Of a stretch of 64,000 nt of DNA, positions 1 through 64,000 are shown piece by piece. Every line of letters begins with the position of its first letter. Within the stretch, counting starts at the first letter, position 1. Location of the stretch: positions 2,356,001-2,420,000 of the forward strand of contig NZ_PHUJ01000003.1 of the NCBI RefSeq assembly GCF_002813375.1. Reading direction: 5' to 3'. Source of the stretch: Pseudonocardia alni. GTDB taxonomy: Bacteria > Actinomycetota > Actinomycetes > Mycobacteriales > Pseudonocardiaceae. Below the pieces are notes generated by a model. It worked only from the letters and a program-made list of their open reading frames with translations, was not told the origin of the DNA and ran no database searches. The position numbers and the translations under genes were made by a program.

Positions 1-145
1 TCGTGGTCTTCCCGGCGCCGTTGGGCCCGAGCAGCCCGAACACCTCACCCTCGGCCACCGAGAACGACAGGCCGTCGACGGCATTGCCCTTCGCCTTCGG
101 GTACCGCTTCACCAGGTCGACCACCTCGACCGCGGTCCGTCCCAT
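1..145 (-). CDS. ABC transporter ATP-binding protein (5' end only)
   Basis: Only the first 48 codons lie in the window; the gene runs off the left edge. The translation opens [15 protein letters not shown] and reaches the Walker A loop [12 protein letters not shown] at residues 37-48, which identifies an ABC-type ATPase of the DrrA/CcmA drug-export style. The ATG at 145 is preceded by GGGGGA about five bases upstream. It starts 16 bp after the stop of the MarR-type regulator, so the two are probably one operon, as in many regulator-exporter pairs. The substrate cannot be judged from this fragment. Confidence 0.85.
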
Positions 146-161
146 CGCACTCCCCCGCCGA

Positions 162-665
162 TCACGTCACGTCGGGCCGATCCTGCTCCAGGTCGGCGAT
201 CACCGCGAGCAGGTAAGCGCGGACGGCGTCGTCGAGCCCGTCCGACGGCTCCCGCAGCCACGGTCCGCGCCCGTCGGAGCGGGCGTCGCGCCACCGGTCC
301 CGCCCGGCGCCGGTGAGCGCGACGAGCCGGACCCGCCGGTCCGCCGGATCCCCGCGGCGGACCACCAGCCCCGCCGCCTCCAACACGTCGACGACCGGGG
401 TCAGGCTGGTCGGGGCGACCCGGACCCGGGCGGCGAGCTCGCGCTGGGCCAGTCCGCCGCACCGCTCCAGCACGTCGAGGACCGCGAACCCGGTGACACC
501 GAGGCCGTGGCCCCCGGTCCGCCGACGGCGTTCGGCGAGCACCGCCGCCCCGGCCCGGACGACGAGGTCGGCCAGCGACTCCGCGGGGCCGTCCACCGGG
601 TCGGGAACCGGCACGAGGCGGGGCGGGGTGAGGTCGATGCGTCCCGGTGGGTGGGGTGCGGGCAT
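162..665 (-). CDS. MarR family transcriptional regulator
   Basis: A 167-residue winged-helix DNA-binding protein. After a Pro-rich N-terminus the core shows the MarR pattern: a dimerisation helix, a recognition region ([19 protein letters not shown]), then the wing segment [19 protein letters not shown], whose DxRxxxxxLT motif is diagnostic. I chose ATG 665 because a TACCCT box (672-677) ends six bases upstream, as in leaderless genes. An in-frame GTG at 734 would add 23 low-complexity residues. The adjacent ABC ATPase start suggests that it controls an efflux operon; MarR proteins usually repress their own operon and respond to phenolic ligands. The ligand is unknown. Confidence 0.85.
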
Positions 666-932
666 CGCGGGAGGGTAGGACGCGGCGGGGCCCGGCGGGG
701 GCGGTCGGGCGGGGCCGGTCGCGTTCGTGAACACCGGCCCCCACCGGAGGGCGGCTCACGACCGGCGGCGCCGGCGCCGCTCGCAATCGTGGCTCCGTCG
801 GTGCGCCGGACCACGCCGGCCCCACCTGCGCCCTCGGATCGTGCGGCACCGCATCGTGCGGAGCCGGACGGTCCGGTGGCGGATCCGGGCCGGGCCCCGC
901 CGCGGCCGCCGGGGCCGTCGCAGTCTGGCGCC
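666..932. other. Divergent intergenic region, marR / Rv3235-like
   Basis: About 270 bp between the divergent MarR gene and the Rv3235-like gene. It holds the TACCCT box of the MarR gene (672-677 on the minus strand) and short GC-rich direct repeats (ATCGTGCGG near 838 and 856). No convincing ribosome site or second promoter was seen. Open frames crossing it on both strands are Arg/Pro-rich and look like GC artefacts. Confidence 0.4.
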
Positions 933-1778
933 GTGACCACGACGACGACCGGCACCGCCCCGGCGGGGGGTGCCTCCGGCCCACGGACCGACACCGCCCC
1001 CGGCACGCAGGCCGCACCCACGCCACCGCCTCCCGGGAACCGGACCCGTCCCGCCCCGGTTGCGGCCGGTCACGCGCGGCACGCGTCCTCGCAGACGGGG
1101 ACGGCGGCGCCCGCCGTCGCCCCGGCACCGGGCGCCGATACCGGTGCCGTCGACGCGTCCGGTTCCCCGGTCACGTCCGTGCAGGCCGGGGCCGTCGACG
1201 GGCAGGCTCCGCCGCCGCCCGGCCCCGGGGAGCTCCTGGTCCGCACCCCCGCCGACGTGCCGGAACCGCTCGCACCGGGGGTCGTCGTCGTCCTGCCGGG
1301 TGGGTTCCGGATGTCCGCCGGACCGGCGCCCGCACCGCGCGAGGCGGTCCGCCCCGTCCCGGTGCCGACGGTGCCCGAGGACGCCTCCCCGGCCGACGCC
1401 GAGCGGGTCCGGGCCCCGGCCCACGGGATCGTCCGGCTGCTGACCGAGGTGCTCGCCGGGCGCCGCCCGCCGGACGGGGTCACCGCCGTCACCACCCCGG
1501 CGGTGCGCCGCTACCTGACCGCGGCCCGGATCGTGCACCCGGCGCGCCCGTCCCGTGGCCGGCCGGGCCCCGGAGGACGGGTCGGTGCCCCCGGCTGCGG
1601 GAGCCCGGGCGGCTCGACCGCGCGCCGGACGCCGCGGGTGCACGTCGGTCTGCCCCGGCCGGACGTGGCCGAGGTCTGCGCGACCGTCACCGTCGCCGGG
1701 CGGGTACGTGCCCTGGCGCTGCGGCTGGACCGGGCGCCGGACGGCCGGTGGCTCGCCACCGCCGTCCGGCTCGTGTGA
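933..1778 (+). CDS. Rv3235 family protein (DUF6459-like)
   Basis: A protein of 281 residues of unknown function. The first two thirds are Thr/Pro/Ala-rich and probably disordered. The C-terminal part has the features of the actinobacterial Rv3235 family: a segment VRRYLTAARIV, then PRVHVGLPRPDVAEVCATV and a final RVRALALRLDRAPDGRW. The family sits beside secA1 in mycobacteria, as here, where it converges on secA. Start GTG 933 is the first plausible start after the Arg-rich non-coding stretch; the frame stays open to the window edge because of GC bias, so the true start is uncertain. No signal peptide or membrane segment is seen. Confidence 0.7.
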   Translation: MTTTTTGTAPAGGASGPRTDTAPGTQAAPTPPPPGNRTRPAPVAAGHARHASSQTGTAAPAVAPAPGADTGAVDASGSPVTSVQAGAVDGQAPPPPGPGELLVRTPADVPEPLAPGVVVVLPGGFRMSAGPAPAPREAVRPVPVPTVPEDASPADAERVRAPAHGIVRLLTEVLAGRRPPDGVTAVTTPAVRRYLTAARIVHPARPSRGRPGPGGRVGAPGCGSPGGSTARRTPRVHVGLPRPDVAEVCATVTVAGRVRALALRLDRAPDGRWLATAVRLV

Positions 1779-1917
1779 GGCGCGGCGCGGCCGTGCCCGG
1801 CCGGATGCGGTTCCCCGCCGCGGCGGGACCTGCTGCGTGCCCCGACTCGTGCGGGGCGTCGCGACCGCGGGGCGCGACCGAGGCGCGACCGAGGGGCGCG
1901 ACCGCGACCGCGGAACC

Positions 1918-1951
1918 GGCGCCGCCGGCGGGACCCCCCGCCGGCGGCGCC
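1918..1951. terminator. Bidirectional hairpin between Rv3235-like gene and secA
   Basis: A perfect 15-bp inverted repeat (arms 1918-1932 and 1937-1951, 4-base loop) lies between the convergent Rv3235-like gene and secA, seven bases beyond the secA stop. There is no T-tract, as is usual for high-GC actinobacteria. Just before it (about 1870-1910) GGCGCGACCGAG-like units repeat about three times. Confidence 0.65.
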
Positions 1952-1957
1952 CGGAGC

Positions 1958-4783
<2,826 letters not shown>

Positions 4784-5001
4784 TGCCGACCTCATTCACG
4801 TCGCGGTCAGGTCACGGGGCCCCACCACGGTCTCCGCGCACGCCCGGCACCCGGTCGGCGCCGTGAACGGCACCGGCGCGGCACCGGCGCGGCGCGGCGG
4901 GCGGACCCCGCCGTCCATGGTACGGGCACGCCGTGGCAGGTCCGCGCCGCGGCGGGGACAGCTCACCCCGTCGCGGCGCGGCCACCGCCGGTCGTGTGCC
5001 G

Positions 5002-5661
5002 TCAGCCGTCGAGCCGGATCACGCCGTAGTCGTAGCCGCGGCGGCGGTAGACGACCGAGGCGCGACCGGTGTCACTGCAGGAGAACAGGTAGAAGTCGTG
5101 ACCGACGAGCTCCATGCGCGAGAGCGCCTCGTCGACGGTCATCGGGGTGGCCGGGTGGGTCTTCTCGCGCACGATCCGACCGGGCCGGTACTCGGCCTCC
5201 CACTGCTCCTCCAGCCGGAGCAGCTCGTCGTCGGTGAGGGACTCGTCGTGGCTGCGCGGTGCCGGGATGGTGTCGGTGACGGGAGGGGCCGCTTCCATCA
5301 GCGCGACGGCCGAGGCGTCGGCGGCGGCGCGGGAGGCGGCCACGCGGTCGCGGCGGCTGGGCTTGCGGCGGTCGTGGGAGCGGCGCAGCCGTTCGGCGAG
5401 CTTGCCGACGGCCATGTCGAGCGCGGCGTAGAAGTCGGCGGCGGAGGCCTCGGCGCGGGCGACGGCTCCGCAGCCGCCGCGCCCGGTGATCTCGACGCGC
5501 TGGCAGGACTTCTGCTGACGGCGGTTCGGCTCGTGGAAGAGCTCCACCTCCATTCCGACGATCTTGTGGTCGTGGCGTTCCAGGCGGCTGAGCTTGTCCT
5601 GGACCAGGCCACGGAAGTGCTCCGGCACCTCGACGTTCCGGCCGGTGACGACGATCTCCAC
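5002..5661 (-). CDS. hpf: Ribosome hibernation promoting factor, long form
   Basis: This 219-residue protein joins 70S ribosomes into inactive dimers or stabilises idle ribosomes. The N-terminal S30AE fold starts VEIVVTGRNVEVPEHFRG. After a linker rich in Arg, Ala and Ser comes the C-terminal dimerisation domain (MTVDEALSRMELVGHDFYLF, ending in RRRGYDYGVIRL), which defines the long form. GTG 5661 is chosen: the conserved fold begins there and GAGGG sits eight bases upstream; the longer frame to 5826 adds non-conserved sequence. It lies upstream of secA as Rv3241c does in M. tuberculosis. A perfect CRP-type site lies about 310 bp upstream. Confidence 0.93.
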   Translation of the reverse strand: MEIVVTGRNVEVPEHFRGLVQDKLSRLERHDHKIVGMEVELFHEPNRRQQKSCQRVEITGRGGCGAVARAEASAADFYAALDMAVGKLAERLRRSHDRRKPSRRDRVAASRAAADASAVALMEAAPPVTDTIPAPRSHDESLTDDELLRLEEQWEAEYRPGRIVREKTHPATPMTVDEALSRMELVGHDFYLFSCSDTGRASVVYRRRGYDYGVIRLDG

Positions 5662-5984
5662 TCGAACATCCCTCGCTTCAGTCGTGCTGAACCCGGGACT
5701 CGACGACGGCCCCGGGGGGTGGGCTCGCGGTCGTTCCTCCTGATGTGGTAGCGGTCGGAGTTCAGCGGACGTTATCGGGAAATCCGCCTCCGGGACAGGT
5801 CGTTCGCCGACCCGTCGGGTGGACACCCTGGCGCCATCGGACGCGGTGTGCGACGACCCTGTGGCACCCGGTGACCGGCCGCGCGCGGAGCGTCGCGCTC
5901 ACCTCCGGATCGCGCTTCCGGCGACCACTGTGGATGGCGGACCGGAGATCGGCGGACCGCCGTTCTATGTGACCGCAGTCACAG
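5662..5984 (-). other. Long upstream region of hpf
   Basis: A 323-bp region between comF and hpf with no supported gene. On the minus strand it has TTGACT (5984-5989) and TAGAAC (5963-5968) flanking a CRP/GlxR-type palindrome, which could form a promoter about 300 bp before hpf. A second possible -10, GATAAC, lies near 5772-5777. A strong AGGAGGAACG ribosome-site-like sequence near 5733-5742 is not followed by a usable start codon. Confidence 0.45.
5968..5983 (-). promoter_or_regulatory. Perfect CRP/GlxR-type operator upstream of hpf
   Basis: The 16-mer TGTGACCGCAGTCACA matches the consensus TGTGA-N6-TCACA exactly. It fills the spacer between TTGACT and TAGAAC on the minus strand, a position where a bound CRP-family protein would be expected to repress. 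It lies immediately beyond the comF stop and points at hpf. The assignment of the regulator is an inference from the motif. Confidence 0.65.
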
Positions 5985-6713
5985 TCAACTGTCCGGTCGG
6001 CGGCGGCGGGCCGAGGCGTCGGCGAGCACCACCGCGCCCACGGCGGGCAGTCCGGACGCGGCGAGCACCGCCCCGCAGGCCCGCAGGGTCGCCCCGGAGG
6101 TCACGACGTCGTCGACCAGCAGCACCGCCTCCCCCCGGGCCGCAGGCACCGGCTCGCGGCCGCGGGCCGGGTGCAGCGCCGAGGCCAGGTTCGCCGCCCG
6201 GCCCGCGCCGTCGAGCCCCACCGAGTCCCGCGCGCGACGGTGCAGGGCCAGGGCCGCGTCGGTGCGGGCAGGCAGCCCGGCAGCGGTCAGCAGCGGCGCC
6301 AGCGCCCGGCACAGCCGCAGCACGTGGTCGCCGCCGCGCACCCGGGCCGCCGACGGCCGGGACGGGGCCGGCACCAGGCGTACCGCGGCCGGGTCCGGCG
6401 TCCCGTCGGCCCGCGGCGCGAGCACCGCCGACACCGGGCCCACCAGCAGCCCGGCCAGATCCGGCGCCAGATCCCGCCGGCCGCGCTCCTTGTAGGCCAG
6501 CACGGCCCGGCGCAGCGGCCCGCGGTAGCGCCCGGCCGCCGCGACCCGGCCGGCGCCGGGCACGCGGACCGGCACCGGGCCTGCGGTGTCCTGCGCGCAG
6601 GCCGGGCACCAGCCCCCGCTGCCGGGTGGCCCGGCACCGCAGCCACCGCAGGTCCGGGGCAGGAGGAGGTCCAGCAGGGCGGCGGCCGGGGACGGGGCTC
6701 GGGTCGGGGTCAC
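5985..6713 (-). CDS. ComF family phosphoribosyltransferase-like protein
   Basis: The protein (242 residues from GTG 6713) begins with a double zinc-finger-like segment, PRTCGGCGAGPPGSGGWCPAC, and ends with a PRTase domain whose PRPP loop is VLLVDDVVTSGATL. This is the ComF/GntX architecture; in competent bacteria ComF helps DNA uptake, while its role in actinobacteria is not established. The order lpqB-comF-hpf-secA equals Rv3244c-Rv3240c. Starts are uncertain: GTG 6713 sits just before the conserved region and has GGAG close by, while GTG 6788 would add 25 residues. Confidence 0.85.
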   Translation of the reverse strand: MTPTRAPSPAAALLDLLLPRTCGGCGAGPPGSGGWCPACAQDTAGPVPVRVPGAGRVAAAGRYRGPLRRAVLAYKERGRRDLAPDLAGLLVGPVSAVLAPRADGTPDPAAVRLVPAPSRPSAARVRGGDHVLRLCRALAPLLTAAGLPARTDAALALHRRARDSVGLDGAGRAANLASALHPARGREPVPAARGEAVLLVDDVVTSGATLRACGAVLAASGLPAVGAVVLADASARRRRPDS

Positions 6714-6830
6714 GGCTCCGATACTCGCCCCCGGCACCGTCGCCGCGGCCCCGCCGGAGTCCGCCCGGGCCGAGTTGTCCACAACCACCGGAGTTGTCCA
6801 CAGGCCGGGGATCCGGCCACCGGGACCCGC

Positions 6831-8555
6831 TCAGCCGGGGTAGAACGGCTGTGCGGCCGCGCCCGTCCCGCCCGCCTGCTGCCAGGCGTCGAACTCGCCG
6901 CCGGAGTAGCTCCACAGGCCGGTCCGGTCGGTCACGTACAGCGGGCGCCCCTCGGCGGCGGCCAGCGCCCCCAGCGGCGCGGTCAGGTTCGTGCCGGGGA
7001 TCTGGTCCAGGCGCAGACCGTCGGCGCTCACCTCGGACATGGGGCGGTCCGAGTCCGACGCGACCACGATCCGGTCCGCGGAGTGCCAGTCGATCGACAC
7101 CACGTCGTCGAGGTCCCCGGGCCGCAGGCGCCGCAGCGGCCCGACGGCGACCTCGCCGTCGTCGAGCGGGACGATCGGGCCGACGAGCAGCGCACCGTCG
7201 GCGACGACGGCGATCCGGCCGCCCTCACGCGCCAGCGCGACGTCCCCGATCCGGCCGAGCGGCGTCAGCCGGCCCGCGTCCACCGCGCCCTCGACCGGCG
7301 GCCCGGACGGCGGGACGAGGACCCGGCGCAGCCTGCCGTTCACGACCGCCCAGATCTCGTCGCCCGCCCCGTTCCAGCTCAGCGAGCGGACGTCGGCGCC
7401 GGACACCGGGGTGGCGGTGAGCTCCCCGCCCAGCGGGCCGGTGAGCAGCCGCTGGGTGCCCGTCGACTCCCGGGACACGACGGCGATCCGCCCGCTGCGC
7501 GCGGACGCGGCGGCCTCGGTGATGTCGAACGAGCCGTTCCCGGCCTGCCCGGCGACCGGCGCCGCCACGCCGGTCGCGCTGAGCTGACGGACCCGGCCGC
7601 CGTCGACGACGTAGGGGAACGCGGGGGCCCGGCCGGGGCCGGCGACGAGGTCGGCCTGGTCGGCGGCCGACACCGTCGGCGTGGCGGGGACCAGCGGTCC
7701 GCCATCGGCCAGCAGCTCCACCCGCGGCACGCCCACCCCGCCGAGGGTCTGCGCGACCTGCGCGGCGAGCAGCTCCCGGTCCTGCGGGGACAGCCCCGAC
7801 ACCCCGGTCAGCTCGATCGACGCGGTGCCCGCCGCGGGGTCGGTCGTCGCCGAGCGGATCCGCGCGGTCGCCGGGAACATCGTCACCGCCGCCCCGGCCA
7901 GGCCGGTGGACGGCCCGCGCAACAGCACGTCGACGGCGTCCATCGCGAGCTCGCCGGGACGCCCGCTGCGGATGTAGTGCCCGTCGGGCAGCAGCATCCG
8001 GCGGACCGGGTCGACGAACCAGGCCTGCAGCTCGCGGTAGTGCGAGCGGAAGTCCGACAGCCGGACCATCACCCCGGGCGGTGGCCGGTCGATCCGCCAG
8101 TGCTCGCCCTCCCGGACGACGCCGACGTCGACCTCGACCCGCTGGGGGGAGGACTCGAACGCCCCGCCCGGCCCGACCGTGCCCAGCCGGGTGCCCCGCA
8201 CCCGCACCGTCATCCGGTCCGGTCCCGCAGTGCCGTTCTCCGGCGACACAACGGTGTCGAACCGCTCGTCCAGGACGGTCAGCGACGCCGCGTCGTCCCA
8301 GTCCGACGCCGACGCCGACAGGTAGCGGCGGGCCTGCGCGTGCCGGTCGTCGGGCGAGCCGGAACGGTAGACGAACCCGCGGACCAGGCCGAGCGGCTCG
8401 TCGTCCTCGATCGGGCCGCTCAGGTTCTGCTCGGCGGCCTGCTCGCCCTGGCGCAGCACCTGCACGTCGGACTGCTGGGGCACCGTCGCGCACCCGGCGA
8501 CGACGGCGGCGGCGACCGTCACGACCAGCGCCGCCAGCGCACGGCGGGCGGTCAC
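6831..8555 (-). CDS. lpqB: Lipoprotein LpqB, MtrAB accessory protein
   Basis: A 574-residue lipoprotein that in mycobacteria binds the outer part of the sensor MtrB and tunes MtrA signalling, with effects on envelope and cell division. The signal peptide MTARRALAALVVTVAAAVVAGC ends in a lipobox with Cys22 as the lipidated residue. A GerMN-like segment (about residues 195-300, e.g. DGHYIRSGRPGELAMDAVDV) is followed by a beta-propeller-like C-terminal half, as in the family. Start GTG 8555 overlaps the mtrB stop (GTGA), so the two are translationally coupled. Its last residues are Gln-, Gly- and Pro-rich. Confidence 0.95.
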   Translation of the reverse strand: MTARRALAALVVTVAAAVVAGCATVPQQSDVQVLRQGEQAAEQNLSGPIEDDEPLGLVRGFVYRSGSPDDRHAQARRYLSASASDWDDAASLTVLDERFDTVVSPENGTAGPDRMTVRVRGTRLGTVGPGGAFESSPQRVEVDVGVVREGEHWRIDRPPPGVMVRLSDFRSHYRELQAWFVDPVRRMLLPDGHYIRSGRPGELAMDAVDVLLRGPSTGLAGAAVTMFPATARIRSATTDPAAGTASIELTGVSGLSPQDRELLAAQVAQTLGGVGVPRVELLADGGPLVPATPTVSAADQADLVAGPGRAPAFPYVVDGGRVRQLSATGVAAPVAGQAGNGSFDITEAAASARSGRIAVVSRESTGTQRLLTGPLGGELTATPVSGADVRSLSWNGAGDEIWAVVNGRLRRVLVPPSGPPVEGAVDAGRLTPLGRIGDVALAREGGRIAVVADGALLVGPIVPLDDGEVAVGPLRRLRPGDLDDVVSIDWHSADRIVVASDSDRPMSEVSADGLRLDQIPGTNLTAPLGALAAAEGRPLYVTDRTGLWSYSGGEFDAWQQAGGTGAAAQPFYPG

Positions 8556-10336
8556 CGGTCGCCGCCCGGGTCGATGATGGCGCGCTCGGCGGGCTGCATC
8601 GGCGCGTGCTCCTCGGGGCGCAGCCGCCACGGGTCCTCCTCGCGCAGGTCGCGGCCGATCCCCTGCGGCGGGGTCGGCACCGAGCTGCCGTTGCGCCGGT
8701 CCCCGGCCGCGGCGGCGGGCGGGCCGAGCGGGAGCGGCGAGGCGGTGATGTGCCCACCCACCTCGCGCGGCAGGGTCAGCCGGAACGCCGAGCCGTTGCC
8801 CGGCTCGCCCCAGGCCTGCAGCCAGCCGCCGTGCAACCGGGCGTCCTCGATGCTGATCGACAGCCCGAGCCCGGTGCCGCCACTGCGCCGGGCCCGCGAC
8901 TCCTCGGCCCGCCAGAACCGGTTGAACACCAGGTCGGCCTCGCCGGGCCGCAGCCCGACGCCGTGGTCGCGCACGACGACGGCGACCGCGGCGTCGTCGC
9001 CGGCCACCGTCACCTCCACCGGGCGGCCCTCGCCGTGGTCGATCGCGTTCGCGACGAGGTTGCGCACGATGCGCTCCACCCGGCGCGGGTCGGCCTCGAT
9101 CAGCTCGCCCGCCGGCAGGTCCAGGACGAGGTCGGTGCCGGCGTCGGCGGCGATGCCGCGCACCGCGTCGGTCGCCCGCCGCACCACCGCGGACAGGTCG
9201 ACCCGTTCGGCACCCAGCTCGGCCACGCCGGCGTCGAGGCGGGAGATCTCCAGCAGGTCGGCGAGCAGCTCCTCGAACCGGTCGAGCTCGGTGACCAGCA
9301 GCTCGGAGCTGCGGCGCAGCGCCGGGAGCAGCTCGTCGCGGGAGGCGTAGAGGACGTCGGCGGCCATCCGCACAGTGGTCAGCGGCGTGCGCAGCTCGTG
9401 GCTGACGTCGGAGGTGAACCGCCGCTGCAGCGCCCCGAACTCCTCGAGCTGGGCGATCTGCGCGGCGAGGCTGCCCGCCATCTCGTTGTAGGACTCGGCG
9501 AGCCGGGCGACCTCGTCCTCGCCGCGCACGGCCATCCGCTCGTCGAGGTGTCCCCCGGCGAAGCGTTCGGCCACGTCGGCGGCGTGCCGGATCGGGCGGA
9601 CCACCTGCCGGGTGACGAGGCTGGCGATCGCGGCCAGCAGCACCAGCAGCACCAGCCCGCCGACGATCAGCGTGCTCTGCACCAGCCCGAGCGTCAGCTG
9701 CTCACCGTTGAGCGGGAACAGCAGGTAGAACTGCAGCTCCCGGCCCGCGGTGGCGATCTTCTGCCCGATGACGAGGTTCGGGACGCCGTCGACGGTCGTG
9801 TACTGGCGGTTCAGGCTGTCCAGCGACCCGCGGGCGGTGATGTCCTGCTGGCGCGCGGTGATCTGGCCGACGTCGCCGGCGGACACCTCGGGCCCGTTCG
9901 CCGACCCGGTGGTCAGCGCGGCGCTGAACTCCCCGGCCGTCCCGGCCCGGCCGGGGCCGGTGGTGTCGGTCAGCCGTTCCAGGGCGGTGTCCAGGATCTC
10001 CTGCACGCCCTCGCGGTCCGGGTCGACGCTCGCCAGCTGCCCCTCCAGGACCTGCCGGTTCGCGTCCGACTGGGAGATCGCGGCGTCGAGCTTGCTCTGC
10101 AGCAGCCGTTCGGCGATCTCGCTCTGCAGCACCAGGCCGAGCACCAGCACGACCGCCGACGACAGCGCCAGCGTCGAGGTGACCACCCGCAGCTGCAGCG
10201 ACCGCCGCCAGGCCGCGGCGATGAGCATGCCCAGCTCGTGCGCCTGCACCCGCAGCGGGCCCAGCGCGCGGGCGACCCGCCGGGCCCCGGGCAGCCGGGC
10301 CAGCCGGGTGCGGAGTCCGCGGCGACGCGTCACCAC
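8552..10336 (-). CDS. mtrB: Sensor histidine kinase MtrB
   Basis: Membrane sensor partner of MtrA. The 594 residues contain a first membrane helix near 52-72, an extracytoplasmic domain of about 150 residues, a second helix near 222-240, a HAMP segment (VVRPIRHAADVAERFAGG), the phosphoacceptor His313 in FTSDVSHELRTPLTT, and the ATPase boxes NLVANAIDHGEG, DHGVGLRPGE and GGTGLGLSI. The start is one of two consecutive GTG codons (10336 or 10333). It follows mtrA by 25 bp and overlaps lpqB by four bases, giving the mtrA-mtrB-lpqB operon known from mycobacteria. Confidence 0.97.
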   Translation of the reverse strand: MVTRRRGLRTRLARLPGARRVARALGPLRVQAHELGMLIAAAWRRSLQLRVVTSTLALSSAVVLVLGLVLQSEIAERLLQSKLDAAISQSDANRQVLEGQLASVDPDREGVQEILDTALERLTDTTGPGRAGTAGEFSAALTTGSANGPEVSAGDVGQITARQQDITARGSLDSLNRQYTTVDGVPNLVIGQKIATAGRELQFYLLFPLNGEQLTLGLVQSTLIVGGLVLLVLLAAIASLVTRQVVRPIRHAADVAERFAGGHLDERMAVRGEDEVARLAESYNEMAGSLAAQIAQLEEFGALQRRFTSDVSHELRTPLTTVRMAADVLYASRDELLPALRRSSELLVTELDRFEELLADLLEISRLDAGVAELGAERVDLSAVVRRATDAVRGIAADAGTDLVLDLPAGELIEADPRRVERIVRNLVANAIDHGEGRPVEVTVAGDDAAVAVVVRDHGVGLRPGEADLVFNRFWRAEESRARRSGGTGLGLSISIEDARLHGGWLQAWGEPGNGSAFRLTLPREVGGHITASPLPLGPPAAAAGDRRNGSSVPTPPQGIGRDLREEDPWRLRPEEHAPMQPAERAIIDPGGDR

Positions 10337-10361
10337 GGCCGGTGCACCCGCGGCGCGCCGG

Positions 10362-11048
10362 TCACGGAGGACCGGCCTTGTACCCCACCCCGCGGACGGT
10401 CAGGACCACCTCGGGGCGCTCCGGGTCGCGCTCGACCTTCGACCGGAGACGCTGCACGTGCACGTTCACCAGGCGGGTGTCCGCGGCGTGCCGGTAGCCC
10501 CACACCTGCTCGAGCAGGACCTCGCGGGTGAACACCTGGCGCGGCTTGCGGGCCAGCGCGACGAGCAGGTCGAACTCGAGCGGGGTCAGCGCGATCGGCC
10601 GGCCCTCCCGGGTGACCTGGTGCGCGGGCACGTCGATGTCGATCTCGCCGATGGACAGCTGCTCGGCGGGCTCGGCGTCGTTGCGGCGGACCCGGGCCCG
10701 GATCCGCGCGACGAGCTCCTTGGGCTTGAACGGCTTCACGACGTAGTCGTCGGCGCCGGACTCCAGCCCGAGCACGACGTCGACGGTGTCGCTCTTGGCC
10801 GTCAGCATGACGATCGGGACGCCGGACTCCGCCCGGATGGCCCGGCACACGTCGATGCCGTTCATGCCGGGCAGCATCAGGTCGAGCAGCACCACGTCCG
10901 GCTGGGTGTCCCGGACGGCGGGCAGTGCCCGCGTCCCGTCGGACACGACCGCTGTCTCGAAGCCCTCGCCCCGCAGCACGATGGTGAGCATCTCGGCCAG
11001 GGCCGGGTCGTCGTCGACCACCAGTACGCGCGACTTCATGGACGTCAC
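10362..11048 (-). CDS. mtrA: Response regulator MtrA
   Basis: OmpR-type response regulator controlling division, cell-wall hydrolase and osmotic genes in actinobacteria. The receiver domain has VDDD at 11-14, phosphoacceptor Asp56 (VVLLDLMLPGMNG) and Lys near 105 (VVKPFKPKEL). The C-terminal winged helix carries LTPLEFDLLVALARKPRQVF and ends GVGYKAGPP, almost identical to mycobacterial MtrA. GTG 11048 gives MTSMKSR, parallel to the annotated M. tuberculosis N-terminus; ATG 11039 is also possible, with GATAGT seven bases upstream. Confidence 0.97.
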   Translation of the reverse strand: MTSMKSRVLVVDDDPALAEMLTIVLRGEGFETAVVSDGTRALPAVRDTQPDVVLLDLMLPGMNGIDVCRAIRAESGVPIVMLTAKSDTVDVVLGLESGADDYVVKPFKPKELVARIRARVRRNDAEPAEQLSIGEIDIDVPAHQVTREGRPIALTPLEFDLLVALARKPRQVFTREVLLEQVWGYRHAADTRLVNVHVQRLRSKVERDPERPEVVLTVRGVGYKAGPP

Positions 11049-11064
11049 TATCCCAGCCCCGTGA

Positions 11065-11709
11065 TCAGCACCGGTGCAGCAGGGCGGGCACGAGGGCCGT
11101 CGGTGCCGCGGCGGGGTCGTCGAGCACCGTCCAGCGGCTCAGCCAGGACCGCGCCGCCAGCTCCCGGTAGACGGCGTCGGTGCGGGCCTGCAGGCCGTCG
11201 TCGCTCTCGTAGGCGTCGCGGGCGCGGCCGGGCTCGGTGGCCGCGCGCGACCTCGCACGCTCCGCGGCGACCTCCCGGGGCGGTGCCAGCAGCAGCTGGT
11301 GGCCGGGCACCGGGATGCCGAACCGGTCGATCTCCAGCGCCCGGACCCAGCCGACGACCTCGCCGCCGGCGTCCTGGCCGAGCCGGGCGGCGCTGTAGGC
11401 GGCGTTGGAGGCGACGTAGCGGTCCACGAGCACGACGTCGTGCGCGGCGAGCGCCGCACGCAGCCCGGCCGCGGCGGCCCGGCGGTCGAGCGCGAACAGC
11501 ACCGCCATCGCGTGCACCGAGGAGGCGAGGTCGCCCATCCGGCCGTAGAGCGCGTCGCGGGCCAGCTCGGCGTGCACGTCGTCGTCGTAGCGGGGGAAGG
11601 CCGTCGTGGTGACCGAGGCGCCGTGTGCGCGCAGCCCGGCGACGAGCTCCGTGGTGAACGTGTTCTTGCCCGCACCGTCCAGTCCCTCGACGACCACCAG
11701 TTCCCCCAC
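11065..11709 (-). CDS. tmk: Thymidylate kinase
   Basis: Phosphorylates dTMP to dTDP for DNA synthesis. The 214 residues start with the P-loop VVVEGLDGAGKNT, followed by the dTMP-binding FPRYDDDVHAEL and DRYVASNAAYSAARL, which match the actinobacterial Tmk type (Rv3247c). GTG 11709 is preferred: the protein then begins at the conserved beta strand, and a TAGGCT box (11718-11723) lies eight bases upstream, suggesting a leaderless start. It ends 16 bp before mtrA, so it probably heads the mtrAB unit. Confidence 0.94.
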   Translation of the reverse strand: MGELVVVEGLDGAGKNTFTTELVAGLRAHGASVTTTAFPRYDDDVHAELARDALYGRMGDLASSVHAMAVLFALDRRAAAAGLRAALAAHDVVLVDRYVASNAAYSAARLGQDAGGEVVGWVRALEIDRFGIPVPGHQLLLAPPREVAAERARSRAATEPGRARDAYESDDGLQARTDAVYRELAARSWLSRWTVLDDPAAAPTALVPALLHRC

Positions 11710-11725
11710 GGCGGTCGAGCCTAGG

Positions 11726-12205
11726 TCAGGCACCCAGCTCCGAGACGGTGGGCCAGGTCGTCGCGAAGCCCGGGTGCAGGTCCAGCTCGCCGAGCCGGTC
11801 GGTGCGCACCCAGCGCAGCTCGGTGCTCTCCGCGCCGCGCACCCGGACCGGCGGCGCGTCCGGCGTCCGCACGACGACCGTGGTGTAGCTCCAGCCGCCG
11901 TGGTCGTCGACGAACTCCTCCACCGGCGCCAGCCCGGCGACGGCGAGGGTGCTCTCCTCGGCCGCCTCGCGCAGCGCCGCCCGCACCGCGGACTCCCCCC
12001 GGTCCCGGGCACCGCCGGGGATCCCCCAGGTGCCGCCGTGGTGGCTCCAGGACGCCCGGTGCTGCAGCAGCACCCGGTCGACGCCCGCCGGGTCGGCGTC
12101 GTCGCGGTGGCGCACGAGCAGCCCGGCCGCGCCGAACAGGCCCCAGTGCCGGTGACCCCGGGCGCAGTGCACCCAGCCGTCACCCGACCCGATCTCGATC
12201 GTCAT
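11726..12205 (-). CDS. Nudix hydrolase
   Basis: A 159-residue Nudix-fold pyrophosphohydrolase. The Nudix box is complete: G-x5-E-x7-REAAEES (GARDRGESAVRAALREAAEE), with the usual upstream WGIPGG. An N-terminal GWVHCARGHRHWGLFGAAGL segment resembles the family that hydrolyses oxidised or non-canonical nucleotides (MutT-like), but the substrate cannot be fixed. ATG 12205 is taken as the start; a GTG-free upstream frame to 12259 is less likely. It ends 16 bp before tmk on the same strand, so it may be co-transcribed with tmk. Confidence 0.85.
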   Translation of the reverse strand: MTIEIGSGDGWVHCARGHRHWGLFGAAGLLVRHRDDADPAGVDRVLLQHRASWSHHGGTWGIPGGARDRGESAVRAALREAAEESTLAVAGLAPVEEFVDDHGGWSYTTVVVRTPDAPPVRVRGAESTELRWVRTDRLGELDLHPGFATTWPTVSELGA

Positions 12206-12228
12206 CCCGACGGTGACCCCCTGGTACG

Positions 12229-12270
12229 CCGACGGCGCGGCGCCCCGGGAAGGGGCCACCGCGCCGTCGG
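12229..12270 (-). terminator. Hairpin after sahH
   Basis: A perfect 12-bp inverted repeat (12229-12240 with 12259-12270) with an inner CCCC/GGGG pairing, about 45 bp past the sahH stop and before the nudix gene. There is no T-run. Its place at the end of the sahH unit supports a terminator or 3'-end stabiliser. Confidence 0.55.
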
Positions 12271-12313
12271 AACGGAGAACGCGGTACCGATGCGCGATCC
12301 GCGAGCTTCTCGC

Positions 12314-13801
<1,488 letters not shown>

Positions 13802-13818
13802 GGGGTGGGTGCGCCTCC

Positions 13819-13893
13819 TCAGGCGTAAGAGTCGTACTCGTCGGCACGACGGGTGCGGTCCGACCGGGAGGAGGAGCGGCGTACACGGGTCAC
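13819..13893 (-). CDS. 24-residue leader ORF between riboswitch and sahH
   Basis: A small ORF starts at GTG 13893 with a very strong ribosome site (GGAGGGAGG, about six bases upstream) and ends at TGA 13819-13821. That stop overlaps the GAGGAGG ribosome site of sahH (TGAGGAGG), so the two genes look translationally coupled. The product starts [16 protein letters not shown] and ends ADEYDSYA: a basic Arg/Ser-rich half and an acidic end. No known family is recognised. It could be a regulatory leader peptide or a real small protein. 19 of 24 codons end in G or C. Confidence 0.6.
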
Positions 13894-13915
13894 GGCGTCC
13901 TCCCTCCTCGTCGGA
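13859..13915 (-). promoter_or_regulatory. Hairpin masking the leader-ORF ribosome site
   Basis: On the minus strand TCCGAC (13910-13915) can pair with GTCGGA (13859-13864), and inside it the purine-rich ribosome site (13899-13909) is complementary to CTCCTCCTCCC (13866-13876). The leader-ORF start codon would sit in the loop region. It follows the riboswitch core by three bases, so it is a candidate expression platform. Folding was judged by eye only. Confidence 0.45.
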
Positions 13916-13918
13916 GAC

Positions 13919-13996
13919 AGGCGCCCTTTCTCGTCCGTGCCGGCCGGGCCCGAGCGTGGCGGCCGGTGACGGCCGCTGCAGCGCCTCTCGGCGCCC
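13919..13996 (-). ncRNA. S-adenosylhomocysteine (SAH) riboswitch
   Basis: On the minus strand the elements of the SAH riboswitch occur in order: a P1 arm with CCGAG (13987-13991), the conserved GGCGCTGC core, a P2 hairpin GCGGCCG-TCAC-CGGCCGC, then CCACGCTCGG closing P1 (CTCGG at 13950-13954, extended by GGGC/GCCC), and the 3' segment GAAAGGGCGCCT. AGGCGC of the core pairs perfectly with GCGCCT (13919-13924), the pseudoknot typical of this class. The Ralstonia metH/ahcY riboswitches have the same CGAG-RRGCGCUGC ... CCA-GCUCG ... AAA-GGCGC layout. Known SAH riboswitches raise expression when SAH accumulates, which fits sahH. Confidence 0.82.
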
Positions 13997-14054
13997 GGCG
14001 ATGTCGCGACCTCCATGGTTCCGAGCCACCGCGGGGGTGTCAACTCAGGGGTGA

Positions 14055-15395
14055 TCAGCCTGTCAGGTGCTCGGCGAGCAGCCCGCCCGCCGCGACCTCG
14101 CGGCCGTGCGCGGCCAGCAGCCCGGCCGGGGCGAGCACGGACTCGCTGTCGACCCGCACCTCCGCCCGGGCCAGCAGCGGCGCCAGGACGGCGTCATGGC
14201 GCACCGTGCGGGCCGCCGCGGCCAGCCCGGCCGCGTCGCGCTGGCGGAACACGCCCCCGGTGAGCACGACGAGACCGATCTCACCCGCGTCGACGGGGGT
14301 GTCCGGGCCGGTCCCGGGGTGCGCGGGGTCGGCCAGGACGCCGGTGTGGCGCAGGTGCCTGCGCAGCGCGACCACCGCCGCGATCGCGGCCAGCCTGCGG
14401 TCCTCGGCGGCCGCGCCCCGGTCGGCGGGCACGGTGGCCCGCGACTCCTGCAGCGCGGCGACGGCCGGGCCGAGCAGGTCGGCCTCCACCGGGTCGACGA
14501 TGCCCTCGGTCTGGGCCTCCGTCAGGACGCCGACGGCGCCGTCGCGCACCCCGAGATCGCCCTCCACGGTCGCGGCCGCCGGGCCGGGCCCGGGGCCGCC
14601 GCGGTGCACGTCGGTGGTCGCCGACCCGACGTCGACGACGAGCACCCCGGTCCCGGTCAGCCGGGCCAGTACCCCGGCTCCGGCGCCGACCGCGGCGTGC
14701 GTGGCGGAGTGGACCAGCGCGCCGAACCGGCCGGTGCCCGCCCCGAGGACGTGCCGGGCGTAGAGCGCGGCGACGGCGTCCCGCGCGGGCCCGGCGACGA
14801 TCCGGCCCGGCTGCGGCGTGACGTTGGGGCAGGTCGTGACGGCCCGCCCACCGGCCAGCAGCAGGCCGAGCGCGTCGGCGCGGGCGTCGTCGTCGTCGAC
14901 CGAGAGCAGCACCGGCCAGTGCCCGCGGGTGCGGGCCAGCCTGCCCGCGTTGTGCAGCAGCACCGCCGGGTCGGCACCGTCGGCACCGCCGAGCAGCAGC
15001 ACCGCCCCGGGGCGGCGGCTCGACAGCTCCAGCACCGCGTCGGGCTCCAGCGGCCCGGGGTGCACCCCGACCACCCGGGCCCCCGCGGAGCGGCAGACCC
15101 GGTGCCCGGCCTCGGTGGCGATCAACGTCTCGGCCCCGACCACGGCCAAACGCAGCGCCCCGCCCGCCGAGGAGCAGGCCAGCACCCGCGGCGCGGCACG
15201 CCTGCCCCGGCCCGCGGCGGCCGCCGCGGCGGCGACGGCCGCGTCGACCCCGGTGAGCACGTCGGGCGTGGTGGGGTGCTCGGCGAACCCCGCCGGGGTC
15301 CCGTCGGGCAGCACCAGCACGGCCTTGGTCGAGCAGGAGCCGACGTCGAGGCAGACCGCAGGCGTGTGCGGGTCGTCCGGCGACGCGTCGGTCAT
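14055..15395 (-). CDS. MutL/GlmL family ATPase-like protein (orphan)
   Basis: A 446-residue member of the family named after glutamate mutase MutL/GlmL, an ASKHA-fold (hexokinase/actin-like) protein found with B12-dependent carbon-skeleton and amino mutases, where a reactivating role is proposed. Two phosphate-binding-like motifs are visible: DVGSCSTKAVLV at residues 17-28 and VLVVDVGSATTDVHRGG near 252. A Gly-rich VVLTGGVFRQ follows near the C-terminus. No mutase subunit is encoded nearby, so its partner is elsewhere or its role differs. ATG 15395 has TACGCT (15404-15409) eight bases upstream, a leaderless arrangement. It is divergent from the acyl-CoA ligase gene. Confidence 0.75.
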   Translation of the reverse strand: MTDASPDDPHTPAVCLDVGSCSTKAVLVLPDGTPAGFAEHPTTPDVLTGVDAAVAAAAAAAGRGRRAAPRVLACSSAGGALRLAVVGAETLIATEAGHRVCRSAGARVVGVHPGPLEPDAVLELSSRRPGAVLLLGGADGADPAVLLHNAGRLARTRGHWPVLLSVDDDDARADALGLLLAGGRAVTTCPNVTPQPGRIVAGPARDAVAALYARHVLGAGTGRFGALVHSATHAAVGAGAGVLARLTGTGVLVVDVGSATTDVHRGGPGPGPAAATVEGDLGVRDGAVGVLTEAQTEGIVDPVEADLLGPAVAALQESRATVPADRGAAAEDRRLAAIAAVVALRRHLRHTGVLADPAHPGTGPDTPVDAGEIGLVVLTGGVFRQRDAAGLAAAARTVRHDAVLAPLLARAEVRVDSESVLAPAGLLAAHGREVAAGGLLAEHLTG

Positions 15396-15478
15396 GGACG
15401 GCGAGCGTACTGCGGTCGGGCGGTCACAGGGAGTGTCCGCGGCAGATCCCTTGCGACCCGCACCTGCCCGAGAGGTGG

Positions 15479-15507
15479 GTGATCGCGGTCACCCCCGCCG
15501 GTAGGTT
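15479..15507 (+). promoter_or_regulatory. Promoter of acyl-CoA ligase with CRP-like dyad
   Basis: TAGGTT (15502-15507) lies seven bases before GTG 15515 and is a probable -10 for a leaderless mRNA. Upstream, GTGATCGCGGTCAC (15479-15492) has the GTGA-N6-TCAC core of CRP-family sites and is centred about 30 bases before the start codon. The outer bases do not extend the consensus, so the operator is only possible. Confidence 0.4.
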
Positions 15508-15514
15508 GATCGAT

Positions 15515-17146
15515 GTGCTCGGACTGATGCAGGACCGCCCGCTGACCCTGCCGCACGTGTTCCACCGCGCGGAGCAGCTGTTCGGGCGCAAACGGATGGT
15601 GACCGCTCGACCGGACGGCACCGAGGACGTCGTCACGGTGGCCCAGTGGGCCGGACGGGTACGGCGGCTCGCGACCGTCCTGGACACCCTGGGCGTCTCC
15701 GCGGACGGCCGCGTCGGCACGTTCTGCTGGAACACCTCCCGGCACCTGGAGCTCTACCTCGCCGCCCCGTGCACCGGCCGGGTGCTGCACACGCTCAACA
15801 TCCGGCTGCACCCCGACCAGCTCGTCTACGTCGCCGAGCACGCCGGCGACGAGGTCGTCTTCGTCGACCGGTCCCTGCTGCCGCTGTTCTGGCCGCACGT
15901 CGACCGGCTGCCCGGCGTCGCGCACGTGGTGGTGCTCGACGACGGCGCCGACGTCGCGGTCCCCGACGACCCGCGGATCCGGTCCTACGAGGAGCTCCTG
16001 GCCGCGGCCGAGCCGTACGCGGGCCGGTTCGTCGTCGACGACGAGAACACCGCCGCCGCGATGTGCTACACGTCCGGGACCACCGGGAACCCGAAGGGCG
16101 TGGTCTACAGCCACCGCTCGACGATGCTGCACTCGCTCGTCACGCTGCTCGCCGACGGTCCCGCGCTGGCCGAGCGCGACGTCGTCATGCCGGTGGTGCC
16201 GATGTTCCATGCGAACGCCTGGGGCCTGCCCTACGGCTGTCTGCTCGCGGGCACCGACCTGGTCTTCCCCGGCCCGGACCTGTCCCCTGGCGCGATCGTC
16301 GACCTCGTCGAGCGGCACCGGGTCACCGTCACCGGCGGGGTCCCGACGATCTGGATGAACGTCCTGCCGCTGCTCGGCGACCACGACCTGTCCTCGCTGC
16401 GCACGATCTTCTGCGGCGGCTCGGCGGTCCCGAAGGCGCTGTGCGAGGAGTACCGCGTCCGGCTCGGGGTGCCGCTGCTGCACATCTGGGGCATGACCGA
16501 GACCTCCCCGATCGGCACGATGGGCGTGCTCGGCTCGCACCTCGACGGCGCCTCCGACGACGAGCTCGCCGCCGCCCGCGTCCGCCAGGGCAGGCCGATG
16601 CCGCTGGTGGAGATGCGGATCGTCGACCCCGAGACCGGTGAGGAGATGCCCTGGGACGACCACGCCACCGGTGAGGTGCAGGCGTCGGGGCCGTGGATCG
16701 CGAAGGAGTACTACCGCGGTGAGGGCGGCGGCGCCCAGTTCACCGACGACGGCAGGCTGCGCACCGGCGACGTCGCCACCGTCGACCCGTACGGCTCGTT
16801 CCGGCTGGTCGACCGCACCAAGGACCTGATCAAGTCCGGCGGCGAGTGGATCGGCACCGTCGAGCTGGAGAACGAGATCATGGCGCACCCGAAGGTGGCC
16901 GAGGCCGCGGTGATCGGCGTCGCGCACCCGCGGTGGGTGGAGCGGCCGCTGGCCTGCGTCGTCGTCGAGGACGGGCAGTCCCTCACCCTCGACGAGCTGC
17001 GGGAGTTCCTGGCCGACCGGGTCGCGAAGTGGTGGCTCCCCGACGCGCTGGAGCTGGTCGACGAGGTGCCCAAGACCAGCGTCGGCAAGTTCTCCAAGAA
17101 GACCCTGCGCGAGCGGTTCGCGGACTACACCCTGCCGACCGCATGA
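15515..17146 (+). CDS. Long-chain fatty-acid--CoA ligase-like protein
   Basis: An AMP-forming acyl-CoA synthetase of 543 residues. The P-loop-like AMP motif is CYTSGTTGNPKGVVYSHRS, followed by the aromatic/aliphatic motif HIWGMTETSPIG, TGDVATVDPYGSFRLVDR, and the C-terminal catalytic Lys in KTSVGKFSKKTLRE. This arrangement fits FadD-type enzymes activating medium or long carboxylic acids with ATP and CoA; the exact chain length cannot be told. GTG 15515 is chosen for the TAGGTT box seven bases upstream and because the conserved MQDRPLTLPHVF follows; GTG 15479 is an alternative. It is monocistronic, closed by a strong hairpin. Confidence 0.9.
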   Translation: MLGLMQDRPLTLPHVFHRAEQLFGRKRMVTARPDGTEDVVTVAQWAGRVRRLATVLDTLGVSADGRVGTFCWNTSRHLELYLAAPCTGRVLHTLNIRLHPDQLVYVAEHAGDEVVFVDRSLLPLFWPHVDRLPGVAHVVVLDDGADVAVPDDPRIRSYEELLAAAEPYAGRFVVDDENTAAAMCYTSGTTGNPKGVVYSHRSTMLHSLVTLLADGPALAERDVVMPVVPMFHANAWGLPYGCLLAGTDLVFPGPDLSPGAIVDLVERHRVTVTGGVPTIWMNVLPLLGDHDLSSLRTIFCGGSAVPKALCEEYRVRLGVPLLHIWGMTETSPIGTMGVLGSHLDGASDDELAAARVRQGRPMPLVEMRIVDPETGEEMPWDDHATGEVQASGPWIAKEYYRGEGGGAQFTDDGRLRTGDVATVDPYGSFRLVDRTKDLIKSGGEWIGTVELENEIMAHPKVAEAAVIGVAHPRWVERPLACVVVEDGQSLTLDELREFLADRVAKWWLPDALELVDEVPKTSVGKFSKKTLRERFADYTLPTA

Positions 17147-17151
17147 TCGTC

Positions 17152-17197
17152 GGTACCTGAGCGCAGCCCGGCCGGGCCGCGGCTGCGCTCAGGTACC
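17152..17197. terminator. Perfect 17-bp bidirectional terminator hairpin
   Basis: GGTACCTGAGCGCAGCC (17152-17168) is the exact reverse complement of 17181-17197, with a 12-base GC-rich loop. It sits between the convergent acyl-CoA ligase and permease genes, five bases after the ligase stop, and can serve both strands. Confidence 0.8.
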
Positions 17198-17221
17198 GGT
17201 CGATCCGTGTCAGGGGCCGCC

Positions 17222-18757
17222 TCAGTCGGAGGACGTCGCCTGGGCGGGCAGGTCGCCGCGCTCGCGGCGGCCGAGGATCGAGTTCTTCCGTGAGTACGCG
17301 AAGTACACGATCACGCCGATGACCATCCAGATGACGAACCGCAGCCAGGTCTCGACCGACAGGTTCAGCATCAGCCAGACGCAGGCGAGCACGGCCAGGA
17401 TCGGCACGAGCGGCACCAGCGGGGTGCGGAAGCCGCGCGGCAGGTCGGGCCGGGTCCGGCGCAGGACCACCACGCCGATCGAGACCAGCACGAAGGCGAA
17501 CAGCGTGCCGATGTTGACCATCTGCTCGAGGTCCTGGGCCGGGAAGAACGTCGCGACCAGGGCGATCACGACGCCGATCAGCCAGGTGGCCCGGCCCGGG
17601 GTGCCGAAGCGGTTGGTCTTCGCCAGCGCGGTCGGCAGCAGGCCGTCGCGGCTCATCGCGAAGATGACGCGGATCTGGCCGAGCATCAGCACCATGACGA
17701 CCGTGGTGAGGCCGAGCAGCGCGCCGACGGCGATGATCGTCGCCGCCCAGTTGATGCCGAGCGAGGCGAACGCCGTGGCCAGCGTGGCGCGGGTGCCGTC
17801 GGGCTTCGTGGCCAGATCGGTGTAGGGCACCATGCCGGTGATCACCAGCGCGACGGCGACGTAGAGCACGGTGACGATCGCGAGCGAGCCGAGGATGCCG
17901 CGGGGCAGCGCCTTCGACGGGTTCTTGGTCTCCTCCGCGGTGGTCGCGACGGCGTCAAAGCCGATGAAGGCGAAGAACACGATCGCGGCGGCGGCGAACA
18001 CGCCGTAGACCCCGAAGACGCTCGACGAGGCGCCCCCGAAGAACGACAGCAGCGACTGCTGGATGCCGGTGCCGGTCTCGACGGTGCCGGGCGTGGGCTC
18101 CGGGACGAACGGGGTGTAGTTCGCCGCGTTGATGAAGAAGGCGCCCAGGATGATCACGAACAGCACGATCGCGACCTTGATCGTGGTGATCACCAGGCTG
18201 ACCCGGCTGGACAGCTTCGTGCCGCGGTAGAGCAGGAACGCCAGGACGACGACGAGCAGCAGCGCACCCCAGTCGAAGGAGAAGAAGCTCCCCAGCTCGA
18301 ACGAGGTCGAGACCTCGATGCCGATCAGGCCGAGGGTCTGGGCGAGGTACTCCGACCAGCCCTTCGACACGTAGGCCGAGCCGACCGCGAACTCCAGGAC
18401 CAGGTCCCAGCCGATGATCCAGGCGATGAACTCGCCCAGGGTGGCGTAGGAGAAGGTGTAGGCGCTGCCGGCGACCGGCACCGTCGAGGCGAACTCCGCG
18501 TAGCAGAGGGCGGCCAGACCGCAGGCCACCGCGGCCAGCACGAACGACAGCGACACCGCGGGTCCCGCGATGTTGCCGGCCGTGCTGGCGGCCAGGGTGA
18601 AGATCCCGGCGCCGATGACCACCGCGACCCCGAAGACGATCAGGTCGATCGTCCCCAGGTCCTTCTTCAGCCGGGTGTCCGGTTCGTCGGTGTCCCGGAT
18701 GGATTGCTCGACCGTCTTGGTGCGGAACATGCCGCCACCACGGCTCGTGACCGTCAT
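17222..18757 (-). CDS. APC-family amino acid permease
   Basis: A 511-residue polytopic membrane protein with about twelve hydrophobic helices. The first helix shows the APC-superfamily Gly-rich signature IVFGVAVVIGAGIFTLAA, followed by GPAVSLSFVLAAVACGLAAL and AGSAYTFSYATLGEFIAWIIGWD, close to the cationic amino acid transporter (CAT/YfnA) group. It probably imports amino acids by proton or sodium coupling; the substrate is not readable. ATG 18757 has TAGTTT (18766-18771) eight bases upstream on its strand. ATG 18730 (MFRTKTVEQS) is an alternative start. The neighbour ald on the same strand hints at alanine or related amino acids, which is only context. Confidence 0.88.
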   Translation of the reverse strand: MTVTSRGGGMFRTKTVEQSIRDTDEPDTRLKKDLGTIDLIVFGVAVVIGAGIFTLAASTAGNIAGPAVSLSFVLAAVACGLAALCYAEFASTVPVAGSAYTFSYATLGEFIAWIIGWDLVLEFAVGSAYVSKGWSEYLAQTLGLIGIEVSTSFELGSFFSFDWGALLLVVVLAFLLYRGTKLSSRVSLVITTIKVAIVLFVIILGAFFINAANYTPFVPEPTPGTVETGTGIQQSLLSFFGGASSSVFGVYGVFAAAAIVFFAFIGFDAVATTAEETKNPSKALPRGILGSLAIVTVLYVAVALVITGMVPYTDLATKPDGTRATLATAFASLGINWAATIIAVGALLGLTTVVMVLMLGQIRVIFAMSRDGLLPTALAKTNRFGTPGRATWLIGVVIALVATFFPAQDLEQMVNIGTLFAFVLVSIGVVVLRRTRPDLPRGFRTPLVPLVPILAVLACVWLMLNLSVETWLRFVIWMVIGVIVYFAYSRKNSILGRRERGDLPAQATSSD

Positions 18758-18850
18758 GAGCGGTGAAACTACGTCCGCGATGCGGTCTGCGTCACGCCAT
18801 GCAACGCGGATTTGAGGTCACGATGCGGTTGCGCAACGACACGCCCGGCC

Positions 18851-19951
18851 TCAGAGGGTCCCGCGCTCCAGCCCGTGGGCCTGCGCGACCTCCTCGGAGA
18901 GGAGCACGCCGTGATGGGTCGACAGGCCCGCGGCGAGGTGCGGGTCGGCCTCGGTCGCGGCCCGCCAGCCCTGGTCGGCCAGGCGCAGCACGTGGGGCAG
19001 CGTCGCGTTGGTGAGGGCGCGGGTCGAGGTGTGCGGCACCGCACCGGGCATGTTCGCGACGCAGTAGAAGACGGTGTCGTGCACCCGGTAGGTCGGGTCG
19101 GCATGGGTGGTGGGCCGCGAGTCCTCGAAGCATCCGCCCTGGTCGATCGCGATGTCGACGAGTACGGCGCCGGGCCGCATCTGGGAGACGAGCTCGTTCG
19201 ACACCAGGGTCGGCGCCTTGGCCCCGGGCAGCAGGACCGCGCCGATCACCAGGTCGGCACCGGTCACCGCCTCGCGCACGGACAGCGCGGTGGAGTACTG
19301 GGTGCGCACGGCACCGGCGTACTGCTCGTCGATCACGCGGAGCTTGTCCACGTCGACGTCGAGCACGGTCAGCGTCGCGCGCATGCCGGCGGCGATGGCG
19401 ATGGCGTTCGCCCCCGCGACCCCGGCACCGAGCACGACGACGTCGGCGCCCGGCGCGCCCGGGACGCCGCCCAGGAGCATGCCGCGCCCGCCCGCCGAGC
19501 GCATGAGGTGGTAACCGCCGGCCTGCGGGGCGAGCCGGCCCGCGACCTCGCTCATCGGGGCGAGCAGCGGCAGCCGGCCACGGGAGTCGGTGACGGTCTC
19601 GTAGGCGATGGAGGTCGTCCCCGCCGACAGCAGTGCGTCGGTGCAGGCGCGCGACGCGGCCAGGTGCAGGTAGGTGAACAGCGTCAGGTCCGGGCGCAGG
19701 TGGCCGTACTCCGAGGAGATCGGCTCCTTCACCTTGAGCAGCAGCTCGGCCGAGCCCCACACCTCGGCGGTGTCGGACACGATCTGCGCCCCGGCCTCCT
19801 TGAAGTCGGCGTCGGAGATCGCGGACCCGGCGCCGGCGTCGTGCTCGACGACGACCTCGTGCCCCCGCCCGACGAGCTCGTGCACCCCGGCGGGCGTGAG
19901 CGCCACCCGGAACTCGTTGTCCTTGGTCTCCTTCGGCACTGCGACGCGCAT
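18851..19951 (-). CDS. ald: Alanine dehydrogenase
   Basis: Interconverts L-alanine and pyruvate plus ammonia with NAD. The 366 residues start MRVAVPKETKDNEFRVALTP, with the substrate-site RVALTP and Lys/His residues of the family, the Rossmann motif VVLGAGVAGANA and the NAD-site DIAIDQGGCFEDSRPTTH. Start ATG 19951 has GGAGGAGAAGGAC just upstream. It is divergent from an Lrp-type regulator 95 bp away, the same arrangement as ald/aldR in M. tuberculosis, so induction by alanine is likely. Confidence 0.96.
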   Translation of the reverse strand: MRVAVPKETKDNEFRVALTPAGVHELVGRGHEVVVEHDAGAGSAISDADFKEAGAQIVSDTAEVWGSAELLLKVKEPISSEYGHLRPDLTLFTYLHLAASRACTDALLSAGTTSIAYETVTDSRGRLPLLAPMSEVAGRLAPQAGGYHLMRSAGGRGMLLGGVPGAPGADVVVLGAGVAGANAIAIAAGMRATLTVLDVDVDKLRVIDEQYAGAVRTQYSTALSVREAVTGADLVIGAVLLPGAKAPTLVSNELVSQMRPGAVLVDIAIDQGGCFEDSRPTTHADPTYRVHDTVFYCVANMPGAVPHTSTRALTNATLPHVLRLADQGWRAATEADPHLAAGLSTHHGVLLSEEVAQAHGLERGTL

Positions 19952-20046
19952 GTCCTTCTCCTCCACTCGGCCCGCCAACTGCGTCAATGGTGAAGAAACA
20001 TCGATAGGGTGCCAACAGAACTGAACAAGATTCTCGGAGGGCTCTC
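19952..20046. promoter_or_regulatory. Divergent ald / aldR control region
   Basis: This 95-bp region separates the divergent genes and is locally AT-richer than its surroundings. It contains the GGAGGAG ribosome site of ald and the GGAGGG site of aldR (about 20036-20041). Lrp-type regulators usually bind such regions; I could not define a clear palindrome by eye. Confidence 0.5.
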
Positions 20047-20550
20047 ATGAACGATGAATCTTCGGAACCGCGGCGGATCAGGCCGTCACCGTCGAACCCT
20101 GTTCGGCTCGACGGTGTCGACCGGGCCCTGCTCCGCCAGCTGGAACGGGACGCCCGCACACCGAACAACTCACTCGCCGCGGGCGCGGGGATCGCGCCGT
20201 CGACGTGCCTCGGCCGCATCCGGGCGCTGCGCGAGCACGGGGTGATCCGCGGCTACCACGCCGACGTCGACCCGGCGGCGACCGGCCACCCCCTGCAGGC
20301 CATGATCTCGGTCCGCCTGCAGTCCGACGCCCGCGACCGGCTCGCCGAGTTCGTGACCCGGGTGTCCCGCCGCCCCGAGGTGCGCGACGTCTACTTCCTC
20401 GCCGGCGACGACGACTACATGATCCGGGTCGCGACCGCCGACACCGTGGCACTGCGTGACCTGGTCGGGACGCTCAACGCCTGGGCGGAGGTCGCGGGCA
20501 CCCGGACATCGCTGATCTTCGAGCACCACCGGGCACCCGACACCTACTGA
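20047..20550 (+). CDS. aldR: Lrp/AsnC family regulator, AldR-like
   Basis: A 167-residue Lrp-type regulator. The N-terminal HTH reads LDGVDRALLRQLERDARTPN through STCLGRIRALREHGVIRGYH; the C-terminal RAM ligand domain includes DPAATGHPLQAMISVRL and VYFLAGDDDYMIRV. ATG 20047 has GGAGGG six bases upstream. Its divergent position next to ald matches AldR of mycobacteria, which controls ald in response to alanine and related amino acids. The assignment rests on family plus context. Confidence 0.88.
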   Translation: MNDESSEPRRIRPSPSNPVRLDGVDRALLRQLERDARTPNNSLAAGAGIAPSTCLGRIRALREHGVIRGYHADVDPAATGHPLQAMISVRLQSDARDRLAEFVTRVSRRPEVRDVYFLAGDDDYMIRVATADTVALRDLVGTLNAWAEVAGTRTSLIFEHHRAPDTY

Positions 20551-20710
20551 GCCCCGTCGTAGCCGTGGCGGAGCAGGGCGAACGTCGCGTCGGTCAGCTC
20601 GCGGAACCGCTCCAGCTCGGCCGCCGACGGCCGTCGCGGCGACGGGCGGGCCGTCGACCCGCGCGAGCAGCCAGGCGTACAGCCCGTCGACGACATCGGT
20701 GCCCGGCGCG
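20544..20710 (-). pseudogene. Possible TetR-type C-terminal remnant
   Basis: On the minus strand, just past aldR and overlapping its stop, one frame reads RPSAAELERFRELTDATFAL and continues to GYDGAQ with a stop at 20544-20546, like the last helices of a TetR regulator. The preceding helix-like stretch GTDVVDGLYAWLLARVDGPP is in a different frame (20638-20703), so a frameshift near 20630-20640 separates them. No helix-turn-helix domain was found upstream. This looks like a decayed gene, judged from composition and pattern only. Confidence 0.35.
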
Positions 20711-20933
20711 CGGTCGCGCACCGCTTCTTCTCGGCGGAGGCGGCCGCCGACCCGGTCGCGGTGTTCGCCGAGGCGATGGCCGAGGCCGGCGCGACCGGGG
20801 CGCACAGCGACGCCGGAGGGGCCGACCTGACCCCGCCGCGGCCCGCCGGACCGGATGAGCCGGAACGCGGTGGCTGCAGCGCGGCGGGCCACCACCCGGC
20901 GGCGTGCAGCCCGACGGGCCGGAGCGCGGTGGG
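20551..20933. other. Gene-free region between aldR and manA
   Basis: About 380 bp without an intact gene. It holds the possible TetR remnant (20544-20710), a plus-strand fragment AVAHRFFSAEAAADPVAVFA with coding-like third positions near 20710-20770 but no credible start, and an imperfect direct repeat of the manA 3' end. It looks like a decayed or rearranged stretch. Confidence 0.45.
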
Positions 20934-20943
20934 CTACAGCGCG
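20859..20943. repeat. Imperfect direct repeat of the manA 3' end
   Basis: GCCGGAACGCGGTGGCTGCA... (20859-20883) is repeated at 20918-20943 with two substitutions and one inserted base. The second copy overlaps the manA stop codon, so a piece of the gene end was probably duplicated about 60 bp downstream. Confidence 0.5.
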
Positions 20944-22145
20944 TCGCCGGACAGGAAGACGGTGGCCCCGTCCTCGCCGGTGGTCAGCACGGCGCCGCTG
21001 TCGGCCGCGGGGAGGAACACCGCGCGACCGCGGGGAAGCTCGACGGTGACGCCGCCGGCGTCGACCGCGGCGTCACCGTCGACGCACAGCAGGATGCGGG
21101 CGCCGGTGCCGGGGACGTCGAGCTTGTCCCGGCCGTCGGTGACCGCGCGGCGGAGCAGGAACTCCTCGACCGGCACGTCGTAGCGGTGCCAGCCGTCGGC
21201 GCCGGGGTCGGGGACCGGGTCGCGGACCGGCGGCGGCGGGGCGGTGAAGTCGAGGACGCGCAGCAGCTCCGGCACGTCGACGTGCTTGGGCGTCAGCCCG
21301 CCGCGCAGCACGTTGTCGGAGTTGGCCATCACCTCGATGCCCGCCCCGGACAGGTACGCATGCAGGTTCCCGGCCGGCAGGAACAGCGCCTCGCCGGGGG
21401 CCAGGGTGATCCGGTTGAGCAGCAGCGCGGCGAGCACGCCCGCATCGTCGGGGTAGCGCTCGGACAGGTCGAGCGCGGTCTTCGCCTCGCCGGTCCACTC
21501 CTGGGCGGTGCCGCGCTCCAGCAGCCGGACCGCACCGTCCTGCAGGGCCGGGACGAGCCCGTCGAGCACCGACTGGGGCAGCGTGATCCAGGTGGTGAAC
21601 AGCGCGCGCAGCCCGTCCGGGCACGGCTGGCCGGCCAGCAGCTCGGTGTAGGCGGCGAGCTCGGGGACGTCCAGGGCGCGCAGCAGCTCCACCGTGCGGG
21701 CCGGCTCGCGGAACCCGACCAGCGCGACGAACTCGGTCAGCGCGCAGATCAGCTCCGGCTTGTGGTGGGCGTCGCGGTAGCTGCGGTCCGGCGCGTCCAC
21801 CGCGATCCCCGCGGCGTTCTCCCGCTCCCAGCCCTCACGGGCCTGCTCCAGGCTCGGGTGGGCCTGCAGGCTCAGCGGCTCCTCGGCGGCCAGCACCTTC
21901 AACAGGAACGGCAGCCGTCCCTCCCAGCGGTCGCGGCCCCGGCCCAGCGCGGCGACCGGGTCGGCGGCGATGAGCTCGTGCAGCGGGCGGGTGCCCCCGC
22001 CGACCGTCGACGGGGCGGCCGGGTGCGCGCCCAGCCACAGCTCCGCCTGCGGGTGCGGTGACGGGACGGGCTCGCCGAGCAGCTCGGCGATGACCGTCCG
22101 CGAGCCCCACGCGTAGGTGCGGATCGGGTTCTCCAGCAGTTCCAC
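20934..22145 (-). CDS. manA: Mannose-6-phosphate isomerase, class I
   Basis: Converts fructose-6-phosphate to mannose-6-phosphate, the entry to GDP-mannose for glycans. The 403 residues show the type I cupin features: YAWGSRTVIAELLG, the PLSLQAHPS and AHHKPELICAL metal-ligand segments (Gln/His, Glu), and the FLPAGNLHAYLSGAGIEVMA active-site stretch. GTG 22145 has GGGAG four bases upstream. It ends the minus-strand run manB - trm112-like - SIS gene - manA, equal to Rv3257c-Rv3255c. Confidence 0.94.
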   Translation of the reverse strand: MELLENPIRTYAWGSRTVIAELLGEPVPSPHPQAELWLGAHPAAPSTVGGGTRPLHELIAADPVAALGRGRDRWEGRLPFLLKVLAAEEPLSLQAHPSLEQAREGWERENAAGIAVDAPDRSYRDAHHKPELICALTEFVALVGFREPARTVELLRALDVPELAAYTELLAGQPCPDGLRALFTTWITLPQSVLDGLVPALQDGAVRLLERGTAQEWTGEAKTALDLSERYPDDAGVLAALLLNRITLAPGEALFLPAGNLHAYLSGAGIEVMANSDNVLRGGLTPKHVDVPELLRVLDFTAPPPPVRDPVPDPGADGWHRYDVPVEEFLLRRAVTDGRDKLDVPGTGARILLCVDGDAAVDAGGVTVELPRGRAVFLPAADSGAVLTTGEDGATVFLSGDAL

Positions 22146-22172
22146 GGGTCTCCCGGTGTCAGGTGCGCGGGG

Positions 22173-23291
22173 TCAGGTGATCAGGGTGGCGCCGGTCGCC
22201 AGGCCGAGGTACACGGCGGCGATGTCGGCGCGCAGGGCGAGCACACCGGCCCGCAGCAGCGCCGCGTCGCGGGTGCCGCGCGGGATCTCGTCGACCGGGT
22301 GTGCCAGGTCGGCGTTCGGCCACTCCCTGCCGAGCACCCGGCGGCTCACCGACTGCGGGTCCTCCTCCCCCGTGCCGAGCAGCACCAGCCGCGGCGGTGG
22401 CGCGTCGCCACCGGAGGCCGGGTCGTCGAACGGGTCGTGGAAGATGTCGCCCCCGCCCCGCTCGGACAGGTCGACGGCGACGCGCAGACCGGCCAGGGTG
22501 CCCGCCTGCGCGAGCCCGTCGGCGTGCGCGACGACACCGGCGTGGGTGGCCAGCGCCAGCGCGCCGTGCCGGGCCACCGCGGCGGCGGCCGGGTCCACGC
22601 CCCACAGCAGCGGCGTCCGCTCGGCCAGCCGCAACGCGAGCGCCTTCGCCGGGTTCACGAACGGCTCGTGCGCGGGCTGGCAGCGCTCGGCCTCGGCGTC
22701 CAGCGCGTCGGCGAGCGCCTCGAGCCGGGCCGGGACCTCCTCGCTGCGCATCCCGGGCAGCAGGTCCAGCTCGGCGACGGCGACCAGCGCCACGGTCAGC
22801 GCCTGGGCGAACCCGAGCCCCTCGGGCAGCGGGATGCGCGGCTCGACCAGCCGGGCGCGCCCGGCGCCGGCCTGGGCGACCGGCCCGGAGTCCGGCGCGG
22901 ACAGCACGACCTCGGCGCCGCGGTGCACCGCGACGGCGACCGACTCGGCCAGCTCCGGGTCGGTGGGGTCCGCGGAGTGCGCGACGACGACGTCCAGCGG
23001 CCCGATCCAGCCCGGCAGCCGCTCGGCGGTCACGACCGGCACCGGACAGCGGTCGGTGAGCAGGGCCGTGACGAGGTCGGCCACCACCCCGGAGACACCG
23101 GGCCGGCGCAGCAGCACCAGCGCGCGCGGACGGTGCCCGCGCAGCCGGTCCAGCCCGGCCTGGCCCGCGGTGTAGAGCGCGGAGCGGACCTGGGCGCCCG
23201 CGGTCGCGGCGGCCCGCAGGACGCCCGTGGTGTCCCGCGCCGCCAGCCCCTCGGGATCGGCCAGCAGCGTGTCGTCGAGCACCCCGTTCAC
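22173..23291 (-). CDS. SIS-domain protein (Rv3256c-like)
   Basis: A 372-residue protein with a phosphosugar isomerase-like (SIS) fold, seen in LLRRPGVSGVVADLVTALL and PLDVVVAHSADPTDPELAES. It lies between manB and manA as Rv3256c does; a role in mannose or phosphosugar handling is suggested by location only. The catalytic identity is unknown. GTG 23291 overlaps the stop of the preceding small gene by GTGA, so it is translationally coupled. The protein begins MNGVLDDTLLADPEGLAARD. Longer in-frame extensions to 23390 are Arg-rich and unlikely. Confidence 0.8.
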   Translation of the reverse strand: MNGVLDDTLLADPEGLAARDTTGVLRAAATAGAQVRSALYTAGQAGLDRLRGHRPRALVLLRRPGVSGVVADLVTALLTDRCPVPVVTAERLPGWIGPLDVVVAHSADPTDPELAESVAVAVHRGAEVVLSAPDSGPVAQAGAGRARLVEPRIPLPEGLGFAQALTVALVAVAELDLLPGMRSEEVPARLEALADALDAEAERCQPAHEPFVNPAKALALRLAERTPLLWGVDPAAAAVARHGALALATHAGVVAHADGLAQAGTLAGLRVAVDLSERGGGDIFHDPFDDPASGGDAPPPRLVLLGTGEEDPQSVSRRVLGREWPNADLAHPVDEIPRGTRDAALLRAGVLALRADIAAVYLGLATGATLIT

Positions 23292-23491
23292 CCGTCGTCC
23301 CGTCCGTCCCCCGCCGGCCCGGTCCCGGGCAGCGCCTCGTCGAGGAGCAGCACCGGGATCCCGTCGGTCACCGGGAACGCGCGACCGCACGCCGTGCAGG
23401 TCAGTCGGTCCTCACCCGGGGTCAGTACCGCGTGCGCGTCGCACGGGCAGGCCAGGATCTCCAGCAGCTGGGGGTCGAGCTGTAGGGCCAC
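23288..23491 (-). CDS. Trm112-like zinc-ribbon protein
   Basis: A 67-residue protein of the Trm112/YcaR type. It contains the fold signature LLEILACPCDAHAVL, then LTCTACGRAFPVTDGIPVLL, with four Cys in two pairs that can hold zinc. In eukaryotes Trm112 activates methyltransferases; the bacterial role is unproven. GTG 23491 is preferred because GAGGAG lies four bases upstream; ATG 23509 adds six residues. It overlaps the SIS gene start by four bases. Confidence 0.85.
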   Translation of the reverse strand: MALQLDPQLLEILACPCDAHAVLTPGEDRLTCTACGRAFPVTDGIPVLLLDEALPGTGPAGDGRDDG

Positions 23492-23601
23492 GGTTCTCCT
23501 CGTCGTCATGTCGCGCTCTCGATGCTGCCACCCGGTACCGACACTCCGCGGCAGCCGACCGGGTACGGACGCCATCACCGCAGGTGTGCGGGGCCGCGCG
23601 A

Positions 23602-25014
23602 TCAGGCGCGCACGACCGCCAGCACCTCGTCCACCAGGGCACGGACGGCCGCGTCGTCGGCCGCCTCGACGTTGAGCCGCAGCAGCGGCTCGGTGTTCGA
23701 GGCCCGCAGGTTGAACCACGATCCGTCCGGCAGCGAGACGGTCAGGCCGTCGAGCCGGTCGAGCTCGACGCCGTCGCGCGGGCCGAAGACGCCCTCGATC
23801 TCGGCGACCCGCGCGGCCTGGTCGTCGACCGTCGAGTTGATCTCCCCGGAGGCGGCGTAGCGGTCGTAGCCCGCCATCAGCCCGGACACCGTCGCACCGG
23901 CGGCGGCCGCCCGGTGCTCGCCGAGCGCGGCCAGCAGGTGCAGCGCCGCGAGCATGCCGGAGTCGGCCTTCCAGAAGTCGCGGAAGTAGTAGTGCGCGGA
24001 GTGCTCGCCGCCGAACACCGCGCCGGTCTCGGCCATCGTCTGCTTGATGAACGAGTGGCCCACCCGGGTGCGGACCGCGCGGCCGCCGTGCTCGGCGACC
24101 AGCTCGGGGACCGCCCGCGAGGTGATCAGGTTGTGGATGACGGCGACGTCGGACTCCCCCGCCGCGTGCGCCCGGACGAGCTCACGGGCCGCGACCAGCC
24201 CGGTGATGGCGCTGGGGCTCACCGCCTCGCCCCGCTCGTCGACGGCGAAGCAGCGGTCGGCGTCGCCGTCGAAGGCCAGGCCGAGGTCCGCGCCCTCGGC
24301 GACGACCCGCTTCTGCAGGTCGACCAGGTTCGCCGGGTCCAGCGGATTCGCCTCGTGGTTCGGGAAGTTCCCGTCGAGCTCGAAGTACAGCGGCACGACG
24401 CGCACGTTCAGGCCGTCGAACACGGTCGGGACGGTGTGCCCGCCCATCCCGTTCCCGGCGTCGACGACGACGGTCAGCTCCGGGGAGGCGTCCAGCGAGG
24501 TCAGGTCGACCAGGCCGCGCAGGTAGCGCGCGTAGCCGGTGAGCATGTCCTCGGTGCGCACGGCACCGGGCGACGGGACCTCGGGGACCCCGGAGTCGAG
24601 GAAGCGGCCCGCCTCGTCGCGGATCGTCGCGAGGCCGGAGTCCTGGCCGACCGGGACGGCGCCGGCGCGGCACAGCTTGATGCCGTTGTAGGCGGCCGGG
24701 TTGTGGCTCGCGGTGAACATCGCGCCGGGCAGGTCCCGCGTGCCGGAGGCGTAGTAGAGCATGTCGGTGCTCGCGAGCCCGATGTCGACGACGTCGAGCC
24801 CCTGCCCGGTCACCCCGTCGGCGAACGCCGCCGCGAGCGCGGGCGAGCTGTCCCGCATGTCCCGCCCGACGACCACCGCCGACGGCGCCGGGTCGTCGCC
24901 CGCTACGAGCCGCGCCGTCGCCGCACCCAGTGCGCGCGCGGTGGGCTCGTCCAGTTGGTCGCCGACGACACCGCGGATGTCGTAGGCCTTCACGATCGCC
25001 GAGAGGTCGGGCAC
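23602..25014 (-). CDS. manB: Phosphomannomutase/phosphoglucomutase
   Basis: Converts mannose-6-phosphate to mannose-1-phosphate. The 470-residue alpha-D-phosphohexomutase has the four domains in order: catalytic phosphoserine loop GAMFTASHNPAAYNGIKL, metal loop GLAFDGDADRCFAVD, sugar-binding GGEHSAHYYFRDFW, and phosphate-binding LRASNTEPLLRLNVEA. GTG 25014 has TAGGGT (25023-25028) eight bases upstream, so a leaderless transcript is likely. It leads the run to trm112-like, SIS gene and manA. Whether it prefers mannose or glucose phosphate cannot be told from sequence alone; context favours mannose. Confidence 0.94.
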   Translation of the reverse strand: MPDLSAIVKAYDIRGVVGDQLDEPTARALGAATARLVAGDDPAPSAVVVGRDMRDSSPALAAAFADGVTGQGLDVVDIGLASTDMLYYASGTRDLPGAMFTASHNPAAYNGIKLCRAGAVPVGQDSGLATIRDEAGRFLDSGVPEVPSPGAVRTEDMLTGYARYLRGLVDLTSLDASPELTVVVDAGNGMGGHTVPTVFDGLNVRVVPLYFELDGNFPNHEANPLDPANLVDLQKRVVAEGADLGLAFDGDADRCFAVDERGEAVSPSAITGLVAARELVRAHAAGESDVAVIHNLITSRAVPELVAEHGGRAVRTRVGHSFIKQTMAETGAVFGGEHSAHYYFRDFWKADSGMLAALHLLAALGEHRAAAAGATVSGLMAGYDRYAASGEINSTVDDQAARVAEIEGVFGPRDGVELDRLDGLTVSLPDGSWFNLRASNTEPLLRLNVEAADDAAVRALVDEVLAVVRA

Positions 25015-25078
25015 GACGCACGACCCTAGCGCAGCCGTGTCACCCGTCCGCGCAGGTCTCCTCACCCCGTGGGGCGGC

Positions 25079-25438
25079 TCAGCCGTCCTCGGGCTTCGGG
25101 AGCACCCGCAGGTGCCCGCGCCGCCCCGTGCCACCGGGCCGTGCGACCACCTCGACCGGCCGGTCCACCCGACCCGCCTCGCGGACGGCGTCGGCGAGCG
25201 CGGTGAGGTCCTCGCCGCTGTGCTGGGGCTGGGCGAACTCGCCCTCGAACCGGACGACCTCCCACCCGCGGGGGGCGGTGAGGTTGTGCGCGTGCCCGGT
25301 GCAGAGGTCGTAGGAGTGCGGCTCGGCCTGCGTGGCCAGCGGGCCGACGACGGCGGTCGAGTCGGCGTAGACGTAGGTGAGCGTGGCGACGGCGAGCTCG
25401 GTGCAGCCCGTCCGTGAACATCTCCGCACACTCAACAC
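25079..25438 (-). CDS. DUF3499 family protein (Rv3258c-like)
   Basis: A 119-residue actinobacterial protein of unknown function. It opens MLSVRRCSRTGCTELAVATL and later has YDLCTGHAHNLTAPRGWEVV; the Cys pairs plus His suggest a small zinc-binding site. GTG 25438 has TATCGT (25446-25451) seven bases upstream, a leaderless arrangement. It sits between manB and the metallopeptidase-like gene as in mycobacteria (Rv3257c-Rv3259). Confidence 0.88.
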   Translation of the reverse strand: MLSVRRCSRTGCTELAVATLTYVYADSTAVVGPLATQAEPHSYDLCTGHAHNLTAPRGWEVVRFEGEFAQPQHSGEDLTALADAVREAGRVDRPVEVVARPGGTGRRGHLRVLPKPEDG

Positions 25439-25564
25439 GTCGCCGACGATAGCCCGTCACGGGCCCGCCGCCGCACTGCGACGCGCACCCCGCTCGGCGG
25501 ACGGTCCGCCCGCCGCGGTCGCGGGTCACCCCCGGGTGGGGCGCGGGGGTCCTAGAATGCCCTG

Positions 25565-26050
25565 GTGCCCACCGCTCGTCCCGAGAACGACCGCCGGTCG
25601 CCGCGCAGCCCGCGCCGGCGGGACCGGCGAGGACGCGGCCTGCGCGGCCTGATGTACCCGGTGTCGACGCCGGCCTTCCGCACCCGCGCCGAACGCTTCG
25701 ACGCGAAGGTGCTGGAGGCGCTCGAACCGATCGAGGCGCGCTGGGGCCCGGAGCTGGTCGACCTCGACCTCGCCGTCGACGACGTGCCGTCGGTCGACCG
25801 CACCTCGCCCGACGAGATCGTGTGGGGCACCGGGGTGCTGGCCGACGTCGGCGTCCCGCTGGCGCACCTCGTGCCGGCCGGGGTCGACTCCGCCGGGATG
25901 CCGACCCGGGCGCGGATCGTGCTCTACCGCCGCCCGCTCGAGGCCAGGGCGCGCAACGGCGAGGACCTCGCCGACCTCGTGCACGAGGTGCTCGTCGAGC
26001 AGGTCGCGGAGTACCTCAACATCGAGCCCGACGCCGTCGACGGCGGCTGA
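25565..26050 (+). CDS. Metallopeptidase family protein (Rv3259-like, zincin fold)
   Basis: A 161-residue protein related to the small zincin family of minimal metallopeptidases. The N-terminus is Arg-rich, then RTRAERFDAKVLEALEPIEA and PRARIVLYRRPLEARARNG-like strands follow. The usual HExxH helix is degenerate here (LVHEVLVEQVAEYL keeps only the first His-Glu), so peptidase activity is doubtful. GTG 25565 has a TAGAAT -10 box (25553-25558) six bases upstream, the clearest leaderless promoter in the window. It converges on whiB2. Confidence 0.82.
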   Translation: MPTARPENDRRSPRSPRRRDRRGRGLRGLMYPVSTPAFRTRAERFDAKVLEALEPIEARWGPELVDLDLAVDDVPSVDRTSPDEIVWGTGVLADVGVPLAHLVPAGVDSAGMPTRARIVLYRRPLEARARNGEDLADLVHEVLVEQVAEYLNIEPDAVDGG

Positions 26051-26087
26051 GCGCCCCCGCGGGGCGACACGGCCCGAGGACGACGAC

Positions 26088-26116
26088 GGGCCGGTCACCG
26101 TGACGGCGACCGGCCC
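26088..26116. terminator. Bidirectional hairpin between Rv3259-like gene and whiB2
   Basis: GGGCCGGTC (26088-26096) pairs with GACCGGCCC (26108-26116) around an 11-base loop, between convergent genes. On the plus strand CTCGTGTTCC follows; there is no long T-run. Confidence 0.6.
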
Positions 26117-26143
26117 TCGTGTTCCTGTTCCCCCCGCGGAGTC

Positions 26144-26518
26144 TCAGACGGCGGCGCGGCGGAGGCGACGGCGCTCCCGCTCGCTCAGCCCGCCCCAGAT
26201 GCCGAAACGCTCGTCCTGGGCCAGCGCGTACTCCAGGCACTCGGCCCGGACCTCGCAGCCGGAGCAGATGCGCTTGGCCTCACGGGTGGAGCCGCCCTTC
26301 TCGGGGAAGAACGCCTCCGGGTCGGTCTGCGCGCAGAGCGCACGCTCCTGCCAGTCCGGCACCTCCTCGGAGGAACCGTCGTCCAGCAGACCCTTCAGGT
26401 CCAGGATCTGGGCGACCTGGTCGTAGTCGGCCATCTCGTGATCGGGCCGTTCGACCGTGCCCACCGGCTCGGCTTCCACCGGCCGCAGCATCCGCATGAA
26501 CCCCTCGACGTCGTCCAC
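26144..26518 (-). CDS. whiB2: WhiB2-type transcription factor
   Basis: Iron-sulfur Wbl regulator needed for division or sporulation septation in actinobacteria (WhiB2/WhmD/WblB). The 124 residues carry the four cluster cysteines Cys62, Cys85, Cys88 and Cys94 (ALCAQTDPEAFF, RICSGCEVRAECLEYAL), the turn GIWGGLSERER and a basic C-terminal DNA-binding tail. GTG 26518 has GGGAGG eight bases upstream. The N-terminus before the Cys core is about 60 residues, longer than in M. tuberculosis WhiB2. ATG 26497 (MRMLRPVEAE) is an alternative start. Confidence 0.94.
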   Translation of the reverse strand: MDDVEGFMRMLRPVEAEPVGTVERPDHEMADYDQVAQILDLKGLLDDGSSEEVPDWQERALCAQTDPEAFFPEKGGSTREAKRICSGCEVRAECLEYALAQDERFGIWGGLSERERRRLRRAAV

Positions 26519-26655
26519 TCGCCCACCTCCCCGCAACGCACTGGCGAATGACACCGCTGTAAGTACAGCGCTGACACTCGCTCTGTGCAAGCCGGCTCTG
26601 CCGATTGAGTGAAGGGTCGCGCGCGGGCGTTTCCTCCGACATGGAGTATGGGTAC

Positions 26656-27426
26656 GTGCCGTCCCTGACACGCCGCATCAGCCCCTGGTTCCTGCTGATC
26701 CTCGGCGTCACCCTTCTCGGTGGCGTTCTCGCCGCCGCCGCCGTCCCCACCCGATCGGGGGTCCTGGCGACCTCCGGGATCTTCGTCATGGTGCTCGGCG
26801 GCTGGGTGGTGTCGCTGTGCCTGCACGAGTACGGGCACGCCATCACCGCCTATCGCGGCGGGGACACCTCGGTCGCGGCGAAGGGATACCTGACCCTCGA
26901 CGTGCGGCGCTACGCCGACCCCGGCCTGTCCCTGGTGCTGCCGCTGATCATCCTGCTGATCGGCGGGCTGCCGCTGCCCGGCGGGGCGGTGTGGATCAAC
27001 CAGTGGGCGCTGCGGTCGCGGGCCCGGCGCAGCGCGGTCTCGCTGGCGGGCCCCGCGGCGAACCTGGCCCTCGGCATCGTGTTGATCATCACGGTGGCCG
27101 CGTTCCCGGGGATGCCGCTGCCGGTGGCGGCCGGGCTGTCCGCGCTCGCGTACTTCCAGATCATCGCGTTCGTGCTGAACATGCTGCCCGTGCCCGGCCT
27201 CGACGGCTGGGGGGCGCTGGAGCCGTACCTGTCCGCGCCGGCGCGGCGCCTCGGCGAGCGGGTCCGGCCCTGGGCCCCGTTCGTGCTGCTCGCCCTGCTG
27301 CTGTTCGTGCCCGGGGTGAGCGCGCTGTTCTTCGCCGCCACCCAGCTGCTGTTCGGCGCCGCCGGCGGGAACCAGGAGCTGTTCCGGCTCGGCTACTCCG
27401 CGATGTTCTTCTGGCGCAACCTCTGA
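26656..27426 (+). CDS. Site-2 protease-like (M50) membrane peptidase
   Basis: A 256-residue integral membrane protein with about six hydrophobic helices. The zinc-binding HEYGHA motif lies inside the helix VVSLCLHEYGHAITAYRGG, and the third ligand motif NMLPVPGLDGWGALEPYL is near residue 180, both typical of M50 intramembrane proteases. Substrates are unknown; such proteins often release regulators from membranes. GTG 26656 is taken as start, with ATG 26641 possible; neither has a clear ribosome site. It is divergent from whiB2, with about 140 bp between. Confidence 0.86.
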   Translation: MPSLTRRISPWFLLILGVTLLGGVLAAAAVPTRSGVLATSGIFVMVLGGWVVSLCLHEYGHAITAYRGGDTSVAAKGYLTLDVRRYADPGLSLVLPLIILLIGGLPLPGGAVWINQWALRSRARRSAVSLAGPAANLALGIVLIITVAAFPGMPLPVAAGLSALAYFQIIAFVLNMLPVPGLDGWGALEPYLSAPARRLGERVRPWAPFVLLALLLFVPGVSALFFAATQLLFGAAGGNQELFRLGYSAMFFWRNL

Positions 27427-27433
27427 GCCCGGC

Positions 27434-27964
27434 TCAGCGGGCGGCGGCGACCATCGTCGCGACGGTGTCGTCGTCGGCGGGCAGCGCGTCCACCGGCCAC
27501 CACCGCAGGTCCAGCGACTCGTCGCTGATCCGCGGCGTCGCGCCCGCGGGGGCGCGCACCAGGTAACGCACGTCCAGGTGGCGGGTCGGGACCCCGAGCG
27601 AGCAGGTGACGGGGTGGACGTCGACGTGCAGCGGGTGCTCGTCGATCTCCAGGCCGTCGATCCCGGACTCCTCGGTGGCCTCGCGCAGCGCCGCGGCGCG
27701 CAGCGAGTCGTCGCCCGGCTCGCAGTGCCCGCCCAGCTGGATCCAGCGGCCCACCCGCGGGTGCAGGGTCAGCAGCGTGTGGTCCCCGCCCGCGTCGAGC
27801 AGCAGCGCCGACGCGGTGAGGTGCCCGGGCACGCACGAGCGGTCGCAGGCGTCGTCGGGGCGCGCGTCGAGGAAGGCCAGCAGCGCGTGCTGCAGGGCCC
27901 GCTGGCCGGGGTCGCGCGGTGTCCAGGCGCCCAGCTCGCGGGCGGCCGTCGCCGTGGCCACCAC
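27434..27964 (-). CDS. Nudix hydrolase downstream of fbiB
   Basis: A 176-residue Nudix-fold protein. The Nudix box is complete (GGHCEPGDDSLRAAALREATEES), and the segment DRSCVPGHLTASALLLDAGG precedes it. A nudix gene often follows fbiB in actinobacteria, so a link to F420 or nucleotide clean-up is possible but unproven. The start is one of two GTG codons, 27964 or 27961; 27964 begins four bases after the fbiB stop, with GGAG about ten bases upstream, so co-translation with fbiB is likely. Confidence 0.87.
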   Translation of the reverse strand: MVATATAARELGAWTPRDPGQRALQHALLAFLDARPDDACDRSCVPGHLTASALLLDAGGDHTLLTLHPRVGRWIQLGGHCEPGDDSLRAAALREATEESGIDGLEIDEHPLHVDVHPVTCSLGVPTRHLDVRYLVRAPAGATPRISDESLDLRWWPVDALPADDDTVATMVAAAR

Positions 27965-27968
27965 GGGC

Positions 27969-29318
27969 TCACAGCTCCAGCAGGCCGTCGCCGGCCGGTC
28001 GGGGCGCGCGCGGGGCGATCGGCTCGGCCGGCACGCCGACGGCGACCGCACCGAGCGCCGCCCAGTCGTCGGGCAGGTCCAGGACCCGGCGGGCGACGTC
28101 CGCGGCGAAGATCGTCGAGCCGACCCAGCAGGACGCCAGCCCCTCCGCGGCCAGCGCGACCAGCAGGGACTGGACCGCCGCCCCGCCGGCGACGGTGAAC
28201 ATGTCCCGCTCGGCGGCGTCCCGGGCCGGGTCCGGGTAGCCGTGCATCCCCGCGGTGGACCGGAACGCCAGCACCAGCTCCGGGGCGCGTCGCAGCAGGT
28301 CCCCGCGGGCGAGGCGACGCTCCACCTCGTCGGCCGGGCGCCCGTCGGCGACCAGGTCGGCGCGCCAGCGCTCGCGCAGCGCGTCGAGCACCGCGGTGCG
28401 CCGCGCCGCGTCACGCAGCCACACGAACCGGAACGGGGTGCTGTGGTGCGGCGCGGGCGCGGTCAGCGCGACGCCCACGGCGCGGCGCACGGCGTCGTCG
28501 TCGACCGGCTCGTCGGCGAAGTCCCGGGTGCTGCGACGCAGCAGGACCGCCTCGCTGCGCCCGCGGGCGATCGCCTCCTCGGTGCCCAGCCAGAACAGGT
28601 CCTCCTCGATGGGCCGGATCAGGTCACGGGCGGTCGAGCCGTCGTCGGGCAGGGCCGCGCCGCGCAGCACCGCGACCGGCAGCCCGCCGAGCTTGCCCTT
28701 CACCAGGTCCGCGGCCGCGGCGATCTCGTCGGCGACGGCGATCTCGGTGACGACCAGGTCGTTGCCCTGGCCGTCGACGGCGCCGGAGTAGCCGTGCAGC
28801 ACCGGCAGTCCGGCCGAGCCGATCGCGATGTCGGTCTGGCCGACCCGCCAGCTGCGCCCCAGGGTGTCGGTGACGACGACGCCGACCTCGACCCCGAGCA
28901 GCTCCCGCAGCCCGGCGCGCAGCCCGGCCGCGCTGGCGTCCGGGTCGGCGGGCAGCAGGGCGAGCTCGTCGCGGCGGACGTTGGAGCCGTCGATGCCCGC
29001 GGCGGCCTGCACGATGCCGAGCTTCCCGGCCACGATCAGCGTCCGGCCCTTGCGGGCCACCACCCGCTCGGTCTCCTGGTCGACCAGCCTGCGGCGCAGC
29101 GCGTCGCGCTCCTCCTCGTCGGCGGGGGCAGGCACCAGCCTGCCCTCGACCTTGGAGAACACCTTGCTGGTGACCACCACGACGTCGCCGTCGCGCAGCC
29201 AGGTCATCCGCTCGGCCAGCGCGGCGGTGAGGTCGTCGCCGGGGCGGAACTCCGGAAGCCCCGGGACTCCGATGATCTCCAGCCGCTGCGACGCGTGGTC
29301 GGCGAAACCCTCAGACAC
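27969..29318 (-). CDS. fbiB: Bifunctional coenzyme F420 ligase / dehydro-F420 reductase FbiB
   Basis: FbiB adds glutamates to F420-0 and reduces the dehydro intermediate in actinobacterial F420 synthesis. The 449 residues contain the CofE-like ligase domain (residues 1-240; e.g. [39 protein letters not shown]) and a C-terminal FMN-binding nitroreductase-like domain ([39 protein letters not shown]). GTG 29318 overlaps the fbiA stop by eight bases. The gene pair is on the minus strand; in M. tuberculosis fbiA-fbiB face away from whiB2 in the other direction. Confidence 0.96.
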
Positions 29319-30309
29319 CGACGCCCGCCAGCTCGAACGCGGCGCGGGCCATGGCGGCGGTCGCGTCGTGGTCGGTCATCAGCAGCGGCACCTCGCGCAC
29401 GGTCGCGCCGGGCACGGTCGCGGCGTCGCCGGTGTGCACCAGATAGCCGTCGAGCAGTCCGCCCTCGCCGCGGGCGCCGTAGTGCCGGCCCACGCCCTCG
29501 GCGCTGGTCTCGACGCCGATCGCGGTCAGGCAGGCGTCGGCCATGCCCCGCACCGGCGCCCCGCCGACGATCGGGGACAGCCCCACGACCTTCGCGGGCG
29601 TCGCCGCGAGGGCCTGGGCCATCCCGGGGACCGAGACGATCGTGCCGATCGACACCACCGGGTTGGACGGGGCGACGAGCACGACGTCGGCCCCGGCGAT
29701 CGCGGCCCGGGCGTCGGGCAGGATCGCGGCCTGGTCGGCGCCGACCGAGGCGAAGCGGTACGCCTTCGGGGCGGCCCGGTGCCGGATCCACCACTCCTGG
29801 AAGTGGATCGCGACCTGCGGGGTCTCCTCGACCGCGGCCGGGTCCGGGTTGTCGATCACGACGTGGGTCTCGACGCGGTCGTCGGAGGCGGGCAGCAGCC
29901 GCACCCCGGGCTGCCAGCGGTGGCAGAGCGCCTCGGTGACCTGGGACAGCGGGTAGCCGGCACGCAGCATCCGGGTGCGGACGAGGTGGGTGGCGACGTC
30001 GCGGTCGCCCAGCCCGAACCAGGTCGCCTCGGCGCCGTAGGCCTCCAGCTCGGCCTTGACCGACCACGTCTCGTCCGAGCGGCCCCAGCCCTTCTCGACG
30101 TCGATGCCGCCGCCGAGGGTGTACATGACGGTGTCGAGGTCCGGACAGACCCGCAGCCCGTGCAGCCAGATGTCGTCGCCGACGTTGACCACGGCGGTGA
30201 CCTCGTGCGCGGACTCGCCCGACCCCACGGGGGGCAGTCCGAGCGCGTGTTTCACGCCTTGCAGGAAGCGGGCTCCGCCGACGCCGCCGACCAGAACGGT
30301 GACCTTCAC
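29311..30309 (-). CDS. fbiA: 2-phospholactate/phosphoenolpyruvyl transferase FbiA
   Basis: FbiA (CofD family) joins the activated three-carbon unit to Fo to give (dehydro-)F420-0. The 332 residues begin [20 protein letters not shown], the GGVGGARF nucleotide-loop of the family, and include [20 protein letters not shown] and [22 protein letters not shown] 30309 has TAGGGT (30316-30321) six bases upstream, so the transcript is probably leaderless and drives fbiA-fbiB-nudix. Length matches Rv3261. Confidence 0.96.
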
Positions 30310-30327
30310 ACGGCGACCCTACGTCGG

Positions 30328-31290
30328 TCAGAACGAGCGGTAGTCGCGCGGGGAGAACCGGGGCCCGAACCGGGGACGGCGGAACCCGGACGCCTCGATG
30401 TAGCGGACCGCGCGCTGGCGCTGCGGCACGTAGGGAGCGAGCACCTCGAGCATCCCCGCGTCGTCGAGGTCGTGCCCGAGCAGCGCCCAGCCGACGGTGT
30501 TGGGCACGTGGAAGTCGCCGAAGCTGACCGCGTCCGGGTCGCCCCAGGCGCGCTGGGCGATCTCCGCGGCCGTCCACACCCCGATGCCGCGGACCCTGCG
30601 CAGCAGCACCCGGCCCTGCTCCCCGCCCAGCTCGGCGGCCCGTTCCAGCCGGTGGGCGACGACGGCGGCGTGCAGGATCGCCGTCCGCCGGGCGTGGTCG
30701 ACGCCGGCCCGGTGCCACTCCCACTCCGGCACCGCGCGGATCTGCCCGGGTGTCGGCGGCACCCGCATGCCGGCGGGCACCACCCCGGCCGGGCCCGGTG
30801 CGGGCGACCCGAACCGCCACGCGAGCTCGCGGAACGAGCGGTGCGCCTCGGTGCCGGTGACCTTCTGCTCCAGCACCGCGGGCAGCAGCGCGTCCCACAC
30901 CCGGCCGGTGGAGCCCAGCCGCAGCCCGGGACGGCGCCGGTGCGCGTCGGCGACGAGCGGGTGGTGCGCCACGAACGCCGACGGGTCGTCGTCGGCCCCC
31001 AGCAACGACGGCAGCCGGTCGACCTCCCAGGCCGCGCCCGGCCCCCAGCCGGTCGCGCGCACGGTGCCGTGCGGGCCGCCGTCGGCGCGGCGGCGGATCG
31101 CGACGGTGGCGGGGCCGGCCGGCGTCGTCGAGACCCGCCAGATCACGGCGCCGTCGACGGCGGTGCGCCAGGTGGGGTCGCCGCGGCCGCGGCGCAGCGG
31201 GGCGAGGACGCCGTACAGGTCGAGCGGGAACGGCGGCCGCCATTCCCGGTCCACCACCACGGCGGCCGTGTCCACGCCCCCGATGGTCAC
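30328..31290 (-). CDS. DNA-3-methyladenine glycosylase-like protein (HhH-GPD)
   Basis: A 320-residue base-excision-repair glycosylase of the AlkA type. The helix-hairpin-helix region is RVRGIGVWTAAEIAQRAWGD, followed by DAVSFGDFHVPN, whose Asp is the expected catalytic residue. The N-terminal part is a poorly conserved beta domain. GTG 31290 overlaps the manC stop by GTGA, so it is translationally coupled to manC. The damaged base it removes cannot be told. Longer frames to 31341 lie inside manC and are not used. Confidence 0.88.
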   Translation of the reverse strand: MTIGGVDTAAVVVDREWRPPFPLDLYGVLAPLRRGRGDPTWRTAVDGAVIWRVSTTPAGPATVAIRRRADGGPHGTVRATGWGPGAAWEVDRLPSLLGADDDPSAFVAHHPLVADAHRRRPGLRLGSTGRVWDALLPAVLEQKVTGTEAHRSFRELAWRFGSPAPGPAGVVPAGMRVPPTPGQIRAVPEWEWHRAGVDHARRTAILHAAVVAHRLERAAELGGEQGRVLLRRVRGIGVWTAAEIAQRAWGDPDAVSFGDFHVPNTVGWALLGHDLDDAGMLEVLAPYVPQRQRAVRYIEASGFRRPRFGPRFSPRDYRSF

Positions 31291-32357
31291 ACGTCGGGCG
31301 AGAACCGGACCCCGTGGGGCGGCAGCGTGACGTCCGGCCACACCCGCATGTTGTGCCGCAGCTCGCAGTGCGCGCCGATCACGGCCCGGTCGCCGACCAC
31401 GGTGTCGCGGACGCTCGCGCCCTCCTCGACGACCGCACCGGACCCGATCACCGAGTTCTCCACGACCGCGCCCGCCTGCACCATCGCGCCGTCGAACAGC
31501 ATGGAGCCCTCGACCCGGGCGCCGGAGCCGATCCGGGCGCCGCGGCCGACGGTCGTCCCGCCGAAGACGAACGCGTCGGAGGCCACCTCGGCCCCCTCCA
31601 GCACCATCGACTCGCCGGTCGGCCCGGGCAGCGCCGCCGAGGGCGCGACCCCGCGGACCAGGTCCGCCGAGCCGTGCACCAGGTCGCCGGGGGTCCCCAT
31701 GTCGCGCCAGTAGGCGACGTCGACGTGGCCCTGCACGTGCGCCCCGGAGGCGAGCAGGTCGGGGAACGTCTCACGCTCCACCGACACCGGCCTGCCCTCG
31801 GGGATGGTGTCGATGACCTCGCGGCGGAAGACGTAGCACCCGGCGTTGATCTGGTCGGTCGGCGGGTCCTCGGTCTTCTCGAGGAACTCCAGCACCCGGC
31901 CGGTCGGATCGGTGGGGACGCAGCCGAAGGCCCGCGGGTTCTGCACCCGCACCAGGTGCAGCGTGACGTCGGCACCGGTGCTGCGGTGGGTGTCGGCGAC
32001 GGCGGTCAGGTCGGTGCCCGCCAGCACGTCGCCGTTGAAGATCATGACGTGCTCGGCGGAGAGCTTGCCGGCCACGTTGCGGATGCCTCCGCCGGTGCCC
32101 AGCGGCTCGGTCTCGGTGACGTAGGTGAGGTCCAGCCCCAGCGACGAGCCGTCGCCGAAGTGCTCCTCGAAGGTCTCGGCCAGGTAGCTCGTGCCCAGCA
32201 CCGCCCGCCGGATGCCCGCCTCGCGGATCCGCGACAGCAGGTGCGCCAGGAACGGCACCCCCGCCGTCGGCAGCATCGGCTTGGGCGCCGACAGGGTCAG
32301 TGGCCGCAGCCGGGTGCCCTTGCCCCCGACCAGCACGACCGCCTCGACGTCCTGCAA
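31287..32357 (-). CDS. manC: Mannose-1-phosphate guanylyltransferase
   Basis: Makes GDP-mannose from mannose-1-phosphate and GTP. The 356 residues have the nucleotidyltransferase signature AVVLVGGKGTRLRPLTLSAP, EPLGTGGGIRNV, MIFNGDVLAG, and a C-terminal left-handed beta-helix of hexapeptide repeats (ARIGSGARVEGSMLFDGAMV). It corresponds to Rv3264c. The proposed start is TTG 32357, with GGGGGA about eight bases upstream and the protein then starting MQDVEAVVLVGGKG; no ATG or GTG precedes the fold. Sugar specificity follows from context with manA and manB. Confidence 0.93.
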   Translation of the reverse strand: MQDVEAVVLVGGKGTRLRPLTLSAPKPMLPTAGVPFLAHLLSRIREAGIRRAVLGTSYLAETFEEHFGDGSSLGLDLTYVTETEPLGTGGGIRNVAGKLSAEHVMIFNGDVLAGTDLTAVADTHRSTGADVTLHLVRVQNPRAFGCVPTDPTGRVLEFLEKTEDPPTDQINAGCYVFRREVIDTIPEGRPVSVERETFPDLLASGAHVQGHVDVAYWRDMGTPGDLVHGSADLVRGVAPSAALPGPTGESMVLEGAEVASDAFVFGGTTVGRGARIGSGARVEGSMLFDGAMVQAGAVVENSVIGSGAVVEEGASVRDTVVGDRAVIGAHCELRHNMRVWPDVTLPPHGVRFSPDV

Positions 32358-32395
32358 CGCAGGTTCCCCCTCAGGTTCTTTCTTCTCGTTCGCGC

Positions 32396-33274
32396 TCAGC
32401 CGGTCCGCCGCAACAGACCCGAGCGCACGGCCAGGCCGGCGCGCAGGGCCGCACGCAGCGGCGCGTGCACCGGACCGCGGTGGCGGTCGGCCAGATAGCG
32501 GTAGGCGCTGCGGTGGTGCTCGGCGAGCATCCGTGCCGACACCTCCGGCTTGCCCGTGGACGCTCCGCCCACGTGTACGACATCGGCGCCGGGGACGTAC
32601 ACGTTTCGCCATCCGGCGAGACCGAGCCGCTCGCCCAGGTCGACGTCCTCGAAGTACATGAAGTAGCGCGGGTCGAAACCGTCGACGGAGTCGAACGCGG
32701 TGCGCCGCAGGAGCAGGCACGACCCGGACAGCCAGCCGGCCGCCCGCTCGGTCAGGTCCTCGCGGCTGCGCCGGTAGGCCGCGGTCCACGGGTTCGCGGG
32801 CCAGACCGGCGCCAGCGCGGCGTGCCCGGCGCCCGCGACCAGCGACGGCACCTCGCGTGCCGAGGGGTAGATCTCGCCGGACGGCTCGCGGATCAGCGGG
32901 CCGAGCGACCCGGCCCGGGGGTGGCGACGGCCGGCGTCGAGCAGGATGTCCAGCGAACCGGCACCCCACTCCAGGTCCGGGTTGGCGACGACGACCCAGC
33001 CGTATCGGTCGGGCAGCGAGGCCACGCCGCGGTTGGCGGCGGCACCGTAGCCGACGTTCTCCCCGATCGGCAGGACCGTCACGTGGTCGCGCTCGCGGGC
33101 CGCGCGCTCGGGGGCGCCGTCGACGGATCCGTTGTCGGCCAGGACGACCGGCACGTCCGCGCGGGTCGTCGCGCCCCGCAGCGAGTCGAGGAAGGTGTCC
33201 AGCAGCGCGCCCGGCGAGTAGGTCACCGTGACGACGGCGACCCCGTCGCCGTAGGACCGTGCGTCGTCGGTCAC
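32396..33274 (-). CDS. wbbL: Rhamnosyltransferase WbbL (arabinogalactan linker)
   Basis: A 292-residue GT2 glycosyltransferase. It is expected to add L-rhamnose to decaprenyl-diphospho-GlcNAc, the linker between peptidoglycan and arabinogalactan. Visible: AVVTVTYSPGALLDTFLDSL, the nucleotide-sugar WVVVANPDLEW, and GSCLLLRRTAFDSVDGFDPR with YFMYFEDVDLGERL, as in Rv3265c. GTG 33274 has GAGGAGG four bases upstream. manC follows on the same strand 38 bp later. The neighbour rmlD of mycobacteria is not present here. Confidence 0.93.
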   Translation of the reverse strand: MTDDARSYGDGVAVVTVTYSPGALLDTFLDSLRGATTRADVPVVLADNGSVDGAPERAARERDHVTVLPIGENVGYGAAANRGVASLPDRYGWVVVANPDLEWGAGSLDILLDAGRRHPRAGSLGPLIREPSGEIYPSAREVPSLVAGAGHAALAPVWPANPWTAAYRRSREDLTERAAGWLSGSCLLLRRTAFDSVDGFDPRYFMYFEDVDLGERLGLAGWRNVYVPGADVVHVGGASTGKPEVSARMLAEHHRSAYRYLADRHRGPVHAPLRAALRAGLAVRSGLLRRTG

Positions 33275-33688
33275 GTGGCCTCCTCGTCCTTTTCGTCCAC
33301 CCCGCGCATGTCCCGCAACCTAGTCAGCACGGGCACACCCGCGCCCGGCGGCTCCGTCCGGCACCGCCCGTTCGCGCCCGCGAAGATCACACTCCGTCAC
33401 CGCGACCATGATCGCGATACCCTCACTCCAACGTTCGGACCGTCCCCGAGCAGCGACGACACGCCGTACCCGTGTGTCACCCTCAAGTCCCGACCCCCTA
33501 CGACGACCGGGCGAGCAACCCGACACGCAGGCCTGTACGACCCACCGCGGGGGCCCGGATGCTGCACCCTGGTCCCCGACCGGGGTGTCCGGTCCCAGAG
33601 ACGCACGAGCCGTGCTCGGGTTCACCGGACTCCCCCGTCCGGGTGAGACGCAGCGGCGCGGACGAGACGGACCCCGAGGGGAGCGAGC
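33275..33688. other. Divergent region between wbbL and the LCP gene
   Basis: A 414-bp region without a gene, between two divergent envelope genes. It contains the ribosome sites of both (GAGGAGG near 33279-33285 on the minus strand; GAGGGGAGC near 33675 on the plus strand) and a dyad CGCGA-N6-TCGCG at 33401-33416. Open frames crossing it are not supported by start or pattern. Promoters must lie here but none stands out by eye. Confidence 0.5.
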
Positions 33689-35353
33689 ATGGGCGAGGGC
33701 TACCGGGACCGCTCCCGCCCGTCGGCCGCCGAGCGCGCCGCGGCGCGACGGTCCGGCCGCCCCGCCGCCCCCGGCGACCGGTCCCGCTCGCCCCGGGTCC
33801 GCCCGGACACCGGCGCCGCACGCGGACGCCCCGCGGGCTCCGCGGGCTGGAGCCGGGCCGGGACCGCGACCGGCCCCGACGAGCACCCCCCGTACCCGGC
33901 GCGGGGCGGGCGCACCGGCGGAGGACCGCCCCGGGCCCGCGGGCTGCTGGCCCGGCTGCGGGTCGCCGTCGCCGTGCTGTCGGCGCTGACGGTGCTGCTC
34001 ACCGGCGCCGTGTGGACCTTCTACCGCGACGTCACGGGCGGCATCACCACGACGAACCTGCTGTTCGGCGGCTCCGCGGGCGGCGAGCAGAACATCCTGC
34101 TGGTCGGCGTGGACAGCCGTACCGACGCGCAGGGCAACCCGCTGCCGGCCGACGTCCTGGCCCAGCTGCGCAGCGGCGCCGAGTCCGGCGTCCTCAACTC
34201 CGACACGATCATCGTCGTGCACCTGCCCGCCGACGGCGGCAGCGCGACCGCGTTCTCCATCCCGCGCGACTCCGAGGTGTCGATCCCCGGGATCGGCCGT
34301 AACAAGATCAACGCCGCCTACCCGCAGACGAAGGCGGAGACCGCGTCCCGGTTGGTCGCCGAGGGCGTGCGCGACCCCCGGCAGATCGACCAGGACTCGT
34401 CGCAGGCCGGTCGGCAGGCCCTGATCGACACCGTGCAGGACCTCACCGGGCTGGCCATCGACCACTTCGCCGAGGTCAACCTGCTCGGCTTCTACAACCT
34501 CACCAACGCCGTCGGCGGCGTCGACGTCTGTCTCAAGGCCCCGGCCAGGGACGAGCTCTCCGGCGCCGACTTCCCCGCAGGCCCGCAGACGATCTCCGGT
34601 GCCGACGCGCTCGCGTTCGTCCGGCAGCGGCACGGGCTCGCCGGCGGGGACCTGTCGCGTATCAACCGTCAGCAGGTGTTCCTCGCCGCGGTCGCCAACA
34701 AGGTCCTGTCCTCGGGCACGCTCACCGACCCGACCAAGCTCGGCGCGCTCATCGAGGTGATCCAGCAGTCGGTCGTCATCGACAGCGGCTGGGACCTGCT
34801 CGGCTTCGCCCGCGAGGCGTCGTCGATCGCGGCCGGGAGGATGGACTTCCTGACCATCCCCACCGGCGGCCCGGAGACCACCCGCGGCAAGGACGTGCTG
34901 CTCGTCGACCCCGCCGAGGTCCGCGACTTCGTCGCCCACCACACCGACCCCGAGCCCGAGGAGGCGGCCGCGACCTCCACGGAGGCGGCGGCGCCGGTCG
35001 TGGCCGACGTGGCGAACGGGTCCGGGGTGACCGGGCTGGCCGCACAGGTCGCCGACACCCTGGGCCGCACCGGGTTCACCCCCGGCGAGGTCGGCAACGC
35101 CCCGGACCGCACCACCTCGGTGGTCCGCTACAGCCAGGCCGACGGCGACGCCGCCGCCCGCCGGGTCGCCGAGGCGCTGGGCGGCATCGGCGTCGAGCAG
35201 TCCGACGCCGTCGCCCAGGGCCGGGTCCAGGTGCTGCTCGGCACCGACCGCGCGAACGGCGGCCGGTCGACCTCCGCGGCGGCCGCGCCCGCCGCCGCCC
35301 CGGCCCCCTCGACCCCGCCGATCACCGCGGGCGGGGTCCCCTGCATCGACTGA
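33689..35353 (+). CDS. LytR-CpsA-Psr cell-wall ligase (Rv3267-like)
   Basis: A 554-residue membrane-anchored enzyme that attaches arabinogalactan or other glycopolymers to peptidoglycan. It has a cytoplasmic basic, Pro-rich N-terminus, one membrane helix (residues 91-109, AVAVLSALTVLLTGAVWTF), the LCP domain from NILLVGVDSRTDAQGN through NSDTIIVVHLP, FSIPRDSEVSIPGIG, INAAY and the Arg-rich FVRQRHGLAGGDLSRINRQQ, and a C-terminal LytR_C domain around residue 440-520. ATG 33689 has GAGGGGAG upstream. It is divergent from wbbL, which makes the linker it would use. Confidence 0.95.
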   Translation: MGEGYRDRSRPSAAERAAARRSGRPAAPGDRSRSPRVRPDTGAARGRPAGSAGWSRAGTATGPDEHPPYPARGGRTGGGPPRARGLLARLRVAVAVLSALTVLLTGAVWTFYRDVTGGITTTNLLFGGSAGGEQNILLVGVDSRTDAQGNPLPADVLAQLRSGAESGVLNSDTIIVVHLPADGGSATAFSIPRDSEVSIPGIGRNKINAAYPQTKAETASRLVAEGVRDPRQIDQDSSQAGRQALIDTVQDLTGLAIDHFAEVNLLGFYNLTNAVGGVDVCLKAPARDELSGADFPAGPQTISGADALAFVRQRHGLAGGDLSRINRQQVFLAAVANKVLSSGTLTDPTKLGALIEVIQQSVVIDSGWDLLGFAREASSIAAGRMDFLTIPTGGPETTRGKDVLLVDPAEVRDFVAHHTDPEPEEAAATSTEAAAPVVADVANGSGVTGLAAQVADTLGRTGFTPGEVGNAPDRTTSVVRYSQADGDAAARRVAEALGGIGVEQSDAVAQGRVQVLLGTDRANGGRSTSAAAAPAAAPAPSTPPITAGGVPCID

Positions 35354-35367
35354 CGTAGCGTTCCGGC

Positions 35368-36117
35368 GTGATGGACACCGTCTTCGGCTCCGGCCTGTTC
35401 CTCACCGACGCGCTGCTCGGCCCGGCGCTCGGCGCCGCGGCCCCGCGACCGCTGGTCACCCACTACGACGACGCGACCGGCGAGCGGACCGAGCTGTCCG
35501 GCACGACCACCGCGAACTGGACCGCGAAGGCGGCGAACCTGCTGCGCGACGAGGTCGACGTCGAGCCGGGCACCCGGGTCGCGGCGCTGCTGCCCGCGCA
35601 CTGGCAGACCGTCGCCGCGCTGCTGGCCGTGTGGTCCTGCGGCGCGGAGCTGGTCGGCGACCCGGCGGGCGCGGACGTCGTGCTCGCCGACGCGGCGCGG
35701 CTCGACGTGGCGCTCGTGGCCGGGGCGGGCACGGTCGTCGCGTTCTCGCTGGACTTCTTCGGCCGCGGCCTGGGCGACCTCCCCGGTGGCACCGTCGACT
35801 TCGCGACCGAGGTGCGGGTGCACGGCGACGAGTTCGTCCCGTGGGACCCGGTGGACGGCGCGGCCCCGGCCTGGGACGGCGCGAGCGGCGAGCAGGTCCT
35901 GGCCGCGGCCCGGGAGCGTGCGGACGCACTCGGCATCACCGCGGGCGCCCGGGTGCTGTCGAGCACCGGCTGGGACAGCGCGGACGGACTGCGCGACGGG
36001 CTGCTCGCCGTCCTCGCGGCGGGGGCCTCGCTGGTCCAGACCGTGAACGCCGCCGGGGACCCGGCGACCCTCGACCGCCGCGCGGAGTCCGAGCGGGTCA
36101 CCCTGCGCCTGGGGTGA
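35368..36117 (+). CDS. TIGR03089 family protein (Rv3268-like)
   Basis: A 249-residue protein of an actinobacterial family resembling the N-terminal part of AMP-dependent synthetases, without the AMP-binding Ser/Thr/Gly motif. Recognisable stretches are PLVTHYDDATGERTELS, TAKAANLLRDEVDVEPGTRV and ALLPAHWQTVAALLAVWSCG. Function is unknown. GTG 35368 follows a TAGCGT box (35356-35361) by six bases, a leaderless start. It follows the LCP gene by 14 bp, as Rv3268 follows Rv3267. Confidence 0.9.
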   Translation: MMDTVFGSGLFLTDALLGPALGAAAPRPLVTHYDDATGERTELSGTTTANWTAKAANLLRDEVDVEPGTRVAALLPAHWQTVAALLAVWSCGAELVGDPAGADVVLADAARLDVALVAGAGTVVAFSLDFFGRGLGDLPGGTVDFATEVRVHGDEFVPWDPVDGAAPAWDGASGEQVLAAARERADALGITAGARVLSSTGWDSADGLRDGLLAVLAAGASLVQTVNAAGDPATLDRRAESERVTLRLG

Positions 36118-36139
36118 GCGGCGGCCCCGGCCGGGGGTC

Positions 36140-37405
36140 ATGACACCCTGGTCGACCGTGACCCCCTCTGTGAGCGCCCGGGACGTCGACGACGCGGCGG
36201 CCCGGCTCCGCGCCGTCATCGGCCCGACCCCGCTGCAGCTCAACCCCCGCCTGTCCGACGCGCTCGGCGGCGAGGTCTGGGTCAAGCGCGAGGACCTGCA
36301 ACCGGTCCGTTCGTACAAGATCCGCGGCGCCTACAACCTCATCGCACAGCTGCCCGAGGCCGACCGCCTCGCCGGCGTCGTCTGTGCCAGCGCCGGCAAC
36401 CACGCCCAGGGCGTCGCGTTCGCCTGCCAGCGCCTCGGCGTGACCGGTCGGGTGTACCTGCCCGGCACGACCCCGCGCCAGAAGCGGGACCGGGTCGCGC
36501 GGCTGGGCCGTGACGCCGTCGAGGTGCGGGTGGTCGGCAACACCTACGACGAGGCCGCCGCGGCCGCCCGCGCCGACGCCGAGTCCACCGGTGCCACCCA
36601 GGTGCCCGCCTTCGACGACCCGCGCACCGTCGCGGGCCAGGGCACGATCGCCCGCGAGATCGTCTCCCAGCTGGCCGACCCGCCGGATGTGCTGGTCGTG
36701 CCGGTCGGTGGCGGTGGACTGCTCGCCGGGGCCATCACCTACCTGCGCGAGCACGCGCCGTCGACCCGGATCGTGGGCGTCGAGCCCGCCGGGGCGGCGA
36801 GCATGGCGGCCGCGGTCGCCGCGGGCGAGCCGGTCGACCTGGGATCGCTGGACCCGTTCGTCGACGGCGCCGCCGTGCGCAAGGTCGGCGCGGCCACCTT
36901 CGACGTGGTGCGCGACGCGGGCGTGGAGCTGCTCGCGGTGCCCGAGGGCCGGATCTGCGTCGAGATGCTCGCGCTCTACCAGTCCGACGGGATCATCGCC
37001 GAGCCGGCGGGCGCGCTGTCCCCCGCGGCGCTGGACCGGCTCGACATCCCCCGCGACGCCACGACGGTCTGCCTGCTCTCGGGCGGCAACAACGATGTCT
37101 CCCGCTACGCCGACATCGTCGAGCGCGCCCTGGTCTTCGAGGGCCGCAAGCACTACTTCCTCGTCGAGTTCCCGCAGGAGCCGGGCGCGCTGCGCCGGTT
37201 CCTCGACGACGTCCTCGGCCCGGATGACGACATCACCCTGTTCGAGTACACCAAGCGCTCCAACCGGGAGACCGGCCCGGCCCTGGTCGGCATCGAGCTG
37301 GGTTCGCCGGACGACCTGCCCGCGCTGCTCAAGCGGATGCAGGAGGCTCCCCCGCACATCGAGCCGATCCCGCCGGACAGCCCGCTGTTCGGCTTCATCC
37401 TGTAG
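36140..37405 (+). CDS. ilvA: Threonine ammonia-lyase
   Basis: A PLP enzyme that deaminates threonine to 2-oxobutanoate, the first step of isoleucine synthesis. In the 421 residues the PLP Lys is in VRSYKIRGAYNLIAQL, SAGNHAQGVAFACQ binds substrate, VPVGGGGLLAG is the phosphate loop, and the C-terminal single ACT-like domain (HYFLVEFPQEPGALRRFLDD) gives allosteric control. ATG 36140 is listed; GTG 36158 (MTPSVSARDVDD), with CACCCT eight bases upstream, is an equally good start. In M. tuberculosis ilvA is not in this block, so it is an insertion here. Confidence 0.93.
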   Translation: MTPWSTVTPSVSARDVDDAAARLRAVIGPTPLQLNPRLSDALGGEVWVKREDLQPVRSYKIRGAYNLIAQLPEADRLAGVVCASAGNHAQGVAFACQRLGVTGRVYLPGTTPRQKRDRVARLGRDAVEVRVVGNTYDEAAAAARADAESTGATQVPAFDDPRTVAGQGTIAREIVSQLADPPDVLVVPVGGGGLLAGAITYLREHAPSTRIVGVEPAGAASMAAAVAAGEPVDLGSLDPFVDGAAVRKVGAATFDVVRDAGVELLAVPEGRICVEMLALYQSDGIIAEPAGALSPAALDRLDIPRDATTVCLLSGGNNDVSRYADIVERALVFEGRKHYFLVEFPQEPGALRRFLDDVLGPDDDITLFEYTKRSNRETGPALVGIELGSPDDLPALLKRMQEAPPHIEPIPPDSPLFGFIL

Positions 37406-37454
37406 ACGCCGCGCGCAACACGGCGGCAATCCGGGCCGCCTACCGTGCACGACC

Positions 37455-37736
37455 GTGCCCGAGATGATGTTCGACGTCCGCTGGCCGGACGGCACCGAGG
37501 TCAGCTACTACTCGCCGTCGCTGGTGGTGACCGAACACCTGGACACCGGCACGACCTACCCGGTGGCCGAGTTCGTCACGCGCAGCCGCACCTGCATGGA
37601 GATCGCCGACGCGCGGGTGCGGGCGAAGTACGGGTTCGGCTGCGCGCAGTCGGCGCGGACGATCGCGCTCATCGACGCGGCCGCGGGGCGGTTCGCCCCG
37701 ACCGACGAGGTGCGGGTGGAGGGCTTCCGCCGCTGA
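37455..37736 (+). CDS. MSMEG_0570 family protein
   Basis: A 93-residue protein of the MSMEG_0570 family, named from a mycobacterial gene linked to nitrogen-starvation response. The pattern FDVRWPDGTEVSYYSPSLVV, AEFVTRSRTCMEIADARVRA and KYGFGCAQ matches the family. Elsewhere it is part of a conserved multi-gene cluster; here it stands alone after ilvA. GTG 37455 has TACCGT (37441-37446) eight bases upstream. Function is unknown. Confidence 0.8.
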   Translation: MPEMMFDVRWPDGTEVSYYSPSLVVTEHLDTGTTYPVAEFVTRSRTCMEIADARVRAKYGFGCAQSARTIALIDAAAGRFAPTDEVRVEGFRR

Positions 37737-37778
37737 CGCCGCCGGGTCCTGCGGTGATGCGGCGGCCGCGGCGCGGCG

Positions 37779-38957
37779 TCACGCGGCGGCCGGGCGCCGC
37801 CGCAGCACCAGGTGCAGCGCCACCCCGGCGAGCAGCCCCCAGAACGCCCCGCCGATCCCGGCGATCGTGACCCCGGCCGCCGAGACCAGGAACGCGGCGG
37901 CCGCGGGCACCCGCGCGACGGCCGGATCCGGCGTCGGGTCGGCGACGGCGAGGGCCCCGGCGAGCGCGGCACCGAACGTCCCGAGCAGGGCGAGCCCCGC
38001 GACGGACTCCACGACCCCGGGCGGCGCGGCCGCGACCAGGGCGGCCATCGTCGTCGCGAGCGGGGCCAGCAGCAGGCAGGCGACGCCGTTGGCCTGACAG
38101 GCGACCCAGCGTCGCGCCGGGTCCGGGTGGGACTCGGGCGAGGCGGGCAGCGCCGCGGTGATCGCGGCCAGGTTGATCGCGTGCGCACCGGCCGGGGCCC
38201 CGAGGACCGTCCCGGCGCCGGTGAGCACCATCGCGTGGCGCCAGGGGACGGGGTAGCCCGCCGCGGCGAGCACCGCGACGCCGGGCACGTTCTGCGAGGC
38301 CATCGTGACCACCCAGAGCGGCAGCGCGACCCCCACCAGGGCCGCGACCGAGAAGGCCGGGACGGTGAGGGTGATCTCCGGCGGGCGCAGCCACGACCAG
38401 CCGTCGGCGAGGACGACGACGATCACCAGGGCCAGCCCGAACGCGGCCGGGGACGCCCAGCGCGGCGCGAACCGCGACAGGACGACCCACAGGACCACGA
38501 TCGGCGCCACCAGCAGCGGCCGCTCGACCAGCGCACGGACCGGCGCCAGGCACAGCGGCAGGAGCACACCGGCCAGCATCGCCTGCGCGATCGGCGCCGG
38601 GATCGCGCCGACGAGCCGCCCGAGCGGGCGCACGAGCCCGGTCGCGACGATGAGGAGACCGCCGACGACGAACGCACCGACCACGGCGGGCCACCCACCC
38701 GCGACGGCTCCGGTGGAGGCCAGCAACGCCGCGCCGGGGGTGGACCAGGCGACCGTCAGCGGGCGGCGGAACCGGCGGGACAGCCAGATCGTCGCCACCC
38801 CCATCAGCGCGGTGAGCACCACCAGCCCGGACGCGGCCTGAGCCGGGTCGGCACCGGCCGCCGTCAGCCCGGCGAGGACGACGGCGAACGAGCTGGTCAC
38901 CCCGATCACCGCGGAGACGACACCGACCGACACCGGTTGCGCCCAGGAACGATCCAC
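37779..38957 (-). CDS. benE: BenE family benzoate/H+ symporter-like protein
   Basis: A 392-residue membrane protein with about twelve helices. BenE-family stretches are VVSAVIGVTSSFAVVLAGL, TPGAALLASTGAVAGGWPAV, VTMASQNVPGVAVLAAAGY and GAPAGAHAINLAAITAAL. BenE is annotated as a benzoate transporter but the substrate in most bacteria is untested, and no benzoate catabolic genes are nearby. GTG 38957 has TAGGGT (38964-38969) six bases upstream. An XRE-cupin regulator, often near benE genes, lies about 1.2 kb away. Confidence 0.9.
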   Translation of the reverse strand: MDRSWAQPVSVGVVSAVIGVTSSFAVVLAGLTAAGADPAQAASGLVVLTALMGVATIWLSRRFRRPLTVAWSTPGAALLASTGAVAGGWPAVVGAFVVGGLLIVATGLVRPLGRLVGAIPAPIAQAMLAGVLLPLCLAPVRALVERPLLVAPIVVLWVVLSRFAPRWASPAAFGLALVIVVVLADGWSWLRPPEITLTVPAFSVAALVGVALPLWVVTMASQNVPGVAVLAAAGYPVPWRHAMVLTGAGTVLGAPAGAHAINLAAITAALPASPESHPDPARRWVACQANGVACLLLAPLATTMAALVAAAPPGVVESVAGLALLGTFGAALAGALAVADPTPDPAVARVPAAAAFLVSAAGVTIAGIGGAFWGLLAGVALHLVLRRRPAAA

Positions 38958-39191
38958 GGCCTCACCCTAACCGCGTCGTTCTGTAAACAGAACCCACCCC
39001 GAGCGGTAAGCAGGATGTTCTGCAGCCGATACACGGGGTGCCGCCGACCCGACCAAAGATGACCGAACCGTGTCGTCCGGAAAACAGGCGGTGACGTCCG
39101 GTCCGGCGATCTTGGAACGGGCACCGGCGGCGCCCCATCCTGCGTGGGCCGCCGCACCCGCCGGGCGCGGCTCTACCGGAAGGCCCGTCTC

Positions 39192-39710
39192 ATGAAGCTG
39201 CCCGTCGCTCTGGCCCTGGTGATCGGCGTCGCCGGGGCGGTGATCGCATACCTCTACCTCGGTCCGCTCTCCGGGCTCGGCCTGTTCGTACCGGCGACGT
39301 TCCTGGGTGCCGCGACGTTCTTCGCGGCGGGTGGTGACCGGCCCGCGCTGGTCACCACCCTCGCCACGAACATCTGGGGGATCGTCACCGGCACCGTCAT
39401 GCTGGTCCTGGCCGGGCTCACCACGAACCCCGCCCTGCTGGGGCTGATCATCGGCGGGATGACCGCAGTGTTCATCCTCGGTGCGCTCGTGCCGCAGCTC
39501 GGGTTCGTGCCCGGCTCGGTCGTCGGGTTCGCCACGACCGCGGCGTTCGGCCTGCTCAGCGGGGCGTCGGGCACCGACTTCTCGCTGCCCACCGGCCCGT
39601 TCACGGTGATGCTGCTGTCGTTCGTGGTCGGCTCGGTCGTGCTGGGCTACGGCTGCAGCCTGGTCGTCGGCCGCCTGACCGCCCGCACCGCGGCACCCGC
39701 CGCGGCCTGA
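39192..39710 (+). CDS. DUF1097 family small membrane protein
   Basis: A 172-residue protein with about five hydrophobic helices (e.g. LPVALALVIGVAGAVIAYLY, FVPATFLGAATFFAAGGDRP). The composition and helix spacing fit the DUF1097 (YcdZ-like) family, of unknown function. ATG 39192 has GGAAGG eight bases upstream. It is divergent from benE, with a 234-bp gap that includes AT-richer sequence around 38970-39070. The gene after it begins 16 bp downstream. Confidence 0.75.
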   Translation: MKLPVALALVIGVAGAVIAYLYLGPLSGLGLFVPATFLGAATFFAAGGDRPALVTTLATNIWGIVTGTVMLVLAGLTTNPALLGLIIGGMTAVFILGALVPQLGFVPGSVVGFATTAAFGLLSGASGTDFSLPTGPFTVMLLSFVVGSVVLGYGCSLVVGRLTARTAAPAAA

Positions 39711-39726
39711 CCGGCGGCGGCGCCCG

Positions 39727-39972
39727 GTGCGACTGGTGACCACCGGCGAGGCCGCGACCAGACTGGCCCTGAGCCCGCGGGCACTGCACCGCTGGGCCAG
39801 GGCCGGCCTGGTGACACCGGCCTTCCGGGAGCCGGACGGCCGTGACCTCTGGGACCTCGACGATCTCCGGGACCAGGTCACGGCGCTCCCGGCACGCTTC
39901 TCCGCGGCGACCGCGGTGCGCGACCCCGGGACACCCGGTCCCCCACGTCGCCCGGGCACCCCGTCCGGGTAG
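39727..39972 (+). CDS. Small MerR-type HTH protein
   Basis: An 81-residue protein whose first 50 residues form a MerR/excisionase-type winged HTH: VTTGEAATRLALSPRALHRW, then ARAGLVTPAFREPDGRDLW. No effector domain is present; the tail is Pro/Gly-rich. It may be a stand-alone DNA-binding protein co-transcribed with the DUF1097 gene. GTG 39727 is the start used, GTG 39736 is possible. It runs directly into a tandem-repeat stretch. Confidence 0.7.
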   Translation: MRLVTTGEAATRLALSPRALHRWARAGLVTPAFREPDGRDLWDLDDLRDQVTALPARFSAATAVRDPGTPGPPRRPGTPSG

Positions 39973-39979
39973 CGCGGCC

Positions 39980-40087
39980 GAGTGGCCCGGCCCGAGTGGC
40001 CCGGCCCGAGTGGTTCGGCCCCGGTGGCGCGGCCGAGTGGCCCGGCCCGGGTGGCGCGGCCGAGTCGTCCGGCCCCGGTGGCGCGGG
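39980..40087 (+). repeat. Tandem 13-14-bp minisatellite
   Basis: About eight back-to-back units of the pattern GAGTGGCCCGGCCC (39980, 39994, 40008, 40022, 40035, 40049, 40062, 40076), 13 or 14 bases each, with two sequence variants (CGGTGGCGCGGCC-like units mixed in). It lies between the MerR-type gene and the XRE gene and ends about 30 bp before the XRE promoter box. Confidence 0.85.
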
Positions 40088-40130
40088 CGCGGAGCCCTGC
40101 GGCCGACCCGGCCCCGGCTACAGTCGCCCG

Positions 40131-40664
40131 GTGGACGACGGGGCGCTGCGCACGGCCGTCGGCGCACGGCTGCGGACGGCCCGGACCGCACGCGGTCTGT
40201 CCCTCGGAGCGCTCGCGGAGCGGGCGGGGATCGGCAAGGGCTCACTGTCGGAGATCGAGAACGGCAGTCGCAACCCCACCCTCTCCACCCTCTACGCGCT
40301 CGCGGACACCCTGGGCGTACCGCTGTCGCGGCTGCTCGCCGAGCACCCCGGGGCCGAGGTCGCCGGCCCCGGCATCACCGCGCGCCTGCTGGAGACGGCC
40401 ACCGACCACCACGGCACCGTCGAGGTGTACGCCCTGGCCCTCGTCCCGGAGGCGGTGCACGTGTCCCCCGGGCACGGTCCGGGGGTGGTGGAGCACCTGC
40501 TCGTCACCCGCGGTGCCGTCCGGGCCGGACGCAGCGGGTGCGAGGCCGACCTCGGCACCGGCGAGGCCACCCGCTGGCCCGCCGACGGCGAGCACACCTA
40601 CACCGCCCTCGCCGGGGCACCGGCCGCGGCCGTGCTCGTCATCCGCACCCCGCCGCGTCCATGA
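40131..40664 (+). CDS. XRE-family regulator with cupin domain
   Basis: A 177-residue regulator: an N-terminal XRE helix-turn-helix (ARGLSLGALAERAGIGKGSL, ENGSRNPTLSTLYALADTLG) and a C-terminal cupin-like sensor domain from about residue 80. This architecture (HipB-like HTH plus cupin) often controls a transporter next door; benE is the obvious candidate. GTG 40131 has TACAGT (40119-40124) six bases upstream, a leaderless start. The ligand is unknown. Confidence 0.88.
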   Translation: MDDGALRTAVGARLRTARTARGLSLGALAERAGIGKGSLSEIENGSRNPTLSTLYALADTLGVPLSRLLAEHPGAEVAGPGITARLLETATDHHGTVEVYALALVPEAVHVSPGHGPGVVEHLLVTRGAVRAGRSGCEADLGTGEATRWPADGEHTYTALAGAPAAAVLVIRTPPRP

Positions 40665-40720
40665 TCACCAGCACCTGGGCGCGGTCCGCGCGGCCCCGTA
40701 CCGCGCTCATGTACTGATCG

Positions 40721-41686
40721 TCAGGCCGCCGCGTCCGACCAGGCGAGCACCCGGGTGGCGTACAGGGTCAACCACGGCGACGGCTCCCCCGGCGGCACGT
40801 CCACCTCGAACCACATCTCACCCGGGTCGCGGACGCCCTGGACCCAGCGCCCGTCCGGCCGTCGCGACGCGCGCAGCGCCGCGACGGCGTCGGCGAGCCG
40901 CGGGTCGGGCGGGACCCCGTCGAGCGCGGCGGCGAGGCGGAAGTACTCCGTGCCGCGCAACACGTCGTGCCGCCAGCGCAACGGGTAGGCGAGCTCGGCC
41001 GGGTCCCGTTCGAACTCCACCGGCTCGCCGGTCGAGAGCCGGAACAGCAGACCGCGGGTCAGCAGGTACTCCTCACCCGACCGGCGGGCGGCCCGCGTCG
41101 CGGCGGTCCCGCCGGTGGCCCGCTCGTGGGCGAGCAGCCCGTACAGCGCGTTCAGCGTGGAGTGGAACGACGACCGCTGCGCGCCGTCCACCCAGAAGCA
41201 GTTCCAGCCGCCGTCGGCGAGCCGGTGCTCGGCGAACCAGGCGGCGAGGGCGTCCATGTCGCGGCCGAGCCACAGTCCGTTGGCGACGGTGAACGCGTTG
41301 ATGCAGGCGTCGACCTCACCGTCCCAGTAGGGCAGGTCGTCGTACTCCCAGCGGCACGACTCGAGCTTCTCCGCCGTGCCCGCCAGCGCCGCCGGGTCCA
41401 GGCCCCACTCGCGCAGCGCGTTCAGCGACCAGGTCGTCGCCGTCCACGGCTGTCCCTCGACCTCGGACCCGCCCGCCGGGAAGTACGCACCGCCCGCCCA
41501 GGTGCCGTCGGGGTCCTGGCGGGCGAGCAGCCGCGCGCCCATCCCCTCGGTCGCGACGCGGGCGCGGGTGGCCTCCCACACCTCGGGAGGCGCACCCGCC
41601 AGGTCGCGCTCGACCTGCCAGCGCAACGCCGGGTCGGTGTCGAGCAGCCGGTCGAGCAGTGCGCGGTCCACGACGGCCCCGTCCAT
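40721..41686 (-). CDS. Squalene-cyclase/prenyltransferase-repeat protein
   Basis: A 321-residue protein made of alpha/alpha-barrel repeats as in terpene cyclases and prenyltransferase beta subunits: WTATTWSLNALREWGLDP, ADGGWNCFWVDGAQRSSFHS, RRPDGRWVQGV. The DxDD cyclase motif of squalene-hopene cyclases is absent, so cyclase activity is doubtful. GlyTrp-rich repeats RQDPDGTWAGG and DGGWNCF resemble QW motifs. ATG 41686 starts 14 bp after the fadE25 stop, so they are likely co-transcribed. Function is unknown. Confidence 0.75.
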   Translation of the reverse strand: MDGAVVDRALLDRLLDTDPALRWQVERDLAGAPPEVWEATRARVATEGMGARLLARQDPDGTWAGGAYFPAGGSEVEGQPWTATTWSLNALREWGLDPAALAGTAEKLESCRWEYDDLPYWDGEVDACINAFTVANGLWLGRDMDALAAWFAEHRLADGGWNCFWVDGAQRSSFHSTLNALYGLLAHERATGGTAATRAARRSGEEYLLTRGLLFRLSTGEPVEFERDPAELAYPLRWRHDVLRGTEYFRLAAALDGVPPDPRLADAVAALRASRRPDGRWVQGVRDPGEMWFEVDVPPGEPSPWLTLYATRVLAWSDAAA

Positions 41687-41700
41687 GGGGCGTCAGGGTG

Positions 41701-42855
41701 TCACTTGAGCAGCGAACGCGCCATCACCATGCGCTGGATCTGGTTGGTGCCCTCGTAGATCTGCGTGATCTTCGCGTCGCGCATCATGCGCTCGGCCGGG
41801 AAGTCGCGGGTGTAGCCCGCGCCGCCGAGCAGCTGGACGGCGTCGGTGGTCACCTGCATCGCGGTGTCGGAGGCGAAGCACTTGGCGGCCGACGAGATGA
41901 AGCCCAGGTCGGGCTCGTTGCGCTCGGCCCGCGAGGCGGCCACGTAGCAGAGCTGCCGCGCGGCCTCGACCTTCATCGCCATGTCGGCGAGCATGAACTG
42001 CAGGCCCTGGAACTCGGCCAGGTGCCTGCCGAACTGCTTGCGTTCCTTCATGTACTGCGTCGCGACGTCGAGCGCGCCCTGCGCGATGCCGACGGCCTGC
42101 GCACCGATGGTCGGGCGCGTGTGGTCCAGCGTGCGCAGCGCGGTCTTGAAGCCGGTGCCCTCGGCGCCGATGATCCGGTCGGCCGGGATGCGGCAGTCCT
42201 CGAAGTGGATCTCGCGGGTCGGCGAGCCGTGGATGCCGAGCTTGCGCTCCTTGGTGCCGACGACGAAGCCCGGGTCGTCGGAATGGACCACGAACGCCGA
42301 GATCCCGTTGGCCTTCTTCTCCGGGTCGGTGACGGCCATGACCGTGTACCAGGTCGACTCGCCGGCGTTGGTGATCCAGCACTTGGTGCCGTTGAGGACC
42401 CACTCGTCGCCGTCGCGGCGGGCGCGGGTCTTCATCGACGCGGCGTCGGAGCCCGCCTCCCGCTCGGAGAGGGCGTAGCTGACCATCGCCTCGCCCGCGG
42501 CGACCGAGGGCAGGACCTGCTTCTTCAGCTCGTCCGAGGCGGACAGCAGGATCGGGGTGAGCCCGAGGCCGTTCACCCCGGGGATCAGCGACGACGACGC
42601 GCAGACCCGCGCGACCTCCTCGATCACGATGCAGCCCGCGAGCTCGTCGGCGCCCTGGCCGCCGTACTCCTCGGGGATGATCACGGCCTGGAAACCGGCC
42701 TTGACCAGCGCGTCGCGCGCCTCGACGGGGTACCGGCCCTGCTCGTCGACGTCGGCGGCGTGCGGGGCGATCTCCTTCTCCGCCAGGTCCCGGACCGCCT
42801 CGCGGAGGGCCGTGTGCTCGTCGCTGAGCCGGTAGCTGTCGAACTCGCTGTTCAT
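41701..42855 (-). CDS. fadE25: Acyl-CoA dehydrogenase FadE25
   Basis: A 384-residue flavoenzyme oxidising acyl-CoA. Signatures are AMVSYALSEREAGSDAASMK (FAD site), CWITNAGESTWYTVMAV, RKQFGRHLAEFQGLQFMLAD and the C-terminal QLLGGAGYTRDFPAERMMRD with the catalytic Glu in ITQIYEGTNQIQRM. It is close to FadE25/short- and branched-chain types. ATG 42855 is chosen for TAGCAT (42863-42868) seven bases upstream; ATG 42864 and 42885 are less likely. A divergent TetR regulator lies 60 bp away. fadE25 precedes purE here as Rv3274c does. Confidence 0.94.
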   Translation of the reverse strand: MNSEFDSYRLSDEHTALREAVRDLAEKEIAPHAADVDEQGRYPVEARDALVKAGFQAVIIPEEYGGQGADELAGCIVIEEVARVCASSSLIPGVNGLGLTPILLSASDELKKQVLPSVAAGEAMVSYALSEREAGSDAASMKTRARRDGDEWVLNGTKCWITNAGESTWYTVMAVTDPEKKANGISAFVVHSDDPGFVVGTKERKLGIHGSPTREIHFEDCRIPADRIIGAEGTGFKTALRTLDHTRPTIGAQAVGIAQGALDVATQYMKERKQFGRHLAEFQGLQFMLADMAMKVEAARQLCYVAASRAERNEPDLGFISSAAKCFASDTAMQVTTDAVQLLGGAGYTRDFPAERMMRDAKITQIYEGTNQIQRMVMARSLLK

Positions 42856-42915
42856 GCCGACCATGCTAACGGCACTCCGTGCCACATGTCACGGGACCTT
42901 GCTACCCTCCGTGCC
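42856..42915. promoter_or_regulatory. Divergent fadE25 / TetR operator-promoter
   Basis: This 60-bp region holds two leaderless -10 boxes, TAGCAT for fadE25 (42863-42868, minus) and TACCCT for the TetR gene (42903-42908, plus). CTCCGTGCCA occurs twice in the same direction (42875-42884 and 42907-42916), the first within the dyad GGCAC-TCC-GTGCC (42871-42883). Such repeats suit a TetR-family repressor acting on both genes. Confidence 0.6.
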
Positions 42916-43623
42916 ATGACGACCAGCACGCGGCGCGGGCGTTCCCCCGAGGGGCGGGCCGAGGTGCGGCGGGAGCTGGTGGGGGCGGCCGCGCGGCTGT
43001 TCACCGAACGCGGCTACGACGACACGACCGTCGACGACATCGCCGCCGCCGCGGGCGTCGGGCGCCGCACCTTCTTCCGCTACTTCCGCGGCAAGGAGGA
43101 CGCGCTGTCCCCCGACCACGAGCGCGGTCTGGCCCGGATCGGCGAGGTGTTCGCCGGCGCGCACCCCGACGAGCCGCTGCCGTCACTGGCACTGCGTGCC
43201 GCGGAGACGGTGTTCGAGCTCTACACCGAGGACCCGGAGGTCGCCCGGCTGCGCTTCGCGCTCGTCGGCTCGGTTCCGGCGCTGCGCGACCGCGAGGCCG
43301 CGTCGGTGCACCACTACCGACGGCTGTTCACCCGCGAGCTCACCGCCCGGCTGGGCGACCTTCCGGACGGCGAGCTGCGGGCCGCGGTGACGGCGGCGGC
43401 GCTGGTCGCCGCGCACAACCAGGCGCTGCGCCGGTGGCTGGTCGAGGGCGCGCGCGACGCCGACCTGCCCGGCGCCGTCGACCACTTCCGCCGGGTCGCG
43501 CCGATGCTGCCGCTGGAGGACGCGGGCGAGCCTGCCACGGCACCCGACCTGGAGGACGTGACCCGGCGTCTGGAGCGCGCGGCGCGGACCCTGGAACGGG
43601 AGTCGACCCGACGCACGGGGTGA
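42916..43623 (+). CDS. TetR family regulator
   Basis: A 235-residue TetR protein. The HTH reads ARLFTERGYDDTTVDDIAAA and AGVGRRTFFRYFRGKEDALS, followed by a C-terminal ligand domain with LRFALVGSVPALRDREAASV. ATG 42916 has TACCCT seven bases upstream. It is divergent from fadE25 and the shared region carries likely operator repeats, so it probably represses fadE25 and itself in response to an acyl-CoA or related ligand. Confidence 0.92.
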   Translation: MTTSTRRGRSPEGRAEVRRELVGAAARLFTERGYDDTTVDDIAAAAGVGRRTFFRYFRGKEDALSPDHERGLARIGEVFAGAHPDEPLPSLALRAAETVFELYTEDPEVARLRFALVGSVPALRDREAASVHHYRRLFTRELTARLGDLPDGELRAAVTAAALVAAHNQALRRWLVEGARDADLPGAVDHFRRVAPMLPLEDAGEPATAPDLEDVTRRLERAARTLERESTRRTG

Positions 43624-43655
43624 GCCCGGCCCCGGGGCGCCCGGCCCCGGACATG

Positions 43656-43720
43656 CGTGATCCCCGGGCCGCACCGGGGTGCGTCACCGAACCGGACAGA
43701 GTTCGGACCCGGGGATCACG
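43656..43720. terminator. Branched hairpin after tetR (terminator or RNA element)
   Basis: A perfect 13-bp outer stem, CGTGATCCCCGGG (43656-43668) with 43708-43720, encloses two smaller hairpins, CGCACC-GG-GGTGCG and CCGAAC-N8-GTTCGG. It starts 33 bases after the tetR stop. The three-way shape is more elaborate than a normal terminator, and there is no T-run. Confidence 0.6.
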
Positions 43721-43806
43721 GGTGACCGTCGGGAACTCGCCGGCACCACACCGGCTTCCACGACCGCCTCTCCGACGGGTTCTCCCCGCCGGAGCAGAAC
43801 GTGGTG

Positions 43807-43845
43807 CTAGCTGACGGCCACCTCACGTGTCCTGCTGTAGCTCAT
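43807..43845 (-). CDS. 12-residue ORF with strong ribosome site (orphan)
   Basis: ATG 43845 begins the peptide MSYSRTREVAVS, ending in TAG at 43807. AGGAGG (43857-43862 on the minus strand) precedes it by 11 bases, a perfect but slightly distant ribosome site. No gene on the same strand follows it, so it is not an obvious leader peptide. It may be a small protein, part of a small RNA, or chance. Confidence 0.35.
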   Translation of the reverse strand: MSYSRTREVAVS

Positions 43846-43929
43846 CTGCTGGACCACCTCCTCTCCCGTGTACCGACACCGTACGCACGGGATCGAGCGG
43901 TGCGCCACCGGAAAATCGCGGCCCGGTCC

Positions 43930-44442
43930 TCAGCCCTCGCGGGCTGCCACGCGCAGCGCCGCGTCCTTGTCCAGGACGCTGCGCTCGAGGTCGGCCTGGA
44001 ACTCCACCATGGCCTGCCGGAGCCGCTCGTCGCCGGCGCCGAGGATGCGCACCGCGAGCAGTCCGGCGTTGCGGGCGTTGCCGACCGCGACGGTCGCCAC
44101 CGGCACGCCGGCGGGCATCTGCACGATCGACAGCAGCGAGTCCAGGCCGTCGAGGTACTTCAGCGGCACGGGCACGCCGATGACCGGCAGCGGTGTCGCG
44201 GCGGCGACCATCCCGGGCAGGTGCGCGGCACCACCGGCCCCGGCGACGATCGCCTGCAGGCCGCGGTCGGCGGCCGACGCGGCGTAGTCGAGCATCCGCT
44301 GCGGGGTGCGGTGGGCGGAGTAGACGCCCACCTCCCACGGCACGCCGAACTCGTCGAGCGCGGCGCCCGCGGCGCCCATCACCGGCCAGTCGGAGTCGCT
44401 GCCCATGATCACGCCCACGCGCGGGGAGCCGGTCTGCGTCAT
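43930..44442 (-). CDS. purE: 5-(carboxyamino)imidazole ribonucleotide mutase
   Basis: Moves the carboxyl group of N5-CAIR to C4 to make CAIR in purine synthesis. The 170 residues begin [20 protein letters not shown], with the nucleotide-binding [27 protein letters not shown] with the catalytic His, and [23 protein letters not shown] 44442 has AAGGA five bases upstream and overlaps the purK stop (ATGA), so purK and purE are coupled. Confidence 0.97.
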
Positions 44443-45668
44443 CGAGGTCCTTCCGGGGAGTGCGGGGAGCGGGGATCGCCGGTGTGGGCGGACCAGCCGT
44501 CCGCCCAGGTCGCGGTGGCCAGCCAGCCCGCGGCGAGCTCCGCGCGGGTGCGCACGTCGGCCTCGTCGCGGCCGAGGACCGTGACGTGGCCGATCTTGCG
44601 GGCCGGGCGGCCGTCCTTGGCGTAGAGGTGCACCTTCGCCTCGGGGAAGCGCGCGAAGCAGTGGTGCAGCCGCTCGTCCATGCCCATCGCGGGCTCCTGC
44701 GCCGCACCGAGCACGTTCGCCATCACCGCGACCGGGGCGACCGGGGCGGTGGAGCCGAGCGGGTAGTCCAGCACAGCGCGCAGGTGCTGCTCGAACTGCG
44801 AGGTGACCGAGCCCTCGATCGTCCAGTGCCCGGAGTTGTGCGGGCGCATCGCCAGCTCGTTCACGACGACCTCGCCGGGCGCGGTCTCGAACAGCTCGAC
44901 CGTCATCAGCCCGACGACGCCGAGCTCGGCCGCGATCCGCAGCGCCAGTTCCTGGATCCGGGCGGCGTGGTCCGGGTCGAGCCCGGGGGCGGGTGAGGTG
45001 ACCCGGGCGCACTGGCCGTCGACCTGCAGGGTCTCGACGACCGGCCACGCGGCGGCCTGACCGAAGGGCGAGCGGGCGACGCTCGCGGCCAGCTCGCGGG
45101 TCATCGGGACCGCGGACTCGACGAGCAGCGGGGTGCCGGCGTCGAGCAGGTCGGCGACCAGCCGGTCGGTGTCGTCGCCGCCGGCGCGCAGGAACCAGAC
45201 GCCGCGGCCGTCGTAGCCGCCGCGGGTGGCCTTGAGCACGACGGGCCAGCCGTGCCCGGCCCCGAACGCGGCGACGTCGCCGGGCGCGGACACCTCGGCG
45301 AACGCGGGCACCGGCAGGCCCATCTCCGACAGCCGTCGTCGCATCACCAGCTTGTCCTGCGCGTGCACGAGCGCCGACGGCGGCGGCCGCAGCGGCAGCC
45401 CGGCCTCGGCGAGCGGGACCAGCACCTCCTGCGGGACACCCTCGTGGTCGAACGTGACGGCCGAGCAGCCCGTCGCGAGCTCCCGCAGCGCGGCGGCGTC
45501 GTCGGGGTCGCCGATGACGACGTCCGGCGTCACCCGGGCCGCCGGATCGTCCGGCGACGCGGCCAGCACCCGCAGGGTCTGCCCCAGCGCGACGGCGGCC
45601 TGGGCGGTCATCCGGGCCAGCTGGCCACCGCCGACCATGCCGACGACGGGCAAGGCGGCCTTCTGCAC
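44439..45668 (-). CDS. purK: 5-(carboxyamino)imidazole ribonucleotide synthase
   Basis: ATP-grasp enzyme converting AIR, bicarbonate and ATP to N5-CAIR for PurE. In the 409 residues, [20 protein letters not shown] is the N-terminal loop, [19 protein letters not shown] the ATP-grasp lid, and [20 protein letters not shown] the C-terminal active site. GTG 45668 is preferred, with AGAGGG close upstream; GTG 45683 adds five residues. It overlaps purE by four bases. purK-purE correspond to Rv3276c-Rv3275c. Confidence 0.96.
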
Positions 45669-45717
45669 GTCAACCCTCTCCACGAGACCGGGAGCCTAAT
45701 CTGGCACGATCGATCCC

Positions 45718-46236
45718 GTGACGGTGGTGGAGGCGACGCTCGCCAGGATCCCCCAGCCGTACCGCGACAAGGCGATCAAACACCGCGAGCTGATCAAGTT
45801 CCTGATGGTCGGTGGCAGCACCTGGGTCATCGACACGGTGGTGTTCCTGGTGCTGAAGGCCACGGTGCTGGCCGACAAGCCGGTGACCGCCAAGGTGATC
45901 GCGGTGCTGGTGGCGACGATGGTGTCCTACGTGCTGAACCGCGAGTGGTCCTTCCGGACCCGCGGCGGGCGCGAGCGGCACCACGAGGCCCTCCTGTTCT
46001 TCGTGATCAGCGGGGTCGGGGTCGGGGTGTACTCGGCGCCGCTGTGGGTCTCGCGCTACGTCTTCGAGCTGCAGGTGCCGTTCGTCTCCCTGGTCGCCCA
46101 GGAGTCCGCGGACTTCGTGGCCGGGCAGATCGTCGGCACCCTGGTCGGGATGGCCTTCCGCTGGTGGGCGTTCCGCCGGTTCGTGTGGCCGGACCAGTTC
46201 GTGCGACGCCAGCCCCCGCCGGCCACCGAGGACTGA
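45718..46236 (+). CDS. GtrA family membrane protein
   Basis: A 172-residue protein with four hydrophobic helices, the GtrA/DPMS layout: LIKFLMVGGSTWVIDTVVFL, VIAVLVATMVSYVLNREWSF, LLFFVISGVGVGVYSAPLWV and IVGTLVGMAFRWWAFRRFVW. GtrA proteins help flip or handle polyprenyl-linked sugars during cell-surface glycosylation. The corresponding gene is Rv3277, divergent from purK. GTG 45718 is the start; no clear ribosome site, CACGAT lies seven bases before it. Confidence 0.9.
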   Translation: MTVVEATLARIPQPYRDKAIKHRELIKFLMVGGSTWVIDTVVFLVLKATVLADKPVTAKVIAVLVATMVSYVLNREWSFRTRGGRERHHEALLFFVISGVGVGVYSAPLWVSRYVFELQVPFVSLVAQESADFVAGQIVGTLVGMAFRWWAFRRFVWPDQFVRRQPPPATED

Positions 46237-46252
46237 GCGACCGGGCCACCGG

Positions 46253-47527
46253 CTACCGCGGGCCGGTGCGGTCGGGCACCGGGGCCGCCGCGGCGACGTC
46301 GTCGGTGCGGGCCGCGGGCAGGTACAGCCGGAACACCGGCGGCCGGGCCCGGGACAGCTCCAGCCTGCCGCCGTCGGCCTCGACCAGTGTCCGGGCCAGC
46401 GCCAGACCCAGCCCGGTCGAGGACTGCGCCGAGATACCCCGGTCGAACACGTGCGGCACCAGGTCCTCCGGCACGCCGGGCCCGGTGTCGGACACCTCCA
46501 CCAGCAGCGCGTTCTCCCCGGTGCGCGCGGAGATCGTGACCGGGCCGTCGCCGTGCTGCAGCGCGTTGTCGACGAGCACCCCGATCGCCTCGCGCAGCCG
46601 TGCCGCGGTCACCCGGGCGAGCAGTCCCTCGGGCACCCGCACCTTGAGCGACCGGCCGGCCGCGGTGAGCGGGCCGCGCCACTCCCGCTCGGCGTCGGCG
46701 ACGGCCTCGGCCAGGTCGACCGGTTCCGCCCCGACCGCCCGCGCGGCGCGCGCGGACTCCAGCAGGTCGTCGAGGACGGCGGTGAGCCGCTCGGTCTGCT
46801 CCAGCGCCGCGTTGGCCTCGCGGCGGGCGTCCGGGTCGGGGTGGCAGGCCAGCTCGTCCAGACGCAGCTGCAGCGCGGTGATCCGGCTGCGCAGCTGGTG
46901 GGACACGTCCCCGACCAGCGACCGCTCGCGGTGCAGCAGCTGGGACAGCGCCGTCGCCGAGGAGTCCAGGACCTCCGAGACGCGGTCGAGCTCGGCGATG
47001 TCGTAGCGGGCCGGGGACCGGCGGAAGTCGCCCGCACCGAGGCGGGCGGCGCGGGCCGCGAGGTCGCGCAGCGGGTCGGACAGCCGGCGCGCGGTGTACA
47101 CCGCGACCCCGGTGCCGACGGTGACGGAGAACCCCACCAGCAGCACGACGACGGCCACCACCTGGGTCTGCTGGGAACGCATCACCGAGGTCGGCTGGGA
47201 CAGCTCCATGATCCCGCCGGGCCCGAACGGCAGCGACTCGGTCACCGGGTCGTCGACCCGGTCCACGCCGTAGACGATCGGGGCGGAGTCCGGCGGCACG
47301 ACGACCAGCCGGGAGTTCGGCGGGATCGCCGCCTCCACCAGCCGTTGCGACTGCTGCCCGGTGCCATACTCCTCGACGGTCTCGGTGACCTGCTCGAGGC
47401 GCTGGGTCAGCTCGGCACGGGTGAAGTCCTCGACGAGCTGCCAGGTCGCGAGCGCGAGCGGGCCGCCCAGGAACAGCGCGGTCAGCGCCACCGTCAGCAG
47501 GGTGGAGATCAGGATCCGGCGGCGCAC
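46253..47527 (-). CDS. Sensor histidine kinase (OmpR-type partner)
   Basis: A 424-residue kinase: membrane helix at residues 5-28, short extracytoplasmic loop, second helix near 123-145, HAMP (ARRLSDPLRDLAARAARLGA), phosphoacceptor His210 in SLVGDVSHQLRSRITAL, and ATPase boxes LVDNALQHGDG, DTGPGVPEDL and GLGLALARTLVEADGG. It starts seven bases after the partner response regulator's stop. The signal is unknown; the small outer loop suggests an envelope or membrane cue. It has no counterpart in the M. tuberculosis block. Confidence 0.93.
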   Translation of the reverse strand: MRRRILISTLLTVALTALFLGGPLALATWQLVEDFTRAELTQRLEQVTETVEEYGTGQQSQRLVEAAIPPNSRLVVVPPDSAPIVYGVDRVDDPVTESLPFGPGGIMELSQPTSVMRSQQTQVVAVVVLLVGFSVTVGTGVAVYTARRLSDPLRDLAARAARLGAGDFRRSPARYDIAELDRVSEVLDSSATALSQLLHRERSLVGDVSHQLRSRITALQLRLDELACHPDPDARREANAALEQTERLTAVLDDLLESARAARAVGAEPVDLAEAVADAEREWRGPLTAAGRSLKVRVPEGLLARVTAARLREAIGVLVDNALQHGDGPVTISARTGENALLVEVSDTGPGVPEDLVPHVFDRGISAQSSTGLGLALARTLVEADGGRLELSRARPPVFRLYLPAARTDDVAAAAPVPDRTGPR

Positions 47528-47534
47528 GGCGACC

Positions 47535-48191
47535 TCAGTCCGAGTTGTACCGGAAGCCGACGCCGCGGACGGTGGCGATCCGCTTCTCGCCGCCGATCTT
47601 GCGGCGCAGCCACGACATGTGCATGTCCAGGGTCTTCGACGACTTCATGTCCGCGTCGCCCCAGACCGCGTGCAGGATCTCCTCGCGCGTCACGACCTGG
47701 CCGGCGTGGATCATCAGCACCCGCAGCAGCTCGAACTCCTTGTTGGCCAGGGAGATCTCGTCGCCGTCGAGCAGGACGCGGCGGCCGGACAGCACCATCC
47801 GCAGGCCGTCCACCTCGACGACGTCCTGGGTGCGGCGGCGCAGCAGCGCCCGCACCCGGGCCAGCAGCTCGGCCAGCCGGAACGGCTTGGACACGTAGTC
47901 GTCGGCGCCGGCGTCGAGCCCCACGACGAAGTCGACCTCGTCGGTGCGGGCGGTGAGCATGAGGACGGGCAGGTCCGGCAGGGTCGCGCGGACCCGCCGG
48001 CAGACCTCCAGGCCGTCCATGCCGGGCAGCCCCAGGTCGAGCACGAGCAGGTCGACCTGCGCACGGGTGACCCGGTCGACGGCGCCGACCCCGTCGGCGA
48101 CGACGTCGACGTCGTACCCCTCGCGCTGCAGGGCCCGCGACAGCGGCTCGGCGATGGCCGCGTCGTCCTCGGCCAGAACCACGGTGGTCAT
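47535..48191 (-). CDS. Response regulator, OmpR type
   Basis: A 218-residue response regulator. The receiver domain has AEDD at 7-10, phosphoacceptor Asp52 (LLVLDLGLPGMDG) and Lys in DDYVSKPFRLAEL; the C-terminal winged helix has LANKEFELLRVLMIHAGQVV and ends in TVRGVGFRYNSD. ATG 48191 has TATGCT (48199-48204) seven bases upstream, a leaderless start. It is the first gene of the regulator-kinase operon and is divergent from hisN. Confidence 0.94.
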   Translation of the reverse strand: MTTVVLAEDDAAIAEPLSRALQREGYDVDVVADGVGAVDRVTRAQVDLLVLDLGLPGMDGLEVCRRVRATLPDLPVLMLTARTDEVDFVVGLDAGADDYVSKPFRLAELLARVRALLRRRTQDVVEVDGLRMVLSGRRVLLDGDEISLANKEFELLRVLMIHAGQVVTREEILHAVWGDADMKSSKTLDMHMSWLRRKIGGEKRIATVRGVGFRYNSD

Positions 48192-48256
48192 TTCACCGAG
48201 CATAGGGCTCCGGGCCCCGGGCACGGTGGCGGTGCGAGCTGGCATGCTCGCCCAAC
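48192..48256. promoter_or_regulatory. Divergent promoter: response regulator / hisN
   Basis: Only 65 bp separate the two divergent starts. TATGCT (48199-48204, minus strand) precedes the response regulator by seven bases and CATGCT (48243-48248, plus) precedes hisN by eight bases, so both are probably leaderless. No other operator is obvious. Confidence 0.55.
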
Positions 48257-49075
48257 GTGAACCCCGAGCGATGCGTGCCCGCCGAACCCGGTGATCTGGA
48301 TCTCGCCCTGCGCCTGGCGGACCTCGCCGACGCGATCACGCTGCCCCGTTTCCGGGCCGCCGACCTGCGGGTGGAGCGCAAGCCGGACCGCACCCCGGTG
48401 ACCGACGCCGACACCGCCGCCGAGGACGCGATCCGCGCCGCGCTGGGCCACGAGCGCCCCGGCGACGCGATCCTCGGGGAGGAGCGCGGCGGGTCCACCG
48501 ACACCGCACACGGCCGCGGCTGGGTGATCGACCCGATCGACGGGACGAAGAACTTCTCCCGCGGGGTGCCCGCGTGGGCGACGCTGATCGCACTCGTCGT
48601 CGACGGCGTGCCGACGGTGGGTGTGGTGAGCGCGCCGGCGCTGCACCGCCGCTGGTGGGGCTCGGCGGGGGCCGGGGCCTGGGCGCGTGACCTGCCGTCG
48701 GGGACGCCGAAGCGGATCGCGGTGTCGGGGGTGGCCGACGTCGCCGACGCCTACGTCTCGACCACCAACACCGAGACCTTCCGCACCGACCCGTCCCCGG
48801 CGTCGCGGGAGGGCTGGATCGCGCTGACCGAGGCCTGCTGGGAGTCCCGCGCGTTCGGCGACTTCTGGCAGCACGTGCTCGTCGCCGAGGGGGTCGTCGA
48901 CGTCGCGGTGGAACCCGCCGCGAACCCGTGGGACCTGGCGGCGCCGGCCGCCGTCGTCGCCGAGGCGGGCGGGCGGCTGACCGACCTCGCCGGGAACCCG
49001 ACCTGGTCCGGCGGGCACGGCCTGAGCAGTAACGGTCTGCTGCACGACGCCGTGCTGGGGGTGCTGCGTGGCTGA
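48257..49075 (+). CDS. hisN: Histidinol-phosphatase HisN
   Basis: A 272-residue inositol-monophosphatase-fold enzyme. The metal-binding motifs are DAILGEERGGSTDTAHGRGW and WVIDPIDGTKNFSRGVPAWA, with a third motif VEPAANPWDLAAPAAVVAEA. The sequence agrees with actinobacterial HisN, which removes phosphate from histidinol phosphate in histidine synthesis; an inositol phosphatase role cannot be fully excluded. GTG 48257 is used. The last eight bases overlap the MaoC gene start. Confidence 0.9.
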   Translation: MNPERCVPAEPGDLDLALRLADLADAITLPRFRAADLRVERKPDRTPVTDADTAAEDAIRAALGHERPGDAILGEERGGSTDTAHGRGWVIDPIDGTKNFSRGVPAWATLIALVVDGVPTVGVVSAPALHRRWWGSAGAGAWARDLPSGTPKRIAVSGVADVADAYVSTTNTETFRTDPSPASREGWIALTEACWESRAFGDFWQHVLVAEGVVDVAVEPAANPWDLAAPAAVVAEAGGRLTDLAGNPTWSGGHGLSSNGLLHDAVLGVLRG

Positions 49076-49523
49076 GCTGTACTTCGACGACCTGGTCCCG
49101 GGGACCGTCGTCGACCTCGGTACGACCGTGGTCGACCGCGACGAGATGGTCGCGTTCTCGGCCCGCTTCGACCCGCAGCCGTTCCACCTGCACGAGGCCG
49201 AGGGCGAGCGGGTGTTCGGCGGTCTGGCCGCGTCCGGCTGGTTCACCGCGAGCCTGTGGATGCGCGCCTACGTCGACGCCGTGCTGTCCCGCGCAGCGTC
49301 GCTCGGCTCACCCGGCGGCGACGAGATCGCCTGGCCGGCACCGGTGTTCGCGGGCGACGAGCTGCACGCGGAGATGGAGGTCCTCGAGGCCCGCGTCTCG
49401 CGCAGCCGCCCGTCGATGGGCCTGATCACGCTGCGCGGGACGCTGACCCGCACCGGTGACGGCGCGGTCGTGTACCGGTCCCGGTTCACCGGCATGTTCG
49501 AGGTCAGGCCGACAGTGCCGTGA
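49068..49523 (+). CDS. MaoC-like hydratase/dehydratase
   Basis: A 151-residue hot-dog-fold protein. The MaoC hydratase-type active-site Asp/His occur in FDPQPFHLHEAEGERVFGGL, followed by ASGWFTASL and EIAWPAPVFAGDELHAEMEV. It probably hydrates enoyl-CoA-like compounds. GTG 49068 overlaps hisN by eight bases, so translation is coupled although the pathways differ. Its 3' end overlaps the 3' end of the convergent HMG-CoA lyase gene by 20 bp. Confidence 0.87.
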   Translation: MAELYFDDLVPGTVVDLGTTVVDRDEMVAFSARFDPQPFHLHEAEGERVFGGLAASGWFTASLWMRAYVDAVLSRAASLGSPGGDEIAWPAPVFAGDELHAEMEVLEARVSRSRPSMGLITLRGTLTRTGDGAVVYRSRFTGMFEVRPTVP

Positions 49524-50436
49524 CCACCCGCGACGGCGACGGCCGTCCCAGGTGCCCGGCCATCCACACGCTCGTGTCGACCAGCTTCCGCAGGTCGGCG
49601 CCGTGGTCGATGCCGAGCCCGTCGAGCATCCACACCAGGTCCTCGGTGGCGAGGTTGCCGGTCGCCGATCCGGCGTAGGGGCAGCCGCCCAGGCCGCCCG
49701 CGCTGGCGTCGACGGTGGTCACGCCGTACCGCAGCGCGGCCAGGGTGTTGGACAGCGCCTGGCCGTAGGTGTCGTGGAAGTGCACCGCGAGCCGCTCGAC
49801 GCCGACCCCGCGGGCGACGCAGGCGTCGAGCACCGCGCCGACGTGCGCCGGGGTGGCGACGCCGATCGTGTCGCCGAGGGAGAGCTGGTCGCACCCCATC
49901 TCCATCAGCCGCGCCCCGACGGCGGCGGCCTGGTCCGGGTCGACGCCGCCCTCCCACGGGTCGCCGAACACCATCGACACGTAGGCCCGCACCCGCAGAC
50001 CCTCGGACACCGCGCGGGTCACGGTCGGCTCGAACATCGCGAACTGTTCGTCGAGCGTGCGATTCAGGTTCCGCTTCGCGAACGTCTCGGTGGCCGAGGC
50101 GAACACCGCGACGTGGTCGCAGCCGGCGTCGATCGCGCGCTGCAGCCCGCGCTCGTTCGGGGTGAGGACGGGGTAGTCGAGCCCGGCGCGGCGGTCGAGC
50201 ACGGCGAGGAGGTCGGCGGCGTCGGCGAGCTGGGGCACCCATGCCGGGTGCACGAAGCTGGTCGCCTCCAGCGTGCGCAGGCCCGCGTCGGCGAGCCGGT
50301 CGAGGAACTCGGCCTTCACCGCGACCGGGACGACGGTCTTCTCGTTCTGCAGCCCGTCGCGGGGGCCGACCTCGTAGATCTCGACGCGCTCCGGGAGCGC
50401 GGGGTCGCGCACCGTCGTGGGAAGACCGTTGCTCAC
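49504..50436 (-). CDS. Hydroxymethylglutaryl-CoA lyase
   Basis: A 310-residue TIM-barrel lyase that splits HMG-CoA to acetyl-CoA and acetoacetate in leucine breakdown, or a close homologue. It opens with VEIYEVGPRDGLQNEKTVVP, has EATSFVHPAWVPQLADAADL, HFHDTYGQALSNTLAALRYG (metal ligands) and the family signature GGLGGCPYAGSATGN with the catalytic Cys. GTG 50436 has AGAGGG seven bases upstream and overlaps the stop of the PH-domain gene (GTGA). It fits with fadE25 and acyl-CoA carboxylase genes nearby. Confidence 0.92.
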   Translation of the reverse strand: MSNGLPTTVRDPALPERVEIYEVGPRDGLQNEKTVVPVAVKAEFLDRLADAGLRTLEATSFVHPAWVPQLADAADLLAVLDRRAGLDYPVLTPNERGLQRAIDAGCDHVAVFASATETFAKRNLNRTLDEQFAMFEPTVTRAVSEGLRVRAYVSMVFGDPWEGGVDPDQAAAVGARLMEMGCDQLSLGDTIGVATPAHVGAVLDACVARGVGVERLAVHFHDTYGQALSNTLAALRYGVTTVDASAGGLGGCPYAGSATGNLATEDLVWMLDGLGIDHGADLRKLVDTSVWMAGHLGRPSPSRVVTALSA

Positions 50437-51056
50437 AGGGACGCCCTCTCTCGCTGCGGTGCGGGAACCTCCATCCTGCCCCGCACGGCCGCGTCGGCGT
50501 GACCACGGCGGGCCGTGTGCTCGCTCTCCTTCTCGTTGCTGCGGCGCCGCTCGGCGAGCAGACCGATCTCCCGGTGCAGCCGGGCCTGGACCCGTTCCAC
50601 GCCCGCGACGTCGGTGAACCGCAGCCGCTCCCCGGCGACGTCGAGCAGCAGGGTGCCGCAGCCGAACAGCCGTCCCCCGGCTCCGGTCCGGACGCGGACC
50701 GAGTCGATGCGGTCGATCGGCACGTCGAGGCCGTCGCGGACGAGCAGGCCCTCCCGGACGAGGAACCGCCGGTCGGTGACGACCAGCAGGGTGGCGCGCC
50801 AGCGCGCGATCGGCAGGAGCGTGAACCGCACCGCGACGAGCGCGGCGAGCACCCCGAGCACGAGCCAGGCCCACGGCGCCCACGGCTGCAGCCGGACCAC
50901 GGCGGCCCCGAACCCGGCGACGGCGCTGACCCCGACGAGGACCGCGGCCGGGCGCAGAGCCAGCCGCCAGTGCGGGTGCCCGAGCAGCACGACGTGCTCG
51001 CCCTCGTCGAGAACCCGGTCCAGAGCCCGGTCCAGAGCGCTGTCGGGGAACGCCAT
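50433..51056 (-). CDS. PH-domain membrane protein (Rv3278c-like)
   Basis: A 207-residue protein: an N-terminal cytosolic segment (MAFPDSALDRALDRVLDEGE), two membrane helices (about residues 40-90) and a bacterial PH-like (YdbS/bPH2) domain with RWRATLLVVTDRRFLVREGL and VPIDRIDSVRVRTGAGGRLF. Function unknown. ATG 51056 has TACCGT (51063-51068) six bases upstream. It corresponds to Rv3278c, adjacent to birA and GtrA genes in mycobacteria. Confidence 0.84.
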   Translation of the reverse strand: MAFPDSALDRALDRVLDEGEHVVLLGHPHWRLALRPAAVLVGVSAVAGFGAAVVRLQPWAPWAWLVLGVLAALVAVRFTLLPIARWRATLLVVTDRRFLVREGLLVRDGLDVPIDRIDSVRVRTGAGGRLFGCGTLLLDVAGERLRFTDVAGVERVQARLHREIGLLAERRRSNEKESEHTARRGHADAAVRGRMEVPAPQRERASL

Positions 51057-51135
51057 ACCCCCACGGTAGGGCGCCGGGCGCCCACCGCCCACGCGACGCG
51101 CGGGCGCTGCGTCGCAGGTCAGCGCAGTGGGTGAC

Positions 51136-51984
51136 TCAGGACTGGTCGGCCGCGCGCAGATGGACGATGTCCCCGGCCGCCACCGCGACGCGGGCCCCGT
51201 CGTCCGGGTGGACCAGCAGCCGGCCCTGCGGGTCGACGTCCTCGGCCGTCCCGACGAGGTGGTCCCCGGCCGGGCGCTCCACCCGCACCCGCGAGCCGAG
51301 GCTGGCGCAGGCCGAGCGGTAGTCGCGGCGCAGGCCGCAGGCGTCGGCGTCGCCGCGGGCGTCGCGCCACTGCGCCTCGCGCCGGTACAGGTGTCCCAGC
51401 AGTGCGGTCGCGGTCTCGGCGCGGGTCGCGGTGAACCCGTGCGCGGCCAGCGAGGTCGCGCCCCACGGCAGGTCGGTGGCCGGGGTGGAGATGTTGAGCC
51501 CGATGCCCAGGACGATCCCCGGTCCGCCGCCGGAGACCGCGGTCATCTCGGCGAGGATCCCCGCGGCCTTGCCCCGCGCCGGCCCGACCAGCAGGTCGTT
51601 GGGCCACTTCAGGGCCACCGGCACGTCCGGGGCGAGCTCGGTGATCGCGTCGGCCAGCGCGACGCCCGCGAGCATCGGCAGCCAGCCCAGCCGGTCGGCG
51701 GGCACGCCCTCGGGGCGCCACAGCACCGACATCGTCAGCGCCGCCCCGGGCCGCGAGATCCAGGTCCGGTCGAGGCGGCCGCGGCCGCGCACCTGGTCCT
51801 CGGCGATCAGCACCGAGCGGTCCGGCGCACCGCGCCCGGCCTCGGCCAGCAGGTCGGCGTTCGTGGATCCGGTGGAGGCGACGACGTCGAGCGCCGTCCA
51901 GCCCCCCGCGGGACGGAGCACGGCCGTCCGCAGGGCGTACGGGTCCAGCGGGGTCCCGTCGCCGTGATTCGTCCCGGTCGTCAT
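51136..51984 (-). CDS. birA: Biotin--[acetyl-CoA-carboxylase] ligase
   Basis: Attaches biotin to the carrier domain of acyl-CoA carboxylases. The 282 residues have VVASTGSTNADLLAEAGRGA, the biotinyl-AMP loop GRGRLDRTWISRPGAAL, ALKWPNDLLVGPARGKAAGI and GIGLNISTP. There is no N-terminal HTH, so it is the monofunctional enzyme. ATG 51984 is chosen for TACGGT (51993-51998) eight bases upstream; GTG 51987 adds one residue. It faces away from accD5, whose complex it serves. Confidence 0.95.
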   Translation of the reverse strand: MTTGTNHGDGTPLDPYALRTAVLRPAGGWTALDVVASTGSTNADLLAEAGRGAPDRSVLIAEDQVRGRGRLDRTWISRPGAALTMSVLWRPEGVPADRLGWLPMLAGVALADAITELAPDVPVALKWPNDLLVGPARGKAAGILAEMTAVSGGGPGIVLGIGLNISTPATDLPWGATSLAAHGFTATRAETATALLGHLYRREAQWRDARGDADACGLRRDYRSACASLGSRVRVERPAGDHLVGTAEDVDPQGRLLVHPDDGARVAVAAGDIVHLRAADQS

Positions 51985-52130
51985 CACCGCGCACCGTAAC
52001 GGCCCCGCGACGCGCCGGGGACCGCGGAGGGTGAACGGATCGGTAACGGTGTCGGCGGGACGGCCACCCGGTCGGCTGCGTCGGACGTCACGCCCGGGCC
52101 GAACCTACTTGCGGGTTAAGCTCCGGCCTC

Positions 52131-53771
52131 ATGAGCGCCGCAACGGAGCCGATGGCGACCCCGGACAGTGGTGGGGCAGAGCCGGACATCCACACCACGG
52201 CGGGCAAGCTCGCCGATCTCTACCAGCGTTTCGAGGACGCGGTCCACGCCGGTTCGGCGTCCGCGGTCGAGAAGCAGCACGCGAAGGGGCGGCAGACCGC
52301 CCGTGAGCGGATCGACCAGCTGCTCGACCCGGGCTCGTTCGTCGAGCTGGACGCGCTGACCCGGCACCGCTCGACGAACTTCGGGATGGACGCCAAGCGC
52401 CCGTTCGGCGACGGCGTCGTGACCGGCACCGGCACGATCGACGGCCGCCCGGTCGCCGTGTTCTCCCAGGACGCGACCGTCTTCGGCGGCGCGCTCGGCG
52501 AGGTCTACGGCGAGAAGATCGTCAAGGTCATGGACGTGGCCGCGAAGATCGGCTGCCCGGTCGTCGGCATCAACGACGGCGGCGGCGCCCGCATCCAGGA
52601 GGGCGTGGTCGCCCTCGGCCTCTACGGCGAGATCTTCACCCGCAACGTCCAGAGCTCGGGCGTGATCCCGCAGATCTCGCTGATCATGGGCCCGTGCGCG
52701 GGCGGTGCGGTCTACTCCCCCGCGATCACCGACTTCACCGTGATGGTCGACGAGACCAGCCACATGTTCATCACCGGGCCGGACGTCATCAAGACCGTCA
52801 CCGGCGAGGACGTCGACATGGAGGAGCTCGGCGGCGGCCGGGCCCACAACACCAAGTCCGGTGTGGCGCACTACCTGGCGGGCGACGAGGCCGACGCGCT
52901 CGACTACGTCAAGCAGCTGCTGAGCTTCCTGCCGTCGAACAACCTGTCCGAGGCGCCGTCGTTCCCGGCCACCGAGCCCGTCGAGGGGTCGATCGAGGAC
53001 GGGATCATCGACTCCGACCGCGAGCTCGACACCCTGATCCCGGACTCGGCGAACACGCCCTACGACATCCGCGAGGTCATCAACCGGGTCGTCGACGACG
53101 AGGACTTCCTCGAGGTCCAGGAGCTCTGGGCGCCGAACATCGTGATCGGCTACGCCCGCGTCGAGGGCCGCAGCGTCGGCATCGTCGCGAACCAGCCGAC
53201 CCAGTTCGCCGGCTGCCTGGACATCGACGCCTCGGAGAAGGCCGCCCGCTTCGTGCGGACCTGCGACGCGTTCAACATCCCGGTGCTGACCTTCGTCGAC
53301 GTGCCGGGCTTCCTGCCGGGCACCGAGCAGGAGTGGAACGGCATCATCCGCCGCGGCGCGAAGCTGATCTACGCCTACGCCGAGGCGACCGTCCCGAAGG
53401 TCACCGTCATCACTCGCAAGGCCTACGGCGGCGCCTACGACGTCATGGGCTCCAAGCACCTCGGCGCCGACGTCAACATCGCCTGGCCGACCGCGCAGAT
53501 CGCGGTCACCGGCGCGCAGGGCGCGGTGTCGATCCTCTACCGCAAGGAGCTCAAGGGCCTGGAGGGCGACGAGCTCGCCGCCAGGCGGGCGGAGCTGCAG
53601 CAGGACTACGAGGACACCCTCTGCAACCCCTACATCGCCGCCGACCGGGGCTACATCGACGCGGTCGTGCCGCCGTCGCACACCCGCGGCTACGTCGGCC
53701 GGGCGCTGCGGATGCTGTCCACCAAGCGGGAGCAGGGCCCGACCCGCAAGCACGGGAACATCCCGCTCTGA
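52131..53771 (+). CDS. accD5: Acyl-CoA carboxylase beta subunit AccD5
   Basis: Carboxyltransferase of propionyl/acetyl-CoA carboxylase, providing (methyl)malonyl-CoA. The 546 residues match AccD5 in length. Landmarks are [75 protein letters not shown] and the C-terminal [20 protein letters not shown]; all are standard for the family. ATG 52131 has TAAGCT (52117-52122) eight bases upstream. It overlaps the epsilon subunit gene by one base. The alpha subunit is not in the window. Confidence 0.97.
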
Positions 53772-54016
53772 TGGCCGCCGAGGAGTCCACCGAGCAGACC
53801 CCGGAGGAGCGCCGCGCGCTGTTCCGGGTGGTGCGCGGCACCCCGGACGACCGCGAGCTCGCGGCACTGGCCGCGGTGGTCGCCGCGGCGGCGAGCGCCG
53901 GTGGGCCGCCCGCCCCGCCGCGGACGCCGGACCTGTGGTCGCACCCCGCGGCCCAGCTGCGCGCACCGCTGCACGCGGGCCCGGGCGCCTGGCGCGCCTC
54001 CGGCCTCCCCCGCTGA
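53771..54016 (+). CDS. accE5: Acyl-CoA carboxylase epsilon subunit AccE5
   Basis: An 81-residue small protein that stabilises the AccA3-AccD5 complex. The conserved N-terminal helix-like part reads LFRVVRGTPDDRELAALAAV, followed by an Ala/Pro-rich linker and the C-terminal LWSHPAAQLRAPLHAGPGAW. ATG 53771 overlaps the accD5 stop codon (TGATG), so the two are coupled, as Rv3280-Rv3281. Confidence 0.9.
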   Translation: MAAEESTEQTPEERRALFRVVRGTPDDRELAALAAVVAAAASAGGPPAPPRTPDLWSHPAAQLRAPLHAGPGAWRASGLPR

Positions 54017-54035
54017 CCTCGTAGGTACCACCGAC

Positions 54036-54080
54036 CGACGCCCGGTCCCCGGCACACCACGTGCCCGTGGCCGGGCGTCG
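54036..54080 (+). terminator. Hairpin after accE5
   Basis: CGACGCCCGG (54036-54045) pairs with CCGGGCGTCG (54071-54080) around a loop of 25 bases, starting about 20 bp after the accE5 stop. There is no T-run. It probably ends the accD5-accE5 unit. Confidence 0.55.
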
Positions 54081-54175
54081 TCGCGTCCGGCCACGGGGGT
54101 GACGGTCCACCCGGGGGTGGAGGGTGCGGGTCCACCCGGGATCGACCCCGGCGCCGACGCGACGACCGGGCCCGC

Positions 54176-54193
54176 GGGGAGATCGTTCTCCCC
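54176..54193 (+). promoter_or_regulatory. Palindrome abutting a start codon
   Basis: GGGGAGA-TCGT-TCTCCCC (54176-54193) is a perfect 7-bp inverted repeat that ends exactly at the ATG of the next gene. It contains the only ribosome-site-like sequence (GGGGAGA). In RNA it would hide the site; in DNA it could be an operator. Confidence 0.6.
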
Positions 54194-54691
54194 ATGGACG
54201 CCACCTCACTCGTCATCACGGTCGCGATCGTCGGCCTGGTCCTGTCCAAGCAGTTCCGCGGGCAGTTCGTCGGCGGACGACGCGACGTGACGCTCCCGTT
54301 CGTCGTGATCGGCATCGGGGTGCTCACCCTCGCCCAGGCCCGCCCGGAGGTCACCGCGGCCGGGCTGGCGCTGCTCGCCGCCGAGCTGGTGCTGGCCGCC
54401 GGGCTCGGGGTGCTGCGCGGCCACGCGTTCCGACTCGGCACCCGCGACGGGTGGGCGTACCGCAGCGGCTCGGCCGCGCTGCTGGTCGCGTGGGTGCTGA
54501 CCATCGGTGTGCGGGTCGGCGCCGGGGTCCTCGGCGGGGCCGTCGGTGCCGGACTGCTGCTGTCGGCGTCGTCGGCGCTGGTCTTCGGCGGCAGCCTGCT
54601 GGTCCAGAGCCTCGTGCTGCGACGCCGGGTGGCCGCGGCCGGGCTGCCGGTCCGGCCGGACGAGGCACGCCGTGCCCGCGCGGCGGCCTGA
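54194..54691 (+). CDS. Small integral membrane protein (DUF1453-like)
   Basis: A 165-residue protein with about five hydrophobic helices, starting MDATSLVITVAIVGLVLSKQ and later LPFVVIGIGVLTLAQARPEV and WVLTIGVRVGAGVLGGAVGA. It resembles DUF1453-type membrane proteins often next to two-component systems. ATG 54194 directly follows the GGGGAGA palindrome. It ends 39 bp before the sensor kinase gene and may be part of the same unit. Confidence 0.72.
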   Translation: MDATSLVITVAIVGLVLSKQFRGQFVGGRRDVTLPFVVIGIGVLTLAQARPEVTAAGLALLAAELVLAAGLGVLRGHAFRLGTRDGWAYRSGSAALLVAWVLTIGVRVGAGVLGGAVGAGLLLSASSALVFGGSLLVQSLVLRRRVAAAGLPVRPDEARRARAAA

Positions 54692-54730
54692 GCGTCCCGC
54701 CCGGCCCGGCCGCTGTGTCAGAGTGAAACG

Positions 54731-55912
54731 GTGAGCACGCCCGCCGCCCGCACGGCCCGCCGCGTCGAGCCCGACCGGTCGCCGCTGCTCGGGGTGCCCC
54801 GGCGGCTGGTGTCGCTGCTGTGGCTGCCGATCGTGCTGTTCCTGCTGTTCTGGTCGCCGGCCCAGCAGGTCTCGCCGACCTGGCTCTACGCCGGGCTCGT
54901 CCCGGCCGTCGCCGGGTGGGTGGTCTTCGCCCTCCACCGGAGCATGCCGCCGGTCGCGACGGTCCTGACCAGCGTCGCGCTCGCCGGGGGCGGGATCGCC
55001 CTGCTGGCCGGGTCCGACGGCTGGACCACCTCGGCGGCCTTCCCGATGATGGCGGTGTTCGTGGCCGCACTGCGGCTGCCGTACCGGACCGCGCTGTTCG
55101 TCGACGTGCCGGTCATCGCGGCCACCACGATCGTCGTCGGGCCCTACACCTCGGTGTGGGACGCGCTGCTGGTGGTCGCCGCGCTGACCGCGATGGTGCT
55201 GTTCGGGATCGGCCGCCGCGACTCCGCCCGCCGGCTCGAGGAGCACGAGCAGACACTCGTCGCCGACGCCAGGGCCCGCGAGGAGCACGCCCGCGCCGAG
55301 GCCATCGCCGACCGCGCCCGGGTCGCCCGCGACGTGCACGACGTGCTGGCCCACTCGCTGTCCGCGCTGGCCGTCCAGCTCCAGGGCGCCCGGCTGATGG
55401 CACTGCGCGACGGGGCCGCGCCGGACACGATCTCCCAGATCGAGCGGGCCCAGCGGCTCGCCTCCGACGGGATCACCGAGGCCCGCCGCGCCGTGCGGGC
55501 GCTGCGCGAGGGACCGGCGCCGGTCGACGTCGCCGAGGAGCTGCGCGAGCTCGGCCGGGCGCACCCGGACGCGACCGTCGAGGTCGCCGACGGGCTGCGC
55601 CTCGGCGCGCGGGAGGGCGAGACCGTGCTGCGCACCGCGCAGGAGGCACTGTCCAACGCCCGCAAGCACGCCCCCGGCGCCCCCGTGACGGTGCACCTGC
55701 GCCGCGACGGCGACGGCGCCGAGCTGGAGGTCGTCGACATCGCCGGGACACCTCCGCCGCCCGGCGACGGCGAGGGCTCCGGCCTGGCCGGGATGGCCGA
55801 GCGGGCGGCTCTCGTCGGCGCCGAGCTGCAGACCGGCCCCACCCCCGACGGCTGGCGGGTCCGGCTCCGGCTGCCCGCCCGCTCCCCGGACCGCGAGAGG
55901 ATCACGACGTGA
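54731..55912 (+). CDS. Sensor histidine kinase, NarL/DesK type
   Basis: A 393-residue kinase with about five membrane helices in the first 160 residues and a cytoplasmic HisKA_3 domain with His203 in RARVARDVHDVLAHSLSAL, then a HATPase region (LRTAQEALSNARKHAPGAPV, GSGLAGMAERAAL). The lack of a large outer domain suggests sensing in or at the membrane. GTG 54731 is used. Its stop overlaps the start of the response regulator. Confidence 0.92.
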   Translation: MSTPAARTARRVEPDRSPLLGVPRRLVSLLWLPIVLFLLFWSPAQQVSPTWLYAGLVPAVAGWVVFALHRSMPPVATVLTSVALAGGGIALLAGSDGWTTSAAFPMMAVFVAALRLPYRTALFVDVPVIAATTIVVGPYTSVWDALLVVAALTAMVLFGIGRRDSARRLEEHEQTLVADARAREEHARAEAIADRARVARDVHDVLAHSLSALAVQLQGARLMALRDGAAPDTISQIERAQRLASDGITEARRAVRALREGPAPVDVAEELRELGRAHPDATVEVADGLRLGAREGETVLRTAQEALSNARKHAPGAPVTVHLRRDGDGAELEVVDIAGTPPPPGDGEGSGLAGMAERAALVGAELQTGPTPDGWRVRLRLPARSPDRERITT

Positions 55913-56559
55913 GCGCCCTGCGGGTGGTCCTGGCCGACGACCAGCGGATCGTGCGCGACGGCCTCGCCACCGTCCTGGGCCTGCTCGACGGCATCGAGGT
56001 CGTCGGCACCGCGTCCGGCGGCGACGAGGCGGTCGCCCGGGTCGCCGAGCTGGCCCCGGACGTGCTGCTCACCGACCTGCGGATGCCCGCGGGCGACGGC
56101 GTCTCGGCGACCCGCCGGGTCCGCGACGGACATCCCGGCACCGCCGTCGTCGTGCTCACCACCTACGTCGACGACGACGCCGTGGTCGACGCGATCGCCG
56201 CGGGCGCCTCGGGCTGGCTGTCCAAGGACGCCGACGCCGAGGCCATCGGCCGGGCCCTGCGCTCGGCCGCCGACGGTGTGTCCACCGTGGACGCCGGCGT
56301 GCTGTCCCGGCTGGTCGCCGCCCGCGCGTCGACCGTCCCGGCGGCACCGGTCGACCCGCCGGACGGGCTGACCCCGCGCGAGGTCGAGGTGCTCGGCCTG
56401 ATCGCCGAGGGGCTGTCCAACACCGAGATCGCGCGACGGCTCGTGGTCGGCGAGGCGACGGTGAAGACCCACGTCAACCACCTGTTCGCCAAGACCGGGC
56501 TGCGCGACCGCGCCCAGGCCGTCGGCTACGCCTACCGCCACGGCCTGGCCGGCCGCTGA
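55909..56559 (+). CDS. Response regulator, NarL/FixJ type
   Basis: A 216-residue LuxR-type response regulator: receiver with LADD at 8-11, phosphoacceptor Asp56 (LLTDLRMPAGDG) and the Lys in GWLSKDADAE; C-terminal HTH with LTPREVEVLGLIAEGLSNTE and GEATVKTHVNHLFAKTGLRD. GTG 55909 overlaps the kinase stop (GTGA). The targets are unknown; the membrane protein gene upstream is a candidate. Confidence 0.93.
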   Translation: MSALRVVLADDQRIVRDGLATVLGLLDGIEVVGTASGGDEAVARVAELAPDVLLTDLRMPAGDGVSATRRVRDGHPGTAVVVLTTYVDDDAVVDAIAAGASGWLSKDADAEAIGRALRSAADGVSTVDAGVLSRLVAARASTVPAAPVDPPDGLTPREVEVLGLIAEGLSNTEIARRLVVGEATVKTHVNHLFAKTGLRDRAQAVGYAYRHGLAGR

Positions 56560-56741
56560 CGCCGTCCCCACGGCCCCACGGCGTCCGGCGAGCGCCGTGG
56601 CGACCCGTAGCGTCGCCCGGCACCCGCCGCGCGGGTCGCCGCACACCGTCACTGGTCGCCACGCACACCCGACTGCCGGTGCCGTGGACACGGCGGGGCG
56701 GGTCGGCGGTGACGAGGTGTCGGCGGCCGGGGCCCCGCGGC

Positions 56742-57218
56742 TCAGTCGGCGGCGGGGGGTTTCGGGCCGGGAGCGGGCGTGGGGGTGTGCCCGTGGCCGT
56801 GGCCGTGGCCGTGGCCGTGCTTGGCCGCCACGCCCGCGCCGGGCATGGGGGCGGTGCCGCCCAGCTGGATGTCACCGGCCCGCAGCGGGGCGTCGTGGTA
56901 CTTGCCCTCGTGCGCCAGGATCGGCCGCTGGTCCCCGGCGATCTCCGGGTACTTCTCCTCCAGCCTGCGTCGCTGGTCCCAGGTCCGGCGCATCGAGTCG
57001 ATGTACTCGGAGTTCCCGTTGTAGACCCCGCGCCAGGTCTGGGGCATCTCGTCCTTGGACAGGCCGGGGCTGGCCTGGCCGCCGAGCGCGAACCCGGCGG
57101 GGACCTTGGTCGTCGCGCCGTCCCCGCAGAGCGGGCAGGGCGGGGTGGCCGCGTCCGACATGGACGCGAGGTGCTCGAAGCGGGCTCCGCACCCGCAGCG
57201 GAAGACGTAGATCGGCAT
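56742..57218 (-). CDS. FmdB family zinc-ribbon protein with His-rich tail
   Basis: A 158-residue protein. The first 45 residues are the FmdB-type zinc ribbon: MPIYVFRCGCGARFEHLASM and CPLCGDG, with two Cys pairs. The middle is Arg/Glu-rich (MRRTWDQRRRLEEKYPEIAG), and the C-terminus has a repeated Gly-His run (KHGHGHGHGHGHTPTPAP), which could bind metal. ATG 57218 has GAAGG seven bases upstream. It follows the HOT gene by 56 bp on the same strand, so it is probably the last gene of the lactonase-HOT operon. FmdB is named from an amidase regulator; the function here is unknown. Confidence 0.82.
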   Translation of the reverse strand: MPIYVFRCGCGARFEHLASMSDAATPPCPLCGDGATTKVPAGFALGGQASPGLSKDEMPQTWRGVYNGNSEYIDSMRRTWDQRRRLEEKYPEIAGDQRPILAHEGKYHDAPLRAGDIQLGGTAPMPGAGVAAKHGHGHGHGHGHTPTPAPGPKPPAAD

Positions 57219-57274
57219 CGTGCCGCCTTCGATCGGGGCGGCCGGCGGCCCCGGAGGACCACCGGCCGCGACGG

Positions 57275-58570
57275 TCACCAGTTCTCGACGGACTTCGTGA
57301 GGATGTCGGCGATGTCGTCCTCGGTCGGGGTCCGCGGGCAGGTCGCGAGCAGCCGCTGCTGCTTCATCGTCCCGGGGACCAGGTCCGGCACGTCGGCCTC
57401 GGTGTAGCCGACGCCGCCGATGCCGTTCGGGATGCCGATGTCGCGCATCAGCCGGGTGAGGACCCCGGGCAGCTGCTCACGCGGGTCGTTCACCTTGTCC
57501 GCCCGCGGGTCCATCAGCTCCGCGGCCCGCAGGTGCCGCTCCGGCGCGGAGTCGAAGGAGAACCGGAACGCCTCGGGCGCGGTCAGCGACACCGACTCCC
57601 CGTGCGGCACCATCGCCTCGTCCTGCGGGTAGCCCTGCGGCCGGTAGTCCTTGACCATGCCCGCGATCGGGTAGGCGTTGGCGTGCGGGATGTGCACACC
57701 GGAGTTGCCGAACCCCATGCCCGCGAAGGTCGCGGCCATCATCATGTCCGAGCGGGCCTCGACGTCCTCGGCGCCGCGCTCGACGGCGGCCCGGAACGAC
57801 TTCGCGAGCAGCGACATCGCCTTCTCGCACCACAGGTCCGAGACCGGGTTCGAGCCGCAGTAGGTGACCCGCTCCTCGGGCTTCTTGCGGTCGAAGGTGG
57901 TGTAGTACCGCGCCGTGTAGCTCTCCACCGCGTGGCAGGTGATGTCCATCCCGGCCGCCGCGGTGACCTGCGGCGGCAGCGTCATCGTCAGCAGCGGGTC
58001 GATGACGGCCAGGGTCGGGCGCAGCCGCCAGTGGCTGATCCCGGTCTTGACCTTCATCGACAGGATGTCCAGCACACACATCGCGGTGGACTCCGAGCCG
58101 GTGCCCGCCGTCGTCGGGACGGCGATCAGCGGCTTGAGCTGCCCGGGCGGCACCTTCGCGCCGCCGATCGGCTTGTTGATGTAGTCCATCAGCTCGCCGG
58201 GGTGGCTGGTGAGCAGGTTGATCGCCTTGGCGGTGTCGATCGCCGACCCGCCCCCGACGGCGACGAAGCCGTCCCACGGACCCTGCGCGCGGGCGTACTC
58301 GGTCGCCTTGTTCATCGAGTCGTCGGTCGGCTCGACGTGCACGCCGTCGAAGATCTCGGACTCGATGCCGTAGCGGGACAGGTTGTCGGCGAGGCGCTGC
58401 GGCGCGCCGAGCGCGTTCACGCCCGGGTCGGTCACGATCAGGACCCGGGACACGTCGTAGGCCGACAGCTCGAAGCCGACCTCGTCGATCGCGCCCGCGC
58501 CGAACTTCAGCGGCGGCGCACCCCAGGTGAAGATCGTCTCCTCGGTGTACTCGGGAACCTCGAACGTCAT
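57275..58570 (-). CDS. Hydroxyacid-oxoacid transhydrogenase (iron-ADH family)
   Basis: A 431-residue iron-type alcohol dehydrogenase closest to ADHFE1/HOT enzymes, which oxidise 4-hydroxybutyrate to succinic semialdehyde while reducing 2-oxoglutarate. HOT-like stretches are VHVEPTDDSMNKATEYA, GFVAVGGGSAIDTAKAINLL, LIAVPTTAGTGSESTAMCVL and ATFAGMGFGNSGVHIPHANA. Likely metal ligands are Asp209, His213, His296 and His323. It is not like NDMA-dependent methanol dehydrogenases. ATG 58570 overlaps the lactonase stop (TGATG), giving tight coupling. A plain 4-hydroxybutyrate dehydrogenase (AttL/BlcB-like) is the main alternative. Confidence 0.86.
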   Translation of the reverse strand: MTFEVPEYTEETIFTWGAPPLKFGAGAIDEVGFELSAYDVSRVLIVTDPGVNALGAPQRLADNLSRYGIESEIFDGVHVEPTDDSMNKATEYARAQGPWDGFVAVGGGSAIDTAKAINLLTSHPGELMDYINKPIGGAKVPPGQLKPLIAVPTTAGTGSESTAMCVLDILSMKVKTGISHWRLRPTLAVIDPLLTMTLPPQVTAAAGMDITCHAVESYTARYYTTFDRKKPEERVTYCGSNPVSDLWCEKAMSLLAKSFRAAVERGAEDVEARSDMMMAATFAGMGFGNSGVHIPHANAYPIAGMVKDYRPQGYPQDEAMVPHGESVSLTAPEAFRFSFDSAPERHLRAAELMDPRADKVNDPREQLPGVLTRLMRDIGIPNGIGGVGYTEADVPDLVPGTMKQQRLLATCPRTPTEDDIADILTKSVENW

Positions 58571-59382
58571 CAGGTGTACGACCCCTCCGGTGCCTTGCGC
58601 AGCTGGTGGATCTGCTCGGCGTCGTGGCCGAACACCATCTGCGCGTTCGTCTGCTCCTGGATGCCGCGCAGCTTCTCCACCGAGGAGAACCAGTCCTCCA
58701 GGTTGTTGACGATCGCGGCCGGCGCGGCGGGCGGGCCGTAGCTCGCTCCCATGTAGACCGCGTCCGAGGTGAAGATCATCGTCCCGGTGTCGGGGAGGTC
58801 GACGCGCATCGACATGCAGCCGGGGGTGTGCCCCGGGGTCTGGATCATGCTGACGCCGGGGAGCAGCTCGACGTCGCCGGAGACGATCTCCCAGTCGATG
58901 CCCTCGTAGTCGGCCTTGAGGTGGGCGCCGTTGAACGGGCCCTCGAAGCCGAGCGCGAACTCCTTCTCCTTGTCCGAGCAGATCATCTTCGCGTTGGTGT
59001 TCTTGAACATCTGGGCGTTGCCCGCGTGGTCGAAGTGCAGGTGCGAGAGGACGACGTAGTCGATCTCGTCGAGCCCGACGCCCATCTTGTGCAGCTGCTT
59101 GTCCAGGTACTCGTCGTCGGCGACCTGGTCGTAGGGGAAGAACTCCTGCAGACCGGTCGGCGCCCAGCGCGTCTCCCAGTCCGACGGACAGCTGGTGTCC
59201 CACAGCAGCTTGCCCTCGTCGGTCTCGACGAGGACGCAGTGCGTGGGCACCTCCACCCAGTCGATCGGGGCGTCCTTCTCGGACCGTGGCTTGATGCTGA
59301 CACCGGGCTTGAGGAGCAGGAACGGGAGATTGGCGTGCATCGCCCCGCAGGGGATGACGCTGAGCTTGTTCGCCGTGGCCAT
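58570..59382 (-). CDS. Metallo-beta-lactamase-fold lactonase (AttM/BlcC/AiiA-like)
   Basis: A 270-residue zinc hydrolase. The HxHxDH motif is YVVLSHLHFDHAGNAQMF (His114, His116, Asp118, His119), with PGHTPGCMSM and the bridging Asp in FTSDAVYMGA. This matches N-acyl homoserine lactonases and gamma-butyrolactonases of the AttM/AiiA group. Context with a HOT gene favours opening of gamma-butyrolactone to 4-hydroxybutyrate. ATG 59382 has AAGGGA six bases upstream and is the first gene of the operon lactonase-HOT-FmdB. No signal peptide is present, so it acts in the cytosol. Confidence 0.87.
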   Translation of the reverse strand: MATANKLSVIPCGAMHANLPFLLLKPGVSIKPRSEKDAPIDWVEVPTHCVLVETDEGKLLWDTSCPSDWETRWAPTGLQEFFPYDQVADDEYLDKQLHKMGVGLDEIDYVVLSHLHFDHAGNAQMFKNTNAKMICSDKEKEFALGFEGPFNGAHLKADYEGIDWEIVSGDVELLPGVSMIQTPGHTPGCMSMRVDLPDTGTMIFTSDAVYMGASYGPPAAPAAIVNNLEDWFSSVEKLRGIQEQTNAQMVFGHDAEQIHQLRKAPEGSYT

Positions 59383-59519
59383 GAGGGATCCCTTCGTCGC
59401 TGGAGGGTTCTGGCAGTTCGTCGCCGGGCCAGTCTCGGGAAGCCCGGGGCAGGCGTCCATGGTCGTATGCGCCTGTCTTGGTCGCAGGACATGGCGCGGA
59501 CAGACATAGGGTCGGGCGC

Positions 59520-61331
59520 ATGAAGCCGGCTCCGCCGTTCCCCGAGCCCAGCCAGGACGCGATCCTCCAGGCCGTCGGGCAGACAGCGCTGGACCTCGCG
59601 GACGTCGGCGACCGCGACGTCATGCTCGGCGCCGTACTGCGCCGCACCCGGGCGCTGCTCGGCGCGGACATGGCCTACTTCAGCCTCAACGACCTGCACT
59701 CCGGTACGACCTACATCGAGCTGACCGACGGCGTCCGCACACCGGAGTACCGCGCGATCCGGATGCCGTTCGGCACCGGTGTGCTGGGGCGGGCGGCGGC
59801 CGGCGCGGGCACGGTCGCCACCGCGGACTACCTGGCCGACCGGGCGCTCAACCACCTGTCGGGGATCGACACGATCGTGCGCGGCGAGGGTGTGCGGGCC
59901 ATCGCCGGCGCCCCGATGCGCCTGGGCGGGCGGGTCGTGGGAGCGCTGCTCGTGGCCCACCGCGGACCCCGCACCCTCGGCCCGGCCGCCCGGACCGCGC
60001 TGGAGCACATGGCCGTGCAAGCCGCCGTCGCGCTGGAGCAGACCCGGCGCGGCGAGGAGATCCGGCGCCTGCGCACCACCCGCGACGACGGTTCCGACCC
60101 CGGCGCCCGGCTGCGCCTGGAACACCTCCTGCACCTCGACGAACGCCTCATGGGGGCGATGGCCGGCTCCACCGCCGAGGCGGCCGGGGTGTTCGCCGTG
60201 CTCGCCGAGTCCGTCGGGCACCCGCTCTCGCTGCACGACCCGTCCGGGGCGCTGCGCACGGGACGACGGCTGCTCACCCCCGAGGAGCTGGCCGGGTGGC
60301 GGTTGCGGTCGGCGGTCCGCACCTCCCAGCAGGCCGGTGGGGTCGCGATCGCGCACCTGCCCGGCGGCGGGACCTACGCGCTGCTCGCGATCACCACAGC
60401 GGGAGAGCACCTGGCGACCCTGGTCATGGAGGGCGCCGACGACGACGCCGTCGCCCGGCTGGCGCACGCCTCGGCGTTCATGACGGTCGCACTGCTCGTC
60501 GAGCGGGCGCTGGCCCAGGCCGACGAGACCGCCCAGACCACCCTGGTCGAGGAGCTCGTCGACAGCCGGGTCCCGCCGCGGCCGACGCTGGGGACCCGGC
60601 TCGCGCAGTACGGCCTCTCCCCCGACGCCCCGGCCACGGTGCTGGTCGTCGACGTCGACCCGGCCGGTGCGGTGACCGCGGCGCGGGCGGTCCGGGGGCT
60701 CGACGGGGCGGGCCGCTGGCTGGTGTCGGTGCACGACGGTCACGTGTGCGTGATCGCCGCCGGGACGACCGGCCCCGGCCCCGCGGGGACCGGCGCGGCA
60801 CCGCTCGTCGCCGAGGGGCTCGCCGCGGCCGGGACGCCGTCGCTCGTCGGCGCCGCGCACAGCCCCTCGGGCGGGCCGTCGGACCTGCGCCGCGCGCACA
60901 CCGAGGCCGCCGACGTCGCCGCGGCGGCCCGTGCCCTGGGCCGCACCACCGGGCACGCGGACTTCGCCTCGCTCGGCGCGGTCGGCGCGGTGATCCGGGA
61001 CCGGACCGGCACCACGTCGCGGGAGATCGTCGGGCGCCACCTCGGCCCGGTCCTCGACTACGACCGGCGCCGGCGTACCCGGCTGGCCGAGACGCTGTGG
61101 CACTGGTTCGCCGCGGGCGAGCTGCTCGCCCCGGCCGCCGACGCGTTGTCGGTGCACCCGAACACCGTGCGCCAGCGCCTCGAACGCGTCGACGACCTGC
61201 TCGGACCGGACTGGCGCACCCCCGAGGGCCGCTTCCACCTGCACCTGGCGCTGCGCCTGCACCGCGTCGCCGGGCCGGACCGGACCACCGACCCGGTGGC
61301 GGACCACGGCTCCGCGGTGGCGGGCCGGTAG
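59520..61331 (+). CDS. GAF-PucR-type transcriptional regulator
   Basis: A 603-residue regulator: an N-terminal GAF domain (about residues 25-165; FSLNDLHSGTTYIELTDGVR, RAIAGAPMRLGGRVVGALLV), a middle region, and a C-terminal PucR HTH_30 (LAETLWHWFAAGELLAPAAD, ALSVHPNTVRQRLERVDDLL). ATG 59520 has TAGGGT (59507-59512) seven bases upstream, leaderless. It is divergent from the lactonase operon, 137 bp away, and is the likely regulator; the GAF domain may sense a small molecule such as 4-hydroxybutyrate. PucR regulators are often activators. Confidence 0.88.
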   Translation: MKPAPPFPEPSQDAILQAVGQTALDLADVGDRDVMLGAVLRRTRALLGADMAYFSLNDLHSGTTYIELTDGVRTPEYRAIRMPFGTGVLGRAAAGAGTVATADYLADRALNHLSGIDTIVRGEGVRAIAGAPMRLGGRVVGALLVAHRGPRTLGPAARTALEHMAVQAAVALEQTRRGEEIRRLRTTRDDGSDPGARLRLEHLLHLDERLMGAMAGSTAEAAGVFAVLAESVGHPLSLHDPSGALRTGRRLLTPEELAGWRLRSAVRTSQQAGGVAIAHLPGGGTYALLAITTAGEHLATLVMEGADDDAVARLAHASAFMTVALLVERALAQADETAQTTLVEELVDSRVPPRPTLGTRLAQYGLSPDAPATVLVVDVDPAGAVTAARAVRGLDGAGRWLVSVHDGHVCVIAAGTTGPGPAGTGAAPLVAEGLAAAGTPSLVGAAHSPSGGPSDLRRAHTEAADVAAAARALGRTTGHADFASLGAVGAVIRDRTGTTSREIVGRHLGPVLDYDRRRRTRLAETLWHWFAAGELLAPAADALSVHPNTVRQRLERVDDLLGPDWRTPEGRFHLHLALRLHRVAGPDRTTDPVADHGSAVAGR

Positions 61332-61342
61332 CGTCCGACGTC

Positions 61343-61960
61343 GTGCGCCTGGTTCTCGCCTCCGCCTCCCCCGCCCGCCTGTCGGTCCTGCGCGCCGCCG
61401 GGGCCGACCCCGCCGTGGAGGTCTCCGACGTCGACGAGGACGCCCTGCTCGCCGCGCACCCCGACGCCGACCCCGCGCGCAAGGTGACGCTGCTGGCCGC
61501 GGCCAAGGCCGCCGCCGTCGCCGACCGACTGACCGGTGACGGCGTGGTCGTGGGCTGCGACTCCATGCTGCTCGTCGACGGTGAGCTGGTCGGCAAACCG
61601 CACGACGCGGAGACCGCGCGGCGCCGCTGGAAGGCCATGGCCGGGCGCACCGGCGAGCTGCTGACCGGGCACGCCGTCCTGCGCCTGGCCGGCGGAGCGG
61701 TCGTGCAGGAGGCCGAGGGGCACGCCGGGACCGGGGTGCGCTTCGCCGAGCCGACCGACGCCGAGCTGGACGCCTACCTCGCCACCGGCGAGCCGCTGGA
61801 GGTCGCGGGCGCGTTCACCCTGGACGGGCTGGGCGGCTGGTTCGTCGAGGGTATCGACGGCGACCCGTCCAACGTGATCGGGATCAGCCTGCCGCTGCTG
61901 CGCCGCCTGCTGGGCGCGGTCGGGGTGTCGGTGGTCGATCTGTGGACGCCACGGTCCTGA
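61343..61960 (+). CDS. maf: Maf-type nucleoside triphosphate pyrophosphatase
   Basis: A 205-residue house-cleaning enzyme acting on non-canonical or pyrimidine NTPs. Motifs are [53 protein letters not shown] and [18 protein letters not shown], the last resembling the family's final loop. GTG 61343 has TAGCGT (61329-61334) eight bases upstream. It corresponds to Rv3282; sseA follows 40 bp later with its own promoter box. Confidence 0.93.
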
Positions 61961-62000
61961 CCGCCGTGTGGGTGTCGGGGCACGCGGTTACCCTGCGGCC

Positions 62001-62891
62001 ATGACTGTCGGACACGACCCCGACCCGAAGCTCGCCGAATACGCGCACCCCGAGCGCCTGGTCACCACCGCCTGGCTGGCGGAGCACCTGAAGGACCCCG
62101 GTCTGGTGGTCGTGGAGTCGGACGAGGACGTCCTGCTCTACGACACCGGGCACATCCCCGGCGCGGTGAAGGTCGACTGGCACACCGAGCTCAACGACCC
62201 GGTCACCCGTGACTACGTCGACGGCACCCGCTTCGCCGAGATCATGTCCGAGCGTGGCATCGGCCGGGACACCACGATCGTCGTCTACGGGGACCGGAAC
62301 AACTGGTGGGCCGCCTACGCGCTGTGGGTGTTCTCCCTGTTCGGCCACACCGACGTGCGGCTGCTCGACGGCGGCCGGTCCAAGTGGGTCGCCGAGGGCC
62401 GCGAGATGGTCACCGACGCGCCCGCCCCGGCCCGGGCCGACTACCCGGTCGTCGAGCGCGACGACTCCGGCATCCGTGCCTTCAAGGACGACGTCCTCGC
62501 CCACCTGGGCAGGCCACTGGTCGACGTGCGGTCCCCGCAGGAGTACACCGGCGAGAAGCTGCACATGCCCGACTACCCGCAGGAGGGCGCGGTCCGCGGC
62601 GGGCACATCCCGGGCGCCGCGAGCGTCCCGTGGGCCCGCGCCGCCGCCGAGGACGGGTCCTTCAGGAGCCGTGCCGAGCTGTCCGCGATCTACGAGCAGG
62701 AGCAGGGGCTGTCGGCCTCGGACGACGTCGTCGCCTACTGCCGGATCGGTGAGCGTTCCAGCCACACCTGGTTCGTGCTGACGTACCTGCTGGGCTTCGA
62801 CCGGGTCCGCAACTACGACGGCAGCTGGACCGAGTGGGGCAACGCCGTGCGCGTGCCGATCGTGCAGGGCGAGGAGCGCGGGTCCGCGTGA
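62001..62891 (+). CDS. sseA: Thiosulfate sulfurtransferase SseA
   Basis: A 296-residue two-domain rhodanese. Domain 1 (about residues 20-150) includes [19 protein letters not shown]; domain 2 (about 165-285) has the active Cys in [18 protein letters not shown], with [12 protein letters not shown]. It transfers sulfur, probably from thiosulfate or 3-mercaptopyruvate, to cyanide or a thiol. ATG 62001 has TACCCT (61989-61994) six bases upstream. Its stop overlaps the SufE-like gene start, so the two likely work together in sulfur handling. Confidence 0.94.
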
Positions 62892-63340
62892 GCTCCACCG
62901 ATCCGGGCACCCTGCCCCCCGATCTCGCCGAGCTGGTCGACGACTTCGCCGCGGTCGGCCCGAAGGACCGTCTCCAGCTGCTGCTGGAGCTGTCCCAGGA
63001 GCTGCCGGACCTGCCCGAGCGCTACGCCGAGACCGCGGACACGATGGAGCAGGTCCACGAGTGCCAGTCGCCGCTGTTCCTCGCCGTCGAGGTGGAGGAC
63101 GGCGGTGAGCGGCCGGTGCACCTGTTCTTCTCCGCGCCGAAGGAGGCGCCGACCACCCGCGGGTTCGCCTCGATCATGGTGACCGGGCTGGACGGGCAGC
63201 CCGCCGCGACGGTGCTGGCCGTGCCGGACGACTTCTACACCGACCTCGGCCTCGCCGAGGCCGTCAGCCCGCTACGGCTGCGCGGCATCGCGGCGATGCT
63301 GGCGCGCATCAAGAACCAGGTGCGGGCCGCGACCGCCTGA
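62888..63340 (+). CDS. SufE-like sulfur-acceptor protein (Rv3284-like)
   Basis: A 150-residue SufE-family protein. The sulfur-accepting Cys is in [20 protein letters not shown]; the family core [20 protein letters not shown] precedes it and [13 protein letters not shown] follows. It may take persulfide from a desulfurase or from SseA and pass it on. GTG 62888 overlaps the sseA stop (GTGA). It equals Rv3284 next to sseA in M. tuberculosis. No SUF assembly genes are in the window. Confidence 0.9.
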
Positions 63341-63360
63341 GCCCCGCACACTCACTCCCG

Positions 63361-63397
63361 CGACAGCCGGGGTCACCGTCGGTGATCCCGGCTGTCG
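63361..63397 (+). terminator. 17-bp hairpin after the sufE-like gene
   Basis: Arms at 63361-63377 and 63381-63397 pair over 17 bp with one G-T wobble and a 3-base loop, 20 bp after the stop codon. It probably terminates the maf/sseA/sufE-like transcripts. No T-run follows. Just downstream, CTTCG-AACGA-CGAAG (63466-63480) is a further small dyad before the next gene. Confidence 0.7.
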
Positions 63398-63507
63398 TCG
63401 TCCGCGCTCCTTCCTCAAGTCCACCTCAAATCGGTCACCCGGTCGGGGTGAGCGGGCGCACACTGCTTCGAACGACGAAGTGTCGCTCACCGCAGGGGGT
63501 GGTGGAG

Positions 63508-64000
63508 ATGGGCACGAACCTCACCGGGGACACCTGGGGCATCCCGGGTCAGACCTTCCTGGTCCTCTACGTCGTCGCGCTGGTCCTGGTCTCCGGGATC
63601 GTGCTGCGCCGGCGGCGGACGATCGCGCAGGGGGATCCGCGCGGCGCCCGCACCCTCGACAGCAGGCCCGAGGACGTCGCGTACCTCAACGGCGGCCCCG
63701 AGCTGGCCGTGTACGCGGCCCTGTCGGCCATGCACGTCGACGGCAGTCTGGTCACCTCCGGCCGCACCACGGGCCAGGTGCGGGCGGGCCGGGTCCCCGG
63801 GCACGGCGCGTCGGCGCTGCAGCGGGCGATCCACCGCTCCGCGCAGCGTCTGACCCCGGGCCGGATGCTGGGCACCCACGAGCCGGTCCGCACCGAGCTG
63901 GCCCGGGCCGCGCAGCGGCTGGAGACCGCGGGGCTGCTGCTGTCCCCGGCCGACCGGGTCCGTTACCGGGCGACCGCCTGGCCGGTCGGGGTGCTCGCCC
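63508..64000 (+). CDS. TIGR04222 domain membrane protein (5' part)
   Basis: The first 164 codons of a gene running off the right edge. It opens MGTNLTGDTWGIPGQTFLVL, has one membrane helix (FLVLYVVALVLVSGIVLRRR), then the TIGR04222 pattern RPEDVAYLNGGPELAVYAAL, followed by AMHVDGSLVTSGRTTGQV. The family is of unknown function, with an N-terminal helix and usually more membrane segments. ATG 63508 has AGGGGG about eight bases upstream. Confidence 0.82.
   Translation, partial: MGTNLTGDTWGIPGQTFLVLYVVALVLVSGIVLRRRRTIAQGDPRGARTLDSRPEDVAYLNGGPELAVYAALSAMHVDGSLVTSGRTTGQVRAGRVPGHGASALQRAIHRSAQRLTPGRMLGTHEPVRTELARAAQRLETAGLLLSPADRVRYRATAWPVGVLA

Follow-up and report, generated by a model that had tools for sequence, protein, structure and literature searches.

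Locus

The window, a stretch of 64,000 nucleotides from Pseudonocardia alni, carries on its minus strand the S-adenosylhomocysteine (SAH) hydrolase gene sahH, with its ATG at 13801. Upstream of it follow one another a likely leader promoter, a putative SAH riboswitch aptamer, a predicted hairpin that encloses a Shine-Dalgarno sequence (SD1), and a short candidate upstream open reading frame (uORF) that ends against the Shine-Dalgarno sequence of sahH itself (SD2). Coordinates are collected in Table 1.

The window copy has P1 and P2 enclosing a conserved core and forms all 6 of 6 pairs of the pseudoknot that joins the core to a strand lying 3' of P1, as in the SAH riboswitch family of Rfam (RF01057), and it stands, also as in that family, in the leader of an SAH-cycle gene. 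Every element that the sequence-only reading had named (P1 with its extension, the core, P2 and a perfect 6-bp pseudoknot) was located in the minus-strand sequence.

Leader features were compared across the genus. Sixty-four distinct sahH leaders were collected, of which 53 bear the aptamer; the 11 that lack it enter no leader count, and three genomes (G019, G034 and G047) whose only sahH lies at the end of a contig contributed no sahH leader. In 45 of the 53 leaders a TTGAC motif precedes the aptamer core by 48 to 60 nt, against a background of 0.045 per 110 nt, and in local folds at least 3 of the 5 SD2 bases are paired in 37/44 leaders. Three aptamer-less sahH copies (L047, L074 and L087) belong to genomes whose other sahH copy has the aptamer; L047 is located after metK (tblastn) and L087 after an apparent metK end (by eye).

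Elsewhere in the window, an Ms_IGR-5 sRNA (RF02471) was found at 43650-43871 on the minus strand (75.6 bits; cut-off, 45), flanked by the end of a TetR-like open reading frame (43623) and by a purE-like one (both named by eye).

Table 1. Features of the sahH leader in the window (SD, Shine-Dalgarno; coordinates are window positions)
Feature	Position	Strand	Basis and remarks
-35 element of likely leader promoter, TTGACA	14038..14043	minus	recurrence in leaders
Weak -10-like element, AACCAT	14015-14020	minus	spacer 17; -10 assignment inferred
SAH riboswitch aptamer (P1, P2, core, pseudoknot)	13919..13999	minus	upstream of sahH; covariance models
P1, 5' strand	13987..13996	minus	GGGC 13996-13993, bulged G13992, CCGAG 13991-13987; sequence, pair counts
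Pseudoknot, 5' strand, AGGCGC	13981..13986	minus	sequence, covariation
Core, GGCGCTGC	13985-13978	minus	sequence
P2 hairpin	13960..13975	minus	arms 13975-13970 / 13965-13960; sequence, pair counts
P1, 3' strand	13946..13954	minus	CTCGG 13954-13950 and GCCC 13949-13946; sequence, pair counts
Pseudoknot, 3' strand, GCGCCT	13919..13924	minus	also part of the outer stem of the SD hairpin; sequence, fold, covariation
SD hairpin	13894..13925	minus	-22.3 kcal/mol; 42-nt fold; z -4.0
SD hairpin, outer stem	13925-13919/13901-13894	minus	predicted fold
SD hairpin, inner stem	13917-13913/13907-13903	minus	predicted fold
SD1 of uORF, GAGGAGGGAGG	13899..13909	minus	sequence, fold
uORF	13819..13893	minus	GTG start (13893), 24 codons, stop TGA 13821-13819 adjoining SD2; recurrent start and stop positions
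SD2 of sahH, GAGGAGG	13814..13820	minus	inside small predicted hairpin 13812-13825
sahH, S-adenosylhomocysteine hydrolase, 495 aa	12314..13801	minus	PF05221 (E 2.3e-143), PF00670

Aptamer identity

RF01057 matched the window at 13950-13991 (29.9 bits; E 0.001 in the 501 bases searched), covering model positions 5-47 and stopping short of the pseudoknot strand; the sole further Rfam match in those bases was to a microRNA family (18.9 bits; cut-off, 55). This copy is the best of 9 RF01057 matches (E ≤ 10) in the 6-Mb genome. The family's gathering score of 37 bits is a threshold set for annotation rather than a feature of the structure, and a default Rfam search of the window does not report the copy. 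The sequence-only reading had proposed this covariance score as a check, with a score below threshold to count against it, and taken literally the check went against the claim. We do not regard the low score as a refutation because 11 sahH leaders of the same genus reach the cut-off, because a model independent of the window's clade recovers the full structure, and because the pseudoknot covaries.

That model (R2), built from 36 genus leaders with the window's clade excluded, gave the window copy a full-length match (all 77 positions) of 47.7 bits, with a genome-wide E of 1.2e-6; the next-best match in the same genome reached 20.2 bits, which leaves the window copy as the sole good one. The model alignments took 46 and 36 of the 53 aptamer-bearing leaders. 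Of the cells in the alignment of 46 genus aptamers, 95.6% pair, and none of 500 shuffles reaches the observed covariation score. A further alignment of 20 aptamers from the order was picked by hand (5 from the genus plus 15 of the 18 order loci that failed pattern parsing; L203, L229 and L230 excluded) and is therefore enriched in variants. In it, 4/6 pseudoknot pairs and 4/7 P1 pairs change on both sides, every pseudoknot cell with letters pairs, and pairing over the full structure is 97.2%, compared with 30-43% for slid versions of it. Of the excluded loci, L203 (AAAGGTCGCC) breaks one pseudoknot pair, and L229 and L230 are probable protein-coding false positives (by eye).

A chance match in GC-rich DNA was ruled out by the R2 score, the uniqueness of the copy in its genome and the covariation of the pseudoknot. 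Judged from sequence and alignments, the element is almost certainly a genuine SAH riboswitch aptamer of the known class, with family, position, strand and target gene as originally proposed, the last identified as SahH by its two Pfam domains.

Distribution and targets

Within the genus, 56 of 62 genomes have an RF01057 match at E ≤ 1 and 15 have a copy at or above the cut-off; the 15 passing copies comprise 11 sahH leaders and 4 that precede metH. SAH aptamers before metH were seen in the genus at L013, L016, L020, L021, L029 and L033 (MetH match, tblastn). The genus-trained model gave matches at E ≤ 0.001 in 102 of 298 genomes of the order and in 27 of its 66 genera, a count that includes three genomes of this genus (the source of the model's sequences) and at least two matches that look false. 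The Rfam model, run on the same 298 genomes, matched 52 at E ≤ 0.001 and 20 over its cut-off, so that the cut-off misses most of the order copies found by the genus-trained model. The aptamer is common in this order, and the earlier remark that actinobacterial examples are less often described does not fit it. In a phylum sample of 296 genomes, 6 had a match at E ≤ 1e-4, all of them from this order. A cmscan run at gathering thresholds on 20 of the 80 named sahH loci gave no match, although a pattern search recognised the motif in 4 of those 20 (L093, L101, L106 and L115). Phage sequences searched with the aptamer gave 5 short weak matches.

Seventy order loci were studied, 30 from among the matches listed (one from this genus) and 40 chosen by hand. 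Fifty-two were parsed, with the aptamer preceding metH in 24, sahH in 20 and other genes in 8; 13 of the 18 unparsed loci match MetH. Where metH copies were inspected by eye, the hidden Shine-Dalgarno sequence stood directly before metH. Less usual neighbours were also met with: the aptamer and a Shine-Dalgarno hairpin lie directly before metK in L212 (genome G190; PF00438) and L205 (genome G140; by eye), and the aptamer precedes an adenosine deaminase gene in L201 and L217 (PF00962; adenosine is the other SahH product), class I methyltransferases in L214 and L216, MOSC-domain proteins in L192, L218, L221 and L231, and an FMN_bind_2 protein in L225.

Targets such as metK and adenosine deaminase could suggest that the aptamer binds a ligand other than SAH, for example SAM or adenosine, as could two conserved positions at which all 53 leaders have C and G where the Rfam consensus has G and C (in context, CCAGG to CCACG and AACGG to AAGGG). 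The two deviating positions may, however, be a single swapped long-range pair; the core is otherwise kept, and sahH and metH are the main targets among the parsed loci. We consider a different ligand very improbable.

Expression platform

The predicted outer stem pairs GGCGCCU with AGG-CGCC and the inner stem UCUCC with GGAGG. The full hairpin and the pseudoknot are mutually exclusive because both use the same bases. The partner of the SD1 core in the window and its clade is UCUCC, not the pseudoknot strand, so the window pseudoknot can remove only the outer stem.

Local folds pair 4 or more SD1 bases with upstream sequence in 52/53 leaders; these partners include the pseudoknot strand in 35 (through at least 3 pairs in 22), and 18 leaders have no pair between SD1 and that strand. 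In 43 of the 53 leaders, the native hairpin arms gave a better fold than arms exchanged among leaders whose 5' arms are dissimilar (p 2.7e-5, uncorrected for relatedness), and against dinucleotide shuffles the hairpin has a mean z of -2.5, with 46 of the 53 leaders below -1. When the pseudoknot strands of short transcripts were barred from other pairs, SD1 exposure rose from 0.24 to 0.38 (up in 33 leaders and down in 7 of 53), and with a control block it stayed at 0.24. With 60 nt of downstream sequence, the release of SD1 was not significant (20 up, 13 down of 53; p 0.10). In the whole window leader, blocking the pseudoknot strands did not release SD1 (0.27 and 0.27), because CUCCUCCUCC inside the uORF, with its CUCC repeats, also pairs SD1. 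These folding models thus favour the proposed direction of switching but do not settle it.

The hairpin could instead be an intrinsic terminator that the pseudoknot dissolves, which would make the switch one of transcription attenuation. Outside the genus, a T-run of at least 4 follows the same hairpin in 9/24 sahH leaders (by eye; e.g., L180, L186, L194, L206 and L237), a set in which L106 and L211 are one organism. Against this, just 1 of the 53 genus leaders has a T-run within 24 nt of SD1, and the window reads GGACGCCGTGACC at the T-run position. For the window we find attenuation improbable.

Upstream reading frame

The sequence-only reading had placed the switch in front of sahH. This is correct for the aptamer; the hidden Shine-Dalgarno sequence is that of the candidate uORF, 108 nt before the sahH start (13-313 nt elsewhere, with starts assigned by script). 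It is located in the expression platform, as in a riboswitch-controlled coupled uORF.

Start codons cluster at Shine-Dalgarno spacing: across 48 leaders, offsets 5-12 after SD1 (8 positions) hold 42 ATG or GTG codons and offsets 13-59 (47 positions) hold 43. Stops cluster too: 34/47 leaders have their first in-frame stop at -21..+1 relative to the sahH start (other frames, 2 and 9), and 23/47 have an exact ATGA overlap with sahH (other frames, 1 and 5). Under a start rule blind to the outcome, the uORF stop is near the sahH start in 32/41; averaging over 25 similarity clusters gives 18.5, versus 0.7 and 5.2 in the other frames. The window itself has its uORF stop at -20, with no stop-start overlap, as do its closest relatives, L040 and L041. 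Among the 53 leaders, the searched range holds no start codon in 4 and only CTG in 3, in a frame without a stop near sahH.

A conserved leader peptide was ruled out: across 9 uORF pairs of equal length (a tenth, L026/L034, reads into SahH and was omitted), substitutions number 64, 58 and 57 at codon positions 1, 2 and 3. Frame-preserving indels were not found either, since 5/16 length changes between nearest-neighbour leaders are multiples of three. These comparisons indicate that the genus keeps the uORF start at SD1 and its stop at sahH, and not a peptide.

Outside the genus, 3 of the 24 sahH leaders (L186, L200 and L202) have a uORF candidate that ends in an ATGA overlap (by eye). In a related genus, L187, L188, L191 and L198 have a 16-codon uORF after the sahH riboswitch, with its stop 40-43 nt before sahH; these uORFs are similar in sequence, start with ATG or TTG and end in SSARVVV.

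The drift of the peptide and the indels that ignore the frame would also suit a uORF that is fortuitous in GC-rich DNA, behind an ordinary SAH riboswitch that acts on sahH through mRNA decay, Rho loading or long-range folding. Consistent with this, the hidden Shine-Dalgarno sequence stands directly before sahH in two leaders of the genus (L070 and L081, by the placement of SD1) and in Actinoplanes (L101). A uORF with no role does not, however, explain why starts cluster at Shine-Dalgarno spacing, or why the uORF frame, more than the other two, tends to stop at the sahH start, also when counted per cluster. We therefore hold a fortuitous uORF to be unlikely.

Proposed mechanism

Our preferred reading, to which we give a probability of about two in three, is that an SAH-sensing ON riboswitch controls translation of the uORF and, through the uORF, of sahH; confidence in it is lowered because the pseudoknot strand of the window does not pair with the SD1 core. 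SAH binding, the direction of switching, uORF translation and coupling are inferred parts of this reading.

When SAH is absent, GCGCCU would make the outer stem and the UCUCC that follows it the inner stem around the uORF Shine-Dalgarno sequence, and the leader would be poorly translated, with little SahH produced. As SAH accumulates, it would stabilise the aptamer, and GCGCCU would pair with AGGCGC as the pseudoknot. The hairpin would then be without its outer stem, and ribosomes could initiate at the uORF GTG, terminate at the sahH start or within about 20 nt of it, open SD2 and re-initiate on sahH; ribosomes translating the uORF might also shield the leader from Rho. The SahH so made would remove SAH.

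We also lean towards a wider form of this proposal, in which the SAH riboswitch of most of the genus gates a uORF that drifts in sequence and has its stop held at the sahH start, ribosomes being handed over there, and in which the platform has been exchanged in evolution. The exchange is suggested because sister genera combine the same aptamer with direct Shine-Dalgarno or terminator-like platforms.

Comparison with known systems

In Proteobacteria, SAH riboswitch leaders are described for ahcY/sahH and metH, and metK is described as not being under SAH riboswitch control (PMC4239095, in excerpt). Excerpts of PMC3766115 mention SAH riboswitches in Mycobacteriaceae, and those of PMC2864571 treat SAM/SAH and other motifs. 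The uORF relay was not found as an SAH riboswitch platform in the excerpts of these three papers, nor in the titles and abstract openings of the open SAH-riboswitch literature, outside which most subscription papers lie. The aptamer class is known, and the platform most likely works through a coupled uORF.

The window copy shares with RF01057 the set of P1, P2, core and pseudoknot and a sahH-type target; its pseudoknot is AGGCGC/GCGCCU where the RF01057 consensus has GAGCGC/GCGCUC. Unlike the family, it scores under the cut-off and has a platform that controls a predicted uORF. The Actinoplanes sahH leader L101, the metH leader L169 and the sahH leader L180 have the same aptamer and the same type of hairpin after the pseudoknot strand, but differ from the window in that the Shine-Dalgarno sequence is that of the gene itself or a T-run follows the hairpin.

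The nearest parallel for the relay is Mycobacterium tuberculosis ppe2, where, according to excerpts of PMC11260477, a B12 riboswitch has a coupled, translated uORF. In both systems a riboswitch controls a uORF on whose translation the downstream gene depends (at sahH, by our reading), and the AUGA stop-start overlap of the ppe2 system is the one that recurs in the genus leaders. The ppe2 riboswitch differs, on the same excerpts, in aptamer and ligand and in being an OFF switch, and in the window the uORF stop precedes the sahH start by 20 nt. If the proposed mechanism is true, the sahH leader would be the ON-switch counterpart of the B12/ppe2 uORF, which would suggest that riboswitch-gated coupled uORFs recur in actinomycetes.
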